NCBI GenBank assembly: GCA_022788085.1
Contig: JALEWA010000004.1
Location: 1-64,000 of the forward strand
Source of the DNA: Lachnospiraceae bacterium
Lineage (GTDB): Bacteria; Bacillota; Clostridia; Lachnospirales; Lachnospiraceae
DNA length: 64,000 nucleotides
Reading direction: 5' to 3'
Positions 1 to 64,000 of the stretch are shown piece after piece (position 1 is the stretch's first letter; each line of letters starts with the position of its first letter). The notes under the pieces were generated by a model. It made no database searches and was not told the DNA's origin. It saw only the letters and a list, made by a program, of their open reading frames with translations. The position numbers and the translations under genes were made by a program.

Positions 1-1413
1 CACAATACCATCATAGGTAGCAGTACCGCCACCTGTTGCCAGGCTTTCTACGCCTCCCTTAAAAGCAGACTGATGATTCAGGTCAAATTTCTCAATCGGT
101 ACATTTACCGTTACTTCATCATTATAGGAAACCAGTCCTACATAATTATCCGTTCCAATGTATCTCATACCATTGATCAATGACTGTCTGAGCATATTGA
201 TTGGCTCTCCATCCATACTTCCTGATACATCAGCTACGAATACTGCTATAATTGGCTTTCCATTATCCTTTTCTTCCTTCCAGAGATCCTGTGCACTTAA
301 GAGGTCATCTCCTGATACGTCATTCTGCTCGCAGATATAATCGTCCATTCCGTTAAAGCCATAGTCAGTAGCCTTTTTCTGTGCTTCCTGAGTCAGACAA
401 TACTCAGCGAACATTTCAAGTATTTCCTGTTTTTCCTCACTGATGTTACCAACTGCATAAAGTGGGGCATCATGACGGAATCCAAATGGAACACACTTAT
501 ACTTTCTCTGCATTTCCTTATCGTTCTGATATGCCTGATATTCATAAATAAAACCTGTAAGGGATCCTGATTCTACTGCAGTCTTCATCTGTGGTGTATT
601 ATATGCAACAAAAGGAACATTTGCCTGAAAGGTCTGAAAGCCTTGTATTGCCTCTTCACTTAAAGGATCGTCCGGACTATAGGTCTGAAGAGTACTGATC
701 AGGAAATTAAGACCTGTTGAGCTTGCATAAGGGTTGGTATAACCCATTGTAATTTCGCCGTTTGCCGTTGCTTCTACTACCGTTTTCAAATTTAACGCAC
801 CATATTTCTTCATCAACTCATCATAAGTACTGTTTGCAAATAAGAGTACAGGTACATTTCCTGCAAGTCTGTCTGTAACTGTTTTGATTTCTATATTATC
901 TGCTTCAAGCATCTTACCCCAGAATGCATTTGATGGTGAGAATCCTTCCGGAACGTATTTCCCTGTAGCTATATATTCCATGGCAAGACCGGAAGTAACA
1001 TTTCTGATACGAACGGATACATCCTGTCCTCCAACCTGAAAATCTTCACGATTAAAGCTTTCTGCCATTTCATTCATCCAGCCATCCTTATTCTCGCCCG
1101 CTCTCTCCGGTGCAGTAAAGATTTCTACATAAAGGCTGGAATTCTCTCTTACAGTAACCTCATTCTTGTCAATATCCGGAAGTTCGTCTGCTTTATCCTC
1201 CTGAACCAAATCAACTTGAGACTTTACAGGATCTGCATAAGATACCTCAATATGCTTAAGCATATTATCAATACTTCTTTGTGCTGCCTCCGTACTGATG
1301 GTCTTATCGGATTTTCCGATGTTCCTCGTTGCGCTGATGCCTGCTACTGCAATTGCAAATACAACAATTGCAATAACCACTGCACCCAGCATAATTTTGC
1401 TGTTGTTCTTCAT
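1..1413 (-). CDS. Substrate-binding-like plus VWA domain lipoprotein/membrane-anchored protein, partial (continues past left edge)
   Basis: My reverse-strand translation is open from an ATG at 1413 (alternative in-frame ATG at 1425) to the window edge. N-terminal TM segment, SBP-like middle, then a MIDAS motif in 'AVFVADVSGSMDGEPINMLRQSL'. Absent from the ORF track because it is truncated. Confidence 0.8.
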   Translation of the reverse strand, partial: MKNNSKIMLGAVVIAIVVFAIAVAGISATRNIGKSDKTISTEAAQRSIDNMLKHIEVSYADPVKSQVDLVQEDKADELPDIDKNEVTVRENSSLYVEIFTAPERAGENKDGWMNEMAESFNREDFQVGGQDVSVRIRNVTSGLAMEYIATGKYVPEGFSPSNAFWGKMLEADNIEIKTVTDRLAGNVPVLLFANSTYDELMKKYGALNLKTVVEATANGEITMGYTNPYASSTGLNFLISTLQTYSPDDPLSEEAIQGFQTFQANVPFVAYNTPQMKTAVESGSLTGFIYEYQAYQNDKEMQRKYKCVPFGFRHDAPLYAVGNISEEKQEILEMFAEYCLTQEAQKKATDYGFNGMDDYICEQNDVSGDDLLSAQDLWKEEKDNGKPIIAVFVADVSGSMDGEPINMLRQSLINGMRYIGTDNYVGLVSYNDEVTVNVPIEKFDLNHQSAFKGGVESLATGGGTATYDGIV

Positions 1414-1442
1414 GTCCCTAACCATTCCCTTTCTTCTTTTGT

Positions 1443-2186
1443 TCAACCCTGATAGTACTGAATCTGTTTAATCAGTGTATCAATCTCTGCATATGCTTTA
1501 ATTTGTGATGTATCCGTAATTTCCGATGCTGCAAGCTCCAACATCAGTTCATCAAGCTTAAACAACAGCTTTTCATTCTGATTTCGTTGTTCCTTTACAG
1601 CCTCGATATTTTTATTATACAGTTCCAGACGTTGTATCTGTATATCATCCGGAATATCGTCATTCTTATAGTTAAGCAGCTTGCTATACTCTGCATCATC
1701 AATTACACGCATGCGATTAAGCATACCAGCCATATTGGAAAAAATTGCAGCCCTCGCACTTTCTGAAATAGCAGCAAATTTCTGATAGGTAAGACTTCCC
1801 TTATTAAATTTCCTCTGCAAAATCTCTTCAATTTCTTTTTGTAACGATTCACATTTAACCAATTGATCCAAAGAAGAACTTGCTACCTGCCCAAAAAGTT
1901 TCGTACCAAGATACTGTTGCAATTCCTCTCTGATGCTCTGTGCAGAATATGTATTTTCTCCAATATATCGATGCTCTGCCTTCTTGCCAAGCAATGAATA
2001 GTTATATCCTACGACTCCCAGCGGCATCAAAACTCCCATGGTAATAGAAAGTGCTGCCTTGATAATACTAGGATCTGATGGTCTCAATCCCAAAAGTCCC
2101 GGGGAATATAGCAAGACAAATCCTGCTGCAAATCCGGCATTTCCAAGGATTAACTTCCCTATTTTATTTTTCATATTTTGATTCAA
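1443..2186 (-). CDS. Hypothetical membrane protein with two N-terminal TM segments and a coiled-coil region
   Basis: 247-aa ORF directly upstream of the SBP-VWA gene on the same strand. Confidence 0.65.
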   Translation of the reverse strand: MNQNMKNKIGKLILGNAGFAAGFVLLYSPGLLGLRPSDPSIIKAALSITMGVLMPLGVVGYNYSLLGKKAEHRYIGENTYSAQSIREELQQYLGTKLFGQVASSSLDQLVKCESLQKEIEEILQRKFNKGSLTYQKFAAISESARAAIFSNMAGMLNRMRVIDDAEYSKLLNYKNDDIPDDIQIQRLELYNKNIEAVKEQRNQNEKLLFKLDELMLELAASEITDTSQIKAYAEIDTLIKQIQYYQG

Positions 2187-2269
2187 TCTTTACACCCTCT
2201 GTACTTTTCTTTTCTCATCAGTATATCATTTTCTGTCACTTTTGAACACCCTAAATTCCTATGAATCAC

Positions 2270-2297
2270 AAAAAGCAGCCACACAGGCTGCCTTTTG
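2270..2297 (-). terminator. Rho-independent terminator after glgP
   Basis: Stem AGCAGCC/GGCTGCC followed by a T-run on the minus strand, just past the stop at 2311. Confidence 0.75.
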
Positions 2298-2310
2298 CGT
2301 AACATTTATT

Positions 2311-4581
2311 TTAGTTCAACTTCCAGATATCTCTGTTATACTCAGCGATTGTTCTGTCTGATGAGAAGAATCCTGCCTTTGCAATGTTTACAAGCATCAT
2401 TCTCTTCCACTTAGCTTCGTTTCTGTAATCTTCAAACATATGATCCTTGGTCTTAATATAATCTTCTAAGTCAAGTAAGGTCATGAACCAGTCCTTATTG
2501 ATCAATTCCTTGTGAAGTCTGGTAAGTCTCTCTTCGTTACCTACCTCGAGAACCTCATCACTGATAATAAAGTCTACTGCTTCCTTGATTACATTGCTCT
2601 TCTCATAGAAGTCCTTAGATACATAATCAGCCTTCTCATAGTGTTCGATAACAGCCTCTGACTTTTCTCCGAATACATAGATGTTCTCGTCACCAACAAG
2701 CTCATTGATTTCTACGTTAGCACCATCACTTGTACCAAGTGTTACTGCACCGTTTAACATGAACTTCATGTTACCTGTACCGGATGCTTCCTTAGATGCT
2801 AAGGAAATCTGCTCAGAAATATCACATGCCGGAATAAGCTTCTCTGCATAGCTTACATTGTAGTTCTCTACCATAACAACCTTCATGTAATCCTTTACAT
2901 CAGGATCGTTGTTAACGATTTCCTGTAAGCAAAGCAGTAAATGAATAATATCCTGCGCAATGATATAAGCCGGAGCTGCCTTTGCACCAAAAATAAAGGT
3001 GACAGGTGTTGAAGGCTTCTTGCCTGCCTTAATTTCAAGATACTTATGGATAATATAAAGTGCATTCATCTGCTGACGCTTATACTCATGAAGTCTCTTA
3101 ATCTGAATATCATAGATAGATTCCGGATTGATATCCTGTCCTTCATTTTCCTTGATATACTGTGCAAGAGCTGCTTTCTTATCTTTCTTGATTGCCTTGA
3201 TTTCGCTTAAGAATGCTTCATCATCCTTGAACTTAAGAAGCTTCTCTAATTCATCTGCATCCTTCTTCCAGCCATCACCGATTGCCTTTGTAATAGCTGC
3301 TGCAAGTTCTCTGTTACAAGACATAAGCCATCTTCTGAAAGTAATACCGTTTGTCTTATTATTGAACTTCTCAGGATAAATCTTATAAAAATGATTTAAC
3401 TCAGTATCCTTTAAGATTTCTGTATGGATAGCTGCAACACCATTTACAGAGAATCCGTAATGGATATCAATATGAGCCATGTGTACTCTTAAATCCTTAT
3501 CGATAATCTGCACCTTAGGATCATCATACTTGATAGCTGCTCTCTTGTCTAACTCCCAGATAATAGGCATGAGCTGAGGAACAACCTTCTGTAAGTACTT
3601 GATTGGCCATTTTTCAAGTGCTTCTGCAAGGATGGTATGATTTGTATATGCGCAAGTCTTGCTTACAACATCAATTGCCTCTTCCATTTCGAAGCCTTCC
3701 TCTTCGGTAAGGATTCTGATCAGTTCCGGAATAACCATTGTTGGATGAGTATCGTTAATCTGAATTACTGCATGCTCATTCATCTTGTGAAGATCGTAGC
3801 CGTTCTCCTTCATTTCCTTTAAGATGAGCTGTGCACCGTTACATACCATGAAATACTGCTGATAAATACGAAGCATCTGACCAGCTTCATCAGAGTCATC
3901 CGGATACAGGAATAAAGTTAAGTTCTTGTCTACATCCTTCTTATCAAAATCAATGCCATCTTCCACGATGCTCTCATCGATTGTTTCAATATCAAATAAA
4001 TGAAGCTTATTGATACCCTGTTCATATCCGATTACATCAATATCATATAATCTGGACATAACCTTCTTCTTTCCAAAGTATACCGGGAAAGAAATATCTG
4101 TCTTTGTAAGCCATGACTGAGCTTCAATCCAGTCATTCTTTTCTGCTGTCTGCTGTCTATCCTTGAATACCTGCTTGAACAGACCAAAGTGGTAGTTCAG
4201 ACCAATACCGTCTCCAGGAAGTCCTAAGGTTGCAATAGAATCTAAGAAACAAGCGGCAAGTCTTCCAAGACCACCATTACCAAGAGATGGTTCCGGCTCA
4301 ACTTCTTCAATAACACTTAAATCTTTGCCTTCCTCCTTAAGAGCTGCTTCCAGCTCTTCGTAGATTCCAAGGTTAATCAGGTTGTTAGATAATAACTTAC
4401 CAATTAAGAATTCAGCGGAGATATAATATACCTTCTTGCTTCCCTTAATCTGACCCTTACCTTCCATCATTTCCTTCGTCATGGTTAGAATTGCATAATA
4501 AAGCTTCTGATTATCAAGCTCTTTGATGCTCTGACCATACATTTTCTGTGCTACTGCTTCCAAATTTGTTTTTACGCTCAT
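2311..4581 (-). CDS. glgP: Glycogen/starch phosphorylase
   Basis: 756 aa; contains '[28 protein letters not shown]' (PLP region) and '[19 protein letters not shown]'. Confidence 0.95.
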
Positions 4582-4653
4582 AAAAATCTCCTTTTTTGCA
4601 TTTTTAAAAAAATTGTGATTATTTTCTTCTATATTTCATTACCAACTTTCGTT

Positions 4654-4667
4654 TGGTAACGTTACCA
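4654..4667. promoter_or_regulatory. LacI-family-type operator upstream of glgP
   Basis: Perfect 14-bp palindrome TGGTAACGTTACCA with central CG, 73-86 bp upstream of the glgP start. Confidence 0.6.
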
Positions 4668-4745
4668 TAATATTGTAAATGGAAATGTGCCTGTTATCGT
4701 TCTCTCCAATAATATATACTTTGTAATATATACTTTGCACATTCA

Positions 4746-5735
4746 TCAGGAAATGACATCCTGATATTCCATTCGGATGAGTTTGTGTGGCATAATGATT
4801 TCCTGTCCCTTTTGACCATTCATTAATCTTGCCATCTCATCCACCGCTTTTGCAGCAATCTGCCTAAAATCCTGTTTTACCGTATGCATCTGCTTTCCGG
4901 CATACCCCATAAGGCTGATGCCATCAAAACCACATACCGGTCTGAAGATATCCATATCGATCAGAGCTTTCATTGCTCCGATTGCCATCATATCCGATGC
5001 ACAGATAATCGCTTCCCTGCGTCTTGCATATTGCAGTGTAATCTTTCTTGCTTCCAGCTCACTGAAATTACCTGTTCTTGTGAAAACAGTCAGCCCCATT
5101 TCTGCTGCAAGCTTCTTCATCCCCTGCATACGTTCTTCTGATACATAGCCGTTTTTCTTTCCTGCTATATAGAGAATCCTTTTGCACTTATGCTGCATAA
5201 TAATTTCTTTTGCAACCTCATACTGAGCCTTCGTGTGGTCAATATGAATATTAGAAGTATGCTCGCCTACTCCCGGCGCATCGATGAGTACTACTTTGAA
5301 TCTCTCGCTTTGTACTAGTTTATGCAATACAGTGTCCTGTTTTGACAATCCGCAGATAATCAATCCTTCAATACTTTGTGACTGGAAGTAACGAGTCATT
5401 TCCTCTACGTCCATCTCCCTGATCATGGTAAAGAACACTGTAATCACATCAACGTTAAGTTCCTTTGCCCGGTTTATGGCTCCAACAATATACTGCATGG
5501 GAATCTCATCTACTGTCTGTGCGTGTCTGTTCACATCAAGCAATAGTGCAACCCTTCCTGTCTGCTTGGAAGAAAGTGCTGACGCAATGGAATTCGGTAC
5601 AAACCCCAGCTCCTGTATTGCCTCATTAACCTTTTGCTTTGTTTTCTCACTGACATTCGGATAATTATTGAGTACTTTAGATACCGTGGATATTGCAACT
5701 CCTGCATGTTTTGCTACGTCTCTGATTGATACCAC
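4746..5735 (-). CDS. LacI-family transcriptional regulator; GTG start at 5735 preferred over the ORF-track ATG at 5843
   Basis: 'VSIRDVAKHAGVAISTVSKVLNNYPNVSEKTKQKV' HTH. TAGGAG ribosome-binding site precedes GTG at 5735. Confidence 0.9.
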   Translation of the reverse strand: MVSIRDVAKHAGVAISTVSKVLNNYPNVSEKTKQKVNEAIQELGFVPNSIASALSSKQTGRVALLLDVNRHAQTVDEIPMQYIVGAINRAKELNVDVITVFFTMIREMDVEEMTRYFQSQSIEGLIICGLSKQDTVLHKLVQSERFKVVLIDAPGVGEHTSNIHIDHTKAQYEVAKEIIMQHKCKRILYIAGKKNGYVSEERMQGMKKLAAEMGLTVFTRTGNFSELEARKITLQYARRREAIICASDMMAIGAMKALIDMDIFRPVCGFDGISLMGYAGKQMHTVKQDFRQIAAKAVDEMARLMNGQKGQEIIMPHKLIRMEYQDVIS

Positions 5736-5795
5736 GTAATCTCCTACTTTCCAAAACCTTTCCAGATAAGTCTTCCTTAATTCCATCCGGTAATT

Positions 5796-5823
5796 GGAAA
5801 ACGTTTTCTGGAAAACGTTTTCC
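5796..5823. promoter_or_regulatory. Tandem LacI-type operators upstream of the LacI gene
   Basis: GGAAAACGTTTTCT directly followed by the perfect palindrome GGAAAACGTTTTCC. Confidence 0.75.
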
Positions 5824-5887
5824 TTATCATATAATAAAAACAACGGTTTGTCTACCGTTATTTTTATTTTTTTAATTTTTTATTTAT

Positions 5888-6250
5888 TTATTTGTTCATA
5901 ACTCTGTCTACTGCAGCAATCAAACGGTCTGCCTCAAAAGGCTTTACAATAAAATCCTTGGCTCCGTTTTGGATTGCCTGCGCAACCATCGCCTGCTGTC
6001 CCATAGCAGAACATATAATAACTTTAGCAGAAGAATCCAATTCCTTAATACGCTTTAATGCCTCTACACCATTCATTTCCGGCATAGTAATATCAAGTAA
6101 TACAACTTCCGGCTTTACCTCTATAAATCTTTTTACTGCCTCAATTCCATCTCCTGCTTCACCAACAACTTCATGACCATTTTTTTCAAGCATCTGTCTT
6201 ATTGTCATGCGCATAAACGACGCATCATCTACAATCAATACCTTTGCCAT
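5888..6250 (-). CDS. CheY-like stand-alone response regulator
   Basis: 120 aa, REC domain only: 'VLIVDDASFMRMTIRQML', 'VVLLDITMPEMNG', 'FIVKPF'. Confidence 0.93.
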   Translation of the reverse strand: MAKVLIVDDASFMRMTIRQMLEKNGHEVVGEAGDGIEAVKRFIEVKPEVVLLDITMPEMNGVEALKRIKELDSSAKVIICSAMGQQAMVAQAIQNGAKDFIVKPFEADRLIAAVDRVMNK

Positions 6251-6372
6251 AGCGCATACCGCCTTTCAAATCGTACTTATATATCTAAAAATATTGCATT
6301 CCATTATGATTTTAACACATATTTTTATATATTAAAAGTATTTGTTTGATTTTTTTCATTATTTCATTTCTA

Positions 6373-8574
6373 TTATATGTACATGATATCTTTTTCTTCC
6401 TTCATGTCCTTGCCTTTTATCACAGACTCATTTCTTTTCAGGCATTCCTTCACCCATTCATAAATCTTATCACGTAAATCCCGGTTATTATGCAATTCCT
6501 CGTAATTCATCAGCCTATACAAATAAGTATGCTCTCCAAACTTATGAAACTTTTCACACTCGAAGGAAATACCTTCCATTGGCTGAAGTGTCATCTGTTC
6601 AGGAGGTTTTTCCTTTATATTGGTAATAAGATATTTATAATTGTAGTTCTTGACATAGACTGATGCATCCTTTCCCACAAGCTTTATTTCAGCATTGACA
6701 GGAATACGAGGCATCTTACGATATTGCAGTGTTTTGTGTTTAAAACGTCTTCCTATATTTCTATGGATATCAGAAAAACATGATGTATATCCTGCTATTT
6801 TTTCTACGCCTTGAATCTGTCTGTCATATAAAATACCATAGTACTGTTCTTTGGAATCTTCTTCCTCTATAAGTGAAAATACATATTTCCAGCTACCATT
6901 TTCATATTGTACTCCGACAAGATTTCCTTTTATCTGTGCATGATAACGTTCTGTATGTATCAAAATGACGTATTCCTCTTCATCATCCCAATCATAAGGC
7001 ATATCACATAACACAGAAATACTAATAGGTGATAAATCCTTTGACCGGCACTCAATCTTTTGTCCTGAGCCAATTACCTCACATGAAATATCAGCACAAA
7101 TTCTTTCCTCCTGACGGATGTACGGTCTTCCTATAACCCAGAAAACAGACATAAGAAGCATATATAAATTACAAAGCAGGCATAATAGCAGAAGAACCAG
7201 TATATCATCCCTGTTTCCTTTACAGAATCTCCAAATAATGCTGATGCCTGCTGCCAGTGTCATAGCAATCCATATAGAATGTGCCATTACATTTCCAAAT
7301 AATGTTTTCAGCCGATTGTTCCTTTTCTGTTTTTTATGTTTGCCAAGCTTAGCTCTAACAAAACTGAATATAAGAAACGGGAAGGTAGATATTTCGTATA
7401 TTCTTCTCCATCTTAGATTGGTAGTTTGACCACTGATAAGTCTAAGACATAACTCAGCTCCCAGATACAATCCAAGCCATGCCAAAATTATGAAAGCAGA
7501 ATGGCAACCCCAAAGCCTTATTTCAAACAGCGAAGCAATTATTGGCAAAGCCAAAAATACACATGTTCTTACCTGGCCTAATTGATCACCTGCATAAGCC
7601 CGATAGCTTCTTTTTTGATTACGCTCAAGAGATATATGATTTCCATATATCTGTGCTGCCTCTTCTATTTGTTTTCTTTTCTTTCCAATAAAGGAAGACA
7701 GGTCTGAAGCATAGATACCGGAAGCCAGTACTTCATTCCTATAGAGGCAGCGATATCCTTTTTCTTGAATACGGATTCCTGTTAATAACATACCTTTGGA
7801 AAAACCGTGTACCTCTTCCATTGCTTTTCTTGATACTACTACATTAGAATCACATAGAACAGTTGCGTTGACACATGATGCTGCGGGCTGAAAAACAGAT
7901 TGAAAATATCTGTTTTCTTCCGGTATCTTATCCTCTGAAAAAAGCCGGAACTGATACGCATCCGGGTTAAAGCTGCCCATTGCTGTCTGAATAAAGCCTG
8001 CCTTATCGGTCTGCATGAGTTCTCCTACTGTCTTCAGTAAAAACTCATGTCTTGGAATCACTCCTGCTTCAAGCAAAGCAATATACTGTTTATCTGTCTC
8101 TTGCAGTGCCTGATTCAGGCCTTCTTCCATAGATCCCTGACATATAGCATACTGAAAGCCAAGCTCTTGGGACATAGCACGAATCCCTGCTCTTTCCTTC
8201 TTATCAACAACTGTGATATATATACTTTCCCTGTTTGGGTAATCAAGCAGACGGCATCCATTTACTGTTCTGAAAACCTCGTTCCTGTCCTTTCCATATG
8301 CAGAAATAAAGATATCAACTTCCGGATAATCCTTCTCTGCTTTCACGTGTTCTTCACTCTTTGCAGAATCTCTTAACAACAATGCCTGTCGGATACGCAT
8401 TCCAAACTGACATACAGCAAGAAACTCAAAAATCACCAACACGCTGCCCAGTACCATATCAGTCATATCAGCTTCCAAGGGTAATGTAAATAGAAATCTC
8501 CATATGAAATACACGCAACATAAGAAAAGATATATGTATATTACTGTGCTTCTAAATCGTTTTCCATTCTTCAT
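6373..8574 (-). CDS. BcsA-like family 2 glycosyltransferase homolog with C-terminal PilZ-like region(s); active-site motifs appear degenerate
   Basis: TM segments, GT2-like middle and PilZ-like RxxxR motifs. RBS AGAGGAA precedes ATG at 8574; the ORF-track start at 8667 overlaps the sortase gene. Confidence 0.75.
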   Translation of the reverse strand: MKNGKRFRSTVIYIYLFLCCVYFIWRFLFTLPLEADMTDMVLGSVLVIFEFLAVCQFGMRIRQALLLRDSAKSEEHVKAEKDYPEVDIFISAYGKDRNEVFRTVNGCRLLDYPNRESIYITVVDKKERAGIRAMSQELGFQYAICQGSMEEGLNQALQETDKQYIALLEAGVIPRHEFLLKTVGELMQTDKAGFIQTAMGSFNPDAYQFRLFSEDKIPEENRYFQSVFQPAASCVNATVLCDSNVVVSRKAMEEVHGFSKGMLLTGIRIQEKGYRCLYRNEVLASGIYASDLSSFIGKKRKQIEEAAQIYGNHISLERNQKRSYRAYAGDQLGQVRTCVFLALPIIASLFEIRLWGCHSAFIILAWLGLYLGAELCLRLISGQTTNLRWRRIYEISTFPFLIFSFVRAKLGKHKKQKRNNRLKTLFGNVMAHSIWIAMTLAAGISIIWRFCKGNRDDILVLLLLCLLCNLYMLLMSVFWVIGRPYIRQEERICADISCEVIGSGQKIECRSKDLSPISISVLCDMPYDWDDEEEYVILIHTERYHAQIKGNLVGVQYENGSWKYVFSLIEEEDSKEQYYGILYDRQIQGVEKIAGYTSCFSDIHRNIGRRFKHKTLQYRKMPRIPVNAEIKLVGKDASVYVKNYNYKYLITNIKEKPPEQMTLQPMEGISFECEKFHKFGEHTYLYRLMNYEELHNNRDLRDKIYEWVKECLKRNESVIKGKDMKEEKDIMYI

Positions 8575-8587
8575 GACAATTCCTCTT

Positions 8588-9379
8588 TTATATTCTCTTT
8601 CCGACAACGACCAACCGTCCATTCTTTGTGTGATACTCACAAGTTGATAACGTAATAAATTCATCACCGAATTCAGCAGTTACACCTGTATCAAATTCGC
8701 TTAATTTCTTTATATTATTATAAAAATTATCAAATTCCTCCTGATTCCTTGCTTCGAAAAATTGATAATACTTAAATACTTTATCTTCAACGGTGTAAAC
8801 CCTGGATCGGAAAACTGCAATTACCTCATATTCCCTTTTCTCATCCTCCGTATAAAATAAGATTCTGCTATGCTCCTTTGTATATTCCGCATCCTCAAAG
8901 TCCTTCAGAGCCGCAAACATGGCACCGGACTTCATATTATGTCCATGAATGATCAGGTTATTTGATGTTTTACTTATATCAGAATCCGTATCTAAAATCA
9001 GTGTGCCATTTCTGTCATCCTCCTTGAAGAAGTTGCGACGCAGATAGTATTCCTCATCATCCATTGTCTGCATTACAGGATAATCAATTTCTGTTTCCGG
9101 TATATGCAGCCACCCTATCATGTCTTCGTTAGCATCAAAAAATTTCTGATAAGATACCTCTTCTTCCTCCTGCTCATTCTCTTTTTCTGTTTCCGGCTTT
9201 GTAGGAAGAGTATATTCTTTCATTTCTTCAAGTCTGACTATCGTATTCTCATAATCATGCCGGTCCTTTATATTCTTGTACTGTAAGCAGCCATATACAA
9301 TCAGTAAGACAGTTCCCATGCCAAACAGAATCAAATCCCATCTGATTCCCTTGCTTCTTCTATAGCTCTTTTTTCCCAT
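8588..9379 (-). CDS. srtB: Class B sortase
   Basis: 'MIGWLHIPETEIDYPVMQTMDDEEYYLRRNF', 'IIHGHNM' (His) and 'ITLSTCEY' (Cys) motifs; N-terminal TM anchor. Confidence 0.9.
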   Translation of the reverse strand: MGKKSYRRSKGIRWDLILFGMGTVLLIVYGCLQYKNIKDRHDYENTIVRLEEMKEYTLPTKPETEKENEQEEEEVSYQKFFDANEDMIGWLHIPETEIDYPVMQTMDDEEYYLRRNFFKEDDRNGTLILDTDSDISKTSNNLIIHGHNMKSGAMFAALKDFEDAEYTKEHSRILFYTEDEKREYEVIAVFRSRVYTVEDKVFKYYQFFEARNQEEFDNFYNNIKKLSEFDTGVTAEFGDEFITLSTCEYHTKNGRLVVVGKRI

Positions 9380-9443
9380 ATGATTTCTTCCTTAAATGTA
9401 AGGTGCCAAAAAAATTGGCACCTTGCTGACTTAAATACTTGTA

Positions 9444-11540
9444 TTAATATTTATCTACTTGAGCTATAATAACAGACCTTGGACAAAGCGTCAACCTCTC
9501 GGTTCCATTCCATTTTGTCAGTGCCTGATAGTCTGTTTGTGGTGTGTGCTCGAACTCTGTATTCATAATCACACGCCATTTTCTTCCGAGCGGAAGGTTC
9601 GGAAGCTGTATCTCCTGTTCTTCCCAAAAGGCATTAATTCCGATATAAATAATATCATCCTCTGTATCTGTTGCATTTCTCCCTGCAAACATAACACCAA
9701 TTGTCTTTGTATCCGGGTTACAATCACTGTTCCAGGCTGTTTTATTATGAATGGTTACCTCCTGGAAACCGCAACCACTCGGACCGGAACGTCCCCGCAA
9801 AATCGGATGCTCCTTTCTTAAATGGATCATAAACTTACAAAATTCGAACATCTCAGGATATTTATCTTTTCTGGTCCAATCAAGCCACGAAATAATATTA
9901 TCCTGACAATATGCATTATTATTTCCAAACTGCGTGTTGCAGAATTCATCACCTGCAAGAAACATGGCTGAACCTCGGCTGCACATCAGAACAGCAAATG
10001 CATTCTTTCTCATACGGTTACGAAGCTTTAAGATATCCGGATTATCTGTCTCACCTTCTTCTCCGCAGTTCCAGCTATTATTATTACTATCACCGTCCGT
10101 ATTATTCCATCCATTCTGTTCATTATGCTTAAAGTTGTATGCATACATATCATATAAGGTAAATCCATCATGACAGTTCAGGAAATTCACGGATGCATTT
10201 TCTCCTCGGTTTTCCGGACTATACAAGTCAAGCGAACCGGTAATTCGGTTTATCGCTGCCTGTGCCATTCCGTAATCGCCCTTTAAGAAACATCTCATAT
10301 CATCTCTGAACCTGCCATTCCATTCTGCCCAACGATTCCATGCCGGGAAGCTTCCTACCTGATACAATCCGCCTGCATCCCATGCTTCCGCAATTAATTT
10401 AACCTTGCCCAATATAGGATCAAAAGCAAGACTTTGAAGCAAAGGTGGCTTACTCATGGGAGAGCCATCCTCATTTCGTCCCATAATCGATGCCAGATCA
10501 AACCGGAAACCATCAACACGGTAAGATATTACCCAATAGCGAAGGCAATCCAGAATAAACTGCTGTACGATAGGATGGTTACAGTTCATAACATTACCAC
10601 AGCCGCTAAAGTTGTAATACTTTCCATCCGGTGTCAGCATATAATATATGTTATTATCAATACCCTTGAAAGAAAAGCACGGTCCCATCTCATTACCTTC
10701 TGCTGTATGGTTGAATACAACATCCAGGATAACTTCTATTCCATTGCTGTTAAGTTCTCGAACCAGTTCACGAAGTTCGCTGCCTTCTCTATTATACTCT
10801 ACTGCAGAGGTATAGCTGGTATTTGGTGCGAAAAAGCATACAGGGCTATATCCCCAGTAATTATACAGCTTTTTGCCATCAACGATTCTGACATCCTCCA
10901 TCTCATCAAACTCGAAAATAGGCATCAGCTCTACTGCATTTACCCCAAGTTCAAGCAAATATGGTATCTTCTCCTTAATTCCTGCAAAGGTTCCCCTATG
11001 GGTAACACCGGAAGACTTATCCATGGTAAAACCACGAACATGCATCTCATAGATAATCATATCCTTGACTTCAAGATTGGGCTGCTTGAAGTTTCCCCAA
11101 TCATAATCATCCTCTACCACTCGTGCTTTATAAAACTGATCCTTGCCTTTCTTTCCTGCCCATTCACTCTGTCCGACAACCGCTCTGGCATAAGGATCAA
11201 GGATGTAATTGTCCTTATCAAACAGTAATCCCTTCTTGGGATTGTATTCTCCATCAAACTGATATGCATACTCGAATTCAGTTGGTTCAAGCCCATACAC
11301 AATCATAGAATACGTATTGCCAATTCGATAAGATTCCGGAAAAGGAATTACTGCAAAAGGCTCTGATTCTTTTCTTCGAAACAGACATAGCCTGCAGCCG
11401 GTCGCACCATAAGAATGTATGGTAAAATTAACCCCTCCCTCTATGGTACTTGCACCATTCCGCATATAGTTTCCCGGTCTCACCATGAATCCATTGATTT
11501 CATCAGTAGGCGCATAATATTTACTCTTCTCATAAACCAT
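9444..11540 (-). CDS. glgX: Glycogen debranching enzyme (GH13, isoamylase/GlgX type)
   Basis: 'VILDVVFNHTAEGN', 'VDGFRFDLAS', 'LIAEAWDAGG', 'FLNCHDGFTLYDM'. RBS AAAGGGGTGA before ATG at 11540. Confidence 0.93.
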   Translation of the reverse strand: MVYEKSKYYAPTDEINGFMVRPGNYMRNGASTIEGGVNFTIHSYGATGCRLCLFRRKESEPFAVIPFPESYRIGNTYSMIVYGLEPTEFEYAYQFDGEYNPKKGLLFDKDNYILDPYARAVVGQSEWAGKKGKDQFYKARVVEDDYDWGNFKQPNLEVKDMIIYEMHVRGFTMDKSSGVTHRGTFAGIKEKIPYLLELGVNAVELMPIFEFDEMEDVRIVDGKKLYNYWGYSPVCFFAPNTSYTSAVEYNREGSELRELVRELNSNGIEVILDVVFNHTAEGNEMGPCFSFKGIDNNIYYMLTPDGKYYNFSGCGNVMNCNHPIVQQFILDCLRYWVISYRVDGFRFDLASIMGRNEDGSPMSKPPLLQSLAFDPILGKVKLIAEAWDAGGLYQVGSFPAWNRWAEWNGRFRDDMRCFLKGDYGMAQAAINRITGSLDLYSPENRGENASVNFLNCHDGFTLYDMYAYNFKHNEQNGWNNTDGDSNNNSWNCGEEGETDNPDILKLRNRMRKNAFAVLMCSRGSAMFLAGDEFCNTQFGNNNAYCQDNIISWLDWTRKDKYPEMFEFCKFMIHLRKEHPILRGRSGPSGCGFQEVTIHNKTAWNSDCNPDTKTIGVMFAGRNATDTEDDIIYIGINAFWEEQEIQLPNLPLGRKWRVIMNTEFEHTPQTDYQALTKWNGTERLTLCPRSVIIAQVDKY

Positions 11541-11743
11541 ATGATTCACCCCTTTACACATAACCACACTTCATCTCATTACAATAAAGAATAAAACAGA
11601 ATATAGTTATATATATTTTAAAATAAATAGGTATTTGTTGCAATATTTTTTCTATATTTTGTTATTTTCAGTAAATTTAGTGCTATACCTGGTGTTCTGT
11701 ATCTAGTCATATAGTATATCCTTTTTCATGATATTGTATGCGT

Positions 11744-11780
11744 AAAAAAAGTATAGTCCATAACCTGTAAAGACTATACC
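11744..11780 (-). terminator. Terminator after kduI
   Basis: Minus-strand stem GTATAGTC/GACTATAC followed by a T7 run. Confidence 0.75.
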
Positions 11781-11802
11781 TTTTCTGCTCATATAACACT
11801 GT

Positions 11803-12663
11803 TTATAAAATGTCCTGGTTTCTCACACCGTCCATATCATCAAAGTCCTGATTCTCACCTACCATACCCCAGATAAAGGTATATGCACGGCTTCCGCTTC
11901 CTGAATGGATAGACCAGCTCGGTGAAATAACCGCCTGTTCATTTCTCATAACAATATGTCTGGTTTCCTGTGGTTCACCCATATAATGCATTACAAATGC
12001 ATCCTCCGGCATATCAAAGTATAAATAAACTTCCATACGTCTGTCATGTGTATGACACGGCATAGTATTCCATACACTACCCGGCTTTAAAGCGGTCATT
12101 CCCATTACCAGCTGACAGCTTTCAACCTGTCCCGGTAAAATGTATTTATTGATTACTCTGTGATTTGCATCCTCAAGGCAACCTAATTCTACTTTATTCT
12201 CATCCTTAATGATTACAACATCCTCAGACGGTGTTCCTGCCGGTTTGATCAGCTTAGTAGGATATGTAGTATGTGCCGGTGCACTGTTCAGATAGAACTT
12301 TGCCGGATTCTGTGGATCAACAGATTCAAAAGTAATATCCTTTGACCCCATTCCAATATACATTCCTTCCTTATGCCCTACCTCGTATTTCTTACCATCA
12401 ATGGTAATGATTCCAGCCGGTCCGATATTGATAACACCAAGCTCTCTTCTCTGGCAGAAGTACTCTGCACGGAGCTCATCACCTGCTGTCAGTTTCAATG
12501 GTTCTACCGGAACGGCAGAGCCTGTAATAATACGGTCAATATGACTGTATACAAGCTTGATCTCTCCCTTTTTAAAGAGGTCATCAATCAAGAATTCTTC
12601 TCTTAATCTCTGTGTTGTATAGTTCTTTACATCCTTTGGTGAAGCTGCTGTACGAAGTTCCAT
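11803..12663 (-). CDS. kduI: 5-dehydro-4-deoxy-D-glucuronate isomerase
   Basis: 'MELRTAASPKDVKNYTTQRLREEFLI' and 'NTMPCHTHDRRMEVYLYFD'. RBS AAGGAAGG before ATG at 12663. Confidence 0.93.
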   Translation of the reverse strand: MELRTAASPKDVKNYTTQRLREEFLIDDLFKKGEIKLVYSHIDRIITGSAVPVEPLKLTAGDELRAEYFCQRRELGVINIGPAGIITIDGKKYEVGHKEGMYIGMGSKDITFESVDPQNPAKFYLNSAPAHTTYPTKLIKPAGTPSEDVVIIKDENKVELGCLEDANHRVINKYILPGQVESCQLVMGMTALKPGSVWNTMPCHTHDRRMEVYLYFDMPEDAFVMHYMGEPQETRHIVMRNEQAVISPSWSIHSGSGSRAYTFIWGMVGENQDFDDMDGVRNQDIL

Positions 12664-12922
12664 AATCCTTACCTTCCTTATTCTTTTTTCCATTTTTACT
12701 GCAAACGGAGCTTTCATTCTTTTGTAAGCTCTTTCATTCTACTCTAATCTTCTTTAAGAGTCAATAAAAGTTTCATAATTGGTGCTTGATTTTCATTTGC
12801 TTTCATAGTACAATTTAGAAAGATTTATGGTAGTGCTTACATAGCATTTTTTCACAGATAATCAAGGTAGTTTTTTTCCTTGATTTTACGTAGCAATCCC
12901 ATGAGTCGGAAAGGATAAACTC

Positions 12923-13927
12923 ATGACAATATATGATGTATCAGAAAAAGCGGGCGTATCCATTGCTACTGTTTCCCGTGTATTAAATGGTTCGGATAAT
13001 GTCAGTGCCGAAACACGTAAGAAGGTGCTTGCGGTCATTGAAGCCTGCGATTATACGCCAAATGCATTCGCCAGAGGACTTGGTCTGAACTCCATGAACA
13101 CAATTGGTATCTTATGTGCCGATTCCTCTGACCTTTACCTTGCAAATGCGGTATACCACATTGAGCAGGAATTACGTGCGAACAACTATAACTGTATTCT
13201 GTGCTGTACAGGTTATAAGCTGGAGGATAAGCAGAAATACCTTAATCTTCTGGTTAATAAGAAGGTAGACAGCGTTATTCTTGTCGGCTCTAACTTTATC
13301 TCAAATGACGACAAGGAAAATGATTATATTCGGGAAGCTGCCAAAGAAATTCCGATTTTGCTCCTGAATGCTGATTTTGATTACGAAAATGTATACTGCA
13401 GTCTTTGTGATGACTTTAAGTCAACCATGCAGGCAACTTCTTATATGATAGAAAGCGGCATTGAAGATATTCTGTATCTGTACAATTCCAAATCCTATTC
13501 TGCTTTAAGGAAGCTGTCGGGTTATCAGAGTGCGCTGACACAGCATGGGATTCCACTTCGTATGGAGTATATGCAGTATTTCCCAGGAAACCATGCTAAT
13601 CTTCCATCCATTGCTGACTTTCTTGCCAATCTTTATCCTGCTATCAAGTATAGAGCAATCATTGCAGCAGATGATAATCTTGCTATAGGCGCTATTAAGT
13701 ATGCACACAAAACAGGCTTGTCTATTCCTGAGGATTTGTGTGTGATCGGTTATAATAACTCTATTCTCAGCACCTGCTGTGAGCCTGAGCTTACAAGTGT
13801 GGATAACCGTCTTGAAACCCTGTGCCATCACATCGTTTCTACTCTGATCGGTATCCTTAATAAACGTGAAATGCCGCAAAAGGTTATCTTTTCCGGTGAA
13901 TTAATTAAGAGAGGTACTACCCTATAA
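12923..13927 (+). CDS. LacI-family transcriptional regulator, probably of hexuronate metabolism by context
   Basis: 'MTIYDVSEKAGVSIATVSRVLNGSDNVSAETRKKV'; lies between divergent kduI and downstream uxaC. Confidence 0.9.
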   Translation: MTIYDVSEKAGVSIATVSRVLNGSDNVSAETRKKVLAVIEACDYTPNAFARGLGLNSMNTIGILCADSSDLYLANAVYHIEQELRANNYNCILCCTGYKLEDKQKYLNLLVNKKVDSVILVGSNFISNDDKENDYIREAAKEIPILLLNADFDYENVYCSLCDDFKSTMQATSYMIESGIEDILYLYNSKSYSALRKLSGYQSALTQHGIPLRMEYMQYFPGNHANLPSIADFLANLYPAIKYRAIIAADDNLAIGAIKYAHKTGLSIPEDLCVIGYNNSILSTCCEPELTSVDNRLETLCHHIVSTLIGILNKREMPQKVIFSGELIKRGTTL

Positions 13928-13958
13928 TATAATAAAACAAATTAAGGAGGCTATCTTC

Positions 13959-15374
13959 ATGAAAACTTTTATGGATCAGGATTTCCTGCTTCAAACAAAA
14001 ACTGCCAGCAATCTCTATCACAATTTTGCTGAAAAAACACCAATTCTTGACTACCACTGTCATATCAATCCTGCTGAAATTGCAAACGACCGTAAGTTTG
14101 ATACAATTACACAGGTATGGCTTGGCGGAGACCATTACAAATGGCGTTTTATGCGCTCCTGCGGTGTTGATGAGAAATATATCACAGGTGACGCTTCGGA
14201 TAAAGAAAAGTTCTTTAAGTGGGCTGAATGTGTAGGCAAGGCTATCGGTAATCCTCTTTATCATTGGACACACCTTGAATTACAGCGTTACTTCGGATAC
14301 CATGGTATTCTTAATAAGAATACTGCAGAAGAAGTATGGAATCTTTGTAATGCCAAGCTCAAGGAAGACAGCATGAGCGTTCGTGGTCTGATTAAGCAGT
14401 CAAATATTACCTTAATCTGTACAACGGATGATCCTGTCGATTCTCTGGAATATCACAAACAGATTGCTGAGGATAATACCTTTGATGTTCAGGTTCTTCC
14501 TGCCTGGAGGCCTGATAAGGCTATGAATATCGAAAAGCCTGATTACTTTGATTATCTTGCAAAGCTGTCAGCAGTGAGTGGCGTTACGATTAATACCTTT
14601 GCTGATTTAAAAGATGCCTTAGTTAACAGACTTGATTTCTTTGCTTCCATGGGATGTTCTGTATCTGACCATGCTTTAGAATATGTTATGTATCAGCCTG
14701 CAACGGATGATGAAATCGAAGCAATCTTTGCTAAGAGAAAGAGTGGACAGGCTGTTACAAGAGAAGAAGAATTACAGTTCAAGACTGCTTTTATGCTTTT
14801 TGTAGGAAAACAGTATCATAGATTGAACTGGGTAATGCAGCTTCACTATGGCTGCAAGCGTGATAACAACACTTTACGCTATGACCAGTTAGGACCGGAT
14901 ACAGGATATGATTGCATTAACAATTATGCTCCTTCCGCACAGCTTGCAGATTTCTTAAATGCACTGATTAAGACAGATGAGCTTCCTAAGACCATCATTT
15001 ACAGTTTGAATCCAAATGACAATCAGGCTATCGGAACCATTCTTGGATGTTTCCAGGATTCTACAGCCTGTGCTAAGATTCAGCAGGGTAGTGCATGGTG
15101 GTTCAATGACCATAAGACAGGTATGCAGGATCAGATGATTTCTCTTGCTAATCTTGGTAATTTATCCGGATTCGTTGGTATGCTTACAGACTCAAGAAGC
15201 TTCCTGTCCTATACAAGACATGAGTATTTCAGAAGAATTATGTGTAACTTAATCGGCGGATGGGTTGAGAATGGTGAATTCCCTGAAGATATGGAGACCT
15301 TAGAGGAAATCGTTAAGGGAATCTCTTATAACAATGCCGTTAAATACTTTGGCTTTGACTTAAAAACAGTATAA
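13959..15374 (+). CDS. uxaC: Glucuronate isomerase
   Basis: 471 aa; 'PILDYHCHINPAEIANDRKFDTITQVWLGGDHYKWRFMRSCGV'. RBS AAGGAGG before the start. Confidence 0.95.
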   Translation: MKTFMDQDFLLQTKTASNLYHNFAEKTPILDYHCHINPAEIANDRKFDTITQVWLGGDHYKWRFMRSCGVDEKYITGDASDKEKFFKWAECVGKAIGNPLYHWTHLELQRYFGYHGILNKNTAEEVWNLCNAKLKEDSMSVRGLIKQSNITLICTTDDPVDSLEYHKQIAEDNTFDVQVLPAWRPDKAMNIEKPDYFDYLAKLSAVSGVTINTFADLKDALVNRLDFFASMGCSVSDHALEYVMYQPATDDEIEAIFAKRKSGQAVTREEELQFKTAFMLFVGKQYHRLNWVMQLHYGCKRDNNTLRYDQLGPDTGYDCINNYAPSAQLADFLNALIKTDELPKTIIYSLNPNDNQAIGTILGCFQDSTACAKIQQGSAWWFNDHKTGMQDQMISLANLGNLSGFVGMLTDSRSFLSYTRHEYFRRIMCNLIGGWVENGEFPEDMETLEEIVKGISYNNAVKYFGFDLKTV

Positions 15375-15389
15375 ATATTTCTAAAAAAG

Positions 15390-15421
15390 CGGCTCATGAA
15401 GCATGGAAACTTCATGAGCCG
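15390..15421. terminator. Bidirectional terminator between convergent uxaC and DHH genes
   Basis: Perfect 12-bp stem CGGCTCATGAAG/CTTCATGAGCCG with 8-nt loop. Confidence 0.85.
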
Positions 15422-15428
15422 TTCTCTA

Positions 15429-16925
15429 CTATTTCACTTCTTGATATGTACTCTCAAAAATCTGCTCTTCAATGATATAAATATCATGCAGATCATCTTT
15501 TCTTACTGCCAGATAATCGCCTTCTTTTCCAAGCATATACTTTTCGTCGTCCCATTCCGTAAACACCTTAACACGGTTATTCAACTGTTTTGCATAGATA
15601 TAAACCTCACCGGTTGAAATGCAGGTATTAGCATAGGGAACAAGGGATATGTGTTTTCCTTCCATACTATCCTTTATGGTCGGCTCGTATTCACCTTCAA
15701 AAATATACGGTTCCTCCGAACATTCATAACTGCGTTCAAATTTTGCTTTCTTATTGGGATATATTTCTCCCTGAATACCAATCATAATATAAGTGTCATC
15801 CTGAATTTCCACATCAAGGTCTCCCTCCAGCGTACGAACCGCAATTTTGGAACCTGCCGGAAAGATATCTGTTCCTCTTACATAACCAATCTTTATTTTC
15901 TGCTTTTTATACAGCTCCATATCGGAAACATCAATTGCATATTCCCTTGCATAAATAATTTCCGTATCAGCAAAGTAGCTGTTCATGCACTGTTTGAAAA
16001 AGCTCTTTATTTCTTCTACCTCCGGGTATTTTTTGTTCAGGAGCTCCTTTTGAATAAAGCCTCCTGCCTTCTCCAAATGACCACCTCCCGAACCAATACC
16101 TTCTGTAATAAATTCCGCCAGTTCACTTGCTTTGACTTCCTTTATACAGCTGCGCACAGACAACTTCACTCCAAACGGCAGAGTACTATACACAAGGCAG
16201 GTATCTACAGAATCAACCTCAAGCACCAAATCGCTGATCATTCCTAAGATGTTGGGATCACAGGGTTTTGCTTCTACTACTGCATAACGATAACTTTCAT
16301 TATAGTCATAACCAATTAATGCCAATCCTGCTATTTCCAGCTCCTTTAACGAGAGATTCGCATTGCGGAATCGTACTATGGTACTTCTTTCAAAGGCTGC
16401 ATCATCACGCAGATCTTTATCCAGAGGATGCGAGATTTCTGTAAAATTATTCGTATCTGTGAGCAACCCATAATAAAGTGCTGTTGACAATTTTATGTTA
16501 GAATTGATATCAAGGCCTTCTGCCTCCAAAAGCTCCTTCACCACAGTTGCGCACGCCCCAAGATTACTTCTTACATCGCTAAGTTCAGGTAACACACCAC
16601 TTACCTGATGATGATCAATCACTGCTATTTTCTCCGCATCAAAACGTGTTACATTGCCTTCCCCATATTGACAATCTACCGTAACCAGTAAATCCGGCTT
16701 CTCTATACTGTCCACATACTCTATGGGAATATTCAGCTCGGATATCATTAATACAAGATTGCTTTTTTGAATTAAATTTCTACCACCATAAACAAATCTT
16801 ACATTCTTCCCTTTTTCTTTCAGATACCAATATACGCCAAAACCACTGGCAATTGCATCTGCATCAGGATTATCATGACACTGCACTACAATTCGATTGT
16901 ACTTCGATAAATCACTTAATCTCAT
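15429..16925 (-). CDS. DHH/DHHA1 family phosphoesterase with a C-terminal extension
   Basis: 'VQCHDNPDADAIASG', 'AVIDHHQVSG', 'GSGGGHLEKAGG'; about 160 extra residues after DHHA1. Confidence 0.85.
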   Translation of the reverse strand: MRLSDLSKYNRIVVQCHDNPDADAIASGFGVYWYLKEKGKNVRFVYGGRNLIQKSNLVLMISELNIPIEYVDSIEKPDLLVTVDCQYGEGNVTRFDAEKIAVIDHHQVSGVLPELSDVRSNLGACATVVKELLEAEGLDINSNIKLSTALYYGLLTDTNNFTEISHPLDKDLRDDAAFERSTIVRFRNANLSLKELEIAGLALIGYDYNESYRYAVVEAKPCDPNILGMISDLVLEVDSVDTCLVYSTLPFGVKLSVRSCIKEVKASELAEFITEGIGSGGGHLEKAGGFIQKELLNKKYPEVEEIKSFFKQCMNSYFADTEIIYAREYAIDVSDMELYKKQKIKIGYVRGTDIFPAGSKIAVRTLEGDLDVEIQDDTYIMIGIQGEIYPNKKAKFERSYECSEEPYIFEGEYEPTIKDSMEGKHISLVPYANTCISTGEVYIYAKQLNNRVKVFTEWDDEKYMLGKEGDYLAVRKDDLHDIYIIEEQIFESTYQEVK

Positions 16926-16952
16926 TGTTATCCCCCTTCTTCAGCTCTTATC

Positions 16953-18728
16953 CTATAGTGTTGCCTCTAACTTCGAAATCCTCCGATCATAGGTGAGAAG
17001 ACCGTTTACTTCCTCTTCGATATCTGTCAGCTGTGTATATACAGCTGCTGAAAGTCCTTCCCGCTGCAGCTTTTGTATCTTTTGCCTCATCTGCTGATAA
17101 GCCTTACGGAAATCTTTGATGCTCTCATAATTAGCATAACCATATATGTCTTCTGAATAGCTGTGCTCCTTAACGCCATATGCAAGACCTCCATACTCTG
17201 AGATGACAAACGGCTTCTTACATTTCTTCTCCATGAAAAGTTCAAAGAAATACACATGCACACTTCTTAGATCTCCTGCATTCTGATCAAACCATCCACT
17301 ATGAGAATCAATGATCCTGGTATTGTCCTTTTCCAACACCATCTGTGTATTTTCCTGCGCATCAAACTGTCCCCAACCTTCATTGAACAATACCCAGGTG
17401 CAGATACAAGTGCAATTATAAAGCTGTTCTATTGTTTCCAGACATTCCTTCTTCCACTCTCTTCTTCCCTTTGGATTGCTTCTTGCATTAAAAGCATAAT
17501 GAGAATCCTTGAGCTTCTGCATTCTTTTTACCACCGTAGGAATATATGTAGTCTTTACCAGATTGTAACTGTCACCGCCATTTATCATATCCTGCCAGAC
17601 CAGCATTCCCAATCTGTCACAATGATAATACCAGCGCATCGGTTCTATCTTACAATGCTTACGTATCATATTGAAGCCAAGCCGCTTTGCTGTCCGGATA
17701 TCCTGAATCATGGCCTCTTCACTGACTGGTGTCAGTAAGCTTTCCGGCCAGTATCCCTGATCAAGAATGCCATTTTGGAAATATGGTACATGATTTAAGC
17801 ATAATCTGGGAACTCCATTTCTGTCCTTTTCCACGGAAAAATGACGCATTCCAAAATAACTTTGAATTCTATCTTCCCCATACGTAATCACTATCCGGTA
17901 CAAGAATGGGGATACCGGGGACCAGCTTCTCTTATTCGGAACAGGCAAAATCAGCTTGTGGCCTCCGTTTACAGAAAGCTCACTAACGGGAAGCTCATCT
18001 GCATAAATTACAGCCTTACAAGGTAATAACGTTTCCCCTTCCTTCTCATTGGTAAATAATTCAATTTCTACATTATCTTCATCATAATGTGGCGTAATAT
18101 GAAGCCTCTGAACATAGATTTCAGGCACCCATTCATACCACACCGTCTGCCAGATGCCGCTTTGCGCCGTATAGAACATTCCACCATTCTTAAGCATCTG
18201 CTTCCCTCTTCCATGATATGAGGTATCACTTTGATCTCTGACACACACCTGGAGCTTATTTTCACCAATGTTTACATAGGCTGTAATATCAAAAGAAAAT
18301 GCCTGGTAACCTCCGGAGTGGAAGCCAACCTGTGCACCATTGATATAAACGCGGCATCGCTCGTCACATGCTCCAAAATGTAAAACAAGTCTCTTATCCC
18401 GTGGAAGCTCCTCTAACGGAAAGCTTCTTTCATACCATAGAAATTCTCTTGGCTGAAGCTGCCTTCCTACGCCGGATAGCTGCGTTTCCGGTGAAAATGG
18501 CACCAGTATTTCTCCGTCATACTGTTCGGGCATCCTACTGCTCTTTGTAAAAGCATAACGGTATTTTCCATTCAGTATCGTGTAATTATCTCTGACCAGC
18601 TGTGGTCTTGGATATTCCTGTAAGACTTTGTCCTCTTCTAAGAGCTCTCCCCACACGGTTTGCAATTGTTTGATACCTGTATTCTTTCTGTTTAATTGCA
18701 ACGCTTCTACCATTTCTTTGATTTTCAT
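16953..18728 (-). CDS. Glycoside hydrolase family 2 protein
   Basis: 'GFHSGGYQAFSFDIT', 'NMIRKHCKIEPMRWYYHCDRLGMLVWQDM', 'LFNEGWGQ' acid/base and 'ISEYGG' nucleophile regions. Confidence 0.87.
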   Translation of the reverse strand: MKIKEMVEALQLNRKNTGIKQLQTVWGELLEEDKVLQEYPRPQLVRDNYTILNGKYRYAFTKSSRMPEQYDGEILVPFSPETQLSGVGRQLQPREFLWYERSFPLEELPRDKRLVLHFGACDERCRVYINGAQVGFHSGGYQAFSFDITAYVNIGENKLQVCVRDQSDTSYHGRGKQMLKNGGMFYTAQSGIWQTVWYEWVPEIYVQRLHITPHYDEDNVEIELFTNEKEGETLLPCKAVIYADELPVSELSVNGGHKLILPVPNKRSWSPVSPFLYRIVITYGEDRIQSYFGMRHFSVEKDRNGVPRLCLNHVPYFQNGILDQGYWPESLLTPVSEEAMIQDIRTAKRLGFNMIRKHCKIEPMRWYYHCDRLGMLVWQDMINGGDSYNLVKTTYIPTVVKRMQKLKDSHYAFNARSNPKGRREWKKECLETIEQLYNCTCICTWVLFNEGWGQFDAQENTQMVLEKDNTRIIDSHSGWFDQNAGDLRSVHVYFFELFMEKKCKKPFVISEYGGLAYGVKEHSYSEDIYGYANYESIKDFRKAYQQMRQKIQKLQREGLSAAVYTQLTDIEEEVNGLLTYDRRISKLEATL

Positions 18729-18750
18729 TTCCTGTTACCACCTTTTATGT

Positions 18751-19638
18751 CTATGCTTCCTCCCATGCAAGCTGTGCCAGTCTGACAGCTCCCATAATTC
18801 CCTGATCGTCTTTCAGACTTGCCGGAACAATATAGTTCTCCATATCCATGAGTTCTTTCGTCGTATAGTAGTCATTGAGCAGTGTGGTTACTTTGCTTCT
18901 GATCATAGGGAACAGCTGCTCCTGATGCATAACTCCTCCACCAAGAATGATTTTCTGTGGACTGAGTGTCAGTATCATGTTTACCAGCCCTTTCGCAATA
19001 TAATCACTTTCAAGCTCCCAGACAACCTTGTTATCCACAAGTTCTACTGCCTTTTTCCCCCATCTTGCTTCAATCGAAGGGCCTGATGCCAGACCTTCAA
19101 AGCAGGAATCATGATATGGGCATACGCTTCTTCCGGGGTCATGGCTGTTTTTTGCAATCAGAATGTGACCTGCCTCCGGATGAAGCATGCCATGAAGAAG
19201 CTTTCCATTCACAGCGATTCCTGCACCAATTCCTGTTCCAATGGTAATATACACTACCGTATCAAGACCCTTGGCACATCCATATGTCATCTCTCCAAGG
19301 CAGGAGCCATTTACATCTGTATCCAGGCCAACAGGAATCCCTAATGCTTTCTCTAAGGTTCCTGCCAGATCATATCCCTTCCATGCAAGCTTTGGTGTAT
19401 TTAAGATATGTCCATATGTAGGTGAACCCTTTACAACGTCCACCGGCCCAAAGGCTCCTACGCCAAGCGCCTTTATACCATCCTCTGTAAGTCTTTCTTT
19501 AAAATATTCTATGATTTGCGGCATGGTTTCTTCCGGAGTTGTCGTAGGTATTGACCTTTGTTCCAATATCCTTCCGTTCTCATCTCCAATTGCCATAACC
19601 ATCTTGGTTCCACCAGCCTCTAATGCTCCAAATAACAT
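18751..19638 (-). CDS. ROK-family sugar kinase (fructokinase-like)
   Basis: 'GALEAGGTKMVMAIGDENG', 'ITIGTGIGAGIAVNGKLLHG', 'CPYHDSCFEGLASGPS'. Confidence 0.88.
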   Translation of the reverse strand: MLFGALEAGGTKMVMAIGDENGRILEQRSIPTTTPEETMPQIIEYFKERLTEDGIKALGVGAFGPVDVVKGSPTYGHILNTPKLAWKGYDLAGTLEKALGIPVGLDTDVNGSCLGEMTYGCAKGLDTVVYITIGTGIGAGIAVNGKLLHGMLHPEAGHILIAKNSHDPGRSVCPYHDSCFEGLASGPSIEARWGKKAVELVDNKVVWELESDYIAKGLVNMILTLSPQKIILGGGVMHQEQLFPMIRSKVTTLLNDYYTTKELMDMENYIVPASLKDDQGIMGAVRLAQLAWEEA

Positions 19639-19669
19639 TTCCTTTTCCTCCCTTTACCAATCTTTTATT

Positions 19670-20773
19670 CTATTTTAACATACTACTGTTATTTAGTAAC
19701 AATGTATTATACAAAAATAATATTTGTGTGTCCGGTTCTTCAAAATCCACATACTCACCAAGCAACGTTGAACTGATATATCTGGTATCCACTAAAATAA
19801 TCTCCTGATATGCCTCCAGTAATAATGGTGCAAGGCTGCTTGTAAAGGAATCACGGAAAATAATCAATCGTTTTTGTGTCCTTGCAAGAGGACTCTTAAT
19901 AACCTGCAGTGCCTGCGCACCGGAAAGATAAATGTTATACTTATCAAAACCGGCTTCCTCTTCACTAATATAAATGCCTTGCGTTTTGTCTGTTTCCAGA
20001 CTCCACTGGGTTGCCGTCTTAATAGTATCATTCGTAAGATAATATAAAGGTTCTGAGGAAAGAGGAAGCGCAGACTGTCCATAATAAACTCCATAGAATT
20101 CCGGTATTTCCTGTACTTCATAATCTGACATCAGATATTGTGTAAAGCCCATTTCCTCACCTAACCGCTCGACTGTCTGCTGTAAGCGCTCCTGCCGCCA
20201 ATGGGTATCCGTTTTGTAATAATCTTCCATGGTCAACGTATCCCAGATATCAATATACGTCATGTCGGTCAGCTTTTCCTGCATCAGGTTCTTCATTCTG
20301 CCATAGTCAAGGGAGGGATAACCGTTTTGTCCAGCCAGAAAATAATTCTTATCCGGAACAATTGCATAATAGACCTCTCCCTGTGGGAAATACTCATTTT
20401 TCAATGCCTGCATCTTTTCTGCTGCCTTCTCAACGGAAGATTCTCTTAATGGATATTCCAGCTTCCCTGCATATCCATCCACCACATAAATATCATTATT
20501 CTCCAACTGTCCCAGAACATCATATGCAAAGTATGCCTTCATTCTTCGAAGCTCCTCCCGGAATGGGAAATGGTCAAGGAGATAAGTCTCCAAATCCTCC
20601 ATATAGGACTTATCCTGTATATCGTTCCAGGTAAACTGTGGCATTACTGCAAGCTTTCTTCGTTCTGACACAGAGCTTGTTTCCTTAGGTCTCATGAAAA
20701 AGACAAGCATCAGACCAATCAGGCATGTAAAAAAACAGATGATGAGTATGTTATGTTTCCATCTTCTTTTCAT
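19670..20773 (-). CDS. DHHW-family / AlgJ-like protein (copy 1)
   Basis: 'LLDHFPFREELRRMKAYFA', 'YYKTDTHWRQE', 'LIIFRDSFTSSLAPLL'. Confidence 0.8.
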   Translation of the reverse strand: MKRRWKHNILIICFFTCLIGLMLVFFMRPKETSSVSERRKLAVMPQFTWNDIQDKSYMEDLETYLLDHFPFREELRRMKAYFAYDVLGQLENNDIYVVDGYAGKLEYPLRESSVEKAAEKMQALKNEYFPQGEVYYAIVPDKNYFLAGQNGYPSLDYGRMKNLMQEKLTDMTYIDIWDTLTMEDYYKTDTHWRQERLQQTVERLGEEMGFTQYLMSDYEVQEIPEFYGVYYGQSALPLSSEPLYYLTNDTIKTATQWSLETDKTQGIYISEEEAGFDKYNIYLSGAQALQVIKSPLARTQKRLIIFRDSFTSSLAPLLLEAYQEIILVDTRYISSTLLGEYVDFEEPDTQILFLYNTLLLNNSSMLK

Positions 20774-20784
20774 GCCAGCCCTCC

Positions 20785-22200
20785 TTAAAATCGAAAATAC
20801 AAAAACGGATTAAAAGAACCATCAATTAAATAAGCAGTACTTAGTATCATAATCACAACAATACCAACAGCTTTTACCATTTCCTCTAACACTTCATTTT
20901 GAAACAATCTAAAAACAAGGTTCCAAAGATAAGACGGCAGCGGCGTTGCACCAAGGATTGCTATGATTAAAATGCCAAGCCGGTTTCGTAACATATAGCC
21001 TGCTATTTCAAGCTGTGTCTTGTCTAACGTAGCACCTGGCAGCAGCGCCTTGATATCTCGAAATGCCATCTCCATATTCTCAGCATGGAAGATCAAAAAG
21101 CTGATGATAATGGCAATAACGACATAGATATGGCTGAAGATGGAAGTCTTTTTACCAAGATTTTTCTCGAGGATTAACAACATGCCAAAGAAAAGCCCCC
21201 AGCAAATAAAATTCCATCCTGCACCATGCCATAAGCCTGTCAGGAACCAAACTGTTAATAAATTGATATACCATCGAAACGGTTTTACGCGGTTTCCACC
21301 CATCGGAATGTAAACATAGTCACGGAACCATGCCCCAAGCGTCATATGCCATCTCCTCCAGAACTCCGTAAGGCTCCCTGATATAAATGGGTATCGAAAG
21401 TTCTCCGGGAAATGAAAGCCAAACATTCTTCCAAGTCCGATTGCCATATCTGAATAACCGGAAAAATCAAAATAAATCTGTAAGGAAACCGCTGCCGCAT
21501 ACCCCCAGGAAAGTAAAAGGCCTCGTGCTTCCGGTTCCATAACCTCTGCAACAAATTCTCCTAATACATTGGCAATCAGTACCTTTTTCCCTAGTCCGAT
21601 TACAAATCTTGTAATTCCTTGTGCAAGATCCTCCTTTGTTGTCCTTCTCTCCTCTAACTCCTGTTCTACATCACTATATCTGACGATTGGTCCGGCTATC
21701 AGCTGAGGAAACAGTGTCACAAAAGTTGCAAGAGATAAAAAGCTTTTTTGCAACTTCACTCTTCCCCGCCAGACATCAATACAATAGCTGGTAAGTTGGA
21801 AAGTATAGAAGGAAATGCCAATCGGAAGTGTTATTTTATCTGCATATTTAAGCCAGCCTGCCTTCCATGGCAGCCAGGGTGTCAACTCTCTCATAAAGAA
21901 TCCAATATACTTGAAATAAAAAAGAGAAGCAAACGGAATCAGTACAGACAACGCAAAAAGAGCCTTGCCTGCACCTGATTCCCTCTTCTTCTCCATAAAA
22001 TAAGTAAGGCTGTAAACAATGATAAGCTGAGCAAGCATGAGAAGTACATAAACCGGTTCTCCCCATGCATAAAACAGGCAGGATACAACACACAGAACAA
22101 AGTTCTTCCATGTAGTATCCTGTTTATAAGATACAGCTCCATATATTACTAATACAATCGGTAAAAAAAAATATAAAAACGTTATACTGGAAAAAAGCAT
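20785..22200 (-). CDS. MBOAT-family O-acyltransferase (copy 1)
   Basis: 'FRDYVYIPMGGNR', 'GLWHGAGWNFICWG', 'YFDFSGYSDMAIGLGRMFGF'. Confidence 0.93.
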   Translation of the reverse strand: MLFSSITFLYFFLPIVLVIYGAVSYKQDTTWKNFVLCVVSCLFYAWGEPVYVLLMLAQLIIVYSLTYFMEKKRESGAGKALFALSVLIPFASLFYFKYIGFFMRELTPWLPWKAGWLKYADKITLPIGISFYTFQLTSYCIDVWRGRVKLQKSFLSLATFVTLFPQLIAGPIVRYSDVEQELEERRTTKEDLAQGITRFVIGLGKKVLIANVLGEFVAEVMEPEARGLLLSWGYAAAVSLQIYFDFSGYSDMAIGLGRMFGFHFPENFRYPFISGSLTEFWRRWHMTLGAWFRDYVYIPMGGNRVKPFRWYINLLTVWFLTGLWHGAGWNFICWGLFFGMLLILEKNLGKKTSIFSHIYVVIAIIISFLIFHAENMEMAFRDIKALLPGATLDKTQLEIAGYMLRNRLGILIIAILGATPLPSYLWNLVFRLFQNEVLEEMVKAVGIVVIMILSTAYLIDGSFNPFLYFRF

Positions 22201-22215
22201 ATTGCTCTTTCTCCT

Positions 22216-22803
22216 TTACATAGGATTTGTCATCTCCAATGGCTCTGCAACTGTCATATTGCGGCTTTCAGCTACCTTAAGAGCCTCACCATAAACAAGA
22301 TCAGCAGTATCTGCTGCTGCCATGACAAAGAAAATATCATCGCCAAATCTTCCTGCAATCTGCTTTTCGGCAGTAACACAAATCCATTTTGCCGGGTTCA
22401 CATTATCCATAAGATTCTGTCTGATCTGTTCCACATCAGCTCCCTCCTGTGTGCGGATATACACTACAGAATAGGCTACAGAACCTATCATCGATTCTGA
22501 GATTGAAATACCCGCAATCTGGCTTACATCAGTCAGTCCTGTATTGTAGCTGACAACATCGGCATCCTGCAGATCGAGCTCCGTTGTTGTAATTGCGGAT
22601 GGAATCTGATCTGTCGGTATGTTCGCATACATTTCATCGAAAAATGCAGAAACTTCTTCTGCATTTTCCAGGTGAACCATAGCCTCGGCGTCCTGTGTCT
22701 GTGTCTGAACCTCGTCAGAGCTTCTATCTGTATTTCCACCACATGCTGTTACCATTCCTGTAAGCATTGCTGTGATTAACAATATTGCTATTTTCTTTTT
22801 CAT
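22216..22803 (-). CDS. DUF4358-like lipoprotein (copy 1)
   Basis: Lipobox 'LTGMVTAC'; CAGGAGG before ATG at 22803; resembles the lipoprotein at 25736-26257. Confidence 0.72.
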   Translation of the reverse strand: MKKKIAILLITAMLTGMVTACGGNTDRSSDEVQTQTQDAEAMVHLENAEEVSAFFDEMYANIPTDQIPSAITTTELDLQDADVVSYNTGLTDVSQIAGISISESMIGSVAYSVVYIRTQEGADVEQIRQNLMDNVNPAKWICVTAEKQIAGRFGDDIFFVMAAADTADLVYGEALKVAESRNMTVAEPLEMTNPM

Positions 22804-22832
22804 CCTGATATCCTCCTGAGTCATCTGTTTTT

Positions 22833-22859
22833 GTAACTATTCAGTACCCTCGCAGTTAC
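22833..22859. repeat. Short palindromic element GTAACT-n15-AGTTAC
   Basis: GTAACTATTCAGTACCCTCGCAGTTAC read directly. Confidence 0.45.
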
Positions 22860-23078
22860 TATTTTAAGTATTTCACATTTGTAAAATATTATACCTGAAG
22901 TGTCCTAACTTTATCATATTCTGACATGATATGCAACCTGGTATAATCCACATTAAATGCTATCAGATTCAGAGGCAAGTGAAACATATGGTTATTTATG
23001 TATATTTGATGTACAAGTTGGAAAACTATAGGTTGTTGCAGAACACAAAAATATACGCTGCACGGAAAGAGGTATCAT

Positions 23079-23264
23079 ATGACACAGTTATCAGAAAAAG
23101 AATTATCCTCTTTGCATGACCTTTTGTCAGAGGAAGAACTTCTGATCAAGAAGTTCAAAATGCTCGCACAGCAAACAACTGACCAGGAGGTTAAGAGCAA
23201 GCTTGAGGAGATTTCCACAAAGCATCAGGGACATTTCAATACCCTGTATTCCCAGTTAAAATAG
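23079..23264 (+). CDS. Small helical protein, possible spore-coat-associated
   Basis: 61 aa, amphipathic helical; precedes a CotF-like gene. Confidence 0.6.
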   Translation: MTQLSEKELSSLHDLLSEEELLIKKFKMLAQQTTDQEVKSKLEEISTKHQGHFNTLYSQLK

Positions 23265-23273
23265 CAGGAGTAA

Positions 23274-23297
23274 GTGTGAAAAATAAATTTTTCACAC
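23274..23297. promoter_or_regulatory. Intercistronic hairpin
   Basis: GTGTGAAAAAT-AA-ATTTTTCACAC, perfect 11-bp arms. Confidence 0.5.
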
Positions 23298-23348
23298 GCA
23301 AATTTGTGCCTGCGGCCCAAAGTTTGCAGGTACAGGAAAGGCATGGTT

Positions 23349-23636
23349 ATGAATATGACAACAGGAACAACTACTAATTTCTCAGAAAAGGAAATCCTTT
23401 CTGACGCCTTAAACAGTACCAAAGCAGCTACTAATAATTACAACTCCTTCTCAAATGAGTGTGTTCATGAAAATGTTCGTCAGGCAATGCTTCACTGTCT
23501 TGAACAGGAACACGATATTCAGCAGGATTTGTTCGAAATCATGCATGCCAAGGGTTACTACCCGACACCTGCAGCCGATGAGAAAAAAGTCCAGAATACC
23601 ATTCAAACATTTTCCCAATGTGCGAAAAACTGTTAA
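23349..23636 (+). CDS. Spore coat protein, CotF-like
   Basis: 'SEKEILSDALNSTKAATNNYNSFSNECVHENVRQAMLHCLEQEHDIQQDLFEIMHAKGYYPTPAADEKKV' resembles the CotF helical pattern. Confidence 0.75.
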   Translation: MNMTTGTTTNFSEKEILSDALNSTKAATNNYNSFSNECVHENVRQAMLHCLEQEHDIQQDLFEIMHAKGYYPTPAADEKKVQNTIQTFSQCAKNC

Positions 23637-23649
23637 GAAAACATCAAAA

Positions 23650-23669
23650 GGTGTCGCAAATGCGGCACC
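23650..23669. terminator. Terminator hairpin between convergent CotF-like gene and degV
   Basis: GGTGTCGC-AAAT-GCGGCACC with flanking A/T tracts. Confidence 0.65.
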
Positions 23670-23683
23670 CTTTATCATCTTAA

Positions 23684-24553
23684 TTATCTCTGATTTCCAA
23701 AATAGGAAATTACAAGAGTTCCGACTCCTGTATGGGAACCAACGGTCGGACTAATCGGCAGAATCCAGACAACTGCTTCCGGATATTTCTCCTTTACCAT
23801 ATCGGCAAGAATCTGTATGTCTTCTTCGTCATCTGAATGAGACAGGAAGACCTCCTTTGTATCCCATCCTTGTGTATTTTCCAGCATAGTATCAAATAAG
23901 ACTTTGATTGCCTTTTTGCGTCCTCTTGCCTTAGATATATTAGCCAGTTTACCCTCTTCATCAACATGCAGGACAGGCTTAATACTCAAGGCTGTTCCGA
24001 TGATTGCTGTAGACTTTGCCAGTCTTCCACCTCTTACCAGATGGAATAAATCATCTACGGTGAAATGGTGTACCACCTTCAGCTTGTTTTCTTCTATCCA
24101 CGCTGCAATTTCTTCCATACTCTTACCCTGCTTCTTCATCTCTACCGCATGATAAACAAGAAGTGCCTGACCACACTCTGCACTTAAGGAATCTACTACC
24201 ATAATCTTACATTCCGGATGTTCCTCCATGATTTCTCTTGCACACATGGCCGCATTGCTGTAACTGCTGCTCAGCCCGGAAGAAAAGCCAATGTGAAGAA
24301 TATCATAGCCATCCTCTGCCTGCTTACGCATCAGCTTACCAATATATTCCGGATTGGTCGCACTTGTTGTAGGCATCTTACCATTTCTGATACTATTATA
24401 AAATTCCTTATCTGTCAGTTCTTTGCCAAGATCCATACCATATTCTTCACCATCTATAATATAATGTAACGGATGAATTGCTATGCGATTCTCTTTCGCA
24501 TATTCCTCTGGCAAACTTGCCGTAGAATCTGTAGAAATCAAAAAATCTCTCAT
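23684..24553 (-). CDS. DegV-family protein (fatty-acid binding)
   Basis: 'MRDFLISTDSTASLPEEYAKENRIAIHPLHYIIDGEEYGMD', 'PTTSATNPEYIG', 'HIGFSSGLSSSYSNA'. Confidence 0.92.
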   Translation of the reverse strand: MRDFLISTDSTASLPEEYAKENRIAIHPLHYIIDGEEYGMDLGKELTDKEFYNSIRNGKMPTTSATNPEYIGKLMRKQAEDGYDILHIGFSSGLSSSYSNAAMCAREIMEEHPECKIMVVDSLSAECGQALLVYHAVEMKKQGKSMEEIAAWIEENKLKVVHHFTVDDLFHLVRGGRLAKSTAIIGTALSIKPVLHVDEEGKLANISKARGRKKAIKVLFDTMLENTQGWDTKEVFLSHSDDEEDIQILADMVKEKYPEAVVWILPISPTVGSHTGVGTLVISYFGNQR

Positions 24554-24724
24554 ATATATATCCTTTCCCAAAAAAATCTAATTTTTTCCTTTTTCAGTAT
24601 ATGCATTTTTCTATTATAAATCAAGTTGAAAAAGTTAAGATAAAATGCTAAAATGTAAACTGAATTACATATTATGTAATCATGTACCACAAGAGGGAAC
24701 AAGGGGAGTGAAGTAAGAAGTATT

Positions 24725-25723
24725 ATGAAGAAAAAATTATTAGCAAACAACCTGATAACAACTGGTATGATTTTTGCACTAGTGGCCTCTAATCCCGCAA
24801 CATCCTATGTATTTGCGGCAGAAAATACCACGTTGGAGCAATCCGCCAGTACCACAACACAAACAGATATGACCCTTGAGATGCAGGAAACGGCAACAAC
24901 ACAGGAAGTTACTGACATCCCGGTAATATCAGAAGAAGAAATCGATGCTTATTTTAAAGATACAGTCTTTGTTGGTGACTCTATTATGCTTGGCTTTCGT
25001 AATTACTGTATGAAACAAAAGGATTCTTTTCTAAACGATATTCAGTTTCTTGCAGCAGGAAGCTTTTCTGTTAATAACGCTTTATGGGATGTTACCGCGA
25101 AAAGCGTTCATCCTGTCTACAAAGGACAAAAACGCCAGGTATGGGAATCCATTTCCATGATGAATGCGAAAAAAGTATTCTTATTCTTTGGAATGAACGA
25201 TCTGAATATTTCCGGTCTGGAAGGAACATGCGAGAAATATAAGGAATTAATCAGTAAAATCAAAGAAAAAAGTCCTGATGTTGAAATCCATATCATAAGT
25301 ATGACCTATACCCTGAAGGGTGCAGGCAAGGGAAAGCTTAAAAATGACACAATTCGTGAATTCAATGAACTTTTACAGGAAATGGCTTCTGAAAATGGAT
25401 GGGGATTTCTGGATATGGCTACTCCACTTTCTGATGAAAACGGTGACCTTAAAGCAGCATACTGCAGCGATGGCTTTGTACATCAGTCAAGAGCTGCCTA
25501 TGATGTATGGACTACTGTGATTCGTGATTATGCACGTGCACAACTTAACGGAACTACCGAATATCCTGCTGGCACTTCCGAAGCCGAGGAATGCCCGGAA
25601 ACATCTACCACAGAATTACAAACAGATGAATCTGAAGACACAAATAATAAGAATACCACGCAGGGAAAAAAAACAGAAGTCAGACTCTCTGCCGGCTTTT
25701 CTGCCCAGACTACTACAGAATAA
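24725..25723 (+). CDS. Secreted SGNH/GDSL-type hydrolase
   Basis: Signal peptide, 'DTVFVGDSIMLGFRNY', 'FFGMNDLNI', 'CSDGFVHQSRAAYDVW'; Thr/Glu-rich tail. Confidence 0.82.
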   Translation: MKKKLLANNLITTGMIFALVASNPATSYVFAAENTTLEQSASTTTQTDMTLEMQETATTQEVTDIPVISEEEIDAYFKDTVFVGDSIMLGFRNYCMKQKDSFLNDIQFLAAGSFSVNNALWDVTAKSVHPVYKGQKRQVWESISMMNAKKVFLFFGMNDLNISGLEGTCEKYKELISKIKEKSPDVEIHIISMTYTLKGAGKGKLKNDTIREFNELLQEMASENGWGFLDMATPLSDENGDLKAAYCSDGFVHQSRAAYDVWTTVIRDYARAQLNGTTEYPAGTSEAEECPETSTTELQTDESEDTNNKNTTQGKKTEVRLSAGFSAQTTTE

Positions 25724-25735
25724 GGAGAAATCATT

Positions 25736-26257
25736 GTGAAAAGAACAACTTTAAATAAATATGCCATTATACTGTCCTGTACTTTGCTGTTAGGAGGCTG
25801 CTCACAGGCTGCACCTGCTGAATCAACCTCTGCAGGCACTACTACAGTACAGATGGAAAACCCATCCAAGGAAGCAAAGTCAATTGCAGATATCTATGAT
25901 GAGATTGCTGCAAATGTTACACTTTCTTCACCTGTTGCTATGGATGATGACTTTATCTCAAACTATTATGGCATTGATGCTTCTACCCTGGAGGAATATG
26001 TCTTCTCTATGTCAGAGGATGCCACTTCTGCAGAAACAATTATCATCATGAAAGCAAAGGATGCTTCCAATATAAGTTCCTTAAGTGATTGTCTTCAGGT
26101 AGTTGTTGATGAGAAAAAGAATGAGATGGAAAATTATCTTCCTGAACAGTTTGCAATTGTAGAAAAAAGTTCTGTAAAGACAAAGGATAATTATGTCTGG
26201 CTCGTTATTTCTGAAAATGCAGATGATATCAATAAAATTATCGAAGCTGACCTTTAA
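25736..26257 (+). CDS. DUF4358-like lipoprotein (copy 2)
   Basis: Lipobox 'LLLGGC'; 'IADIYDEIAANVTLSSPVAMDDDFISNYYGIDASTLEEYVFSMS'. Confidence 0.78.
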   Translation: MKRTTLNKYAIILSCTLLLGGCSQAAPAESTSAGTTTVQMENPSKEAKSIADIYDEIAANVTLSSPVAMDDDFISNYYGIDASTLEEYVFSMSEDATSAETIIIMKAKDASNISSLSDCLQVVVDEKKNEMENYLPEQFAIVEKSSVKTKDNYVWLVISENADDINKIIEADL

Positions 26258-26274
26258 TCATCCGGAGGATAATC

Positions 26275-27690
26275 ATGGTTTTTAGTAGTATTCCATTTTT
26301 ATTTTTCTTTTTACCATTATGCATGATCTTATATTTTGCAGTCCCATTTTCTTTGAAAAATGGGATTTTGCTTATTTTCAGTCTTATTTTTTATGCCTGG
26401 GGAGAGCCGGTTTATATTCTTCTCATGTTTTTTGCCTCTGCAGTTGATTTCATAAATGGACTCCTTATGGAGCGCTATGGCAATACAAAGAAAAAGCGAA
26501 CCTTCTTTTTATGCTGTTCGGTCACCATCAATCTTTCCGTTTTAGCATTCTTTAAATACGCTGATTTTCTTATCATGAATATAAACGGACTGCTCGGAAC
26601 AGATTTTTCACCACTTGGTCTTGGATTACCGGTGGGAATCAGCTTTTTTACCTTCCAGACGATGAGTTATATCATTGATTTATATCGTGGTGAAGTGGAA
26701 ACTGAGCATAATTACTTTACCTACCTTACCTACGTATCCATGTTCCCACAGCTTGTCGCCGGTCCTATTGTACGTTTTGCTGATATTAATGCCCAACTGC
26801 ATAAAAGAACATTGAAGCGTTCTGAATTTGAGGATGGTTTGCTTCGTTTCATGCAGGGTCTGTTCAAAAAAGTACTGATTGCTAACCAGATTGGCGCTCT
26901 TTGGGAGGAACTTCGTATTTGGGAAGCCTCTCAGATTTCTGTCACAGCAGCATGGCTCGGTGCAGCATGTTTTACCCTGCAGCTTTATTTTGATTTTAGC
27001 GCCTACAGCGATATGGCTATTGGTATGGGCTGGATGTTAGGCTTTCATTTCAATGAGAACTTTAATTATCCTCTCTCTTCCATTTCTGTTACAGACTTTT
27101 GGAGACGTTGGCATATTTCTCTTTCTACGTGGTTTCGTGACTATGTATATATTCCTCTTGGCGGTAACAGAAAAGGTGTAGCAAAGCAGCTTCGAAACAT
27201 GGCTGTCGTATGGTTCTTAACCGGTCTTTGGCATGGTGCTGCATGGAATTTTGTTCTTTGGGGTGTCTATTATGGTGTCCTTCTTGCTCTTGAGAAATTT
27301 GTCTGGGGAAAGGGATTGGCAAAGCTTCCACGCATTTTTCAACATTTTTATGCCATTTTGATTGTCGTATTTGGATTTGTTATCTTTACCTTTGATGATA
27401 TGACTGCCTTACAGTCTTACTTAAGCTCTATGTTTGGTCTTGCAGGCAATCCGCTTTTTGGAACGGAAGTTTTATGGTACTTAGGAAACTATGGTGTCAT
27501 CCTTCTTGTTGCATGTATCCTGGCATTTCCGTTTTATCCATGGCTTAAGGACAGGTTAATGGTTTCGGGCAATCATGTCAGGCTTGCAGTTTCTGCTGTT
27601 TCCTTGTTTGGCTATATCGCCCTGTTCCTGCTTACAACTGCATGCCTTGTAAATGACACCTATAACCCATTCCTCTACTTCCGGTTCTAA
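26275..27690 (+). CDS. MBOAT-family O-acyltransferase (copy 2)
   Basis: 'FRDYVYIPLGGNRKG', 'GLWHGAAWNFVLWG'; same C-terminus 'NPFLYFRF' as copy 1. Confidence 0.94.
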   Translation: MVFSSIPFLFFFLPLCMILYFAVPFSLKNGILLIFSLIFYAWGEPVYILLMFFASAVDFINGLLMERYGNTKKKRTFFLCCSVTINLSVLAFFKYADFLIMNINGLLGTDFSPLGLGLPVGISFFTFQTMSYIIDLYRGEVETEHNYFTYLTYVSMFPQLVAGPIVRFADINAQLHKRTLKRSEFEDGLLRFMQGLFKKVLIANQIGALWEELRIWEASQISVTAAWLGAACFTLQLYFDFSAYSDMAIGMGWMLGFHFNENFNYPLSSISVTDFWRRWHISLSTWFRDYVYIPLGGNRKGVAKQLRNMAVVWFLTGLWHGAAWNFVLWGVYYGVLLALEKFVWGKGLAKLPRIFQHFYAILIVVFGFVIFTFDDMTALQSYLSSMFGLAGNPLFGTEVLWYLGNYGVILLVACILAFPFYPWLKDRLMVSGNHVRLAVSAVSLFGYIALFLLTTACLVNDTYNPFLYFRF

Positions 27691-27713
27691 ACAAACGGAG
27701 TGGGTAATGTAAA

Positions 27714-28859
27714 ATGGAGGACAAAATGACTCATAATAATAAGATTCGAACCCTGACAGCAGGACTACTTACAGGCGGCATTTTTGCACTGTCTGTCACC
27801 TTTCTGCTGTCACCAAAGCAGGAATTCTCGGATAATGAGAACCGCTATCTTGCAAAGGCTCCTACTTTCGGTTGGGAGGCAATCAAAAGCGGACAATATA
27901 TGGAAGACTTAAGTTCATGGCTATCTGACCACTTTCCTTTTCGCGATTTCTTTATGGGCTTAAAAGCAGATACCGAAATTGCCCTTGGAAAAAGAGAAAT
28001 CAATAACGTCTACATTGCAGATGATGATTTTCTGATTGAAGTCTATGAAGCTCCTGTCAATACGGAACGTATTGCCGATACCTTCCATAAATTCTATGAG
28101 AAAATCGACACGGAACGTATTGATACAAGGCTCATGCTTATACCAACGGCAAGCTTCATCTATGCAGATAAGCTTCCTTCCTATGCACCTACACGCAATC
28201 AGATGGACACAGCAGAAGCTATCTATGACAAAGCCGGGATTCCATCCATTGACTGCACAAGCTTCTTATTAAACGCTTCTGATACGGAACAGCTATACTA
28301 TCGTACTGATCATCACTGGACCACTACAGGTGCTTATCAGGGATATCTTGCATACTGTGAAGCGAAAGGTTTGACTCCTGTTTCTCTGGATAATATGGAG
28401 GCAGAGACTGTTACCAATGAATTCTATGGAACTATTTATTCTAAGGTAAATGACTACAGCCTCATGGGAGACTCGATTACTATTTATGCCAATCCTGAAG
28501 ATTCCCTGACGGTTAACTATACTGATACAAAGGAAGTAACAGATTCGCTCTACAATCTTAATTATGTAGACAAAAAGGATAAGTACTCTCTATTTCTTAA
28601 CAATCTCCATACCTTGATAGAGATTACAAATGAAACAGCTGAATCTGATCGCGAGCTTGTATTAATTAAGGACAGCTATGCGAACTCTCTTGTTCCATTT
28701 CTAACACACCATTATAAGAAAATATATGTGTTTGATACAAGATACTATAAGGAAGGACCATCTTCCTTTATTAAGGAGCATCCGGGAGTAACTGATGTCC
28801 TGCTTCTATACAACATGAATACCTTAGATACCGATTCCGGTATTCGTGGTATCTATTAA
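27714..28859 (+). CDS. DHHW-family / AlgJ-like protein (copy 2)
   Basis: 'LSDHFPFRDFFMGLKADTEIALGKREINNVYIADD', 'YYRTDHHWTTTGAYQGY', 'VLIKDSYANSLVPFL'. Confidence 0.88.
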   Translation: MEDKMTHNNKIRTLTAGLLTGGIFALSVTFLLSPKQEFSDNENRYLAKAPTFGWEAIKSGQYMEDLSSWLSDHFPFRDFFMGLKADTEIALGKREINNVYIADDDFLIEVYEAPVNTERIADTFHKFYEKIDTERIDTRLMLIPTASFIYADKLPSYAPTRNQMDTAEAIYDKAGIPSIDCTSFLLNASDTEQLYYRTDHHWTTTGAYQGYLAYCEAKGLTPVSLDNMEAETVTNEFYGTIYSKVNDYSLMGDSITIYANPEDSLTVNYTDTKEVTDSLYNLNYVDKKDKYSLFLNNLHTLIEITNETAESDRELVLIKDSYANSLVPFLTHHYKKIYVFDTRYYKEGPSSFIKEHPGVTDVLLLYNMNTLDTDSGIRGIY

Positions 28860-28860
28860 G

Positions 28861-28893
28861 AAAACGGCATGCCTTTCTCAGACATGCCGTTTT
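28861..28893. terminator. Bidirectional terminator
   Basis: AAAACGGCATG/CATGCCGTTTT between convergent genes. Confidence 0.85.
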
Positions 28894-28894
28894 C

Positions 28895-31800
28895 TTATGC
28901 TTTTTGTTTCTTTTCTTTTTTCGTTTTTGTCCCCTTCTTTTTGTGCTTTTTAATCATAGAATGCAAGAGCTTTAACAGAATAATGCCTGCAGCGACTCCG
29001 GCTACCATTGCAACATATTTCCATATACTTGAACTTTCCTCAACGATACAGAAGGTTCCTGATGTTCCCGTCATTTCAACCTGTACATATTGTCCTCTTA
29101 CCTTGCATGGAATCTGCTGCCATTCTCCATTCTGATATAACCAGACTTGTGCTTTTTCGAATGGATTCAATAATCTTAATGCAAAGGTCTCAATCTCTGC
29201 TTTTCCACTATTTTCAAGTAAGATATCATATACAGTATATGCATGATTATCAACAATATCCATAGATGGAATCTTCTCACTTGTGTATGCATTCAGCTTT
29301 GCATCCTCTGTAAAAGTACCTTCAACATAAGCAATCGCTTTCTCTTGCCTCTCCTCACCTGCCTGTATAGTGCTTCTCCTGCTACTCTCTACTACTGTTA
29401 CATTTTCCTTATATTCACCTTCTATCACAAGATTTCCTGTCATAATTTCTCCTGATACATCAGGCCATACACAGTAATACCCTTCTTTCTTCGGTGCCTC
29501 CGGGAAATTTAAGTTATCAAGGCTGTCTCCGTATTTTATCTCCTGTGTTCCAAGATAAATATCATCTACTTTATAAGTAACCTTCAGGTGCCAGAAATCA
29601 TTCGGTAAACCGGTTACCGTCAGAAGCTCCTCATAAGTTATCGGTTCTGCTTCTCCAATAAAACTGATATTATCCACTCCATAAATATCGTCTCCAACAT
29701 AGAAATTATTGGATACCTTACTCTCTTGTGGCTCCTTCTCATCCTCGTCCTTGGTTGCTACCTGACCGGCTATTGCACCAAAACGTCCTTCTGCCTCAAG
29801 AAGATTAACCATTGTATAGCAATCGGAAATGGTATCACCATAACCAGCAATACCGCCTACATTCTTATTACCTGATATCGTACATAGTGCATAACAATTG
29901 CGGATTAATGTGAGTGACTCACCACTGATACCACCTACATAGTCGCCACCAGTGCTTTCTACAGAGCCGTATGCTTTACAGTCTGTTACAATTCCATGAT
30001 TCATAAAGCCTACAATACCGCCTGCACCATTCTTCTTTGCAGTTACAAAGCCATAATTGGAGCTTCCCTTAATAATACACTTTGTTGTATAGCTTCCGCC
30101 CAATCCCTTTTCGCTTGAGCCTGCCGCATTATCCTCCGGATCCTCTTCATCAATTGCCATGGAACCTGCGATACCACCTACATCAATATCTCCCTTGACT
30201 ACTCCTTTGTTAATACTGTCATCTACTCTTCCTTGGGTAGCTGCTTCTATTTCTTCCTCGGAAACATCAGAATAGAAGCCACTTTTATCTGTCGAACTAT
30301 AATCCTCCATCTTATCAACAAAAAGATTAAATATTTTATTTATCTGATCATTGATTGCAGACAGATCCTGATTAATCACATCCGAATAACTGGAAGCATG
30401 ATCACTAATACTTCCAATCGTATCTGACATTCCCTGAAGCTGCTCACGGAATGCATCCATATTCTCATCAAAATCGCCTCCAAGCTTAGCAATTTGAATG
30501 TCTTCCTGTGCGTTCAGGTAATCAACAATACCTCTCACTCCGTTGCCTGCATACTTCAAATAATCTATAATACTCTGTATATTATTTGTAGCCTGAGCAA
30601 TATCTTTATTAGCAGCTTTTGCTGCATCTGACATATATGGACCATATATCGTAGCAATCAGCGATAAATCACTTAGAATTTCGGTTGCTGCTGTTCCTGA
30701 TACTGTAATACTTTCTGATAAATCTACTATCAGCTTTTCAAGCTCATCCTTTTCATCAGCAGTCAGTTCATTATAAGACTTTATGGAACCATCATCTTTC
30801 TGTAGCAGTACCTTAATCTGATTCATCTGCATGGATATATTGTTAGACTGACCGTTGAGTGTTCCTGCATTTGCATTAATCCTGTCCATGGCATCCTGTG
30901 CAGAGGCTTCCTGACTTTGCTTCGAAAAGGTAATCGCGGCCTTTGCCGGTTCCTGATTCTTCGTAAGATAGAACTCATACGTAAAACTTCCCGCCTCGGC
31001 TTTTGCCAGTGAAATCGCATTTCCGTTTTTATCCGTCACTGACGGTGTCTGGCTTACCGTATAACCGGAATCCGGTGTTACTTTCAATATAACTTTAGTA
31101 CCATCTCCATCCTTTCCTGAATACGCTGCACTACCACCAACATTGGATTGCATAACAAGAAGGATTGGTTCAAAGATTGCTGTAATCTCCACATCATCAT
31201 CCGGCATTACAAAGCTATAATGCTTATTCGAAGTCTGATATGAAATCGGATTTCCATTACGATCACTTACTCTTAATTCCTTTAAACGATAGCCACTTTT
31301 TGAAACGGTAATCACTTCTATCTTCTCTCCTGCAGCAGCTTGAGAGCTTTGTGTAGTTACGGTACCACCTGTACCACCTACACTGCTGATATCATAACTT
31401 CCTGTCTTTTTTTGGAAGCTTCCTGTTATTTTTATCGGTGTTGTCATATTATCACCATTTAATACATAGCGATAACTATTATCACCAACTGCCTCCATGT
31501 CACTTCTATTTACATTTTTTGTATTTCCATTTGCCCCGGTAGCAACAAAACTGATTCCACTATCAACCTCGTAACCGGAGGATGGTGATAAAAGGATTTC
31601 ATACGCGTTTCCTACCGAAGTGCTTCTTGTGGCTGCTACATTACCTCCCACGTTAGATACACCATAAATAGCATCATCTGTCTCCGGTGTATACTTGAAT
31701 ACAACCTGAACCTCCTTATCACCGGCTGTCATAGTAAAGTAATATTCTCCAGGTGTAGTACTGGATTCCGTAAGCATTACAGATCCGCTATTTCCTACTG

Positions 31801-33790
31801 CCTGAATGGAATCCACTGAATATTTATAAGAACTTGTCCTGACACGAACAGTAACCTTATCGCCAACAGCAGCGTAAGAGCTTTCTGTCTGAATACTTCC
31901 TCCTGTTGATGATACTGTTGTTATCTTATATGCATTTGCTTTCTTCTGAAAGCTTCCTTCCACCAAAACAGGTTCTGTACTTGGCTGATATCCACTTTTG
32001 TTTACAATCGCTTTATAAACACTGCTATCACTTCCATCCGGTATCAAAGTAACCGTATTACTTCCTCCTATGGAAACAGTGTGGCTGTTTCCCAACTCAT
32101 AGCCACTATAAGCTCTTGCTTCTATTTCTATGGTACCATCATTTTTATTCGTGACTGTTATGTTTCCTCCTTCATTGGATTTTGCAATAAAGGCACCAAC
32201 ATAAGTATATTCAGCTGCAACTAATATATTTTCCTTTGGCATGGTAAAGGAATATTGATTGGAGGCTGTTTGGGAAATGGCTATTTTTTTCCCATTTGCA
32301 TCTGTAACAGTGAGACTCTTTATTTCATATCCATTATCTGCCTTTACCGTAATGGTTACCGAATCACCTTCCGCCGGATTCATATTATCAGCCTGTAAGG
32401 TTCCTCCTATACTAGAAGCAAGAGAAAGACGCTTATAGTCTGTTTCCTGGTACTGGTTTCCTGACAACTTTCCTGAAACATTCAAATCCTCATTCAGTTT
32501 CTTCAGTGTATTGTTAAAATCTGACATGGAATTTCCTGCTGCGTCTGCATTATTCATAACACCAGGCAGTAATTCCGTCACATGGTCTATCCTTCCTGCT
32601 AAAGAATTGATCTGGTCTGTGTTCTTATCCATATATTCTGAAAGAGAATCTGATACATACTCACTGACGCCAATTGCATTATCTGAATATGCCTGAAGTA
32701 CATCGACATCATTCTTAATGACATCCTTACCTTCTGTCATATCATCAAGTGTCTTCTCAATCATGTCATGAAGCGTATCAATTTCCTTTCGCACTGAATC
32801 TGCTTCCTGATACTCTATGTATGGCTCCATCTGGCCAACAATGCCACCAATGTCCTTTCTTCCATATACCGTTCCAAGATTGGTGCATTGTGATACAACA
32901 CCGGACTGTCTTCCAACAATACCTCCAATATTATATCCGGTGTGTTCGTAGCCAATGATACCACTATTGGTACAACGCGTAACAGTTCCTCTGGAAAAAC
33001 CTGCAATTCCACCCGTATCGACTCCGCTTTGAAGCTTTACGTCTTTGGAATTATCTGCAATATCCATAATTAACTCTGTACTGATTTCATCATCTTCCTC
33101 TACCCACTTTCCACTATCATTAATATTGGAATAGTTCGTACAGTTGTCAATCACACCATAGTTTTTTCCGGCAATTCCACCTGTATAATAATATCCGATG
33201 ATTCTTCCCTTCACAGTACACTTATGAATCATTCCGGTTGCTTCATTAATACCGGCAATTCCACCTGTTTCATTCTTACCGTTTACACTTCCCTGAAAGG
33301 TACTATTACGGATTACTCCTTTATTTACACCGCAAATACCACCAATTCTCTGCTTCTCGTCCTCTGATGTAACACTTCCCTTAAGTGTCAGGTTGGCTAT
33401 GGTTCCTGTTTCACCAACATACCGAAATAATCCGGCAACATATCCTTCTCCATCATATTGAAAGCCTGAAATGGTATGTCCGTTTCCATCAAATATACCA
33501 TTGAATACAGAAATATTCTTAAACTCTGAACCACTAACATTAATATCCTGTGTAAGAGTTACATACTTATTGGTGGACCAGGCATCTACATAACAATTCT
33601 TAGCTAATTGAATCAGTTCTTCAACCGAATCTATTTCTATTTTCTCATACTCTGTTTGCTGTGTTTCTTCCACCTGTGTTTTAGGTTCCTCTTTTGCAAA
33701 AGTAATTCCCATAGGCAGCAGACTACTCATCAACGTCAATACCAGTGCAAAACTTAGTATCTTATTTCTCACTATCATTCTCTTCTTCAC
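28895..33790 (-). CDS. 1631-aa surface protein: signal peptide, GLUG-like repeats, coiled-coil, InlB B-repeat-like domains, coiled-coil, GLUG-like repeats, C-terminal TM and basic tail
   Basis: Repeated 'NxGxVxGxxxxGGIAGxNxG' units at both ends; repeats of the 'GGTVTTQSSQAAAGEKIEVxxxxxxGYxLKxLxVxDxNG...YSFVMPDDDVEITAIF' type in the middle. Confidence 0.85.
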   Translation of the reverse strand: MKKRMIVRNKILSFALVLTLMSSLLPMGITFAKEEPKTQVEETQQTEYEKIEIDSVEELIQLAKNCYVDAWSTNKYVTLTQDINVSGSEFKNISVFNGIFDGNGHTISGFQYDGEGYVAGLFRYVGETGTIANLTLKGSVTSEDEKQRIGGICGVNKGVIRNSTFQGSVNGKNETGGIAGINEATGMIHKCTVKGRIIGYYYTGGIAGKNYGVIDNCTNYSNINDSGKWVEEDDEISTELIMDIADNSKDVKLQSGVDTGGIAGFSRGTVTRCTNSGIIGYEHTGYNIGGIVGRQSGVVSQCTNLGTVYGRKDIGGIVGQMEPYIEYQEADSVRKEIDTLHDMIEKTLDDMTEGKDVIKNDVDVLQAYSDNAIGVSEYVSDSLSEYMDKNTDQINSLAGRIDHVTELLPGVMNNADAAGNSMSDFNNTLKKLNEDLNVSGKLSGNQYQETDYKRLSLASSIGGTLQADNMNPAEGDSVTITVKADNGYEIKSLTVTDANGKKIAISQTASNQYSFTMPKENILVAAEYTYVGAFIAKSNEGGNITVTNKNDGTIEIEARAYSGYELGNSHTVSIGGSNTVTLIPDGSDSSVYKAIVNKSGYQPSTEPVLVEGSFQKKANAYKITTVSSTGGSIQTESSYAAVGDKVTVRVRTSSYKYSVDSIQAVGNSGSVMLTESSTTPGEYYFTMTAGDKEVQVVFKYTPETDDAIYGVSNVGGNVAATRSTSVGNAYEILLSPSSGYEVDSGISFVATGANGNTKNVNRSDMEAVGDNSYRYVLNGDNMTTPIKITGSFQKKTGSYDISSVGGTGGTVTTQSSQAAAGEKIEVITVSKSGYRLKELRVSDRNGNPISYQTSNKHYSFVMPDDDVEITAIFEPILLVMQSNVGGSAAYSGKDGDGTKVILKVTPDSGYTVSQTPSVTDKNGNAISLAKAEAGSFTYEFYLTKNQEPAKAAITFSKQSQEASAQDAMDRINANAGTLNGQSNNISMQMNQIKVLLQKDDGSIKSYNELTADEKDELEKLIVDLSESITVSGTAATEILSDLSLIATIYGPYMSDAAKAANKDIAQATNNIQSIIDYLKYAGNGVRGIVDYLNAQEDIQIAKLGGDFDENMDAFREQLQGMSDTIGSISDHASSYSDVINQDLSAINDQINKIFNLFVDKMEDYSSTDKSGFYSDVSEEEIEAATQGRVDDSINKGVVKGDIDVGGIAGSMAIDEEDPEDNAAGSSEKGLGGSYTTKCIIKGSSNYGFVTAKKNGAGGIVGFMNHGIVTDCKAYGSVESTGGDYVGGISGESLTLIRNCYALCTISGNKNVGGIAGYGDTISDCYTMVNLLEAEGRFGAIAGQVATKDEDEKEPQESKVSNNFYVGDDIYGVDNISFIGEAEPITYEELLTVTGLPNDFWHLKVTYKVDDIYLGTQEIKYGDSLDNLNFPEAPKKEGYYCVWPDVSGEIMTGNLVIEGEYKENVTVVESSRRSTIQAGEERQEKAIAYVEGTFTEDAKLNAYTSEKIPSMDIVDNHAYTVYDILLENSGKAEIETFALRLLNPFEKAQVWLYQNGEWQQIPCKVRGQYVQVEMTGTSGTFCIVEESSSIWKYVAMVAGVAAGIILLKLLHSMIKKHKKKGTKTKKEKKQKA

Positions 33791-36266
33791 CGGTATTCAC
33801 CTCCTCTGTCATTTCCTTATCTTCCAGCAATTCCTCTTCCATCTGCTCAATCTTACCTATCTTAATCAGTGCATTTACATCACCTTTCACAACCGCATGA
33901 ATCTCACCGGTTACAAGTCCATTAATCTGTCCCTGTACATAACCGTCTACCCTGACAAGTCCTGATGTCTTCTCCAGCTTTATTGGTACAGAGACCTTAA
34001 AGGATGTCTTCTCAATAATCTTCTCTCCAAGCAGAAGAATCTGTGGAAGGATAAACATTACAATAATAATAGAAATAATGGTTCCACGACCAAGACACTG
34101 TCCAATACCGCAAATTGCACCATCAGAAGAAAGCTGTCCGATTAAAATACCTGCAAGTGCAAGCATGGAACCGGAAGTAACAATGGTCGGGAATGCAAAA
34201 TTCATTGTTTCAATAATAGCATCCTTTCTTGACATCTTATCCTTCAGTTCCATATATCGCCCTGAAATAACGATAGCATAGTCGATATTTGCACCCATCT
34301 GGATTGAACTTACAATCAGATAGCTCATGAAAAACAGATTATTCTTCTGTATTGCCGGAAACGCAAAATTAATCCAGATAGCTCCCTGAATAACAACGAT
34401 CAGTAAAACAGGCATTCCCGCTGACATAAAGGTAAATAATAATACTGCCAAAACAGCAAGAATAGAAACTACCGAAACAACAGTATTGTCTACATCAAAC
34501 GTCTTCTTCAAATCATACTGACTGGTAGATTCTCCAACTACCAGTATCGTTCCATCATAATACTTTGCTGCGATTTCATGCATCTTATCAAGAAAAGCAA
34601 AGGTTTCCTCTCCCTCTTCCGGAAGATTTAAGTAAATCATCATTCTGCTGTAATCCGGTCCCTGGAGCTGGTCAAGTGCTAACTGCATTGCATCATGAGC
34701 TTCCTCCAGTGTATCATTAAGCTCATCATCCAGTGTCACATACCCCTCCTGCACCTCATCATACAGGAACATAAACATATCAATCAATGGTACACTGTAG
34801 GTAGACAATCCATTAATAATTTTCGCATAGTTCTCATCGTCTACTGCATATGCCATATAAAGCAACTCTGAAACCTCATAATCCAGTTCTAACAGTTCCG
34901 AGAATTCTCTTGCCGTCAGCTTATCAGTCAGCATATAGCCATCCATAGCCTCCGTATTGGATAATCCCATGGTATAATCGATTTCATCATAGGTTTCAAG
35001 CTCATTTAAGAGCCTTCTCTCCTTCTCATAGTCACCAGCCGGAACCACTAAAGCTACAAAATTGGTTTCTCCAAAGCTCTCAACAATCAACTCATCTGCA
35101 AGCTGTGTCTCATTTTGCACAGGAGTCTCTATCATGGTATAACCATATACAAAAGGACATTTTGCCTGAATCGTGTAAGCCACAATAACTAATACAACAA
35201 ACAATGGTGGCATAATATATTTTGTCGCATAAGCAAACTTTCCTACAAAAGGAATCTTAGGTACAAAATTCTTATGCTTTGTCTTATCCATCAGATTACC
35301 AAAAACCATGATCAGTCCCGGCATCAAAAGAAATACGGCAAGTAAGCTCAATAAAATTGCCTTAATCAAACAGATTGCCATATCCTTACCAATACCAAAC
35401 TGCATGAACATCATGGCAATCAGACCACCTATAGTCGTAAGAGAGCTGGAAGTAATCTCAGGAATTGCCTTACTCAATGCAATAATATCCGCTTCCCTAA
35501 TCGGAAGATTCTCATGCTCCTCTTTATATCGATTACAAAAGATAACTGCGTAGTCAATGGATAAGGCAAGCTGCAATACCACCGTTACCGAATTTGATAC
35601 AAATGAAATTTTTCCTAATAAGTAATTTGTTCCATTTGAGATCAGTGCTGCTGCAATAAATGTCAATAAAAGTACCGGAACCTCTGCATAAGTCTGTGAG
35701 GTGAAAATAAGTACTGTCACAACGATAATCGCTACCAGAACACTTACCGTATTCATCTCACTGGCAATTTGCTCTGCACTCGCATCACCCATGCTTGTCG
35801 ACACATAAATATCATAATCAGAAAGCATTTCCTTAATGCTGTCCAATGCCTCTAATGCTCTGTCATCCTTTTCTTCATACCGAAAGGTTATATCATAAAG
35901 CGCCGAAAAGTTATTATAATAGTCCTTGGAATTTTCAAAATTCAACATGGAGACTTCCGGCATATTTCGTATGTCATCTGCTATTCTTTCTGCTTCCTCA
36001 TACGTGATATTCGTTGCCATGACCTTTGCAGAGCCATAGGTAATAAACTGCTCCTCCATCAAATCCAAGCCCTGGCTTGTTTCAGAGCTGTCAGGAAGAT
36101 AGGCAGGAAGTGAATTCTCTACCTCTACCCAGTTCATTGATATCACAGAGAAAATAATGACAATTCCAAATAACAGAAAAAACAAATTTCTTCTGTCTAC
36201 AATAAAGGTTGCAACCTTTATCATAAAATTGCTCTCTTCACCCATTCCTTTATTTTCTTTGCTCAC
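33762..36266 (-). CDS. MMPL/RND-superfamily transporter with cytoplasmic C-terminal extension
   Basis: 834 aa, about 12 TM in two halves; 'ALSIDYAVIFCNRYKEE' and 'GANIDYAVVISGRYMEL'-type motifs (second reads 'GANIDYAIVISGRYMEL'). Confidence 0.9.
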   Translation of the reverse strand: MSKENKGMGEESNFMIKVATFIVDRRNLFFLLFGIVIIFSVISMNWVEVENSLPAYLPDSSETSQGLDLMEEQFITYGSAKVMATNITYEEAERIADDIRNMPEVSMLNFENSKDYYNNFSALYDITFRYEEKDDRALEALDSIKEMLSDYDIYVSTSMGDASAEQIASEMNTVSVLVAIIVVTVLIFTSQTYAEVPVLLLTFIAAALISNGTNYLLGKISFVSNSVTVVLQLALSIDYAVIFCNRYKEEHENLPIREADIIALSKAIPEITSSSLTTIGGLIAMMFMQFGIGKDMAICLIKAILLSLLAVFLLMPGLIMVFGNLMDKTKHKNFVPKIPFVGKFAYATKYIMPPLFVVLVIVAYTIQAKCPFVYGYTMIETPVQNETQLADELIVESFGETNFVALVVPAGDYEKERRLLNELETYDEIDYTMGLSNTEAMDGYMLTDKLTAREFSELLELDYEVSELLYMAYAVDDENYAKIINGLSTYSVPLIDMFMFLYDEVQEGYVTLDDELNDTLEEAHDAMQLALDQLQGPDYSRMMIYLNLPEEGEETFAFLDKMHEIAAKYYDGTILVVGESTSQYDLKKTFDVDNTVVSVVSILAVLAVLLFTFMSAGMPVLLIVVIQGAIWINFAFPAIQKNNLFFMSYLIVSSIQMGANIDYAIVISGRYMELKDKMSRKDAIIETMNFAFPTIVTSGSMLALAGILIGQLSSDGAICGIGQCLGRGTIISIIIVMFILPQILLLGEKIIEKTSFKVSVPIKLEKTSGLVRVDGYVQGQINGLVTGEIHAVVKGDVNALIKIGKIEQMEEELLEDKEMTEEVNTGEEENDSEK

Positions 36267-36330
36267 TTTGTTCTCTCCTTTGTATTTTTATCACTTCTAT
36301 TATATATTATGGCATAATGAATTACATCAA

Positions 36331-36362
36331 AAAACAGACAAATTTGCAAATTTGTCTGTTTT
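36331..36362. promoter_or_regulatory. 32-bp perfect palindrome upstream of the MMPL/RND gene
   Basis: AAAACAGACAAATTTG|CAAATTTGTCTGTTTT, no spacer. Confidence 0.7.
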
Positions 36363-36456
36363 CTTAGAATATTTAATATTTTTTTAGAATAATTTTATAT
36401 TCTTTATTTATTCTTTTTAGATTGGTACGGATCACTAAAGATTCGAATCTTAGTGT

Positions 36457-36683
36457 TTAGGCTTCTCCGGTCAGATGTACGGTAATCATCTCATGATGTA
36501 CTGCCGGAAGAAATTTCTCCCAAACATCGCTTTCCTTTATCTTCAAACTGGAGGTATTGATACAGGGGTGACAGCTCCTTTGTCTTGAATGGTTTATCTC
36601 CCGGCATCATCAGCAGATAATAGTTTGTTTTCTGACGATTACATAGAAACAGATTTTTGCATATCCATTCCTCCTTGACTCTT
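36457..36683 (-). pseudogene. Remnant of a YbaK/ProX-type prolyl-tRNA deacylase gene
   Basis: Minus-strand peptide 'KEEWICKNLFLCNRQKTNYYLLMMPGDKPFKTKELS', then in the next frame 'CHPCINTSSLKIKESDVWEKFLPAVHHEMITVHLTGEA*'; N-terminus and middle missing. Confidence 0.65.
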
Positions 36684-36736
36684 TTTCACTCTGATAGTAT
36701 TACTTTATTATGCTAAAGTCAAGAATTGTGAGGTTC

Positions 36737-38558
36737 TTACTCATAAATCGGGTATTCTTTCCCATCTTTGATCATAACCGGAATAATATCAATTGGTGCA
36801 GGAACGGTAACCGTCTGTCCGCCCTCATATACCTTTTTGGTATAAGCATCTGTCCACGATGCACCTTTTGGAAGATAAATGGTTCTTGTCGTTGCTCCTG
36901 CTTCCATAACCGGAGATACGAGCAAATCAGATCCAAACATATAAGAATCCTCAATCTCCCAGCTTTCCTTATCTTCCGGGAAATCAAAGAACAGCGGACG
37001 CATGACCGGTGCCCCTGTTTCACTGGCTGTCTTCATACATTCTCTGATATAAGGACGAAGCCTTTCCCTGATAAAGAGATATTTCGTTAGGATTTCATAA
37101 TTTTCTTCGCCAAAGCTCCATACCTCATTATCCTGACCACTTGTAAGCTGACGCACTCCATTTCTGAATTCCTGTTCTCTTTCATACCAAGGAGAACGTT
37201 CTCCATGCATACGGAATACCGGGCAGAATGCACCCCATGCAAACCACCGTACCAACAGCTCCTGGAAATCGGGATCCTTGATATTTCCACCCAAAAAGCC
37301 TCCAATATCCGAAGTCCACCACGGAATACCTGCCATTCCCACATTTAAACCTGCCTGAAGCTGCTCTCGCATGGAGCGGAAAGAGGAATAAATATCACCT
37401 GACCATGTCAGTACTCCATACTTCTGGCTTCCTGCCCATGCGCAGCGAACAAGACTCATAATCTCTGTCTCACCCTCTGCTTTCAGACCCTCATAAAAGC
37501 CCTTTGCATAGCCAACAGGATAGGTGTTGGTGCATTGCATTGCCGGTCCTGCATAATAGCGGTAATTATCAAAGTCATAAGGACCATATTCCGGTTCTGC
37601 CTCATCCAGCCAGAAACAGCGAATGCCCTTCTTGTAATAATTCTCCTTGCATTTCTCCCATACGAACTTCTGTGCTCCCGGATGTGTTGCATCATAGAAA
37701 ATGGTATTCCCCATCCATGTCATATGGTTGGAATTGCCCCTATCGGCATTGACAAGATAGCCCTTATCATTCATTTCGCCAAAGTTCTCACTTCTCTCAT
37801 CAATGGTAGGCCACACAGATACTACGGTTTCAATACCAAGCTCCTTCAATTCCTTTACCATGCCTTCCGGATCAGGCCAGTCAAGCGGCTCAAACTTGAA
37901 GTCACCCTGCATCGTCCAATGGAAGAAATCTACTACGATCACATCCATTGGAAGTCCACGCTTCTTATGCTCTCTGGCAACAGCAAGAAGTTCATCCTGC
38001 GTACGGTAACGGAGCTTACACTGCCAATAACCAAGACCATATTCCGGCATCATCGGTGTTCTTCCTGTTGCAAGAGAATACTGCGCCTCGATTTCGGCAG
38101 GTGTATCACCGGCAGTAATGAAATAATCAAGCTTCTTTGTACTCTTCGCATACCATTCTGTCTTATTCGTACCAAAGGTGGCCGTACCGATTGCAGGATT
38201 ATTCCAAAGGAAACCATATCCTCTGTTAGAAGCTCTCCCTTCTGGTTGTAGAAGGATATCCAGCCTCATGGGAAACCTTTGCTGTGATCTTACCGTTTAC
38301 AAGCTTTGCCTGTGTTCCTGTCTGATGATATTTTGCATATTCTTCTCCCTTGTACCAGGGATCGGTAACATCTATCGTTTCAAAGGAAATCTCTACCGGA
38401 ACTTTATCCATTTTTTCTGTCAAGGCCCAGTCATTTTCATCCATTTTCGGTTCTGCTGTCATTCTGACACGAAGCGAATTTGCTCCCCACGGTTCTATAA
38501 CCACCTTTGCCTTTCCTTCTGCAATCATTAATTTGTCTTCCTCTTGATAAATACGCAT
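36737..38558 (-). pseudogene. GH31 alpha-glycosidase (alpha-xylosidase-like), frameshifted and internally deleted; split into ORFs 38226-38660 and 36737-38269
   Basis: N-part 'MRIYQEEDKLMIAEGKAKVVIEPWGANSLRVRM...GKITAKVSHE', out-of-frame 'WISFYNQKGELL', then 'NRGYGFLWNNPAIGTATFG...CFWLDEAEPE...LTWSGDIYSSF' in another frame. Confidence 0.8.
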
Positions 38559-38587
38559 ATCTCGTTTCCTACCTTCCCACAGATTTG

Positions 38588-40927
38588 CTAATGTACTTCT
38601 TCTCCATATTTTACGCCATTTGAACCGGTTGCCAGATAGAACCTTCCAAAAACACGACAATCACCGTCAATGCTGTTTATATCCCCAAACATTTGTCTGT
38701 CCGTATTGATTCGTTCAAAACTCTTCCCTTCATCAAGCGTGCGGTAAAAGCCATATACACCATCCATAACTGCATTGCAGTAAATGGCTTTCTTATCCTT
38801 ATAATAATCACCGTTTGGCGAACCAAGTCCAAGCCCCACGCGGAATACTACATCTCCATCCTTTGACAGCTTCTTAAGACTGACTCCGTCTGTTTCTTCG
38901 TTATATTTAAGTTTCCAAAGACCACCTTCGCCAACTACCAGATAAAAGACTCCCTTTTTCCCCGTTTCACCACGAACCTCTGTCTTGTTCGCGCAATCAA
39001 TCAGTCCGAAATTCACCTTTGGAAATTCCTCCGGTAATGTATATTCATGATAGCTGTAGCCTCCATCCTTGCTGATATAGAAATCAGAATGTTCCCCGAA
39101 GCCATAAAATAAACGACTGTCCACTCTGTCAGCATAGACCTTGAGCTTTCCTGTAAGCTTTAGCTCACCGGAAGCCTCATACACCTTACAGCATTGGAAC
39201 TTCCTTCCACCATCATTGCTCATAATCAGCCTTGTAACAGGCAGTTCGATTCCATCTGCTACTGACCATACGATATTCCTGCCATCCGGTGACATTGCTA
39301 CCCAGCCGGAATTGACATTTGGACACTCAATAAAGTGCAATGCTTCATCTAAATCCTTTGTTAAGCCAAATGGCATCGGCAATCGTTCAAAGGTTCTGCC
39401 CTGGTCTTTAGAAAGAATGAGTCCACCCTTTGTCTTACCTGTCCAATTGCCGCGTGGCGTTACAATCAACCATTCAGGATGCTCATCGGAAAAATCTGCA
39501 TTGATACAGGTAATATAGCGATTTCCCTCCTTGTCTGCAAAGGAATTATCACAGGGTTTGTCAAGCTCTGCAAAGGCAAAGCCACCCAGATCACCAAGAA
39601 CATCAATGACCTGTATCTCGCCCTTTGGCATGCTGTAGACATTTAAATGGACTGTTTCTTCCAAACCGTCATTCCAATCGGTGAAGAAGCAATCCTTGTC
39701 CTTTAGGTTTCTTGTACGAAATACTCCTGTTCCTGTGTTGAACCATGCTTCATTATCATCAAATGGATTGATTTTTATATCACTGAGCCAATGAATCAGA
39801 GAGTGTCCTCCATTACATTCCGGTCGCATATATGGCGCGCGAAAACGAATCTCTCCATCTTCCAGATCATATAAAATCTGCTGCCAGCTTGCGCCATAGT
39901 CTTTTGAAAGAAAAACGCTGTCTCCATCGTCCTTGACAATGGTAGAAGTAACCAGTAATCCCGGGGTCTGTTCTGAAACAGAGATTCCCGAAAATCCATA
40001 TTCCAATACCTCGCCCTTGGAAATTGCTTCCTGACCAATGCCCGTTACAGGTTTTGCACTTGCCGGCGTAATCTCACAGAATACACTGATTTTACCATCT
40101 GCATCAAATTCATAACGGGCAATCCTACCGTCAATCGTATCACCGGAATCACAGCTATAACCATTTTCTATCACATAAGAGCGTTTACCGGTAGAAGCAA
40201 AGGTTATGTAAAGATAGCATTCATCCATGCACCAGTGTTGCGCTACCAGTCCATCGAAGCGACAGCCCTCTATTTTTCTACTCTCAGGCTGTGTCAGCTT
40301 TTCAAAACTTTCACCATTATCATAGGAAACATAAAGACTGTGACCACGCATGTTGTTTTTCTCATCCTTTGTCGTAACACCTGCGGTTCCGACAAGCAAT
40401 GCATTCCTTACCTGCGATACAAAGGTAAGATAATCTTCCGGCAGTGCAGTCAGCTTTCTCCAATCCTTTCCGACATTTCGGCTAATCCAGAGTCCCTCCT
40501 TCTGACTGGCAAAATATAAGGTATCTGCATCATCCTTATCTACAAGAAGCCGCTCTCCTGTTCCACGCCCATTCAGATTTCCATGTATCATGACTGGTAT
40601 TCTTTCATAACGAAAGCTTTCTCCATAGTCCTCTGAAATAGCAAGCACACCCGACTTTTCAGCATTAACACCACAGGCAATGTAAAGCATTTCAGGTTTA
40701 TCATCATCCAAAGCAAAAGATATCGGAAAGCTCTCACTCAAATCCTCCATCGTTACATGTGGAATGAGGCTAATCCATCTTTGCTTCTCTGCATCAAACC
40801 GATAGGTACCGCCAATATCCGTTCTCGCATAAAGAAGATTCTTTTTCTTCTTATGATAGAGTAATCCCGTTACGTATCCACCACCGGGAATCGGGAGATT
40901 CCTGTATTCATATGCTATCTGTTTCAT
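38588..40927 (-). CDS. GH74-like / BNR-repeat beta-propeller protein, no obvious signal peptide
   Basis: 'PGGGYVTGLLYHKKKKNLLYARTDIGGTYRFD', 'GRGTGERLLVDKDDADTLYFASQKEGLWISRNVGKDW'. AAGGAGG before ATG at 40927. Confidence 0.8.
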   Translation of the reverse strand: MKQIAYEYRNLPIPGGGYVTGLLYHKKKKNLLYARTDIGGTYRFDAEKQRWISLIPHVTMEDLSESFPISFALDDDKPEMLYIACGVNAEKSGVLAISEDYGESFRYERIPVMIHGNLNGRGTGERLLVDKDDADTLYFASQKEGLWISRNVGKDWRKLTALPEDYLTFVSQVRNALLVGTAGVTTKDEKNNMRGHSLYVSYDNGESFEKLTQPESRKIEGCRFDGLVAQHWCMDECYLYITFASTGKRSYVIENGYSCDSGDTIDGRIARYEFDADGKISVFCEITPASAKPVTGIGQEAISKGEVLEYGFSGISVSEQTPGLLVTSTIVKDDGDSVFLSKDYGASWQQILYDLEDGEIRFRAPYMRPECNGGHSLIHWLSDIKINPFDDNEAWFNTGTGVFRTRNLKDKDCFFTDWNDGLEETVHLNVYSMPKGEIQVIDVLGDLGGFAFAELDKPCDNSFADKEGNRYITCINADFSDEHPEWLIVTPRGNWTGKTKGGLILSKDQGRTFERLPMPFGLTKDLDEALHFIECPNVNSGWVAMSPDGRNIVWSVADGIELPVTRLIMSNDGGRKFQCCKVYEASGELKLTGKLKVYADRVDSRLFYGFGEHSDFYISKDGGYSYHEYTLPEEFPKVNFGLIDCANKTEVRGETGKKGVFYLVVGEGGLWKLKYNEETDGVSLKKLSKDGDVVFRVGLGLGSPNGDYYKDKKAIYCNAVMDGVYGFYRTLDEGKSFERINTDRQMFGDINSIDGDCRVFGRFYLATGSNGVKYGEEVH

Positions 40928-41034
40928 GTACAATCCTCCTTGTTCCATGTAAGAGCAATTCTTTTCCATACTGTAGCATAAACACATCAAAATGAATACA
41001 TAAGTTATTAGAGAGAAAATTTGTAAAAATCAGA

Positions 41035-42641
41035 CTAAACCTGAGTCTTTTGCTCCTGCTCCACACTTGCTGAAAGCAATTCACATCCCTTCTTAGGCGG
41101 CAAATCATAATAGACACCCTCTTTATAGGGATACACTACCAGACTCAGTTCACGTGGATAGCCATATCGTTTTAAGGCAACTATCCATTCCTCACCATTC
41201 GAGAACCAATCTGTCAGAATCCTGTCTCCATCATAAAGCTCTGCCTTATCACCTGCATAATCCATATGCAGATATATCTCATGAAGCTTATCCTCTTCAT
41301 CCTTTTGCATAGAAAGACTAATATGATACACCTCGCAATGCTCATCTGCACCAAGGCTTCTGTCTTCTGCATGAACCTGATTTGTCACATCAATCATCTT
41401 TTGCTTTTCTTCCCCGCTATATTCCGTATAGGAGACTGACACATTTGTCAGCATATAAAGTATGCCATCCTGCTCAAAAAGCGGCTTTTTTGTGATGTAT
41501 AATCTGTCACCAAACTGATAAACATACTCTGCCTCCTCTTTTGAAAGAATCACTATATTGTCATAGGCTTCTCCTTCATAATCAAAATAGGGATTTCCAC
41601 CATTTTCATAAAAGAAATAGCGTTCTCCTATTTTCGTAAGCAAGGAGACATTCGTTCTTAACAATCTGCACTTTCCCATCTGCAGTCCAAAAGGAATCAC
41701 TGCACACTCACCGGAATCACAACAGATATGCTCCAGGATAAGAGGCTCCTTTCCTATTCCGTAAATCTCCACCTGCAAATCCTTGATTGGCTCCATCCTG
41801 CGTAAACGCTGATGATTATTTATAAACAGAAAGCCTTCCTGAGTTTCATGGCAGTATCTCACGCTGATACGGGGTGTCGTCATATCCTCTGCATTTTCAG
41901 GTTGTATATCCGGGAAGTACGCCTGTGCCTGTGCTAACGTCTCTGAGAATGCATGAATCATCAAATGTAATCTTTTTAGTCTATGATAGCTTTCATTCAA
42001 TTTACCGGACTCACGAATGCAAGTCTGAAAGTCATAGCTTTTCACAGGTAAATCATTAAAATATCCTGTTACTCTTGCTTCCTGCAGATTGCTGTATTTT
42101 CCATCAGGATTATATCCACCATGATACATATAATAACCTAACAGGTTTGCTCCTGCCCCAAGCATACAGACTGATTGTGCTTCTATATCTCTTGCAAAAG
42201 GATATGTTCTTCTATGCGCCGTTACCTGCAAACCTCCACCAAGCTCTGCTGTCAGATATGGATTTTTTGCTTTGGAAAAGGTTATTTCTTCTTCCTTTTC
42301 AATCTTGAGGTCTGCTCCAATATTCTCGTCCTCACGAAAAGGCATGAACAGAAAGTTCTCACATGCAGGCATTTCATCCACATGTCCTGCCCATGGCGCA
42401 TCTACATATCCACCAAGAACAGGAATGGTCTCACCATCAAGCACAATCGCTCCACCCCATCCGGTAGTCGTATAATAAGGCACTTCAAAGCCAAGCTCCA
42501 GTGCAAGTGATTTCAAAGCCTTCATATGTGCAATGCCTTCCGCTTTATCTGAAGGTCCACCAGCACGCATTTTCAGTAATACTTCCTTCCACTGATTGGC
42601 AGCTTTTCTAATACTGCTTTTTCCCCAATTGTAACCTTCAT
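41035..42641 (-). pseudogene. GH35-like beta-galactosidase lacking most of its N-terminal catalytic region; start codon out of frame with the rest
   Basis: ATG at 42641 with GGAGG gives 'MKVTIGEKAVLEKLP...' then a stop at 42573. The long frame carries 'NQWKEVLLKMRAGG' joined to 'PSDKAEGIAHMKALKSLALELGFEVPYYTTTGWGGAIV'. Confidence 0.7.
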
Positions 42642-42718
42642 TTCCGTTTCCTCCATTTGATTTTATGTTTATGAAGATCCCGCATTTGCGGCACGCTTCT
42701 GTGAAAAATATGATTACG

Positions 42719-42749
42719 AAAATGAACGGCATAACCAGCCGTTCATTTT
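42719..42749 (-). terminator. Terminator after the hybrid histidine kinase gene
   Basis: AAAATGAACGGC/GCCGTTCATTTT hairpin. Confidence 0.8.
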
Positions 42750-44910
42750 ATTCTTCTCTAACTCCAAGATACTTAATCAGAACCTGTCGCATTTCTTCAA
42801 TATCAATCGGTTTTGATAGAAAGTCATCAAAGCCTTCTGCCAGCATCTCTTCTCTTACCCCACTTACTGCATTTGCCGTAAGCAAAACGATGGGAAGTCT
42901 TTCAAAGATTCCACCCATATGGCGTATCGCATGTAATGTTTCCACACCATCCATTTCCGGCATCATATGATCCATGAATATCATATCATATGCTTTTCCT
43001 GCCTGTAATAATAATACGCAATTTCTTCCTGACTGAATGATATCTGCTTCGATACCAAGACAGTTCAGGATTCCCTGCGCGACCTCACAATTAAGCTCAT
43101 TATCATCCACAATCAGTACTCGTCCTTTGTTAATGACAACATCGTCCAACTTCCTTGTTTCCTTCTGCGCCTCTTCTTCTGTGCCAATTCCTTGCCAAAG
43201 GTCAATAATGAATTTAGTTCCTTTTCCATATTCACTTTCAAAGGTAATATTACCATCCATCATTTCCACAAAGCTTTTCACAATAGAGAGTCCAAGTCCG
43301 CTTCCTTCTATCTGGTAATTATGTTTTTTATCAAACTGTTCGAACTTGCCAAACACCTTGGAATAGTTTTTCTCTTCAATGCCAATTCCCGTATCTTCTA
43401 CTTCTATGTGAAGCATCACATGTTTCCGGGTTCTTTCCTTCAGCTTAATGTGCAGTGTTATACTGCCTTTCTCTGTATATTTTATACTGTTGTTCAGCAG
43501 ATTCGTCAAAACCTCCTGAAGCTTTACCTTATCCCCAAATAAACATCCCGGAATCTGATTATCAATGTCCATTCGCAAGACAAGACCGGCTTTTCCTGCC
43601 TGCGCTCCCATCATAGAGCGAAGTTCTTCCATCATGGTCTGGAAACGATAATTCACATTTACAAGCTCCATCTTGCCTGATTCAATCTTTGTAATATCAA
43701 GAATTTCATTGATCAGATGGAGAAGCGTATGTGACGCTGTTTTGATATTGTTAAGATATCCCCGAACCAGCTGTGTATCCTGATTTCTAAGTGCCAGCTC
43801 TGAGAATCCTACAATGGCATTCATCGGCGTTCTTATTTCATGTGACATATGTGCAAGAAAATTTGTCTTTGCCCGATTTGCCTCTTCTGAAGCTTCCTTA
43901 AGCCGAATCATTTCATTTGTATACTGATTAATAAAGGTCATATCAAAGATCCATGCAAGATAACCCTGTATTTCATTTCTTTCCCCGTCTCCTTTGACAT
44001 CAGAAATGCGGATCTCATAGTGGCGCCCATCCTGTTCAAATACATTTTCCTTTGTCATAAAGATACGCTCAATTGCCTTTTGCGGTCTTTCACTTTCCAA
44101 TTCCGGCAGCAGGCTCTTTGCAACCGGATTACTATATATGACCTCTCTTTTCTTGCTGTCGACTACAATCAGACCATCCTTTGTATCCTCGAGGACTCGT
44201 TCCCGTGCAAGCTGCATAGTATCCAGCAGACCATACATTTTTACATCTACCAGAATCAAAACTTCTGCACAGGCAATAACAAAAGTAGTAGGGTCAAAAT
44301 TCTGTAATAAGTTACTGAATATAAATATTACTGACATAATCATGGGGGCAAGAGCCGCCCAAATCAGAAGCTGAAGGCGAAGTCTTACTTTCTTTAATGT
44401 CTTCGGTGTCCTATGTAATTCATAAATTACAATGCTCCCATAGAAAATCACACAAAACAGAAATTCTATCATCCAGACATAATACAGAATGCCTTTCCCT
44501 AAAATAAGTACGATTCTGCCATTTTCCAATACTTTATGCCCGATCGAACTATAAAACAATGAATTTCTGCTACAAGTCATAACCGAACCAATAATAAAGA
44601 CATTTAATATGGAAAAGATATTGATTAAGTTCTTTGATATCTTAATTCTACTAAATCCCGCTATAAAAAGCAGAATATATATCATGATAAAGCATTTTCC
44701 GACATAACCAACCTTTACAGCCGTTATTGCCCCATCCTCACTATGGGCATAGAATTCCAATGCATTTGCTACTGTAGAAAGAAATCCACAAATATAGGCC
44801 ATCATGAGGTTTTTCTGGTTCGTGGAAGCTTCCTCTTGTATAACAACAATACAGCAGATAAAACATATTGCCATTCCAAGCAAATCTATCAAACCAAATA
44901 TGTTTTCCAA
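42748..44910 (-). CDS. Hybrid sensor histidine kinase: multi-TM sensor, PAS-like, HisKA, HATPase, REC
   Basis: 'FLAHMSHEIRTPMNAIVGFSELA', 'VEDTGIGIEEKN', 'GSGLGLSIVKSFVEMM', 'VLIVDDNELN', 'FMDHMMPEMDGVET'. Confidence 0.93.
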   Translation of the reverse strand: MENIFGLIDLLGMAICFICCIVVIQEEASTNQKNLMMAYICGFLSTVANALEFYAHSEDGAITAVKVGYVGKCFIMIYILLFIAGFSRIKISKNLINIFSILNVFIIGSVMTCSRNSLFYSSIGHKVLENGRIVLILGKGILYYVWMIEFLFCVIFYGSIVIYELHRTPKTLKKVRLRLQLLIWAALAPMIMSVIFIFSNLLQNFDPTTFVIACAEVLILVDVKMYGLLDTMQLARERVLEDTKDGLIVVDSKKREVIYSNPVAKSLLPELESERPQKAIERIFMTKENVFEQDGRHYEIRISDVKGDGERNEIQGYLAWIFDMTFINQYTNEMIRLKEASEEANRAKTNFLAHMSHEIRTPMNAIVGFSELALRNQDTQLVRGYLNNIKTASHTLLHLINEILDITKIESGKMELVNVNYRFQTMMEELRSMMGAQAGKAGLVLRMDIDNQIPGCLFGDKVKLQEVLTNLLNNSIKYTEKGSITLHIKLKERTRKHVMLHIEVEDTGIGIEEKNYSKVFGKFEQFDKKHNYQIEGSGLGLSIVKSFVEMMDGNITFESEYGKGTKFIIDLWQGIGTEEEAQKETRKLDDVVINKGRVLIVDDNELNCEVAQGILNCLGIEADIIQSGRNCVLLLQAGKAYDMIFMDHMMPEMDGVETLHAIRHMGGIFERLPIVLLTANAVSGVREEMLAEGFDDFLSKPIDIEEMRQVLIKYLGVREE

Positions 44911-44958
44911 TGTTTAACCTTACCTTTCTGTGATCCTTGTCATAAAGAATCATACAAA

Positions 44959-44991
44959 AAAATAGTACAAAACTGTGTTTTGTACTATTTT
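44959..44991 (-). terminator. Terminator after the DUF4422 gene
   Basis: AAAATAGTACAAAAC-TGT-GTTTTGTACTATTTT; T-run follows on the minus strand. Confidence 0.8.
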
Positions 44992-45029
44992 ATCACAATT
45001 TTATAGTATTTTGTATAGGAATTCCAAAA

Positions 45030-46148
45030 CTATTCTGTACAAATATCCAAAAGAGTAGCAGCCTGAGTACTTTCTTCCTCATTTGTCGCATAGATTCGTA
45101 TTGCTGCAAGCAGTGCAATATCACTTACTCTTTCCTGCTTCAGCCACACCTTGTCCTGAGCTATGCTCTGAATATCTCCACGAATCACCTTTTGCACAAT
45201 TCCATTCAACTGTCTGAAAAAGCTTATAATCTCCTGATACTCCTTACGTATATCCAGAAAACACACTCCATTCTTTTCAAGCTCAAGACTTGCTGTGGAC
45301 ACTGCCTGTAAGCAAAGCTTGCACTCTCCTGTAATATCGGAAGCTTCCATTAATACATCCGGTCTTATTTTCAGGCAACGTGCAAAGTATTCCTTTGCTC
45401 CTGAAACATCTTTTGCAGCAAAATACTCTGCCATTTTATCCTTAATCTCTCTTGTTTCCATCTTCTCACCAATGATGGCTACACGACATTCATACGCCTT
45501 CAGCTTACGTACAGTTACCCATACATAAAGCAGGAACTCCGAAATAAAACCAAACACCCTCTTGTGATAGTCATCCTCAAAGGTCAGGTCAATTCTCTTC
45601 TGCAGTTCAAAAAAAATGGAGAACAGCCATTGTACATACTCATCAAATAAAGCCTTCTTTGCTACCATGATATTTCCAAAATAAGTCTTATTCTTATGCA
45701 CTAAATCGATAAAGGTATCATAATATTCCGGATATTTTTCAAGAATGATTCTTCCTGTCTCATCCAATGTCTCTACTCTGTGGTGAGCGCCAAAGCCATA
45801 ATGATATGAATTCGGCAGTTCGAGCTGCTTTGTTGTAATAATATCATATCGGCTAAGAATTTCCTCATACTGCCTTTCCGAAAAGACAAAGCCTTCTTCA
45901 CTTGTCAGGTATCTTCGGTAATGGCAGATTCCTACATAATCTGCATCATGGTAATTCTTCCAAACCCAATACACGCCTGACAATTCTGCATAATAGCAGT
46001 TCAAGTCAGAAATGTTATCTCCCGTATCATCACCTAAATACCCGAAATCTTCCTTTGCCTGCTTATGTCCCACATGAAGCGGTACATACATTGGATTTGC
46101 CGGCACGTCAAACCTCTTGTGTGTCATTGCAAAAATCTTTACCGACAT
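45030..46148 (-). CDS. DUF4422 (glycosyltransferase-like) protein with C-terminal extension
   Basis: 'YLGDDTGDNISDLNCYYAELSGVYWVWKNYHDADYVGICHYRRYL'. AAGGGGG before ATG at 46148. Confidence 0.85.
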   Translation of the reverse strand: MSVKIFAMTHKRFDVPANPMYVPLHVGHKQAKEDFGYLGDDTGDNISDLNCYYAELSGVYWVWKNYHDADYVGICHYRRYLTSEEGFVFSERQYEEILSRYDIITTKQLELPNSYHYGFGAHHRVETLDETGRIILEKYPEYYDTFIDLVHKNKTYFGNIMVAKKALFDEYVQWLFSIFFELQKRIDLTFEDDYHKRVFGFISEFLLYVWVTVRKLKAYECRVAIIGEKMETREIKDKMAEYFAAKDVSGAKEYFARCLKIRPDVLMEASDITGECKLCLQAVSTASLELEKNGVCFLDIRKEYQEIISFFRQLNGIVQKVIRGDIQSIAQDKVWLKQERVSDIALLAAIRIYATNEEESTQAATLLDICTE

Positions 46149-46170
46149 GACTTGTTCCCCCTTAATTGTA

Positions 46171-47913
46171 CTATTTGCTTCTTGGCATCTCCCATGCCTG
46201 ATGGTCTGTATGCAGCAGCATATGTGCTTTATGGGATAACGGTTTCTCAAGGAATTCTTCATAAAGCTTTAAAACAGCGGCATTCTCATGTGAGAATCGA
46301 AGCTCTGCGTTCTCATCCAGTTTACGCAGATTCTTACTTCTAGTTGTAGCAAGCTCACAGCCGTCCTTGATTGGTTGTCCACCACCACCTACACAGCCTC
46401 CGGGACATGCCATGACCTCTACAAAGTCATAATGAACCTCGCCTGACTCTAATGCCTCAATCAGCTCTCTTGTATTTCCAAGTCCATTTACAACAGCCGT
46501 CTTAATTACAATATCACCTATATGGAATTCTGCTTCCTTCCATTTTCTCTGTTCTCTGGTACTTCTTACTTCCTGGAATGCATTTACATCCGGATTTGTA
46601 CCTGTAATCAAATAATAAGCTGAACGTAGTGCCGCTTCCATAACACCACCTGCTGTACCGAAAATGACACCGGCTCCTGTTCCATCTGCCATCGGATCAT
46701 CACATGGCTTATCCTGAAGCGTCTTAGGATCGATATGCGCCATACGAATCATACGATTCAATTCTCTTGTTGTTAATACAACATCTACATCATGTCCTGC
46801 ATACTCCTCGTAGAAAAGCTCCATGTTTCTTTCGCCCTTCTTGGCAACACAAGGCATAATCGATACTGTAACCATATCCTCCGGTGCTACTCCGATCTTC
46901 TTAGCAAAATAAGTCTTCATGACTGCACCAAACATCTGCTGTGGTGATTTTGCACTGGAAAGCCTTGATACCAGATGCTGATATTGTGATTTCACATAGC
47001 GAATCCACCCGGGACAGCAAGAGGTAAACATTGGCATCTGCTTCGTATCGCCCTTCTTAAAGCGTTCCACGAATTCATTGCCTTCCTCCATGATCGTAAG
47101 ATCGGCTGAAAATACCGTATCAAACACATAGTCAAAGCCCATTCTCTTGAGTGCATCGACTATCTTACCCATTGTCGCTTCCTCACGGTTCAAACCAAAG
47201 GTTTCTCCCCATGCTGCACGCACTGCCGGTGCTACCTGAACAACCGTGACCTTTTTCTTATTCTCGATTGCCCACCATGCCTTTTCCGTATCATCACGCT
47301 CACGTAATGCACCAACCGGACAGTGTGTAATACATTGACCACATAAGGTACAGTCAGATTCTTCAATTGTTCTGTTTCCTGTTACATAGACACCTGTTCT
47401 GGAACCGGTTCCCTCTACATCCCATACCTTAACACCTTGTATTTTATCACAAACCTGGATACAACGCATGCATTTAATACATTTATCTGCATCGCGAATC
47501 AATGGGAAGTTCTTATTCCATGGCAATGGATGAAGCTCCTTCTCATAAGGCACATCCAGAATATTTAAATCTCTGGTAATGGTCTGCAAAGAGCAGTTTC
47601 TGTTTCTTGCACAGGTTACGCAGTTACTGTTATGCTGGGACAGTATCATCTCTACCGTTTTTTTACGGTTTCTGCGAACCTTGGGACTGTTAGTATAGAT
47701 TACCATTCCTTCTTCTACCTGATTATTACAGGAAGTTACCAGCTTCTCCTTACCTTCTATCTCTACAACACAGACACGGCATGCCCCAATTTCATTAATA
47801 TCCTTTAAGAAGCAGAGCTTTGGAATAGGAATTCCTGCAAGATTAGCTGCATCCATAATGGTACTTCCTTCCGGAACCTCTATTTGTCTTTGGTCAATTG
47901 TAAGTCTTACCAT
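46171..47913 (-). CDS. [FeFe]-hydrogenase catalytic subunit (HndD/HydA type)
   Basis: N-terminal 2Fe-2S and 4Fe-4S motifs; H-cluster motifs 'MFTSCCPGWIRYVKSQ', 'SIMPCVAKKGE', 'VMACPGGCVGGGGQP'. Confidence 0.95.
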   Translation of the reverse strand: MVRLTIDQRQIEVPEGSTIMDAANLAGIPIPKLCFLKDINEIGACRVCVVEIEGKEKLVTSCNNQVEEGMVIYTNSPKVRRNRKKTVEMILSQHNSNCVTCARNRNCSLQTITRDLNILDVPYEKELHPLPWNKNFPLIRDADKCIKCMRCIQVCDKIQGVKVWDVEGTGSRTGVYVTGNRTIEESDCTLCGQCITHCPVGALRERDDTEKAWWAIENKKKVTVVQVAPAVRAAWGETFGLNREEATMGKIVDALKRMGFDYVFDTVFSADLTIMEEGNEFVERFKKGDTKQMPMFTSCCPGWIRYVKSQYQHLVSRLSSAKSPQQMFGAVMKTYFAKKIGVAPEDMVTVSIMPCVAKKGERNMELFYEEYAGHDVDVVLTTRELNRMIRMAHIDPKTLQDKPCDDPMADGTGAGVIFGTAGGVMEAALRSAYYLITGTNPDVNAFQEVRSTREQRKWKEAEFHIGDIVIKTAVVNGLGNTRELIEALESGEVHYDFVEVMACPGGCVGGGGQPIKDGCELATTRSKNLRKLDENAELRFSHENAAVLKLYEEFLEKPLSHKAHMLLHTDHQAWEMPRSK

Positions 47914-49739
47914 AAAGTTTTGCGTCCTCCTTTCAGTATTCCATAGCCAAAATGATCACAGCGCAGGCATCTTGATGCTTCCTGTCTGCATTCAGCCTCT
48001 GTCATTGGCAATTCTACACCCTCGAAATCACATATCCTTTCACATGCTTCCCTCTCTGTCATATTGACACGGCCGCACGGTGACCGGTCTTCCATATTAG
48101 GCTTTGGTACTTCCACCTCACTGGAGATAATATGATGATATCCTAAATATTCATCAATATTTGCTGCAATGACTTTAGCAGCACCAATTGCCTTGATTAC
48201 TGTTGCAGGACCGGTCGCACAGTCTCCACCTGCAAATACACCGGGAAGCAAGTCAAAACCGCCATGTCTTCCTGTCTGAATCACACCACGGTTAACAGGC
48301 ACACCGGCATCCGCAAAATGCTGGTACTCAATATCCTGACCAATAGCTACGATAATTGTCTGGCAAGGAATCATGATATCTTCTTCTCCCGTTGCCTTAA
48401 CTCCGGCACGACTGTTTTTAATACTGCTGATCATCTGCGGCTGTACCCAAAGCCCCTTAACCTGGTTATTCTCATCTGTTTCTATCTTCACAGGTGCCTT
48501 TAATGTCTGAACCTCAACACCTTCTGCAATGGCACCTTCGATTTCATCCTTGAGCGCTGTCATATCTGCAACTCTTCGGCGGTAAACAATACTTACCTTC
48601 TTTGCTCCCAGTCTGACTGCTGTTCTTACTGCATCCATGGATACATTACCTCCACCGATGACACAGACCTCCTGTCCTGCTAAATCTATCGCATTGTTTT
48701 TTCCAACATCACGTAAGAACTGAACTGCTGAAATGACACCCTTTGCATCCTCACCGTCAATTCCAAGCTTCTTATCAGTACTTGCACCAATGGTAATCAA
48801 TACTGCATCATACTGCTCTCTTAATTCATTGATCGTAATATCAATACCGATACGGAGTCCGTGTTCTACCTGTACACCTGTTTCCAAAATGGCATTGATA
48901 TCATCATCCAGCCTGTCCTTTGGTAAACGATAATTTGGAATACCATAACGAAGCATACCTCCAAGCTTTGGAAGCATTTCATATACAACAACCTGATGTC
49001 CCATAAGCTGTAAATAATATGCTGTACTAAGTCCACCCGGACCTCCTCCTACAATGGCAACCCTTTTACCGGTAGCCGGCTGACACTCAGGCGGCGCAAC
49101 CTTTCCTGCAAGATCTGCTGCCATACGCTTCAAGCCTCTGATATTAATCGCATCATCTACCATATTCCTACGACACCTTGCCTCACATGGATGTTCACAG
49201 ATAAATCCGCAGGTTGTCGGGAATGGATTATCCTTTCTGATTAAACGGATTGCATCCTGATACCTGCCCTCACGTACCAGTGCAATATAACCTGGTATAT
49301 CTACACCTGCAGGACACAGGGATACACATGGAACCGGCTGCTGATAATTACAATTGCATCTGCCAAGCTCAATATGTGCAACATATTCATCATGGAAACC
49401 AATCAATCCTTTGTAAACCATATTGGCAGCTTCGTAGCCAATGGCACAGTCTGCGGACTCCATAATACTAAGTGCTGTCTGTTCCATTTCATCCAGCGTC
49501 TCCATCGTTGCCTTCCCATTCAGTACATCTGAAATCATTTTTTTCAATTGTCTTAATCCGACACGGCATGGTACGCATTTTCCACAGGTCTGTGCATGGC
49601 ACAGTTCCAGAAATGCTTTTGACATATCAATCGGGCATAATCCGGATGGGCTTGCCTCTATTCTTCTCTCCAAATCCTTATAAAGCTGCTCTACTACGAC
49701 CTGCGCTTTATTTGGTACAGGAATCTCAAGTCTGCTCAT
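47907..49739 (-). CDS. Fusion of a NuoF-type Fe-S region with a GltD/NfnB-like FAD/NAD(P) oxidoreductase
   Basis: 'TCGKCVPCRVGLRQLKKM' then 'PCEARCRRNMVDDAINIRGLKRM', 'VAIVGGGPGGLSTAYYLQLMGHQVVVYE', 'FAGGDCATGPATVIKAIG'. AGGAGG before ATG at 49739. Confidence 0.9.
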   Translation of the reverse strand: MSRLEIPVPNKAQVVVEQLYKDLERRIEASPSGLCPIDMSKAFLELCHAQTCGKCVPCRVGLRQLKKMISDVLNGKATMETLDEMEQTALSIMESADCAIGYEAANMVYKGLIGFHDEYVAHIELGRCNCNYQQPVPCVSLCPAGVDIPGYIALVREGRYQDAIRLIRKDNPFPTTCGFICEHPCEARCRRNMVDDAINIRGLKRMAADLAGKVAPPECQPATGKRVAIVGGGPGGLSTAYYLQLMGHQVVVYEMLPKLGGMLRYGIPNYRLPKDRLDDDINAILETGVQVEHGLRIGIDITINELREQYDAVLITIGASTDKKLGIDGEDAKGVISAVQFLRDVGKNNAIDLAGQEVCVIGGGNVSMDAVRTAVRLGAKKVSIVYRRRVADMTALKDEIEGAIAEGVEVQTLKAPVKIETDENNQVKGLWVQPQMISSIKNSRAGVKATGEEDIMIPCQTIIVAIGQDIEYQHFADAGVPVNRGVIQTGRHGGFDLLPGVFAGGDCATGPATVIKAIGAAKVIAANIDEYLGYHHIISSEVEVPKPNMEDRSPCGRVNMTEREACERICDFEGVELPMTEAECRQEASRCLRCDHFGYGILKGGRKTLW

Positions 49740-49792
49740 TAGTAACCTCCTAAATTCACTTATCACGTTTAAAATATATTTTAATAAAATTA

Positions 49793-49806
49793 TGTAACCG
49801 CTTACA
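49793..49806. promoter_or_regulatory. cre-like (CcpA/LacI-type) site upstream of the hydrogenase operon
   Basis: TGTAACCGCTTACA, near-palindrome matching TGTAANCGNTTACA. Confidence 0.55.
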
Positions 49807-50065
49807 TATAACAATACCATGGTTCGAAATGGAATTCAATAATCGTTAATAATTAAACATATTGAAGGTGATTTCTGCACAAAAAACGGATAAGATTTGT
49901 ATATTTATTCGTTTTTATACATAGAAATTGATTCATAATTCGTTTTTGTAAGCATTTACACCTATATGTTCACTTTTTTCTATTTTGACCTTTTATTGTA
50001 ATATTTTGCTTTCAGCCATTGCATACAAAGTACTTTGGTGCTATATTTAGTCGTGGTTCTATTAA

Positions 50066-51778
50066 TTGTTTTTTATTGAGAGTGAGTATTGTTTTATGAA
50101 TTTTTGCTGTGACGGATTCTTATCTTTTCTGGAATCCATTCCTGATAGTATTACCTCTTTCGATGCACTGATTGAGGTTGTCACCCGTGAACTTTCTCCT
50201 TTAGCCGGGCAGATTGGACTTGGAAGGCTGGATATGAGAATTCATACAAATCCTATGCCATTTGAAGCTGAAAGTAATACTATCTGTAGGACATTGTATC
50301 AACACCCTTCGGTTTCTGAAGAGTGTTCGCTTACCGATACCTATCATGATGGAGAGGAGACTGTTGTATCATTTTACTCTTTTCCCAAAAAGGATCATAA
50401 CTGGTCTGAACAGGAATTGAAAATGCTTCATTTTCTTACGCACCAGCTCTTTCTTCTTAGCAGCAGAGTTATGCTGGTCAGTAGTATGCAGAAGGCTTCC
50501 ATTACCGATTCCCTTACGGGTCTTCTGAATACCCCTGGTTTTATGAAATATGGTTCCATCATGGAACAGAACGGTGAACTTACAGATTATGCAGCTATCT
50601 ATCTCAATCTGAAAAGTTTCCGATATATTAATCAGCGATTTGGCCATCGGCATGGCGATGATGTTTTGCGCAGGTTTGCACAGAGAATCAAAAGCTTTCT
50701 TCAGCCGGATGAACTGCTTGGAAGACTTGGCGGTGACAACTTTGCCCTTCTTGTCCGTAGAGAGCGATTTGACTCTATATTAGATTCACTTCTTTGTGTA
50801 AGGGTTCATGTTCAGCTTGAGGACTTTGTCAATACCTTTGATCTTTCGGCGAGGGCCGGAATCTATGCAATTCGTCCCGGAGATACCATGAATGAAGTCC
50901 TAAACCGGATTACTGCTGCATGTATGCTTGCTAAATCATCCCTCCACCACAATGCTATCTGGTTCCGTGATATGATGATGGAACAATATGTCCATGACAA
51001 GGAAATATCAGACCTCTTTCCTTCTGCAATTGAGAGTAATGAATTTGTCGTATATTACCAGCCTAAGGTATTGCTGGATGGTCAGACCTTATGCGGATGT
51101 GAAGCGCTTGTTCGTTGGAACAGAAATGGCAATATTATTCAGCCATCTGAATTTGTTCCTGTTTTAGAGAAAGAAGGAACTATCTGTATCCTTGATTTCT
51201 ATGTATTGGAATGTGTCTGCCGCGATATTCGCACCTGGTTAGAAATGGGAATTGAGCCTGTGAGAGTATCCACAAACTTCTCCAAGGTTCATTTGCATAA
51301 CAAAAATCTGGCAAAAGATATTCTTAGAATTTTGGATCGTTATGAAATAGATGCAAAATATATCGAGATCGAGTTAACAGAGTCATCGGGCTATGAAGAT
51401 TTTGATGCCTTATCTGAATTTGTAAATACCATGAAATCGCACGGTGTTCACACTTCTATTGATGATTTTGGTACAGGCTATTCCTCCTTGAATCTTCTGA
51501 AGGATCTTAATATTGACAAAATAAAATTAGATAAATCTTTCCTGACTCAAAATGAAGAACGAAATAAATCGGATGAAATCGTGATCAAGACAATCATTAA
51601 CATGGCGTCCGACCTTGATATGCAGGTTGTATGTGAAGGTGTCGAGACTACAGAACAGGCAAATTTTCTAAAATCACTTCACTGTCCGATTGCACAGGGA
51701 TTCCTATTTGATGAGCCTCTGGCGCATGATGAATTTGAGGAACGCTTAAGAAAATCAAGAGTCTACAATAGAATGTAA
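50066..51778 (+). CDS. GGDEF-EAL protein with degenerate GGDEF, probable c-di-GMP phosphodiesterase
   Basis: 'GRLGGDNFALLV' and 'CGCEALVRWNR...EIELTESSG...IDDFGTGYSSLNLLKDLNIDKIKLD...EGVET'. Confidence 0.9.
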   Translation: MFFIESEYCFMNFCCDGFLSFLESIPDSITSFDALIEVVTRELSPLAGQIGLGRLDMRIHTNPMPFEAESNTICRTLYQHPSVSEECSLTDTYHDGEETVVSFYSFPKKDHNWSEQELKMLHFLTHQLFLLSSRVMLVSSMQKASITDSLTGLLNTPGFMKYGSIMEQNGELTDYAAIYLNLKSFRYINQRFGHRHGDDVLRRFAQRIKSFLQPDELLGRLGGDNFALLVRRERFDSILDSLLCVRVHVQLEDFVNTFDLSARAGIYAIRPGDTMNEVLNRITAACMLAKSSLHHNAIWFRDMMMEQYVHDKEISDLFPSAIESNEFVVYYQPKVLLDGQTLCGCEALVRWNRNGNIIQPSEFVPVLEKEGTICILDFYVLECVCRDIRTWLEMGIEPVRVSTNFSKVHLHNKNLAKDILRILDRYEIDAKYIEIELTESSGYEDFDALSEFVNTMKSHGVHTSIDDFGTGYSSLNLLKDLNIDKIKLDKSFLTQNEERNKSDEIVIKTIINMASDLDMQVVCEGVETTEQANFLKSLHCPIAQGFLFDEPLAHDEFEERLRKSRVYNRM

Positions 51779-51790
51779 TCCATATAATAT

Positions 51791-51818
51791 AAAACGGGTA
51801 GATGCTTCTACCCGTTTT
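51791..51818. terminator. Bidirectional terminator
   Basis: AAAACGGGTAGA-TGCT-TCTACCCGTTTT between convergent genes. Confidence 0.85.
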
Positions 51819-51829
51819 TATTTCTTCCA

Positions 51830-53227
51830 TTATTTCCACTGCAAAAATGCCTTATAACCTTTTACTGCTTCATAGATATCTGCTTTACTGCTTACCTCAT
51901 ATGGTGCATGCATATTTAGTACGGCAACACCACTGTCAATCACATTCATTCCATACTTAGCCATAATATAGGCAATCGTTCCACCACCACCTGCATCTAC
52001 CTTTCCTAGTTCCGCAAACTGATAGGTCACCTTTGCCTCATCCATTACGTTTCTTAATTCTGCAATATACTCTGCACATGCATCATTAGAGCCACTCTTT
52101 CCCCTGCTTCCGGTATACTTATTAAAGGTTACACCATTTGCAAGAAATGCCGTATTCTTCTTTTCAAATACATTAGGATAAAGAGGATCAAATGCCGCAC
52201 TCACATCAGAGGAAAGCATTCTGGATTTCATAAGCGCTCTTCGAAGAAGCAATTGGGAATCACCTTCTGTCATGGCTAACAGCTCCGCTACCGTATTCTC
52301 AAAGAAACGCGAGTGCATACCTGTTGCGCCAACGCTTCCGATTTCCTCCTTATCAACAAGCAGACAGCATAAGGTACGCTGTGGTGCTTCTACCTCTAAC
52401 ATGGCAAATAAAGAGGTAAATGCACAAATTCTGTCATCCTGCCCATATGCGAGTACCATACTTCTGTCAAATCCACAATCCCTGGCCTTTCCGGAAGGAA
52501 CGATTTCAAGCTCCGCCGAAAGGAAATCTTCCTCTTCTATTCCATACATATCAGTAAGGAGCTCCAGTACATTGGCTTTTACTGCTTCCTTTTCTTCTTT
52601 TTCCAAATCATCTGTATTTTCAATCGGACAATTTCCAATTAATAAATCAAGATTTTCTCCTGTAACTACCTCAGTTGCCTTCTTTGCCATCTGCTCTCCG
52701 GCAAGATGAACCAGTAAATCCGTGATTACAAATACCGGATCATCCTCCTTCTCCCCGATTGCAATATTTACTACTGTTCCATCCTTCTTTGCTACTATTC
52801 CGTGAATGGCAAGCGGAATCGTAGTCCATTGATATTTCTTAATGCCACCATAGTAATGTGTATCAAAATAGGCAAATCCTTCTTTCTCGTACAGCGGATT
52901 CTGTTTCACATCAATTCTCGGGGAATCAATATGTGCCCCAAGAATATTCATACCATGCGAAACAGGTTCTCTACCAATTTGAAACAGCACCACACTCTTC
53001 TGCATTTGTACTGCATAAAGTTTATCGCCCGGCTGGAGCTTTCGACCTTCTTCTATCACCTGCTTTATGTCATGATATCCATGCTTCTTCGCCATTTCTA
53101 CAGTAAGACTGGTACATTCCCGTTCTGTCTTTCCTCCATCCAGACACTTTTTGTACCATTCACTTATTCTGTTTATTTCCTTTTTATCTTCGTCTTGATA
53201 AGATAACCAAAGATTCTCTTTTTTCAT
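51830..53227 (-). CDS. M18-family aminopeptidase
   Basis: 'NILGAHIDSPRIDVKQNPLYE', 'LLVDKEEIGSVGATGMHSRFFENTV', 'VLNMHAPYEVSSKADIYEA'. Confidence 0.93.
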   Translation of the reverse strand: MKKENLWLSYQDEDKKEINRISEWYKKCLDGGKTERECTSLTVEMAKKHGYHDIKQVIEEGRKLQPGDKLYAVQMQKSVVLFQIGREPVSHGMNILGAHIDSPRIDVKQNPLYEKEGFAYFDTHYYGGIKKYQWTTIPLAIHGIVAKKDGTVVNIAIGEKEDDPVFVITDLLVHLAGEQMAKKATEVVTGENLDLLIGNCPIENTDDLEKEEKEAVKANVLELLTDMYGIEEEDFLSAELEIVPSGKARDCGFDRSMVLAYGQDDRICAFTSLFAMLEVEAPQRTLCCLLVDKEEIGSVGATGMHSRFFENTVAELLAMTEGDSQLLLRRALMKSRMLSSDVSAAFDPLYPNVFEKKNTAFLANGVTFNKYTGSRGKSGSNDACAEYIAELRNVMDEAKVTYQFAELGKVDAGGGGTIAYIMAKYGMNVIDSGVAVLNMHAPYEVSSKADIYEAVKGYKAFLQWK

Positions 53228-53267
53228 AAATGCAAAACCATACCTTTCCCTACATGATATAGAATTT

Positions 53268-53296
53268 CGTTACTGCTCACTCCGTTTCAGTAACAG
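53268..53296. repeat. Short dispersed palindromic element, copy A
   Basis: CGTTACTGCTCACTCCGTTTCAGTAACAG; closely similar to 57032-57058. Confidence 0.6.
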
Positions 53297-53471
53297 GATT
53301 TCTACTTATCCACAATACCACAAAAACAGTCTTGATTACAATAGCTGGTATACATTCTTGATAATTATTACAAGAACACATTTTTATTTTACATAATGCG
53401 ACTTATTTCTTGCTTTGTCTGAAAATATAGAATATAATAAATTTGTATTTTATGAACTCTAGGGGGATATT

Positions 53472-55136
53472 ATGGAAAAGGATTTCGATTATTTATCTGT
53501 TTCACAGCTTTGTAAATTCATCGATTTACTTCATCCATATATGGATGATTATCTATATGTATATGACTTTATTCATGATTATTACTATATTTCACCGGCT
53601 GCCGTAAAAAGATTTGCCTTGCCTTCTCATTCTTTTCAGGATTTAGTTGCAAATCAGAAAAAATTTGTTTATCCTGCCGATCTTTACAGCTTACAGGAAG
53701 ATTTGGCGTTATTAATCAATGGTGAAAAAGAAGATCATAATATGCAATACCGATGGCTTTCTATTACCGGTGAACCAATCTGGATTAACTGCAGAGGTTG
53801 CGTTGTAAAGAAGGATGGAAAGCCAAGTCATATGATTGGCTGTATCAATGAAATCGGTGTTCGGCAAAAAGCAGATAATGTCAGTGGTCTGCTTGGCATT
53901 ACCAGCCTGCAGTCCTTTCTTTCAGAAAGAGCTGTTACCATATCACACGGCTATCTTATGCGTCTCGGTCTGGATGACTTCAAGGAAATCAACGAAAAAC
54001 TTGGCAGTGACTATGGTGATATGATTCTTCGCCGTACTGCCGAATGTATTTCTTCTCATATTACCTCCGGTCAAATGCTTTTCCGTGCTGTTGCTGATGA
54101 ATTTTTATTACTGGATACGCAAAATGATGATATTAAGAGTGCTATTTCTCTCTATAAATCAATTCGTCAGACGGTGGATGAATTTGTAGAAGCAAATCAC
54201 TATGAAGCAGTATTTACCATTTCAGGAGGTATTCTTTCCTACAAGGATATGCATGGACACAGCTTCTCTGACATTATGAAGCTGTCTGAATTCTCCTTAA
54301 ATGAAGCAAAAAGAGATGGCAAAAACCGTTACTATATCTTCCAGCAGGCAGCTTATGATAAATTTTTGCGCAGAAGAAGATTAACGCAACTGTTAAGACA
54401 ATCTGTAAACCATGATTTTGAAGGCTTTGAAGCGTACCTTCAACCGCTTTTTGAAGCTACTACGAATTCACTCTACGGTGCAGAAGCCTTAATGCGTTTC
54501 CGTACCGAAGAATTTGGAATGGTCTCGCCGATGGAATTTATCCCTCTTTTGGAAGAGACAGGCTTAATTATGCCGGCCGGAAAGTGGATGTTACATAAAT
54601 CTCTCGCCTTATGTCATGAGATTCAGACAGCGCGACCCAGTTTTCAAATCAGCATCAACATATCCTATATACAGGTTATGAAGAGTAACATCATCAATGA
54701 GATTATTTCTGCCGTCACTGCACATGGCATTTCACCTGACAATGTTATCATCGAATTGACGGAAAGCGGTATGTTAGAATCTGACAGTCGTGTCACAAAG
54801 TTGGTTTCAAACCTGAAAGATAATGGCATCCGTCTTGCTTTGGATGATTTTGGTACAGGTTATTCAAACTTCTCTTATCTGAATGAGTTAAAACCTGATA
54901 TTATCAAAATTGATCGTTCCTTTACTCTAAAGGCTTTGGAAAATGACTATGAATATCAGCTATTATCTCTTATGAGCAATATGGTTCACAGTCTGAATCT
55001 AAAGATGTGTATTGAAGGAATTGAAACAACGGAAGATTTGGACAAAATGAACGAGCTTTCTCCTGATTATTGTCAAGGTTACTATTTTGGAAAGCCATGT
55101 CCATATGAAGAATTTAAAGAGCAGTATCTTACCTAA
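53472..55136 (+). CDS. PAS-like/GGDEF/EAL protein with degenerate GGDEF, probable c-di-GMP phosphodiesterase
   Basis: 'LFRAVADEFLLLDTQ' at the GGDEF site; 'GAEALMRFRTEEFG', 'IIELTESGM', 'LDDFGTGYSNFSYLNELKPDIIKIDRSF', 'EGIETTED'. Confidence 0.9.
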   Translation: MEKDFDYLSVSQLCKFIDLLHPYMDDYLYVYDFIHDYYYISPAAVKRFALPSHSFQDLVANQKKFVYPADLYSLQEDLALLINGEKEDHNMQYRWLSITGEPIWINCRGCVVKKDGKPSHMIGCINEIGVRQKADNVSGLLGITSLQSFLSERAVTISHGYLMRLGLDDFKEINEKLGSDYGDMILRRTAECISSHITSGQMLFRAVADEFLLLDTQNDDIKSAISLYKSIRQTVDEFVEANHYEAVFTISGGILSYKDMHGHSFSDIMKLSEFSLNEAKRDGKNRYYIFQQAAYDKFLRRRRLTQLLRQSVNHDFEGFEAYLQPLFEATTNSLYGAEALMRFRTEEFGMVSPMEFIPLLEETGLIMPAGKWMLHKSLALCHEIQTARPSFQISINISYIQVMKSNIINEIISAVTAHGISPDNVIIELTESGMLESDSRVTKLVSNLKDNGIRLALDDFGTGYSNFSYLNELKPDIIKIDRSFTLKALENDYEYQLLSLMSNMVHSLNLKMCIEGIETTEDLDKMNELSPDYCQGYYFGKPCPYEEFKEQYLT

Positions 55137-55138
55137 CG

Positions 55139-55170
55139 AAAAACTCCTTGCTTCAAAACAAGGAGTTTTT
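55139..55170. terminator. Bidirectional terminator
   Basis: AAAAACTCCTTG/CAAGGAGTTTTT. Confidence 0.85.
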
Positions 55171-55221
55171 CTTTTACTTATTAGTGTTTTGTATCTATGT
55201 ATAACAAGGAAGTGAAAAAGC

Positions 55222-56085
55222 TTAGCCCTTTACACTGCCAAGTGCTACACCTTGGACAATATGTTTGGAAAGGATTAAATATACAAGGATAACCGGGAAA
55301 ATAGAGAACGCTATCATCATATATACCTGCCCCATATCAAACTTAAGCCAGTCTGCACTACGAAGCTGTGCAATTAAAATAGGTAATGTCTTTTTCTTGT
55401 CATCATGAAGTACCAATGCCGGAATGAAGTAATTATTCCAGCTTGTTACGAATCCAAAAATCAACTGTACTGCAATCGCAGGCTTCATCAACGGAAATAC
55501 AATAGTATTAAAGGTCTTAAATTCGCCTGATCCATCAATTCTTGCGGCTTCTACCAAGGATAGTGGTAATGAACTTTCCATATACTGCTTGATGTAGAAG
55601 AAGGTTGCCGGTGATGCGATTGCCGGTACAATCAGTGGTATAAAGGAATTATCCAGATTCAGCTTACCGATCACCTGCAGAAAACCAAGCGCAGTTACCT
55701 GAGTTGGAATCATCATAATCATCAATATGAAAGTAAACATGAACTTCTTCAATTTAAAGTTGTATGCATGAATGGCATATGCCGTCATGGTTGAAAAATA
55801 TACCGATAATACTGTAGATAATGCTGCAATGACAAAGGAATTCAACATACCATTCCATACCGGCAGATTTCCCTGCATCATACTCTTCCAATTTTCCAGT
55901 ATATGCGTACTTGGAAGCGGTGTAAAACCTTTTGTCAGTTCTCCATGAGAACGTGTTGCGTTAATAAACAATACATAGAACCAGAACAGACACAGGAAGG
56001 AAACTAACACAAGTACTACATAGGCTACTGTTCTTCTTCCCTTTATGCCCATACCTTTTTCTGTTTTATAATTATTACTACTCAT
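55222..56085 (-). CDS. Carbohydrate ABC transporter permease (MalG-type)
   Basis: 'EAARIDGSGEFKTFNTIVFPLMKPAIAVQLIFGFVTSWNNYFIPAL'. Confidence 0.95.
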   Translation of the reverse strand: MSSNNYKTEKGMGIKGRRTVAYVVLVLVSFLCLFWFYVLFINATRSHGELTKGFTPLPSTHILENWKSMMQGNLPVWNGMLNSFVIAALSTVLSVYFSTMTAYAIHAYNFKLKKFMFTFILMIMMIPTQVTALGFLQVIGKLNLDNSFIPLIVPAIASPATFFYIKQYMESSLPLSLVEAARIDGSGEFKTFNTIVFPLMKPAIAVQLIFGFVTSWNNYFIPALVLHDDKKKTLPILIAQLRSADWLKFDMGQVYMMIAFSIFPVILVYLILSKHIVQGVALGSVKG

Positions 56086-56088
56086 TTT

Positions 56089-57003
56089 CTAGTCCTCCTT
56101 ATTACCATTTGACATCTTATAAACAATCATGCTCAAAATTCCTGTTACAATGAGCAGAAGGACTGATAATGCACCTGCCATACCATAATTCTTGCTGAAC
56201 AAATGCTTATTCAAATACATAATCAGTGTCATGGAGGAACGCATCGGCTCTCCACTTCCGTTTGTCAAAATCTGTGGTACATCGAACATTTGTAAACCAC
56301 CAATCAAGGATGTAATCATTACATAAACTAATATTGGTCTTAATAATGGTAACGTAATTTTAAAGAAAATCTGTTTCGATGTAGCACCGTCTACTTCTGC
56401 CGCTTCAAACAGGGAAGTATCAATTCCCATCATACCTGCCATCAGAAGAATGGTAGTATTACCAAACCACATGACAAAGTTCATAAAGGCAACAAGGCTT
56501 CTGGTTCCCCACACACTGGAAAAGAATTTAAATGGTTCTTCTCGAAGACCGGACTGAACCAGGATGGAATTTACAGGACCCCCATCAGAAAATAATGTAA
56601 AGAATAACATAGCAAATGCGGATGCCATAATCAGGTTCGGCAGGTAGATCACTGTCTTAAAAAAGCCCTGCCCTTTTAATCTCAGACTTGGATTCGAAAA
56701 CCATGATGCCAGTAATAGAGAAACAAGAATCTGCGGAACAAATCCCATTACCCACATAATCAAGGTGTTCTTTGCATAAATCCATAAGTCAGGATTACTT
56801 AAAATTGCTTCATAATTCTTAAGTCCTACATAATTTGGTCCTATCTGCGTCAAACCGGAACGATAATTCTCGTAAAAACTGTTTCCAATGGTTGTCACCA
56901 TCGGAACAAACTGAAACACCAGATAAACCACAATAAAGGGAATTAGAAAGATATACCCCCATTTATTATAGCTCACTACCTTACCTTTCTTTGCGCTCTT
57001 CAT
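56089..57003 (-). CDS. Carbohydrate ABC transporter permease (MalF-type); ORF track starts at 57018, internal ATG at 57003 possible
   Basis: 'FEAAEVDGATSKQIFFKITLPLLRPILVYVMITSLIGGLQMFD'. Confidence 0.93.
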   Translation of the reverse strand: MKSAKKGKVVSYNKWGYIFLIPFIVVYLVFQFVPMVTTIGNSFYENYRSGLTQIGPNYVGLKNYEAILSNPDLWIYAKNTLIMWVMGFVPQILVSLLLASWFSNPSLRLKGQGFFKTVIYLPNLIMASAFAMLFFTLFSDGGPVNSILVQSGLREEPFKFFSSVWGTRSLVAFMNFVMWFGNTTILLMAGMMGIDTSLFEAAEVDGATSKQIFFKITLPLLRPILVYVMITSLIGGLQMFDVPQILTNGSGEPMRSSMTLIMYLNKHLFSKNYGMAGALSVLLLIVTGILSMIVYKMSNGNKED

Positions 57004-57031
57004 ATCTGCTTCCTCCATTTCATAATCTGTT

Positions 57032-57058
57032 CGTTACTGTTCACTCTGTCCAGTAACG
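57032..57058. repeat. Short dispersed palindromic element, copy B
   Basis: CGTTACTGTTCACTCTGTCCAGTAACG. Confidence 0.6.
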
Positions 57059-57157
57059 AGTAAATTTCTGATACAGAACTCGCAGCAGACCTTTTCGGTC
57101 TTTTATATCCTTCAAAAGTCTATTGCCGGTTCTGTATACCACATTACATTTCATATA

Positions 57158-57193
57158 TTGTGCCTGCCTGACACATTTCTCAGGCAGGCACAA
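57158..57193 (-). promoter_or_regulatory. Strong intercistronic stem-loop between SBP and permease genes
   Basis: TTGTGCCTGCCTGA/TCAGGCAGGCACAA, 14-bp stem, no T-tract on the minus strand after it. Confidence 0.7.
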
Positions 57194-57205
57194 ATACAAT
57201 ACTTC

Positions 57206-58618
57206 TTAGTATGTCAGTTCCGGATACTTCTCTACTACTGCTTTATAGAATAAATCCTTTGCTTCATCTAAGGTTGCGTTACCTTCGAAGTAATTCTTCA
57301 TTGCTCTCTGGAACTCTTCATTACATCCCTGATCGTAAGCAGAGAGATTGCTTAAATCAAGTTCCTCTACACCTGCACAGTACATTCCTAATGGATTCTG
57401 TCCACCCAGAACAGCACTTGCATAGCTTGCATCTGTTGACATAGCATCCATAGCAGGCTTATTGTTTACAAAGTCATCATCCTGTACAACAATGTCCTTC
57501 ATAATTGCTTCATCACAAGTAAGCTTTAACATAATGTCTTTGATTGTTGCCGCATTATCTGTTCCTGCTGCTGCACAAATCCATGTACCGCCCCAAAAGA
57601 ATCCCTGTGGTCCTTCTGTTGCTGCCCAGCCGCCCTGGTTACCAATACTTCCTTCCTGATCTGCTGCCATACAGAAGTTGATTAACCAAGCTGGTCCAAA
57701 GTAGCTGAATACCTTTCCTTCCGGATAGAAGCCCTTTGACCAGTCATCACTCCAAATGTCATGTGTTCCGACTTCACCGGCATCTACTAATTCCTTAGAA
57801 ATTTCAACCCACTTCATAATGTTTTCATCTATGTTGATTTTTCCATCTACAACCCACTTTGATGTAACATTGTTAGAATATACACGATATGCATCATTTG
57901 CAGAAGAGTTAATCTGATAGCCTGCTGCCTTTAATTCATCTGCTGTTGCCTTGTATGTATCCCAGTCAGCTACTTTCTTCTGTACTTCTGCCGGTTCGTC
58001 TGTTCCAAATACTTCCTTGGCAATTTCACGGCTATAGAACATAACGCCCGGACATCCCTGCCATGAAAGCCCCTTTAATACGCCATTGCTGTCTGTAACG
58101 ATATCTTTTGTATACTGATACTGATTTGCTGTATCTGCATCTGTAATACCTAAATCAGCGATTGGCATTGTCGCATCTGAATCTACATACTTTAATGCAT
58201 AGTCTGCTTCGATTAAGAATAAATCAACCTTTTCATCTGTTGAAGCATTAGCCTGATTGAGCAATGCTTCATCAAGGTTATTCTGATAAGCATTATCTGC
58301 GTTTGGAGTAATGTTCCAAACAACCTGTACATCACCGATCGTACCATGTGTAGCATCTACTTCTGTATATCCGGGATAATGTGCCTTTACACGTCTCTGG
58401 AACTCATCATTCCAACAGTAAACATTTAATACCTTTCCTTCTTCTGCTGCCTCGGTAACGGTATTGTCTGCTGCTGTCGTGTTGTCAGCTTCCTTTTCTG
58501 TTGTTGTTCCTGCCTCTGTAGCAGTTGTTGTACCTGCTGCTTCCTTGTTACCACATCCGGTAACCATTCCTGCAACCATTGTTACTGCAAGTAAAGTACT
58601 TAATACTTTTCTTTTCAT
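57206..58618 (-). CDS. Extracellular sugar-binding lipoprotein of the ABC transporter
   Basis: Lipobox 'VAGMVTGC', Thr/Ala/Glu-rich linker, solute-binding fold. Confidence 0.93.
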   Translation of the reverse strand: MKRKVLSTLLAVTMVAGMVTGCGNKEAAGTTTATEAGTTTEKEADNTTAADNTVTEAAEEGKVLNVYCWNDEFQRRVKAHYPGYTEVDATHGTIGDVQVVWNITPNADNAYQNNLDEALLNQANASTDEKVDLFLIEADYALKYVDSDATMPIADLGITDADTANQYQYTKDIVTDSNGVLKGLSWQGCPGVMFYSREIAKEVFGTDEPAEVQKKVADWDTYKATADELKAAGYQINSSANDAYRVYSNNVTSKWVVDGKINIDENIMKWVEISKELVDAGEVGTHDIWSDDWSKGFYPEGKVFSYFGPAWLINFCMAADQEGSIGNQGGWAATEGPQGFFWGGTWICAAAGTDNAATIKDIMLKLTCDEAIMKDIVVQDDDFVNNKPAMDAMSTDASYASAVLGGQNPLGMYCAGVEELDLSNLSAYDQGCNEEFQRAMKNYFEGNATLDEAKDLFYKAVVEKYPELTY

Positions 58619-58745
58619 CTTTAATTCCTCCCTTAAATATTGGTAAGATGTTTTGCTTTACATGACCTATTATAGCTATATACATGTTCGCATTATATTA
58701 AATTGATTGAAAAAATATCAAATTCATGTCCTACATTTTTTATTC

Positions 58746-61160
58746 TTATGACATGATTACTTCAACCTCTGTTTTTGCTTCCAGCAGACTTTCAGGAAGG
58801 TAATTTCCTTCTACTTCCCTGCCATTTACAATCAGCTTCTTAACACCGGATTCTACATGTCCCGGATTCTTTACAAGAATATGCAAGTGCTTACCCCTGA
58901 ACTCCTTGTTGATTTCAACATTATCCCATTCTCTTGGAATAGAAGGCGCAATCTTTAAGCCATAAAAGTCAGGACGCATTCCTAAGATACCTTCCACGCA
59001 GCCTACCATAATGGTAGATGCTGTACCTGTCAGCCAATGTACATGGGAACGTCCAAAGTATGGGCTGTGCTTTCCTTCTGTGAACTGTCCATAGCAATAT
59101 GGTTCAAGAACACGTACTTCTGCCTTATCATTCTGCGCTGCAGGAGCATTCTCCATAAAGTAGTTAAATGCTCTTTCACCATGGCCAAGCAATGCTTCCG
59201 CAAGAATCAGCCAGCCTTGTGACTGTGAGAAGATACCTGCATTTTCCTTCGTACCTGCATTATAGATTACTGCAAGTGCACCATCGAATGCTTCTGTATG
59301 GTATGGAGGATCCATAAGAATTGCTCCATATGCTGTATTTAACTTCGTAAATACATTCTCCATAGCTATTTGGGCCTGTTCTTTGGTTGCAAAACCACTG
59401 ATTACACTCCAGCTTTGCGGATTCAACCACATATTAGCCTCTTTATCTGTTCTACGTCCGATTGCTTCGCCTTCTTCTGTATATCCACGAATAAATCTAT
59501 CTTCATTCCAGCAAGTCTCTTCTATGATTTCACGAAGATTCTTCTGGCTTTCTTCAAGGTACCGGATGTAATCGGTATCTTTCTTATATTCTGCAAACTG
59601 CTTCAAAATGGTCATGGCATAATAGAACTGAAGAGCAACGAATGCAGACTCTCCATTCTTGCCAAGTCTGAGACAGTCATTCCAGTCTGCATATAAACCT
59701 GCAGGCATACCATGCGGTCCCAGATGATTCATGGAGAAATCAATAGCACGTTTTAAATGTTCATATACAGTTCCTTCATCTTTATTGGCAAAAGGAATTA
59801 CTTCATCAATAAAAGCAAGATTTCCTGTTTCAGAAATATATTTGTAAACGGTTGGGAATAACCATAATGCATCATCTGCTCTATAGGCAGGATGTCCTGT
59901 TTCTTTTACATAGGAAGCATCATCCGGTGTATCCTCATGTCCCGGATTATGAGTAAACTTAACAAGTGGAAGTCCTCCACCATTGTTTACCTGCGCAGAG
60001 AGCATGAAACGAATCTTCTCCACAGCCATCTCCGGTGCCAGGTGAATAATACCCTGAATATCCTGAACCGTATCACGATATCCATATCCGTTTCTTAATC
60101 CGCAGTAGATAAAGGACGCTGCCCTTGACCAGATAAATGTCATAAAACAGTTGTATGCATTCCATGTATTAATCATGGTGTTGAATTCGGAACTTGGTGT
60201 CTTTATCTGGAAACGGGAGAACTTTCCATGCCAGAAGGAAATCAGTTCTTCTAATTCCTTTGCACATGCCTGTCCGGGATTCTCATAATTCCTCATGATT
60301 TCGGCAGCTTCCTCATCATATTTCATACCTAATACAAATGCGACAGACTTCGTCTCACCCGGCTGTAAGGTTATTTTTGCAGAAAGAGCACCACACCCAT
60401 TTCCGCTATAGTTAAGCTCATTACTAAGTTCACCCTTCTCTACACCAACGGGATTTCCATATCCATGATATCTTCCTATGAACTTTTCCTTATCACCACA
60501 GTAAGAAGAAACTTCTGCACCACATAAGCCAAAGAAACGCTCAACTACAATTTTCTCATCAACCTCCTTGCCTTCCTCAAGTCCGTCAAGATTACCGTGA
60601 ATCAACTGTCTGATGCGATTCTCATGAAATACAGTTCTTGTAATGAACTGTGAATACTGTAAATTAACCTGATCCTGTTCATAGTTGCTGTTATTCGTAA
60701 ACTCTGCATATCCTGTAATGGTAAGACTTCTTACTTGATCAGAGTTATTGGTTACTGTAAGATTCCATACTTCATAGGATTTATCAAGCGGAACATAATA
60801 GAGTGCTTCGGAATGGATTCCGCTATAATCTGCAAGCATCTTCGTATATGCCATACCATGATGGCATTCACTCTTATAGCTCTCTAAATCCTTTCCTACC
60901 GGCTGCCACGATGCTGACCAGTAATCCTTACTGTCATTATCACGAAGATAGATATATCTTCCCGGCTGGTCAAAGTTATTAAATACATATCTTAATATCC
61001 TTCCGTTTGCACCGGATTTTGCAAAGCTGTAACCACCTGCATTATTCGATATGATTGCACCATACTCAGGCGAACCAAGATAGTTCGCCCAAGGTGCCGG
61101 TGTATCCGGTCTGGTAATTACATATTCTCTTTTTGCGTCATCAAAATAACCATATTGCAT
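58746..61160 (-). CDS. GH94 cellobiose phosphorylase-like enzyme
   Basis: 'MQYGYFDDAKREYVITRPDTPAPWANYLGSPEYGAIISNNAGGYSF', 'LYADWNDCLRLG' catalytic Asp region. Confidence 0.92.
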   Translation of the reverse strand: MQYGYFDDAKREYVITRPDTPAPWANYLGSPEYGAIISNNAGGYSFAKSGANGRILRYVFNNFDQPGRYIYLRDNDSKDYWSASWQPVGKDLESYKSECHHGMAYTKMLADYSGIHSEALYYVPLDKSYEVWNLTVTNNSDQVRSLTITGYAEFTNNSNYEQDQVNLQYSQFITRTVFHENRIRQLIHGNLDGLEEGKEVDEKIVVERFFGLCGAEVSSYCGDKEKFIGRYHGYGNPVGVEKGELSNELNYSGNGCGALSAKITLQPGETKSVAFVLGMKYDEEAAEIMRNYENPGQACAKELEELISFWHGKFSRFQIKTPSSEFNTMINTWNAYNCFMTFIWSRAASFIYCGLRNGYGYRDTVQDIQGIIHLAPEMAVEKIRFMLSAQVNNGGGLPLVKFTHNPGHEDTPDDASYVKETGHPAYRADDALWLFPTVYKYISETGNLAFIDEVIPFANKDEGTVYEHLKRAIDFSMNHLGPHGMPAGLYADWNDCLRLGKNGESAFVALQFYYAMTILKQFAEYKKDTDYIRYLEESQKNLREIIEETCWNEDRFIRGYTEEGEAIGRRTDKEANMWLNPQSWSVISGFATKEQAQIAMENVFTKLNTAYGAILMDPPYHTEAFDGALAVIYNAGTKENAGIFSQSQGWLILAEALLGHGERAFNYFMENAPAAQNDKAEVRVLEPYCYGQFTEGKHSPYFGRSHVHWLTGTASTIMVGCVEGILGMRPDFYGLKIAPSIPREWDNVEINKEFRGKHLHILVKNPGHVESGVKKLIVNGREVEGNYLPESLLEAKTEVEVIMS

Positions 61161-61186
61161 ATTTTGTTTCTCCTTTATATAAAACT

Positions 61187-64000
61187 TTATTCGTTACCTG
61201 ATTCTTCTTCGGAACCTTCTTCTGTTTTTGCATCAAGCTGCTTGGTTTCATTCTTTTCCTTCTTAGATTCCTCTTCATATACATTTGTTTCATCCTCAGA
61301 AGATGTCTCGTTCTTTGCTTCTTCTAAGGCAGAGGTATCTTCCTTTTGATCTGTAGCTTTTTTGTCTTCAGAAGTTACGTCCTCTGATGTATTTTCTTCC
61401 AATGACTCCTCTTCTTCCAATGTCAGTTCCTCTGATGTAGTCTCTTCTTCCGATGTCAATTCCTCTTCATAAGCTGTTGCTTCATCAAGAATCATCTCTA
61501 ATTCTTTCTTATTATTTATTTTGCGTGCCTGATATGTAGATACCTGGTTCAAACTGATATCATCAATTTCAATAGTAGATGTAGGGGTATCCTTTCCATC
61601 CATGATTCCCATCGACAGTACAAAGGTAATATTTGTATCTGTTTCTTTATCAATATACAGAGGTATTACTACTTTCTTCTCTTCATCCTTTGCAAGTTCA
61701 ATATCAGCTCCGCCATACCAGTCATAGGTTTCTGTGAGTAAAGCTGCCTTTACCGTTCGTGCTTCATCAGATTTCAATTTCAGGCATAACTCATAGTTCT
61801 TTCCGTTTTCCAGAGTCAGTCCTGACTGCTTTAACTGTATATGCCATTCCTGCTCACCTACATTTGTGATGCGATATACTGCCTTACCATCCTCAAAGCT
61901 TGCTGTTGCTTCTCCCGGTGCTGTAATGGCATTAATCCAATTATCAGCTCCCTTAGAAAAGTCTCCATTTACCAACAGACCATCCTTATTACCCTCTTCG
62001 TCCTTATTATCCTGTTTTGTCTGTTTTTTGATGCTGATATCATCAATCTCTATGGTAGATGCAGGGGTATCCTTTCCATCAATGATTCCCATCGACAATA
62101 CAAAGGTAATGTTCGTATCTGTCTCCTTATCAACAGAAATCGTTACATTTACTTCCTTTTCCTCATTCTGCTTTAAGTCAATATCTGCTCCACCGTACCA
62201 ATCATAAGTCTCTGTAAGTAAAGCTGCCTTGATTGTTCTTGCTTTGTCAGATTTCACCTTGAAACTTAGCTCGTAAGTACTTCCCTTTTCCAAAGTCAGA
62301 CCAGACTGTTTAAGCTGTACATTCCAATCTGCAGTTCCTACGTTCTTTATCTGATATACTGCCCTGCCATCTTCAAAACTTACATCTGCCTCGCCCGGAG
62401 CAGTAATTGCATTTTCCCAATTCTCCTGTCCCTTGGTAAAATCTCCATTTTGTATCAGTTCATCTCCTACAGGCTTCTCAGACTGCTTAGGTTCTTCTGT
62501 TTCTTCCAAAGTAATATTATCAATGAAAACGGTATGCTTATCTGTAATGCGTTTTCCGTTTACAGCACCCATAGATATACTCAGGATAGTCTGCTCGTCC
62601 GTATCATTCTTCATCTTGAATACATGCTCATACGTCTGATAATCACTACTTACATCAATCTTCTGAGTTCCTGAATACGGTATCCAGTTATCGTCACCAG
62701 ATCCATCTCTTTGTAAAGCATACATAATCGTACGATCCAAATTGGATTTCGCATCAAAAGTAATCTTGTACCACTTACCCTCTTCCAGCTTAATATTGTT
62801 CTGCTTGAGCTGGATCATCCAATCCTGATCGCCTGTATCCTCAATAGTGAATCCCATAGCAGCATTTTCTGTTAACTCGTCAACGCCATAGGATGCCTTG
62901 GCAGATTCATTGATATATGCTTCATAGCCAACCATACCGTTAACAAAATCGCCATTCACAATCATTCCATCTTCCTGAATACGCACGTTGTCAATGTAGG
63001 TTGTACCTGATACACCTAATAAGAACTCCAAATCAGTTCCCTTCAAGCTGCTGTCAGTATCAAATACAAAGCTGTATGTCTTTTTCTCTTTCGAAATTGC
63101 TACGTTAAAGGTCTTTCCTGCCAGTCTTACCTTAATATTCTTTGTCTCATTACCATAAGCATCAAAAGTAAATTTATATGTCTTTCCACCAGAAAGAGCT
63201 ATGGGTGACTGTTTTAAAATTACATCTTCCAGAGCTGTTACTGTTGATGGTACTTCTGCCTTAAATTCTCTTAACAGATTCACATTTGATACAGATAACT
63301 TAGCGCCTTCACATTGATTCTTAGTCTCCCAGTAATCCATACGACCTGCTCCTTCATTGAAGGAACCGTTATATACATAATTTCCATCCGGTAATACACT
63401 CTTTGCCTCATCCTTGAGTGTGATCTTCTCAACCTTTTCCACACGTACATTGTCGATATGTACCGTAGCAGTTGATTTCTGGTTGCCAAGATTGAACTCT
63501 ACCCTGCCATTCGCATCACTGTCTGCTGTCATATCAAATTCAAAGCTGTAACTCTTTGGCTGTGTTGTCAGATTGATTTTGGTATCTGCAAAATATCTGC
63601 TATAATTCAAATCCGGTGCAGTAACACTTGTAATCAGAGTTCTTGCTTCATCAGCATATGCATCAAAGGACAATTTGTACTTCCAGCCCTTTTCAAAAGG
63701 AACACTTCCCTGAACCATCTGAATACTGTAATCAGCCGTTCCTTCCTTTTCTGTCTTAATCTGTAATTCCTCATCCGCAACCTCTGCTGTTCCTACACCG
63801 CCAAGCACCGTGAGAAACTCCCAGTCTTTTCCATCACTCAGCGACTCCTTTTTTGAGAAATCACCGTTATTCAGATAATTTCCTGTCTTATCAGGGTCTC
63901 TGAGCACTACTTCTGTAACAGGCTTCTTTACATTTTCATCGTATTCGTCCTTTTGATAAACTCTGACATAATCTACAACAAGTCTTGCATTCTCTTCAAA
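61187..64000 (-). CDS. Large secreted glycanase: C-terminal end of a GH16-like domain, five CBM4/9-like modules and an acidic tail; partial, continues past right edge
   Basis: Frame is open to 64000; upstream of the ORF-track GTG it reads 'FEENARLVVDYVRVYQKDEYDENVKKPVTEV' (GH16-like end). Repeated 'NGDFSxGxxxW...LTLExGxxYELxxKxKSDxARTxKAALLTETYDWYGG...IDDISL' modules. Confidence 0.82.
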   Translation of the reverse strand, partial: FEENARLVVDYVRVYQKDEYDENVKKPVTEVVLRDPDKTGNYLNNGDFSKKESLSDGKDWEFLTVLGGVGTAEVADEELQIKTEKEGTADYSIQMVQGSVPFEKGWKYKLSFDAYADEARTLITSVTAPDLNYSRYFADTKINLTTQPKSYSFEFDMTADSDANGRVEFNLGNQKSTATVHIDNVRVEKVEKITLKDEAKSVLPDGNYVYNGSFNEGAGRMDYWETKNQCEGAKLSVSNVNLLREFKAEVPSTVTALEDVILKQSPIALSGGKTYKFTFDAYGNETKNIKVRLAGKTFNVAISKEKKTYSFVFDTDSSLKGTDLEFLLGVSGTTYIDNVRIQEDGMIVNGDFVNGMVGYEAYINESAKASYGVDELTENAAMGFTIEDTGDQDWMIQLKQNNIKLEEGKWYKITFDAKSNLDRTIMYALQRDGSGDDNWIPYSGTQKIDVSSDYQTYEHVFKMKNDTDEQTILSISMGAVNGKRITDKHTVFIDNITLEETEEPKQSEKPVGDELIQNGDFTKGQENWENAITAPGEADVSFEDGRAVYQIKNVGTADWNVQLKQSGLTLEKGSTYELSFKVKSDKARTIKAALLTETYDWYGGADIDLKQNEEKEVNVTISVDKETDTNITFVLSMGIIDGKDTPASTIEIDDISIKKQTKQDNKDEEGNKDGLLVNGDFSKGADNWINAITAPGEATASFEDGKAVYRITNVGEQEWHIQLKQSGLTLENGKNYELCLKLKSDEARTVKAALLTETYDWYGGADIELAKDEEKKVVIPLYIDKETDTNITFVLSMGIMDGKDTPTSTIEIDDISLNQVSTYQARKINNKKELEMILDEATAYEEELTSEEETTSEELTLEEEESLEENTSEDVTSEDKKATDQKEDTSALEEAKNETSSEDETNVYEEESKKEKNETKQLDAKTEEGSEEESGNE

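Follow-up and report, generated by a model that had tools for sequence, protein, structure and literature searches.

The secondary cell wall polysaccharide of Bacillus cereus is O-acetylated by PatA1/PatB1, an MBOAT protein followed by a DHHW-family SGNH enzyme with the KDS, DxRY, and TDHHW blocks by which the PatB1 type is defined (PMC9487903). Alginate acetylation in Pseudomonas aeruginosa (AlgI-AlgJ-AlgX-AlgF) relies on an MBOAT, a pair of SGNH-like proteins, and AlgF, a small accessory that is exported and acts as a non-catalytic mediator of protein–protein interactions; AlgF folds as two beta-sandwich domains (PMC10641220). The Dlt pathway (DltB-DltX-DltD) also combines an MBOAT, an SGNH-like enzyme, and a small third protein, DltX, which carries the shuttle motif. 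In Clostridia, the cellulose locus ccsZABHI likewise includes an MBOAT-DHHW pair (CcsH and CcsI). In Gram-negative PatA, the tyrosine of a C-terminal motif is acetylated and then donates this acetyl to PatB, its SGNH partner, and it has been argued that this tyrosine shuttle holds for MBOAT-SGNH pairs generally (PMC12148441).

The window analyzed here (the whole 64,000-nucleotide stretch, from a Lachnospiraceae bacterium) contains two cassettes on opposite strands, at positions 22803-19670 (minus) and 24725-28859 (plus), as located from the ORF list and Pfam matches (Table 1). As in PatA1/PatB1, each has an MBOAT gene and then a DHHW gene, but here a gene for a small tethered protein is added before the MBOAT, and the plus cassette also includes a GDSL enzyme, so that its set of parts matches that of alginate acetylation. 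In contrast to the Dlt pathway, the MBOAT itself carries the shuttle peptide and no dltA- or dltC-like genes adjoin the cassettes, and unlike in ccsZABHI, no cellulose synthase or GH5 gene was seen beside either of them. The small tethered protein is probably an unrecognized third part of the acylation machine.

Two cassettes on opposite strands

We refer to the lipoprotein type of the minus cassette as LPB and to the DUF4358 type of the plus cassette as LPA. The ORFs are mechanical calls; for LPB, the call extends to 22824, but AGGAGG lies 8 nt upstream of 22803, so the start at 22803 is correct. Genes are closely spaced in both the minus cassette (15 bp from LPB to MBOAT, 11 bp from MBOAT to DHHW) and the plus cassette (12 bp from SGNH to LPA, 17 bp from LPA to MBOAT, 23 bp from MBOAT to DHHW). 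A ROK-family gene follows the minus DHHW gene after 31 bp, and Pfam places a CotF-domain gene and a DegV gene between the two cassettes.

Table 1. Coordinates of the cassette features in the window. Pfam cut-offs are 27 bits (MBOAT), 25 bits (DHHW), and 25 bits (DUF4358).
Feature	Positions	Strand	Basis
LPB, minus-cassette lipoprotein with lipobox Cys, spacer, and alpha/beta domain	22216..22803	-	ORF, RBS, profile link to DUF4358
O-acyltransferase of the MBOAT family, minus cassette; His motif LTGLWHGAGWNF	20785..22200	-	Pfam PF03062, 96 bits; LPB-linked clade
FLYFRF C-terminal hexapeptide of the minus MBOAT; predicted acyl-shuttle tyrosine motif F-x-Y-x-x-F	20788..20805	-	Sequence; PMC12148441
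SGNH acyltransferase (DHHW family) of the minus cassette, with RDS, DTRY, TDTHW blocks	19670..20773	-	Pfam PF14286, 60 bits
GDSL/SGNH enzyme, plus cassette gene 1; GDS, GxND, DGxxH blocks	24725..25723	+	Pfam PF13472, 65 bits
LPA, DUF4358 lipoprotein, plus cassette	25736..26257	+	Pfam PF14270, 86.2 bits, cut-off 25
O-acyltransferase of the MBOAT family, plus cassette; His motif LTGLWHGAAWNF	26275..27690	+	Pfam PF03062, 103 bits; DltB structures by sequence
FLYFRF C-terminal hexapeptide of the plus MBOAT; predicted acyl-shuttle tyrosine motif	27670..27687	+	Sequence; PMC12148441
SGNH acyltransferase (DHHW family) of the plus cassette, with the B. cereus PatB1 blocks KDS, DTRY, TDHHW	27714..28859	+	Pfam PF14286, 100 bits

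The MBOAT and SGNH enzymes

The three PatB1 blocks are exact in the plus DHHW enzyme (KDS319, DTRY341, TDHHW198), and in the minus enzyme (RDS307, DTRY329, TDTHW188) the changes of K to R and H to T are conservative, with the catalytic S, D, and second H kept. By sequence, the structures nearest to the plus DHHW protein are PDB 4nzk (E 3e-23) and B. cereus PatB1 (5v8d, E 4e-18), the latter being the closest that is characterized. The product of the first plus gene resembles O-acetylesterases and lysophospholipase L1-type GDSL enzymes (PDB 6njc is O-acetylesterase-like), and its residues G84, D85, S86, G156, N158, D249, and H253 are conserved in relatives.

The two MBOATs share 42% identity and the conserved His motif LTGLWHGAxWNF (at residues 324/319), and the two DHHW proteins share 27% identity; judged by these sequences, the partners in the two cassettes are clear paralogues, but the MBOAT tree (below) shows that they are not recent duplicates. 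Both MBOATs do end in NPFLYFRF, as the first-pass annotation had pointed out, but the ending is a general shuttle motif and was rejected as a special mark of the twins: F-x-Y-x-x-F occurs in 128 of 129 cassette MBOATs and PFLYFRF in 105 of 129. Against the DltB model (TIGR04091), the MBOATs score 171.6 and 159 bits, far under the cut-off of 375. The enzymes match MBOAT-SGNH polymer O-acyltransferases of the PatA1/PatB1 type, with the catalytic residues present.

The small tethered proteins

The first-pass annotation had described both loci as DUF4358-MBOAT-DHHW cassettes. The ORFs, strands, and gene order agree with this, but the Pfam search with the minus lipoprotein returned no match to DUF4358 (PF14270) up to E 1, nor to any other family, and the source genome has a single DUF4358 match in total. 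Pairwise comparison of LPB with LPA by BLASTP is borderline (23% identity, E 0.006). Comparison of profiles gives a probability of 97 (E 4.5e-11), or 95 (E 7.5e-9) once signal peptides are cut, and an iterative search that starts from LPB alone, with the first 30 residues removed and an inclusion threshold of 1e-6, reaches LPA at E 7e-17. Similarity of signal peptides was rejected as the cause of the link, which survives cutting the first 30 residues; moreover, none of 62 lipoproteins matched through the signal peptide only is near a DHHW gene. Bridging proteins in two genomes (G094 and G400) match both families.

AF2 models (LPB: pLDDT 87, about 98 for the domain; LPA: 93 for the domain) have the same order of elements, H-H-E-E-H-E-E-H, with a longer helix region in LPA, although the likeness of the LPA model is not independent evidence because its alignment consists mostly of LPB sequences. 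On the profile comparison, bridging sequences, and predicted topology, LPB is a divergent, distant relative of DUF4358; because the relation is only distant and was found by profile comparison, we do not file LPB as a DUF4358 member. Sequence searches found no solved relative of either protein, a fold search of the PDB with both models gave no match with an E-value as low as 0.001, and no relative of LPA was found in viral contigs.

A membrane tether and a spacer are present in every form, but the tether is not always of the lipoprotein type: 30 of 50 DUF4358-type members lack a lipobox and are anchored by a transmembrane segment (this sample, also used for SGNH context, was partly selected by context and is not unbiased). 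Some LPB members have Pro/Thr-rich spacers or tandem domains. Cys149, Lys146, and Trp147 (ORF numbering) are invariant in LPB, and Cys149 is absent from DUF4358 members. Records of the LPB family come from Lachnospiraceae, Oscillospiraceae, Christensenella, Bacilli, and Erysipelotrichaceae. In the open-licence papers searched, DUF4358 is mentioned once, in passing; the link to these enzymes may have been noted elsewhere.

Linkage to MBOAT and DHHW genes

We assessed linkage in three samples, all of them less biased than the 50-member one. The LPB sample comprises 80 loci from named genomes, fetched by LPB sequence alone with neighbors ignored, and includes 71 LPB genes. An MBOAT gene is directly next, on the same strand, after 59 of the 71 (49 as MBOAT-DHHW, and 6 where the contig ends after the MBOAT), and a DHHW gene is directly next after five more. 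The other seven adjoin neither; at one such locus (L154), LPB directly precedes a ROK gene. In 150 genomes of the same family there are 81 DUF4358 places, for which adjacency was counted on DHHW rather than MBOAT. A DHHW gene lies within 6 kb on the same strand at 58 of these, against a chance expectation of about 0.24, and at 49 of the 58 the gap is 1.2-3 kb, which leaves room for one MBOAT. One genome (G099) has DUF4358 and no MBOAT among the matches listed.

Across the phylum, all 24 genomes with DUF4358 have DHHW, versus 5 of 44 without it (Fisher p 8e-14), and all 24 have MBOAT, versus 11 of 44 (p 3e-10); these p-values are inflated by shared ancestry, and the 24 genomes span about 20 families. 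Natural fusions of a lipobox, DUF4358, and DHHW occur in three genomes (G009, G021, and G002), all of which retain TDHHW and DxRY, and one also KDS. In addition, DUF4358 genes frequently have an SGNH gene as their partner, including cases in which the MBOAT-DHHW genes are elsewhere.

Overall, the family, LPB-locus, and phylum counts bear out the earlier suggestion that the lipoprotein is a conserved, unrecognized partner of MBOAT-DHHW, and adjacency to these genes is far from rare. We consider it highly probable that the DUF4358/LPB protein is a dedicated partner of this pair. It should be noted that the same genetic linkage would be produced by a polymer-binding or regulatory role of the tethered protein.

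Origins of the two cassettes

Among 95 MBOATs placed in a tree, those linked to LPB form a single clade (support 99), and the plus MBOAT falls in another, DUF4358-linked clade. The four unlabelled rows in the LPB-linked clade are loci fetched by an LPB match in which the ORF caller dropped the LPB gene. Of 38 genomes of the source genus, 35 have LPB and 18 have the plus lipoprotein. The close head-to-head pair is found only in the source genome and the two nearest species (G162 and G163); elsewhere in the genus, the cassettes are on different contigs or only one is present. At an independent locus (L200), a cassette of either type is present, and the two are arranged tail to tail.

Local duplication was considered as the origin of the twins and is rejected by the tree and the layouts in the genus. 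Because the LPB-linked MBOATs are one clade and the plus MBOAT lies outside it, the twins are old paralogues that were joined recently; the distribution in the genus, together with L200, further indicates two old, separate modules that have been brought together more than once. It is plausible that they serve different polymers or conditions.

Proposed role of the tethered protein

We propose that each cassette encodes an MBOAT-SGNH machine that would O-acylate, and most likely O-acetylate, an exported polymer of the envelope. Action on an envelope polymer is very probable, and acetyl is the most likely group to be transferred. The MBOAT would move the acyl group from a cytoplasmic donor to the tyrosine of its own C-terminal FLYFRF, from which the DHHW enzyme would collect it on its serine and pass it to the polymer; these steps are proposed from family membership and the motifs present. 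The folded domain of the DUF4358/LPB protein would, to judge from the signal peptide or anchor, lie outside the membrane, beyond the spacer, as a dedicated third subunit. It would serve as an adaptor with no catalytic activity of its own, docking the SGNH enzyme or enzymes on the MBOAT and the polymer, much as AlgF does. The plus cassette would then supply an MBOAT, two SGNH enzymes, and one adaptor, and the minus cassette a simpler, three-part form.

Fusion to DHHW and pairing with SGNH genes point to a partner of SGNH enzymes on the outer face, and an adaptor is favored because the parts of the plus cassette are those of alginate acetylation. The likeness to AlgF is an analogy only, given that AlgF has two beta-sandwich domains and DUF4358/LPB a small predicted alpha/beta domain with no PDB match and no detected relation. 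Since there is no fold match in the PDB, the case for an adaptor is built on genetics and analogy. On balance, an acylation machine with the tethered protein as adaptor is slightly favored as the best explanation of the whole. By this analogy, whether the protein is an adaptor or has some other role is an even call, and a glycan-binding or regulatory role, taken together, stands at about the same level. A broader proposal, which we judge to have equal chances of standing and falling, is that DUF4358 and LPB form one superfamily, without a structural relative in the PDB, whose members are the dedicated third part of the MBOAT-DHHW acyltransferases that act on Gram-positive envelopes. Each MBOAT lineage would have its own type of tethered protein, so that this protein would decide which polymer or enzyme pair is served.

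The alternative that survives best, although we regard it as doubtful, is that the protein is a glycan-binding module on a tether, which binds or presents the polymer acceptor and sets specificity with no docking of enzymes. The tether and spacer in all forms, and the Pro/Thr-rich spacers and tandem domains of some, suit reach into the wall; fusion to DHHW suits a binding domain (AlgX carries one); and separate families of tethered proteins track separate MBOAT clades. Neither model, however, resembles any solved carbohydrate-binding module in the PDB fold search.

It is very unlikely that the protein is a hitchhiking neighbor of an MBOAT-DHHW pair that works alone, as PatA1/PatB1 does. Although 54 of 127 DHHW places in the family have no lipoprotein match within 6 kb, and B. 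cereus PatB1 is active in vitro without such a protein (PMC9487903), linkage over about 20 families, co-occurrence in all 24 phylum genomes, the fusions, and the private MBOAT clade argue against it. The partner is nevertheless not needed in every system, because PatA1/PatB1 has been described without one.

The adaptor also fits best among the three roles that the first-pass annotation had offered (acceptor, adaptor, or acyl relay). A relay, in which the acyl group would travel from MBOAT to SGNH enzyme on a residue of the domain, would have a precedent in the small third protein DltX (PMC12148441) and a candidate residue in the invariant Cys149 of LPB, beside Lys146 and Trp147. It is slightly less probable still, because nearly all cassette MBOATs already carry the shuttle tyrosine, in a motif that replaces DltX in the literature, and because a cysteine missing from DUF4358 members cannot be a common mechanism. 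Least probable is that the protein itself is the acceptor and the machine acylates a surface protein: there is one per cassette, on the correct side of the membrane, but the anchors that lack a lipobox leave no common lipid or N-terminal acceptor, and DHHW enzymes are known as glycan acyltransferases (PMC9487903).

Genomic context and significance

In relatives within the genus, the LPB cassette is just downstream of genes for an ECF sigma factor and a short protein with a single membrane span, which themselves come after another MBOAT-DHHW pair. ECF sigma factors govern envelope modification in other Firmicutes, which makes a link to cell-envelope stress a reasonable guess. Of 47 good carrier genomes, 43 have SpoIVA (only carriers were counted, so this has no background rate), but at least five carriers with a completeness of 93% or more lack it. 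The division between vegetative cell and spore that had been suggested for the two cassettes, or a spore-specific role, is not supported.

In many bacteria, acylation of the envelope gives protection against lysozyme, cationic peptides, and autolysins, and keeps surface layers attached. Both enzymes are known, whereas their acceptors and accessory parts in Clostridia mostly are not. Gut bacteria of the Clostridia carry such operons, with the tethered protein almost always accompanied by both enzymes across many genera. Placing DUF4358 and the unnamed LPB family in the acylation machine would open a widespread family that has no known function to direct tests.

Fusion and absence of partner genes

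Natural fusions were found in which a lipobox, DUF4358 and DHHW are carried on one protein (ORFs L138_5, L139_5 and L140_6 of fetched loci, from genome contigs G009:C19, G021:C17 and G002:C60, respectively). At L139, the gene order is fused protein, MBOAT, DHHW, so that the fusion occupies the DUF4358 position.

The divergent DUF4358 relative that serves as lipoprotein of the minus cassette (LPB) can be retained without its usual neighbors: at L154 (9986-11455) the ROK gene comes immediately after it, and neither MBOAT nor DHHW lies between the two. At L207, L215 and L216 (also L183 and L201), the gene immediately after LPB encodes a short DHHW-like protein of about 300-330 aa, and MBOAT is absent; the L215 pair adjoins DUF3048, YbeY/DAGK and NADH dehydrogenase-like genes. 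Some LPB genes encode two tandem domains (L171_5, L190_10, L070_6, L071_8), linked in some by long acidic or Pro-rich spacers, and the LPBs of L067 and L181 have long Pro/Thr-rich spacers behind the lipobox.

DUF4358 also occurs distant from any MBOAT-DHHW pair, in a conserved two-gene SGNH-DUF4358 unit (L081-L085, L089, L098). The DUF4358 genes at L094 (5668-7452) and L096 (5320-7061) adjoin a transglutaminase-like gene, and both MBOAT and DHHW are absent from their vicinity.

One record, L202, titled uncultured Bacteroides sp., has an MBOAT identical to that of a Lachnospiraceae-family genome (G094, locus L061), and is probably mislabelled or misbinned.

Genomic surroundings of the cassettes

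Genes around the two cassettes (window coordinates)
Feature	Position	Strand	Location
Small ORF, similar in character to the CotF-domain gene	about 23080-23265		between cassettes, preceding the CotF-domain gene
CotF-domain gene (spore coat type)	23352-23636		between minus and plus cassettes
Putative surface protein with repeats, 1631 aa	within 28895-36266	minus	just past plus cassette
MMPL/RND-like membrane protein, 834 aa	within 28895-36266	minus	just past plus cassette

The window's own genome holds another MBOAT-DHHW pair (L121, G000:C223:1-8603). After this pair come an ECF-like sigma factor and then a protein with a single membrane span, possibly an anti-sigma factor. Among genus relatives (L141-L158), this MBOAT-DHHW/ECF-like sigma/single-span block lies directly upstream of the LPB cassette.
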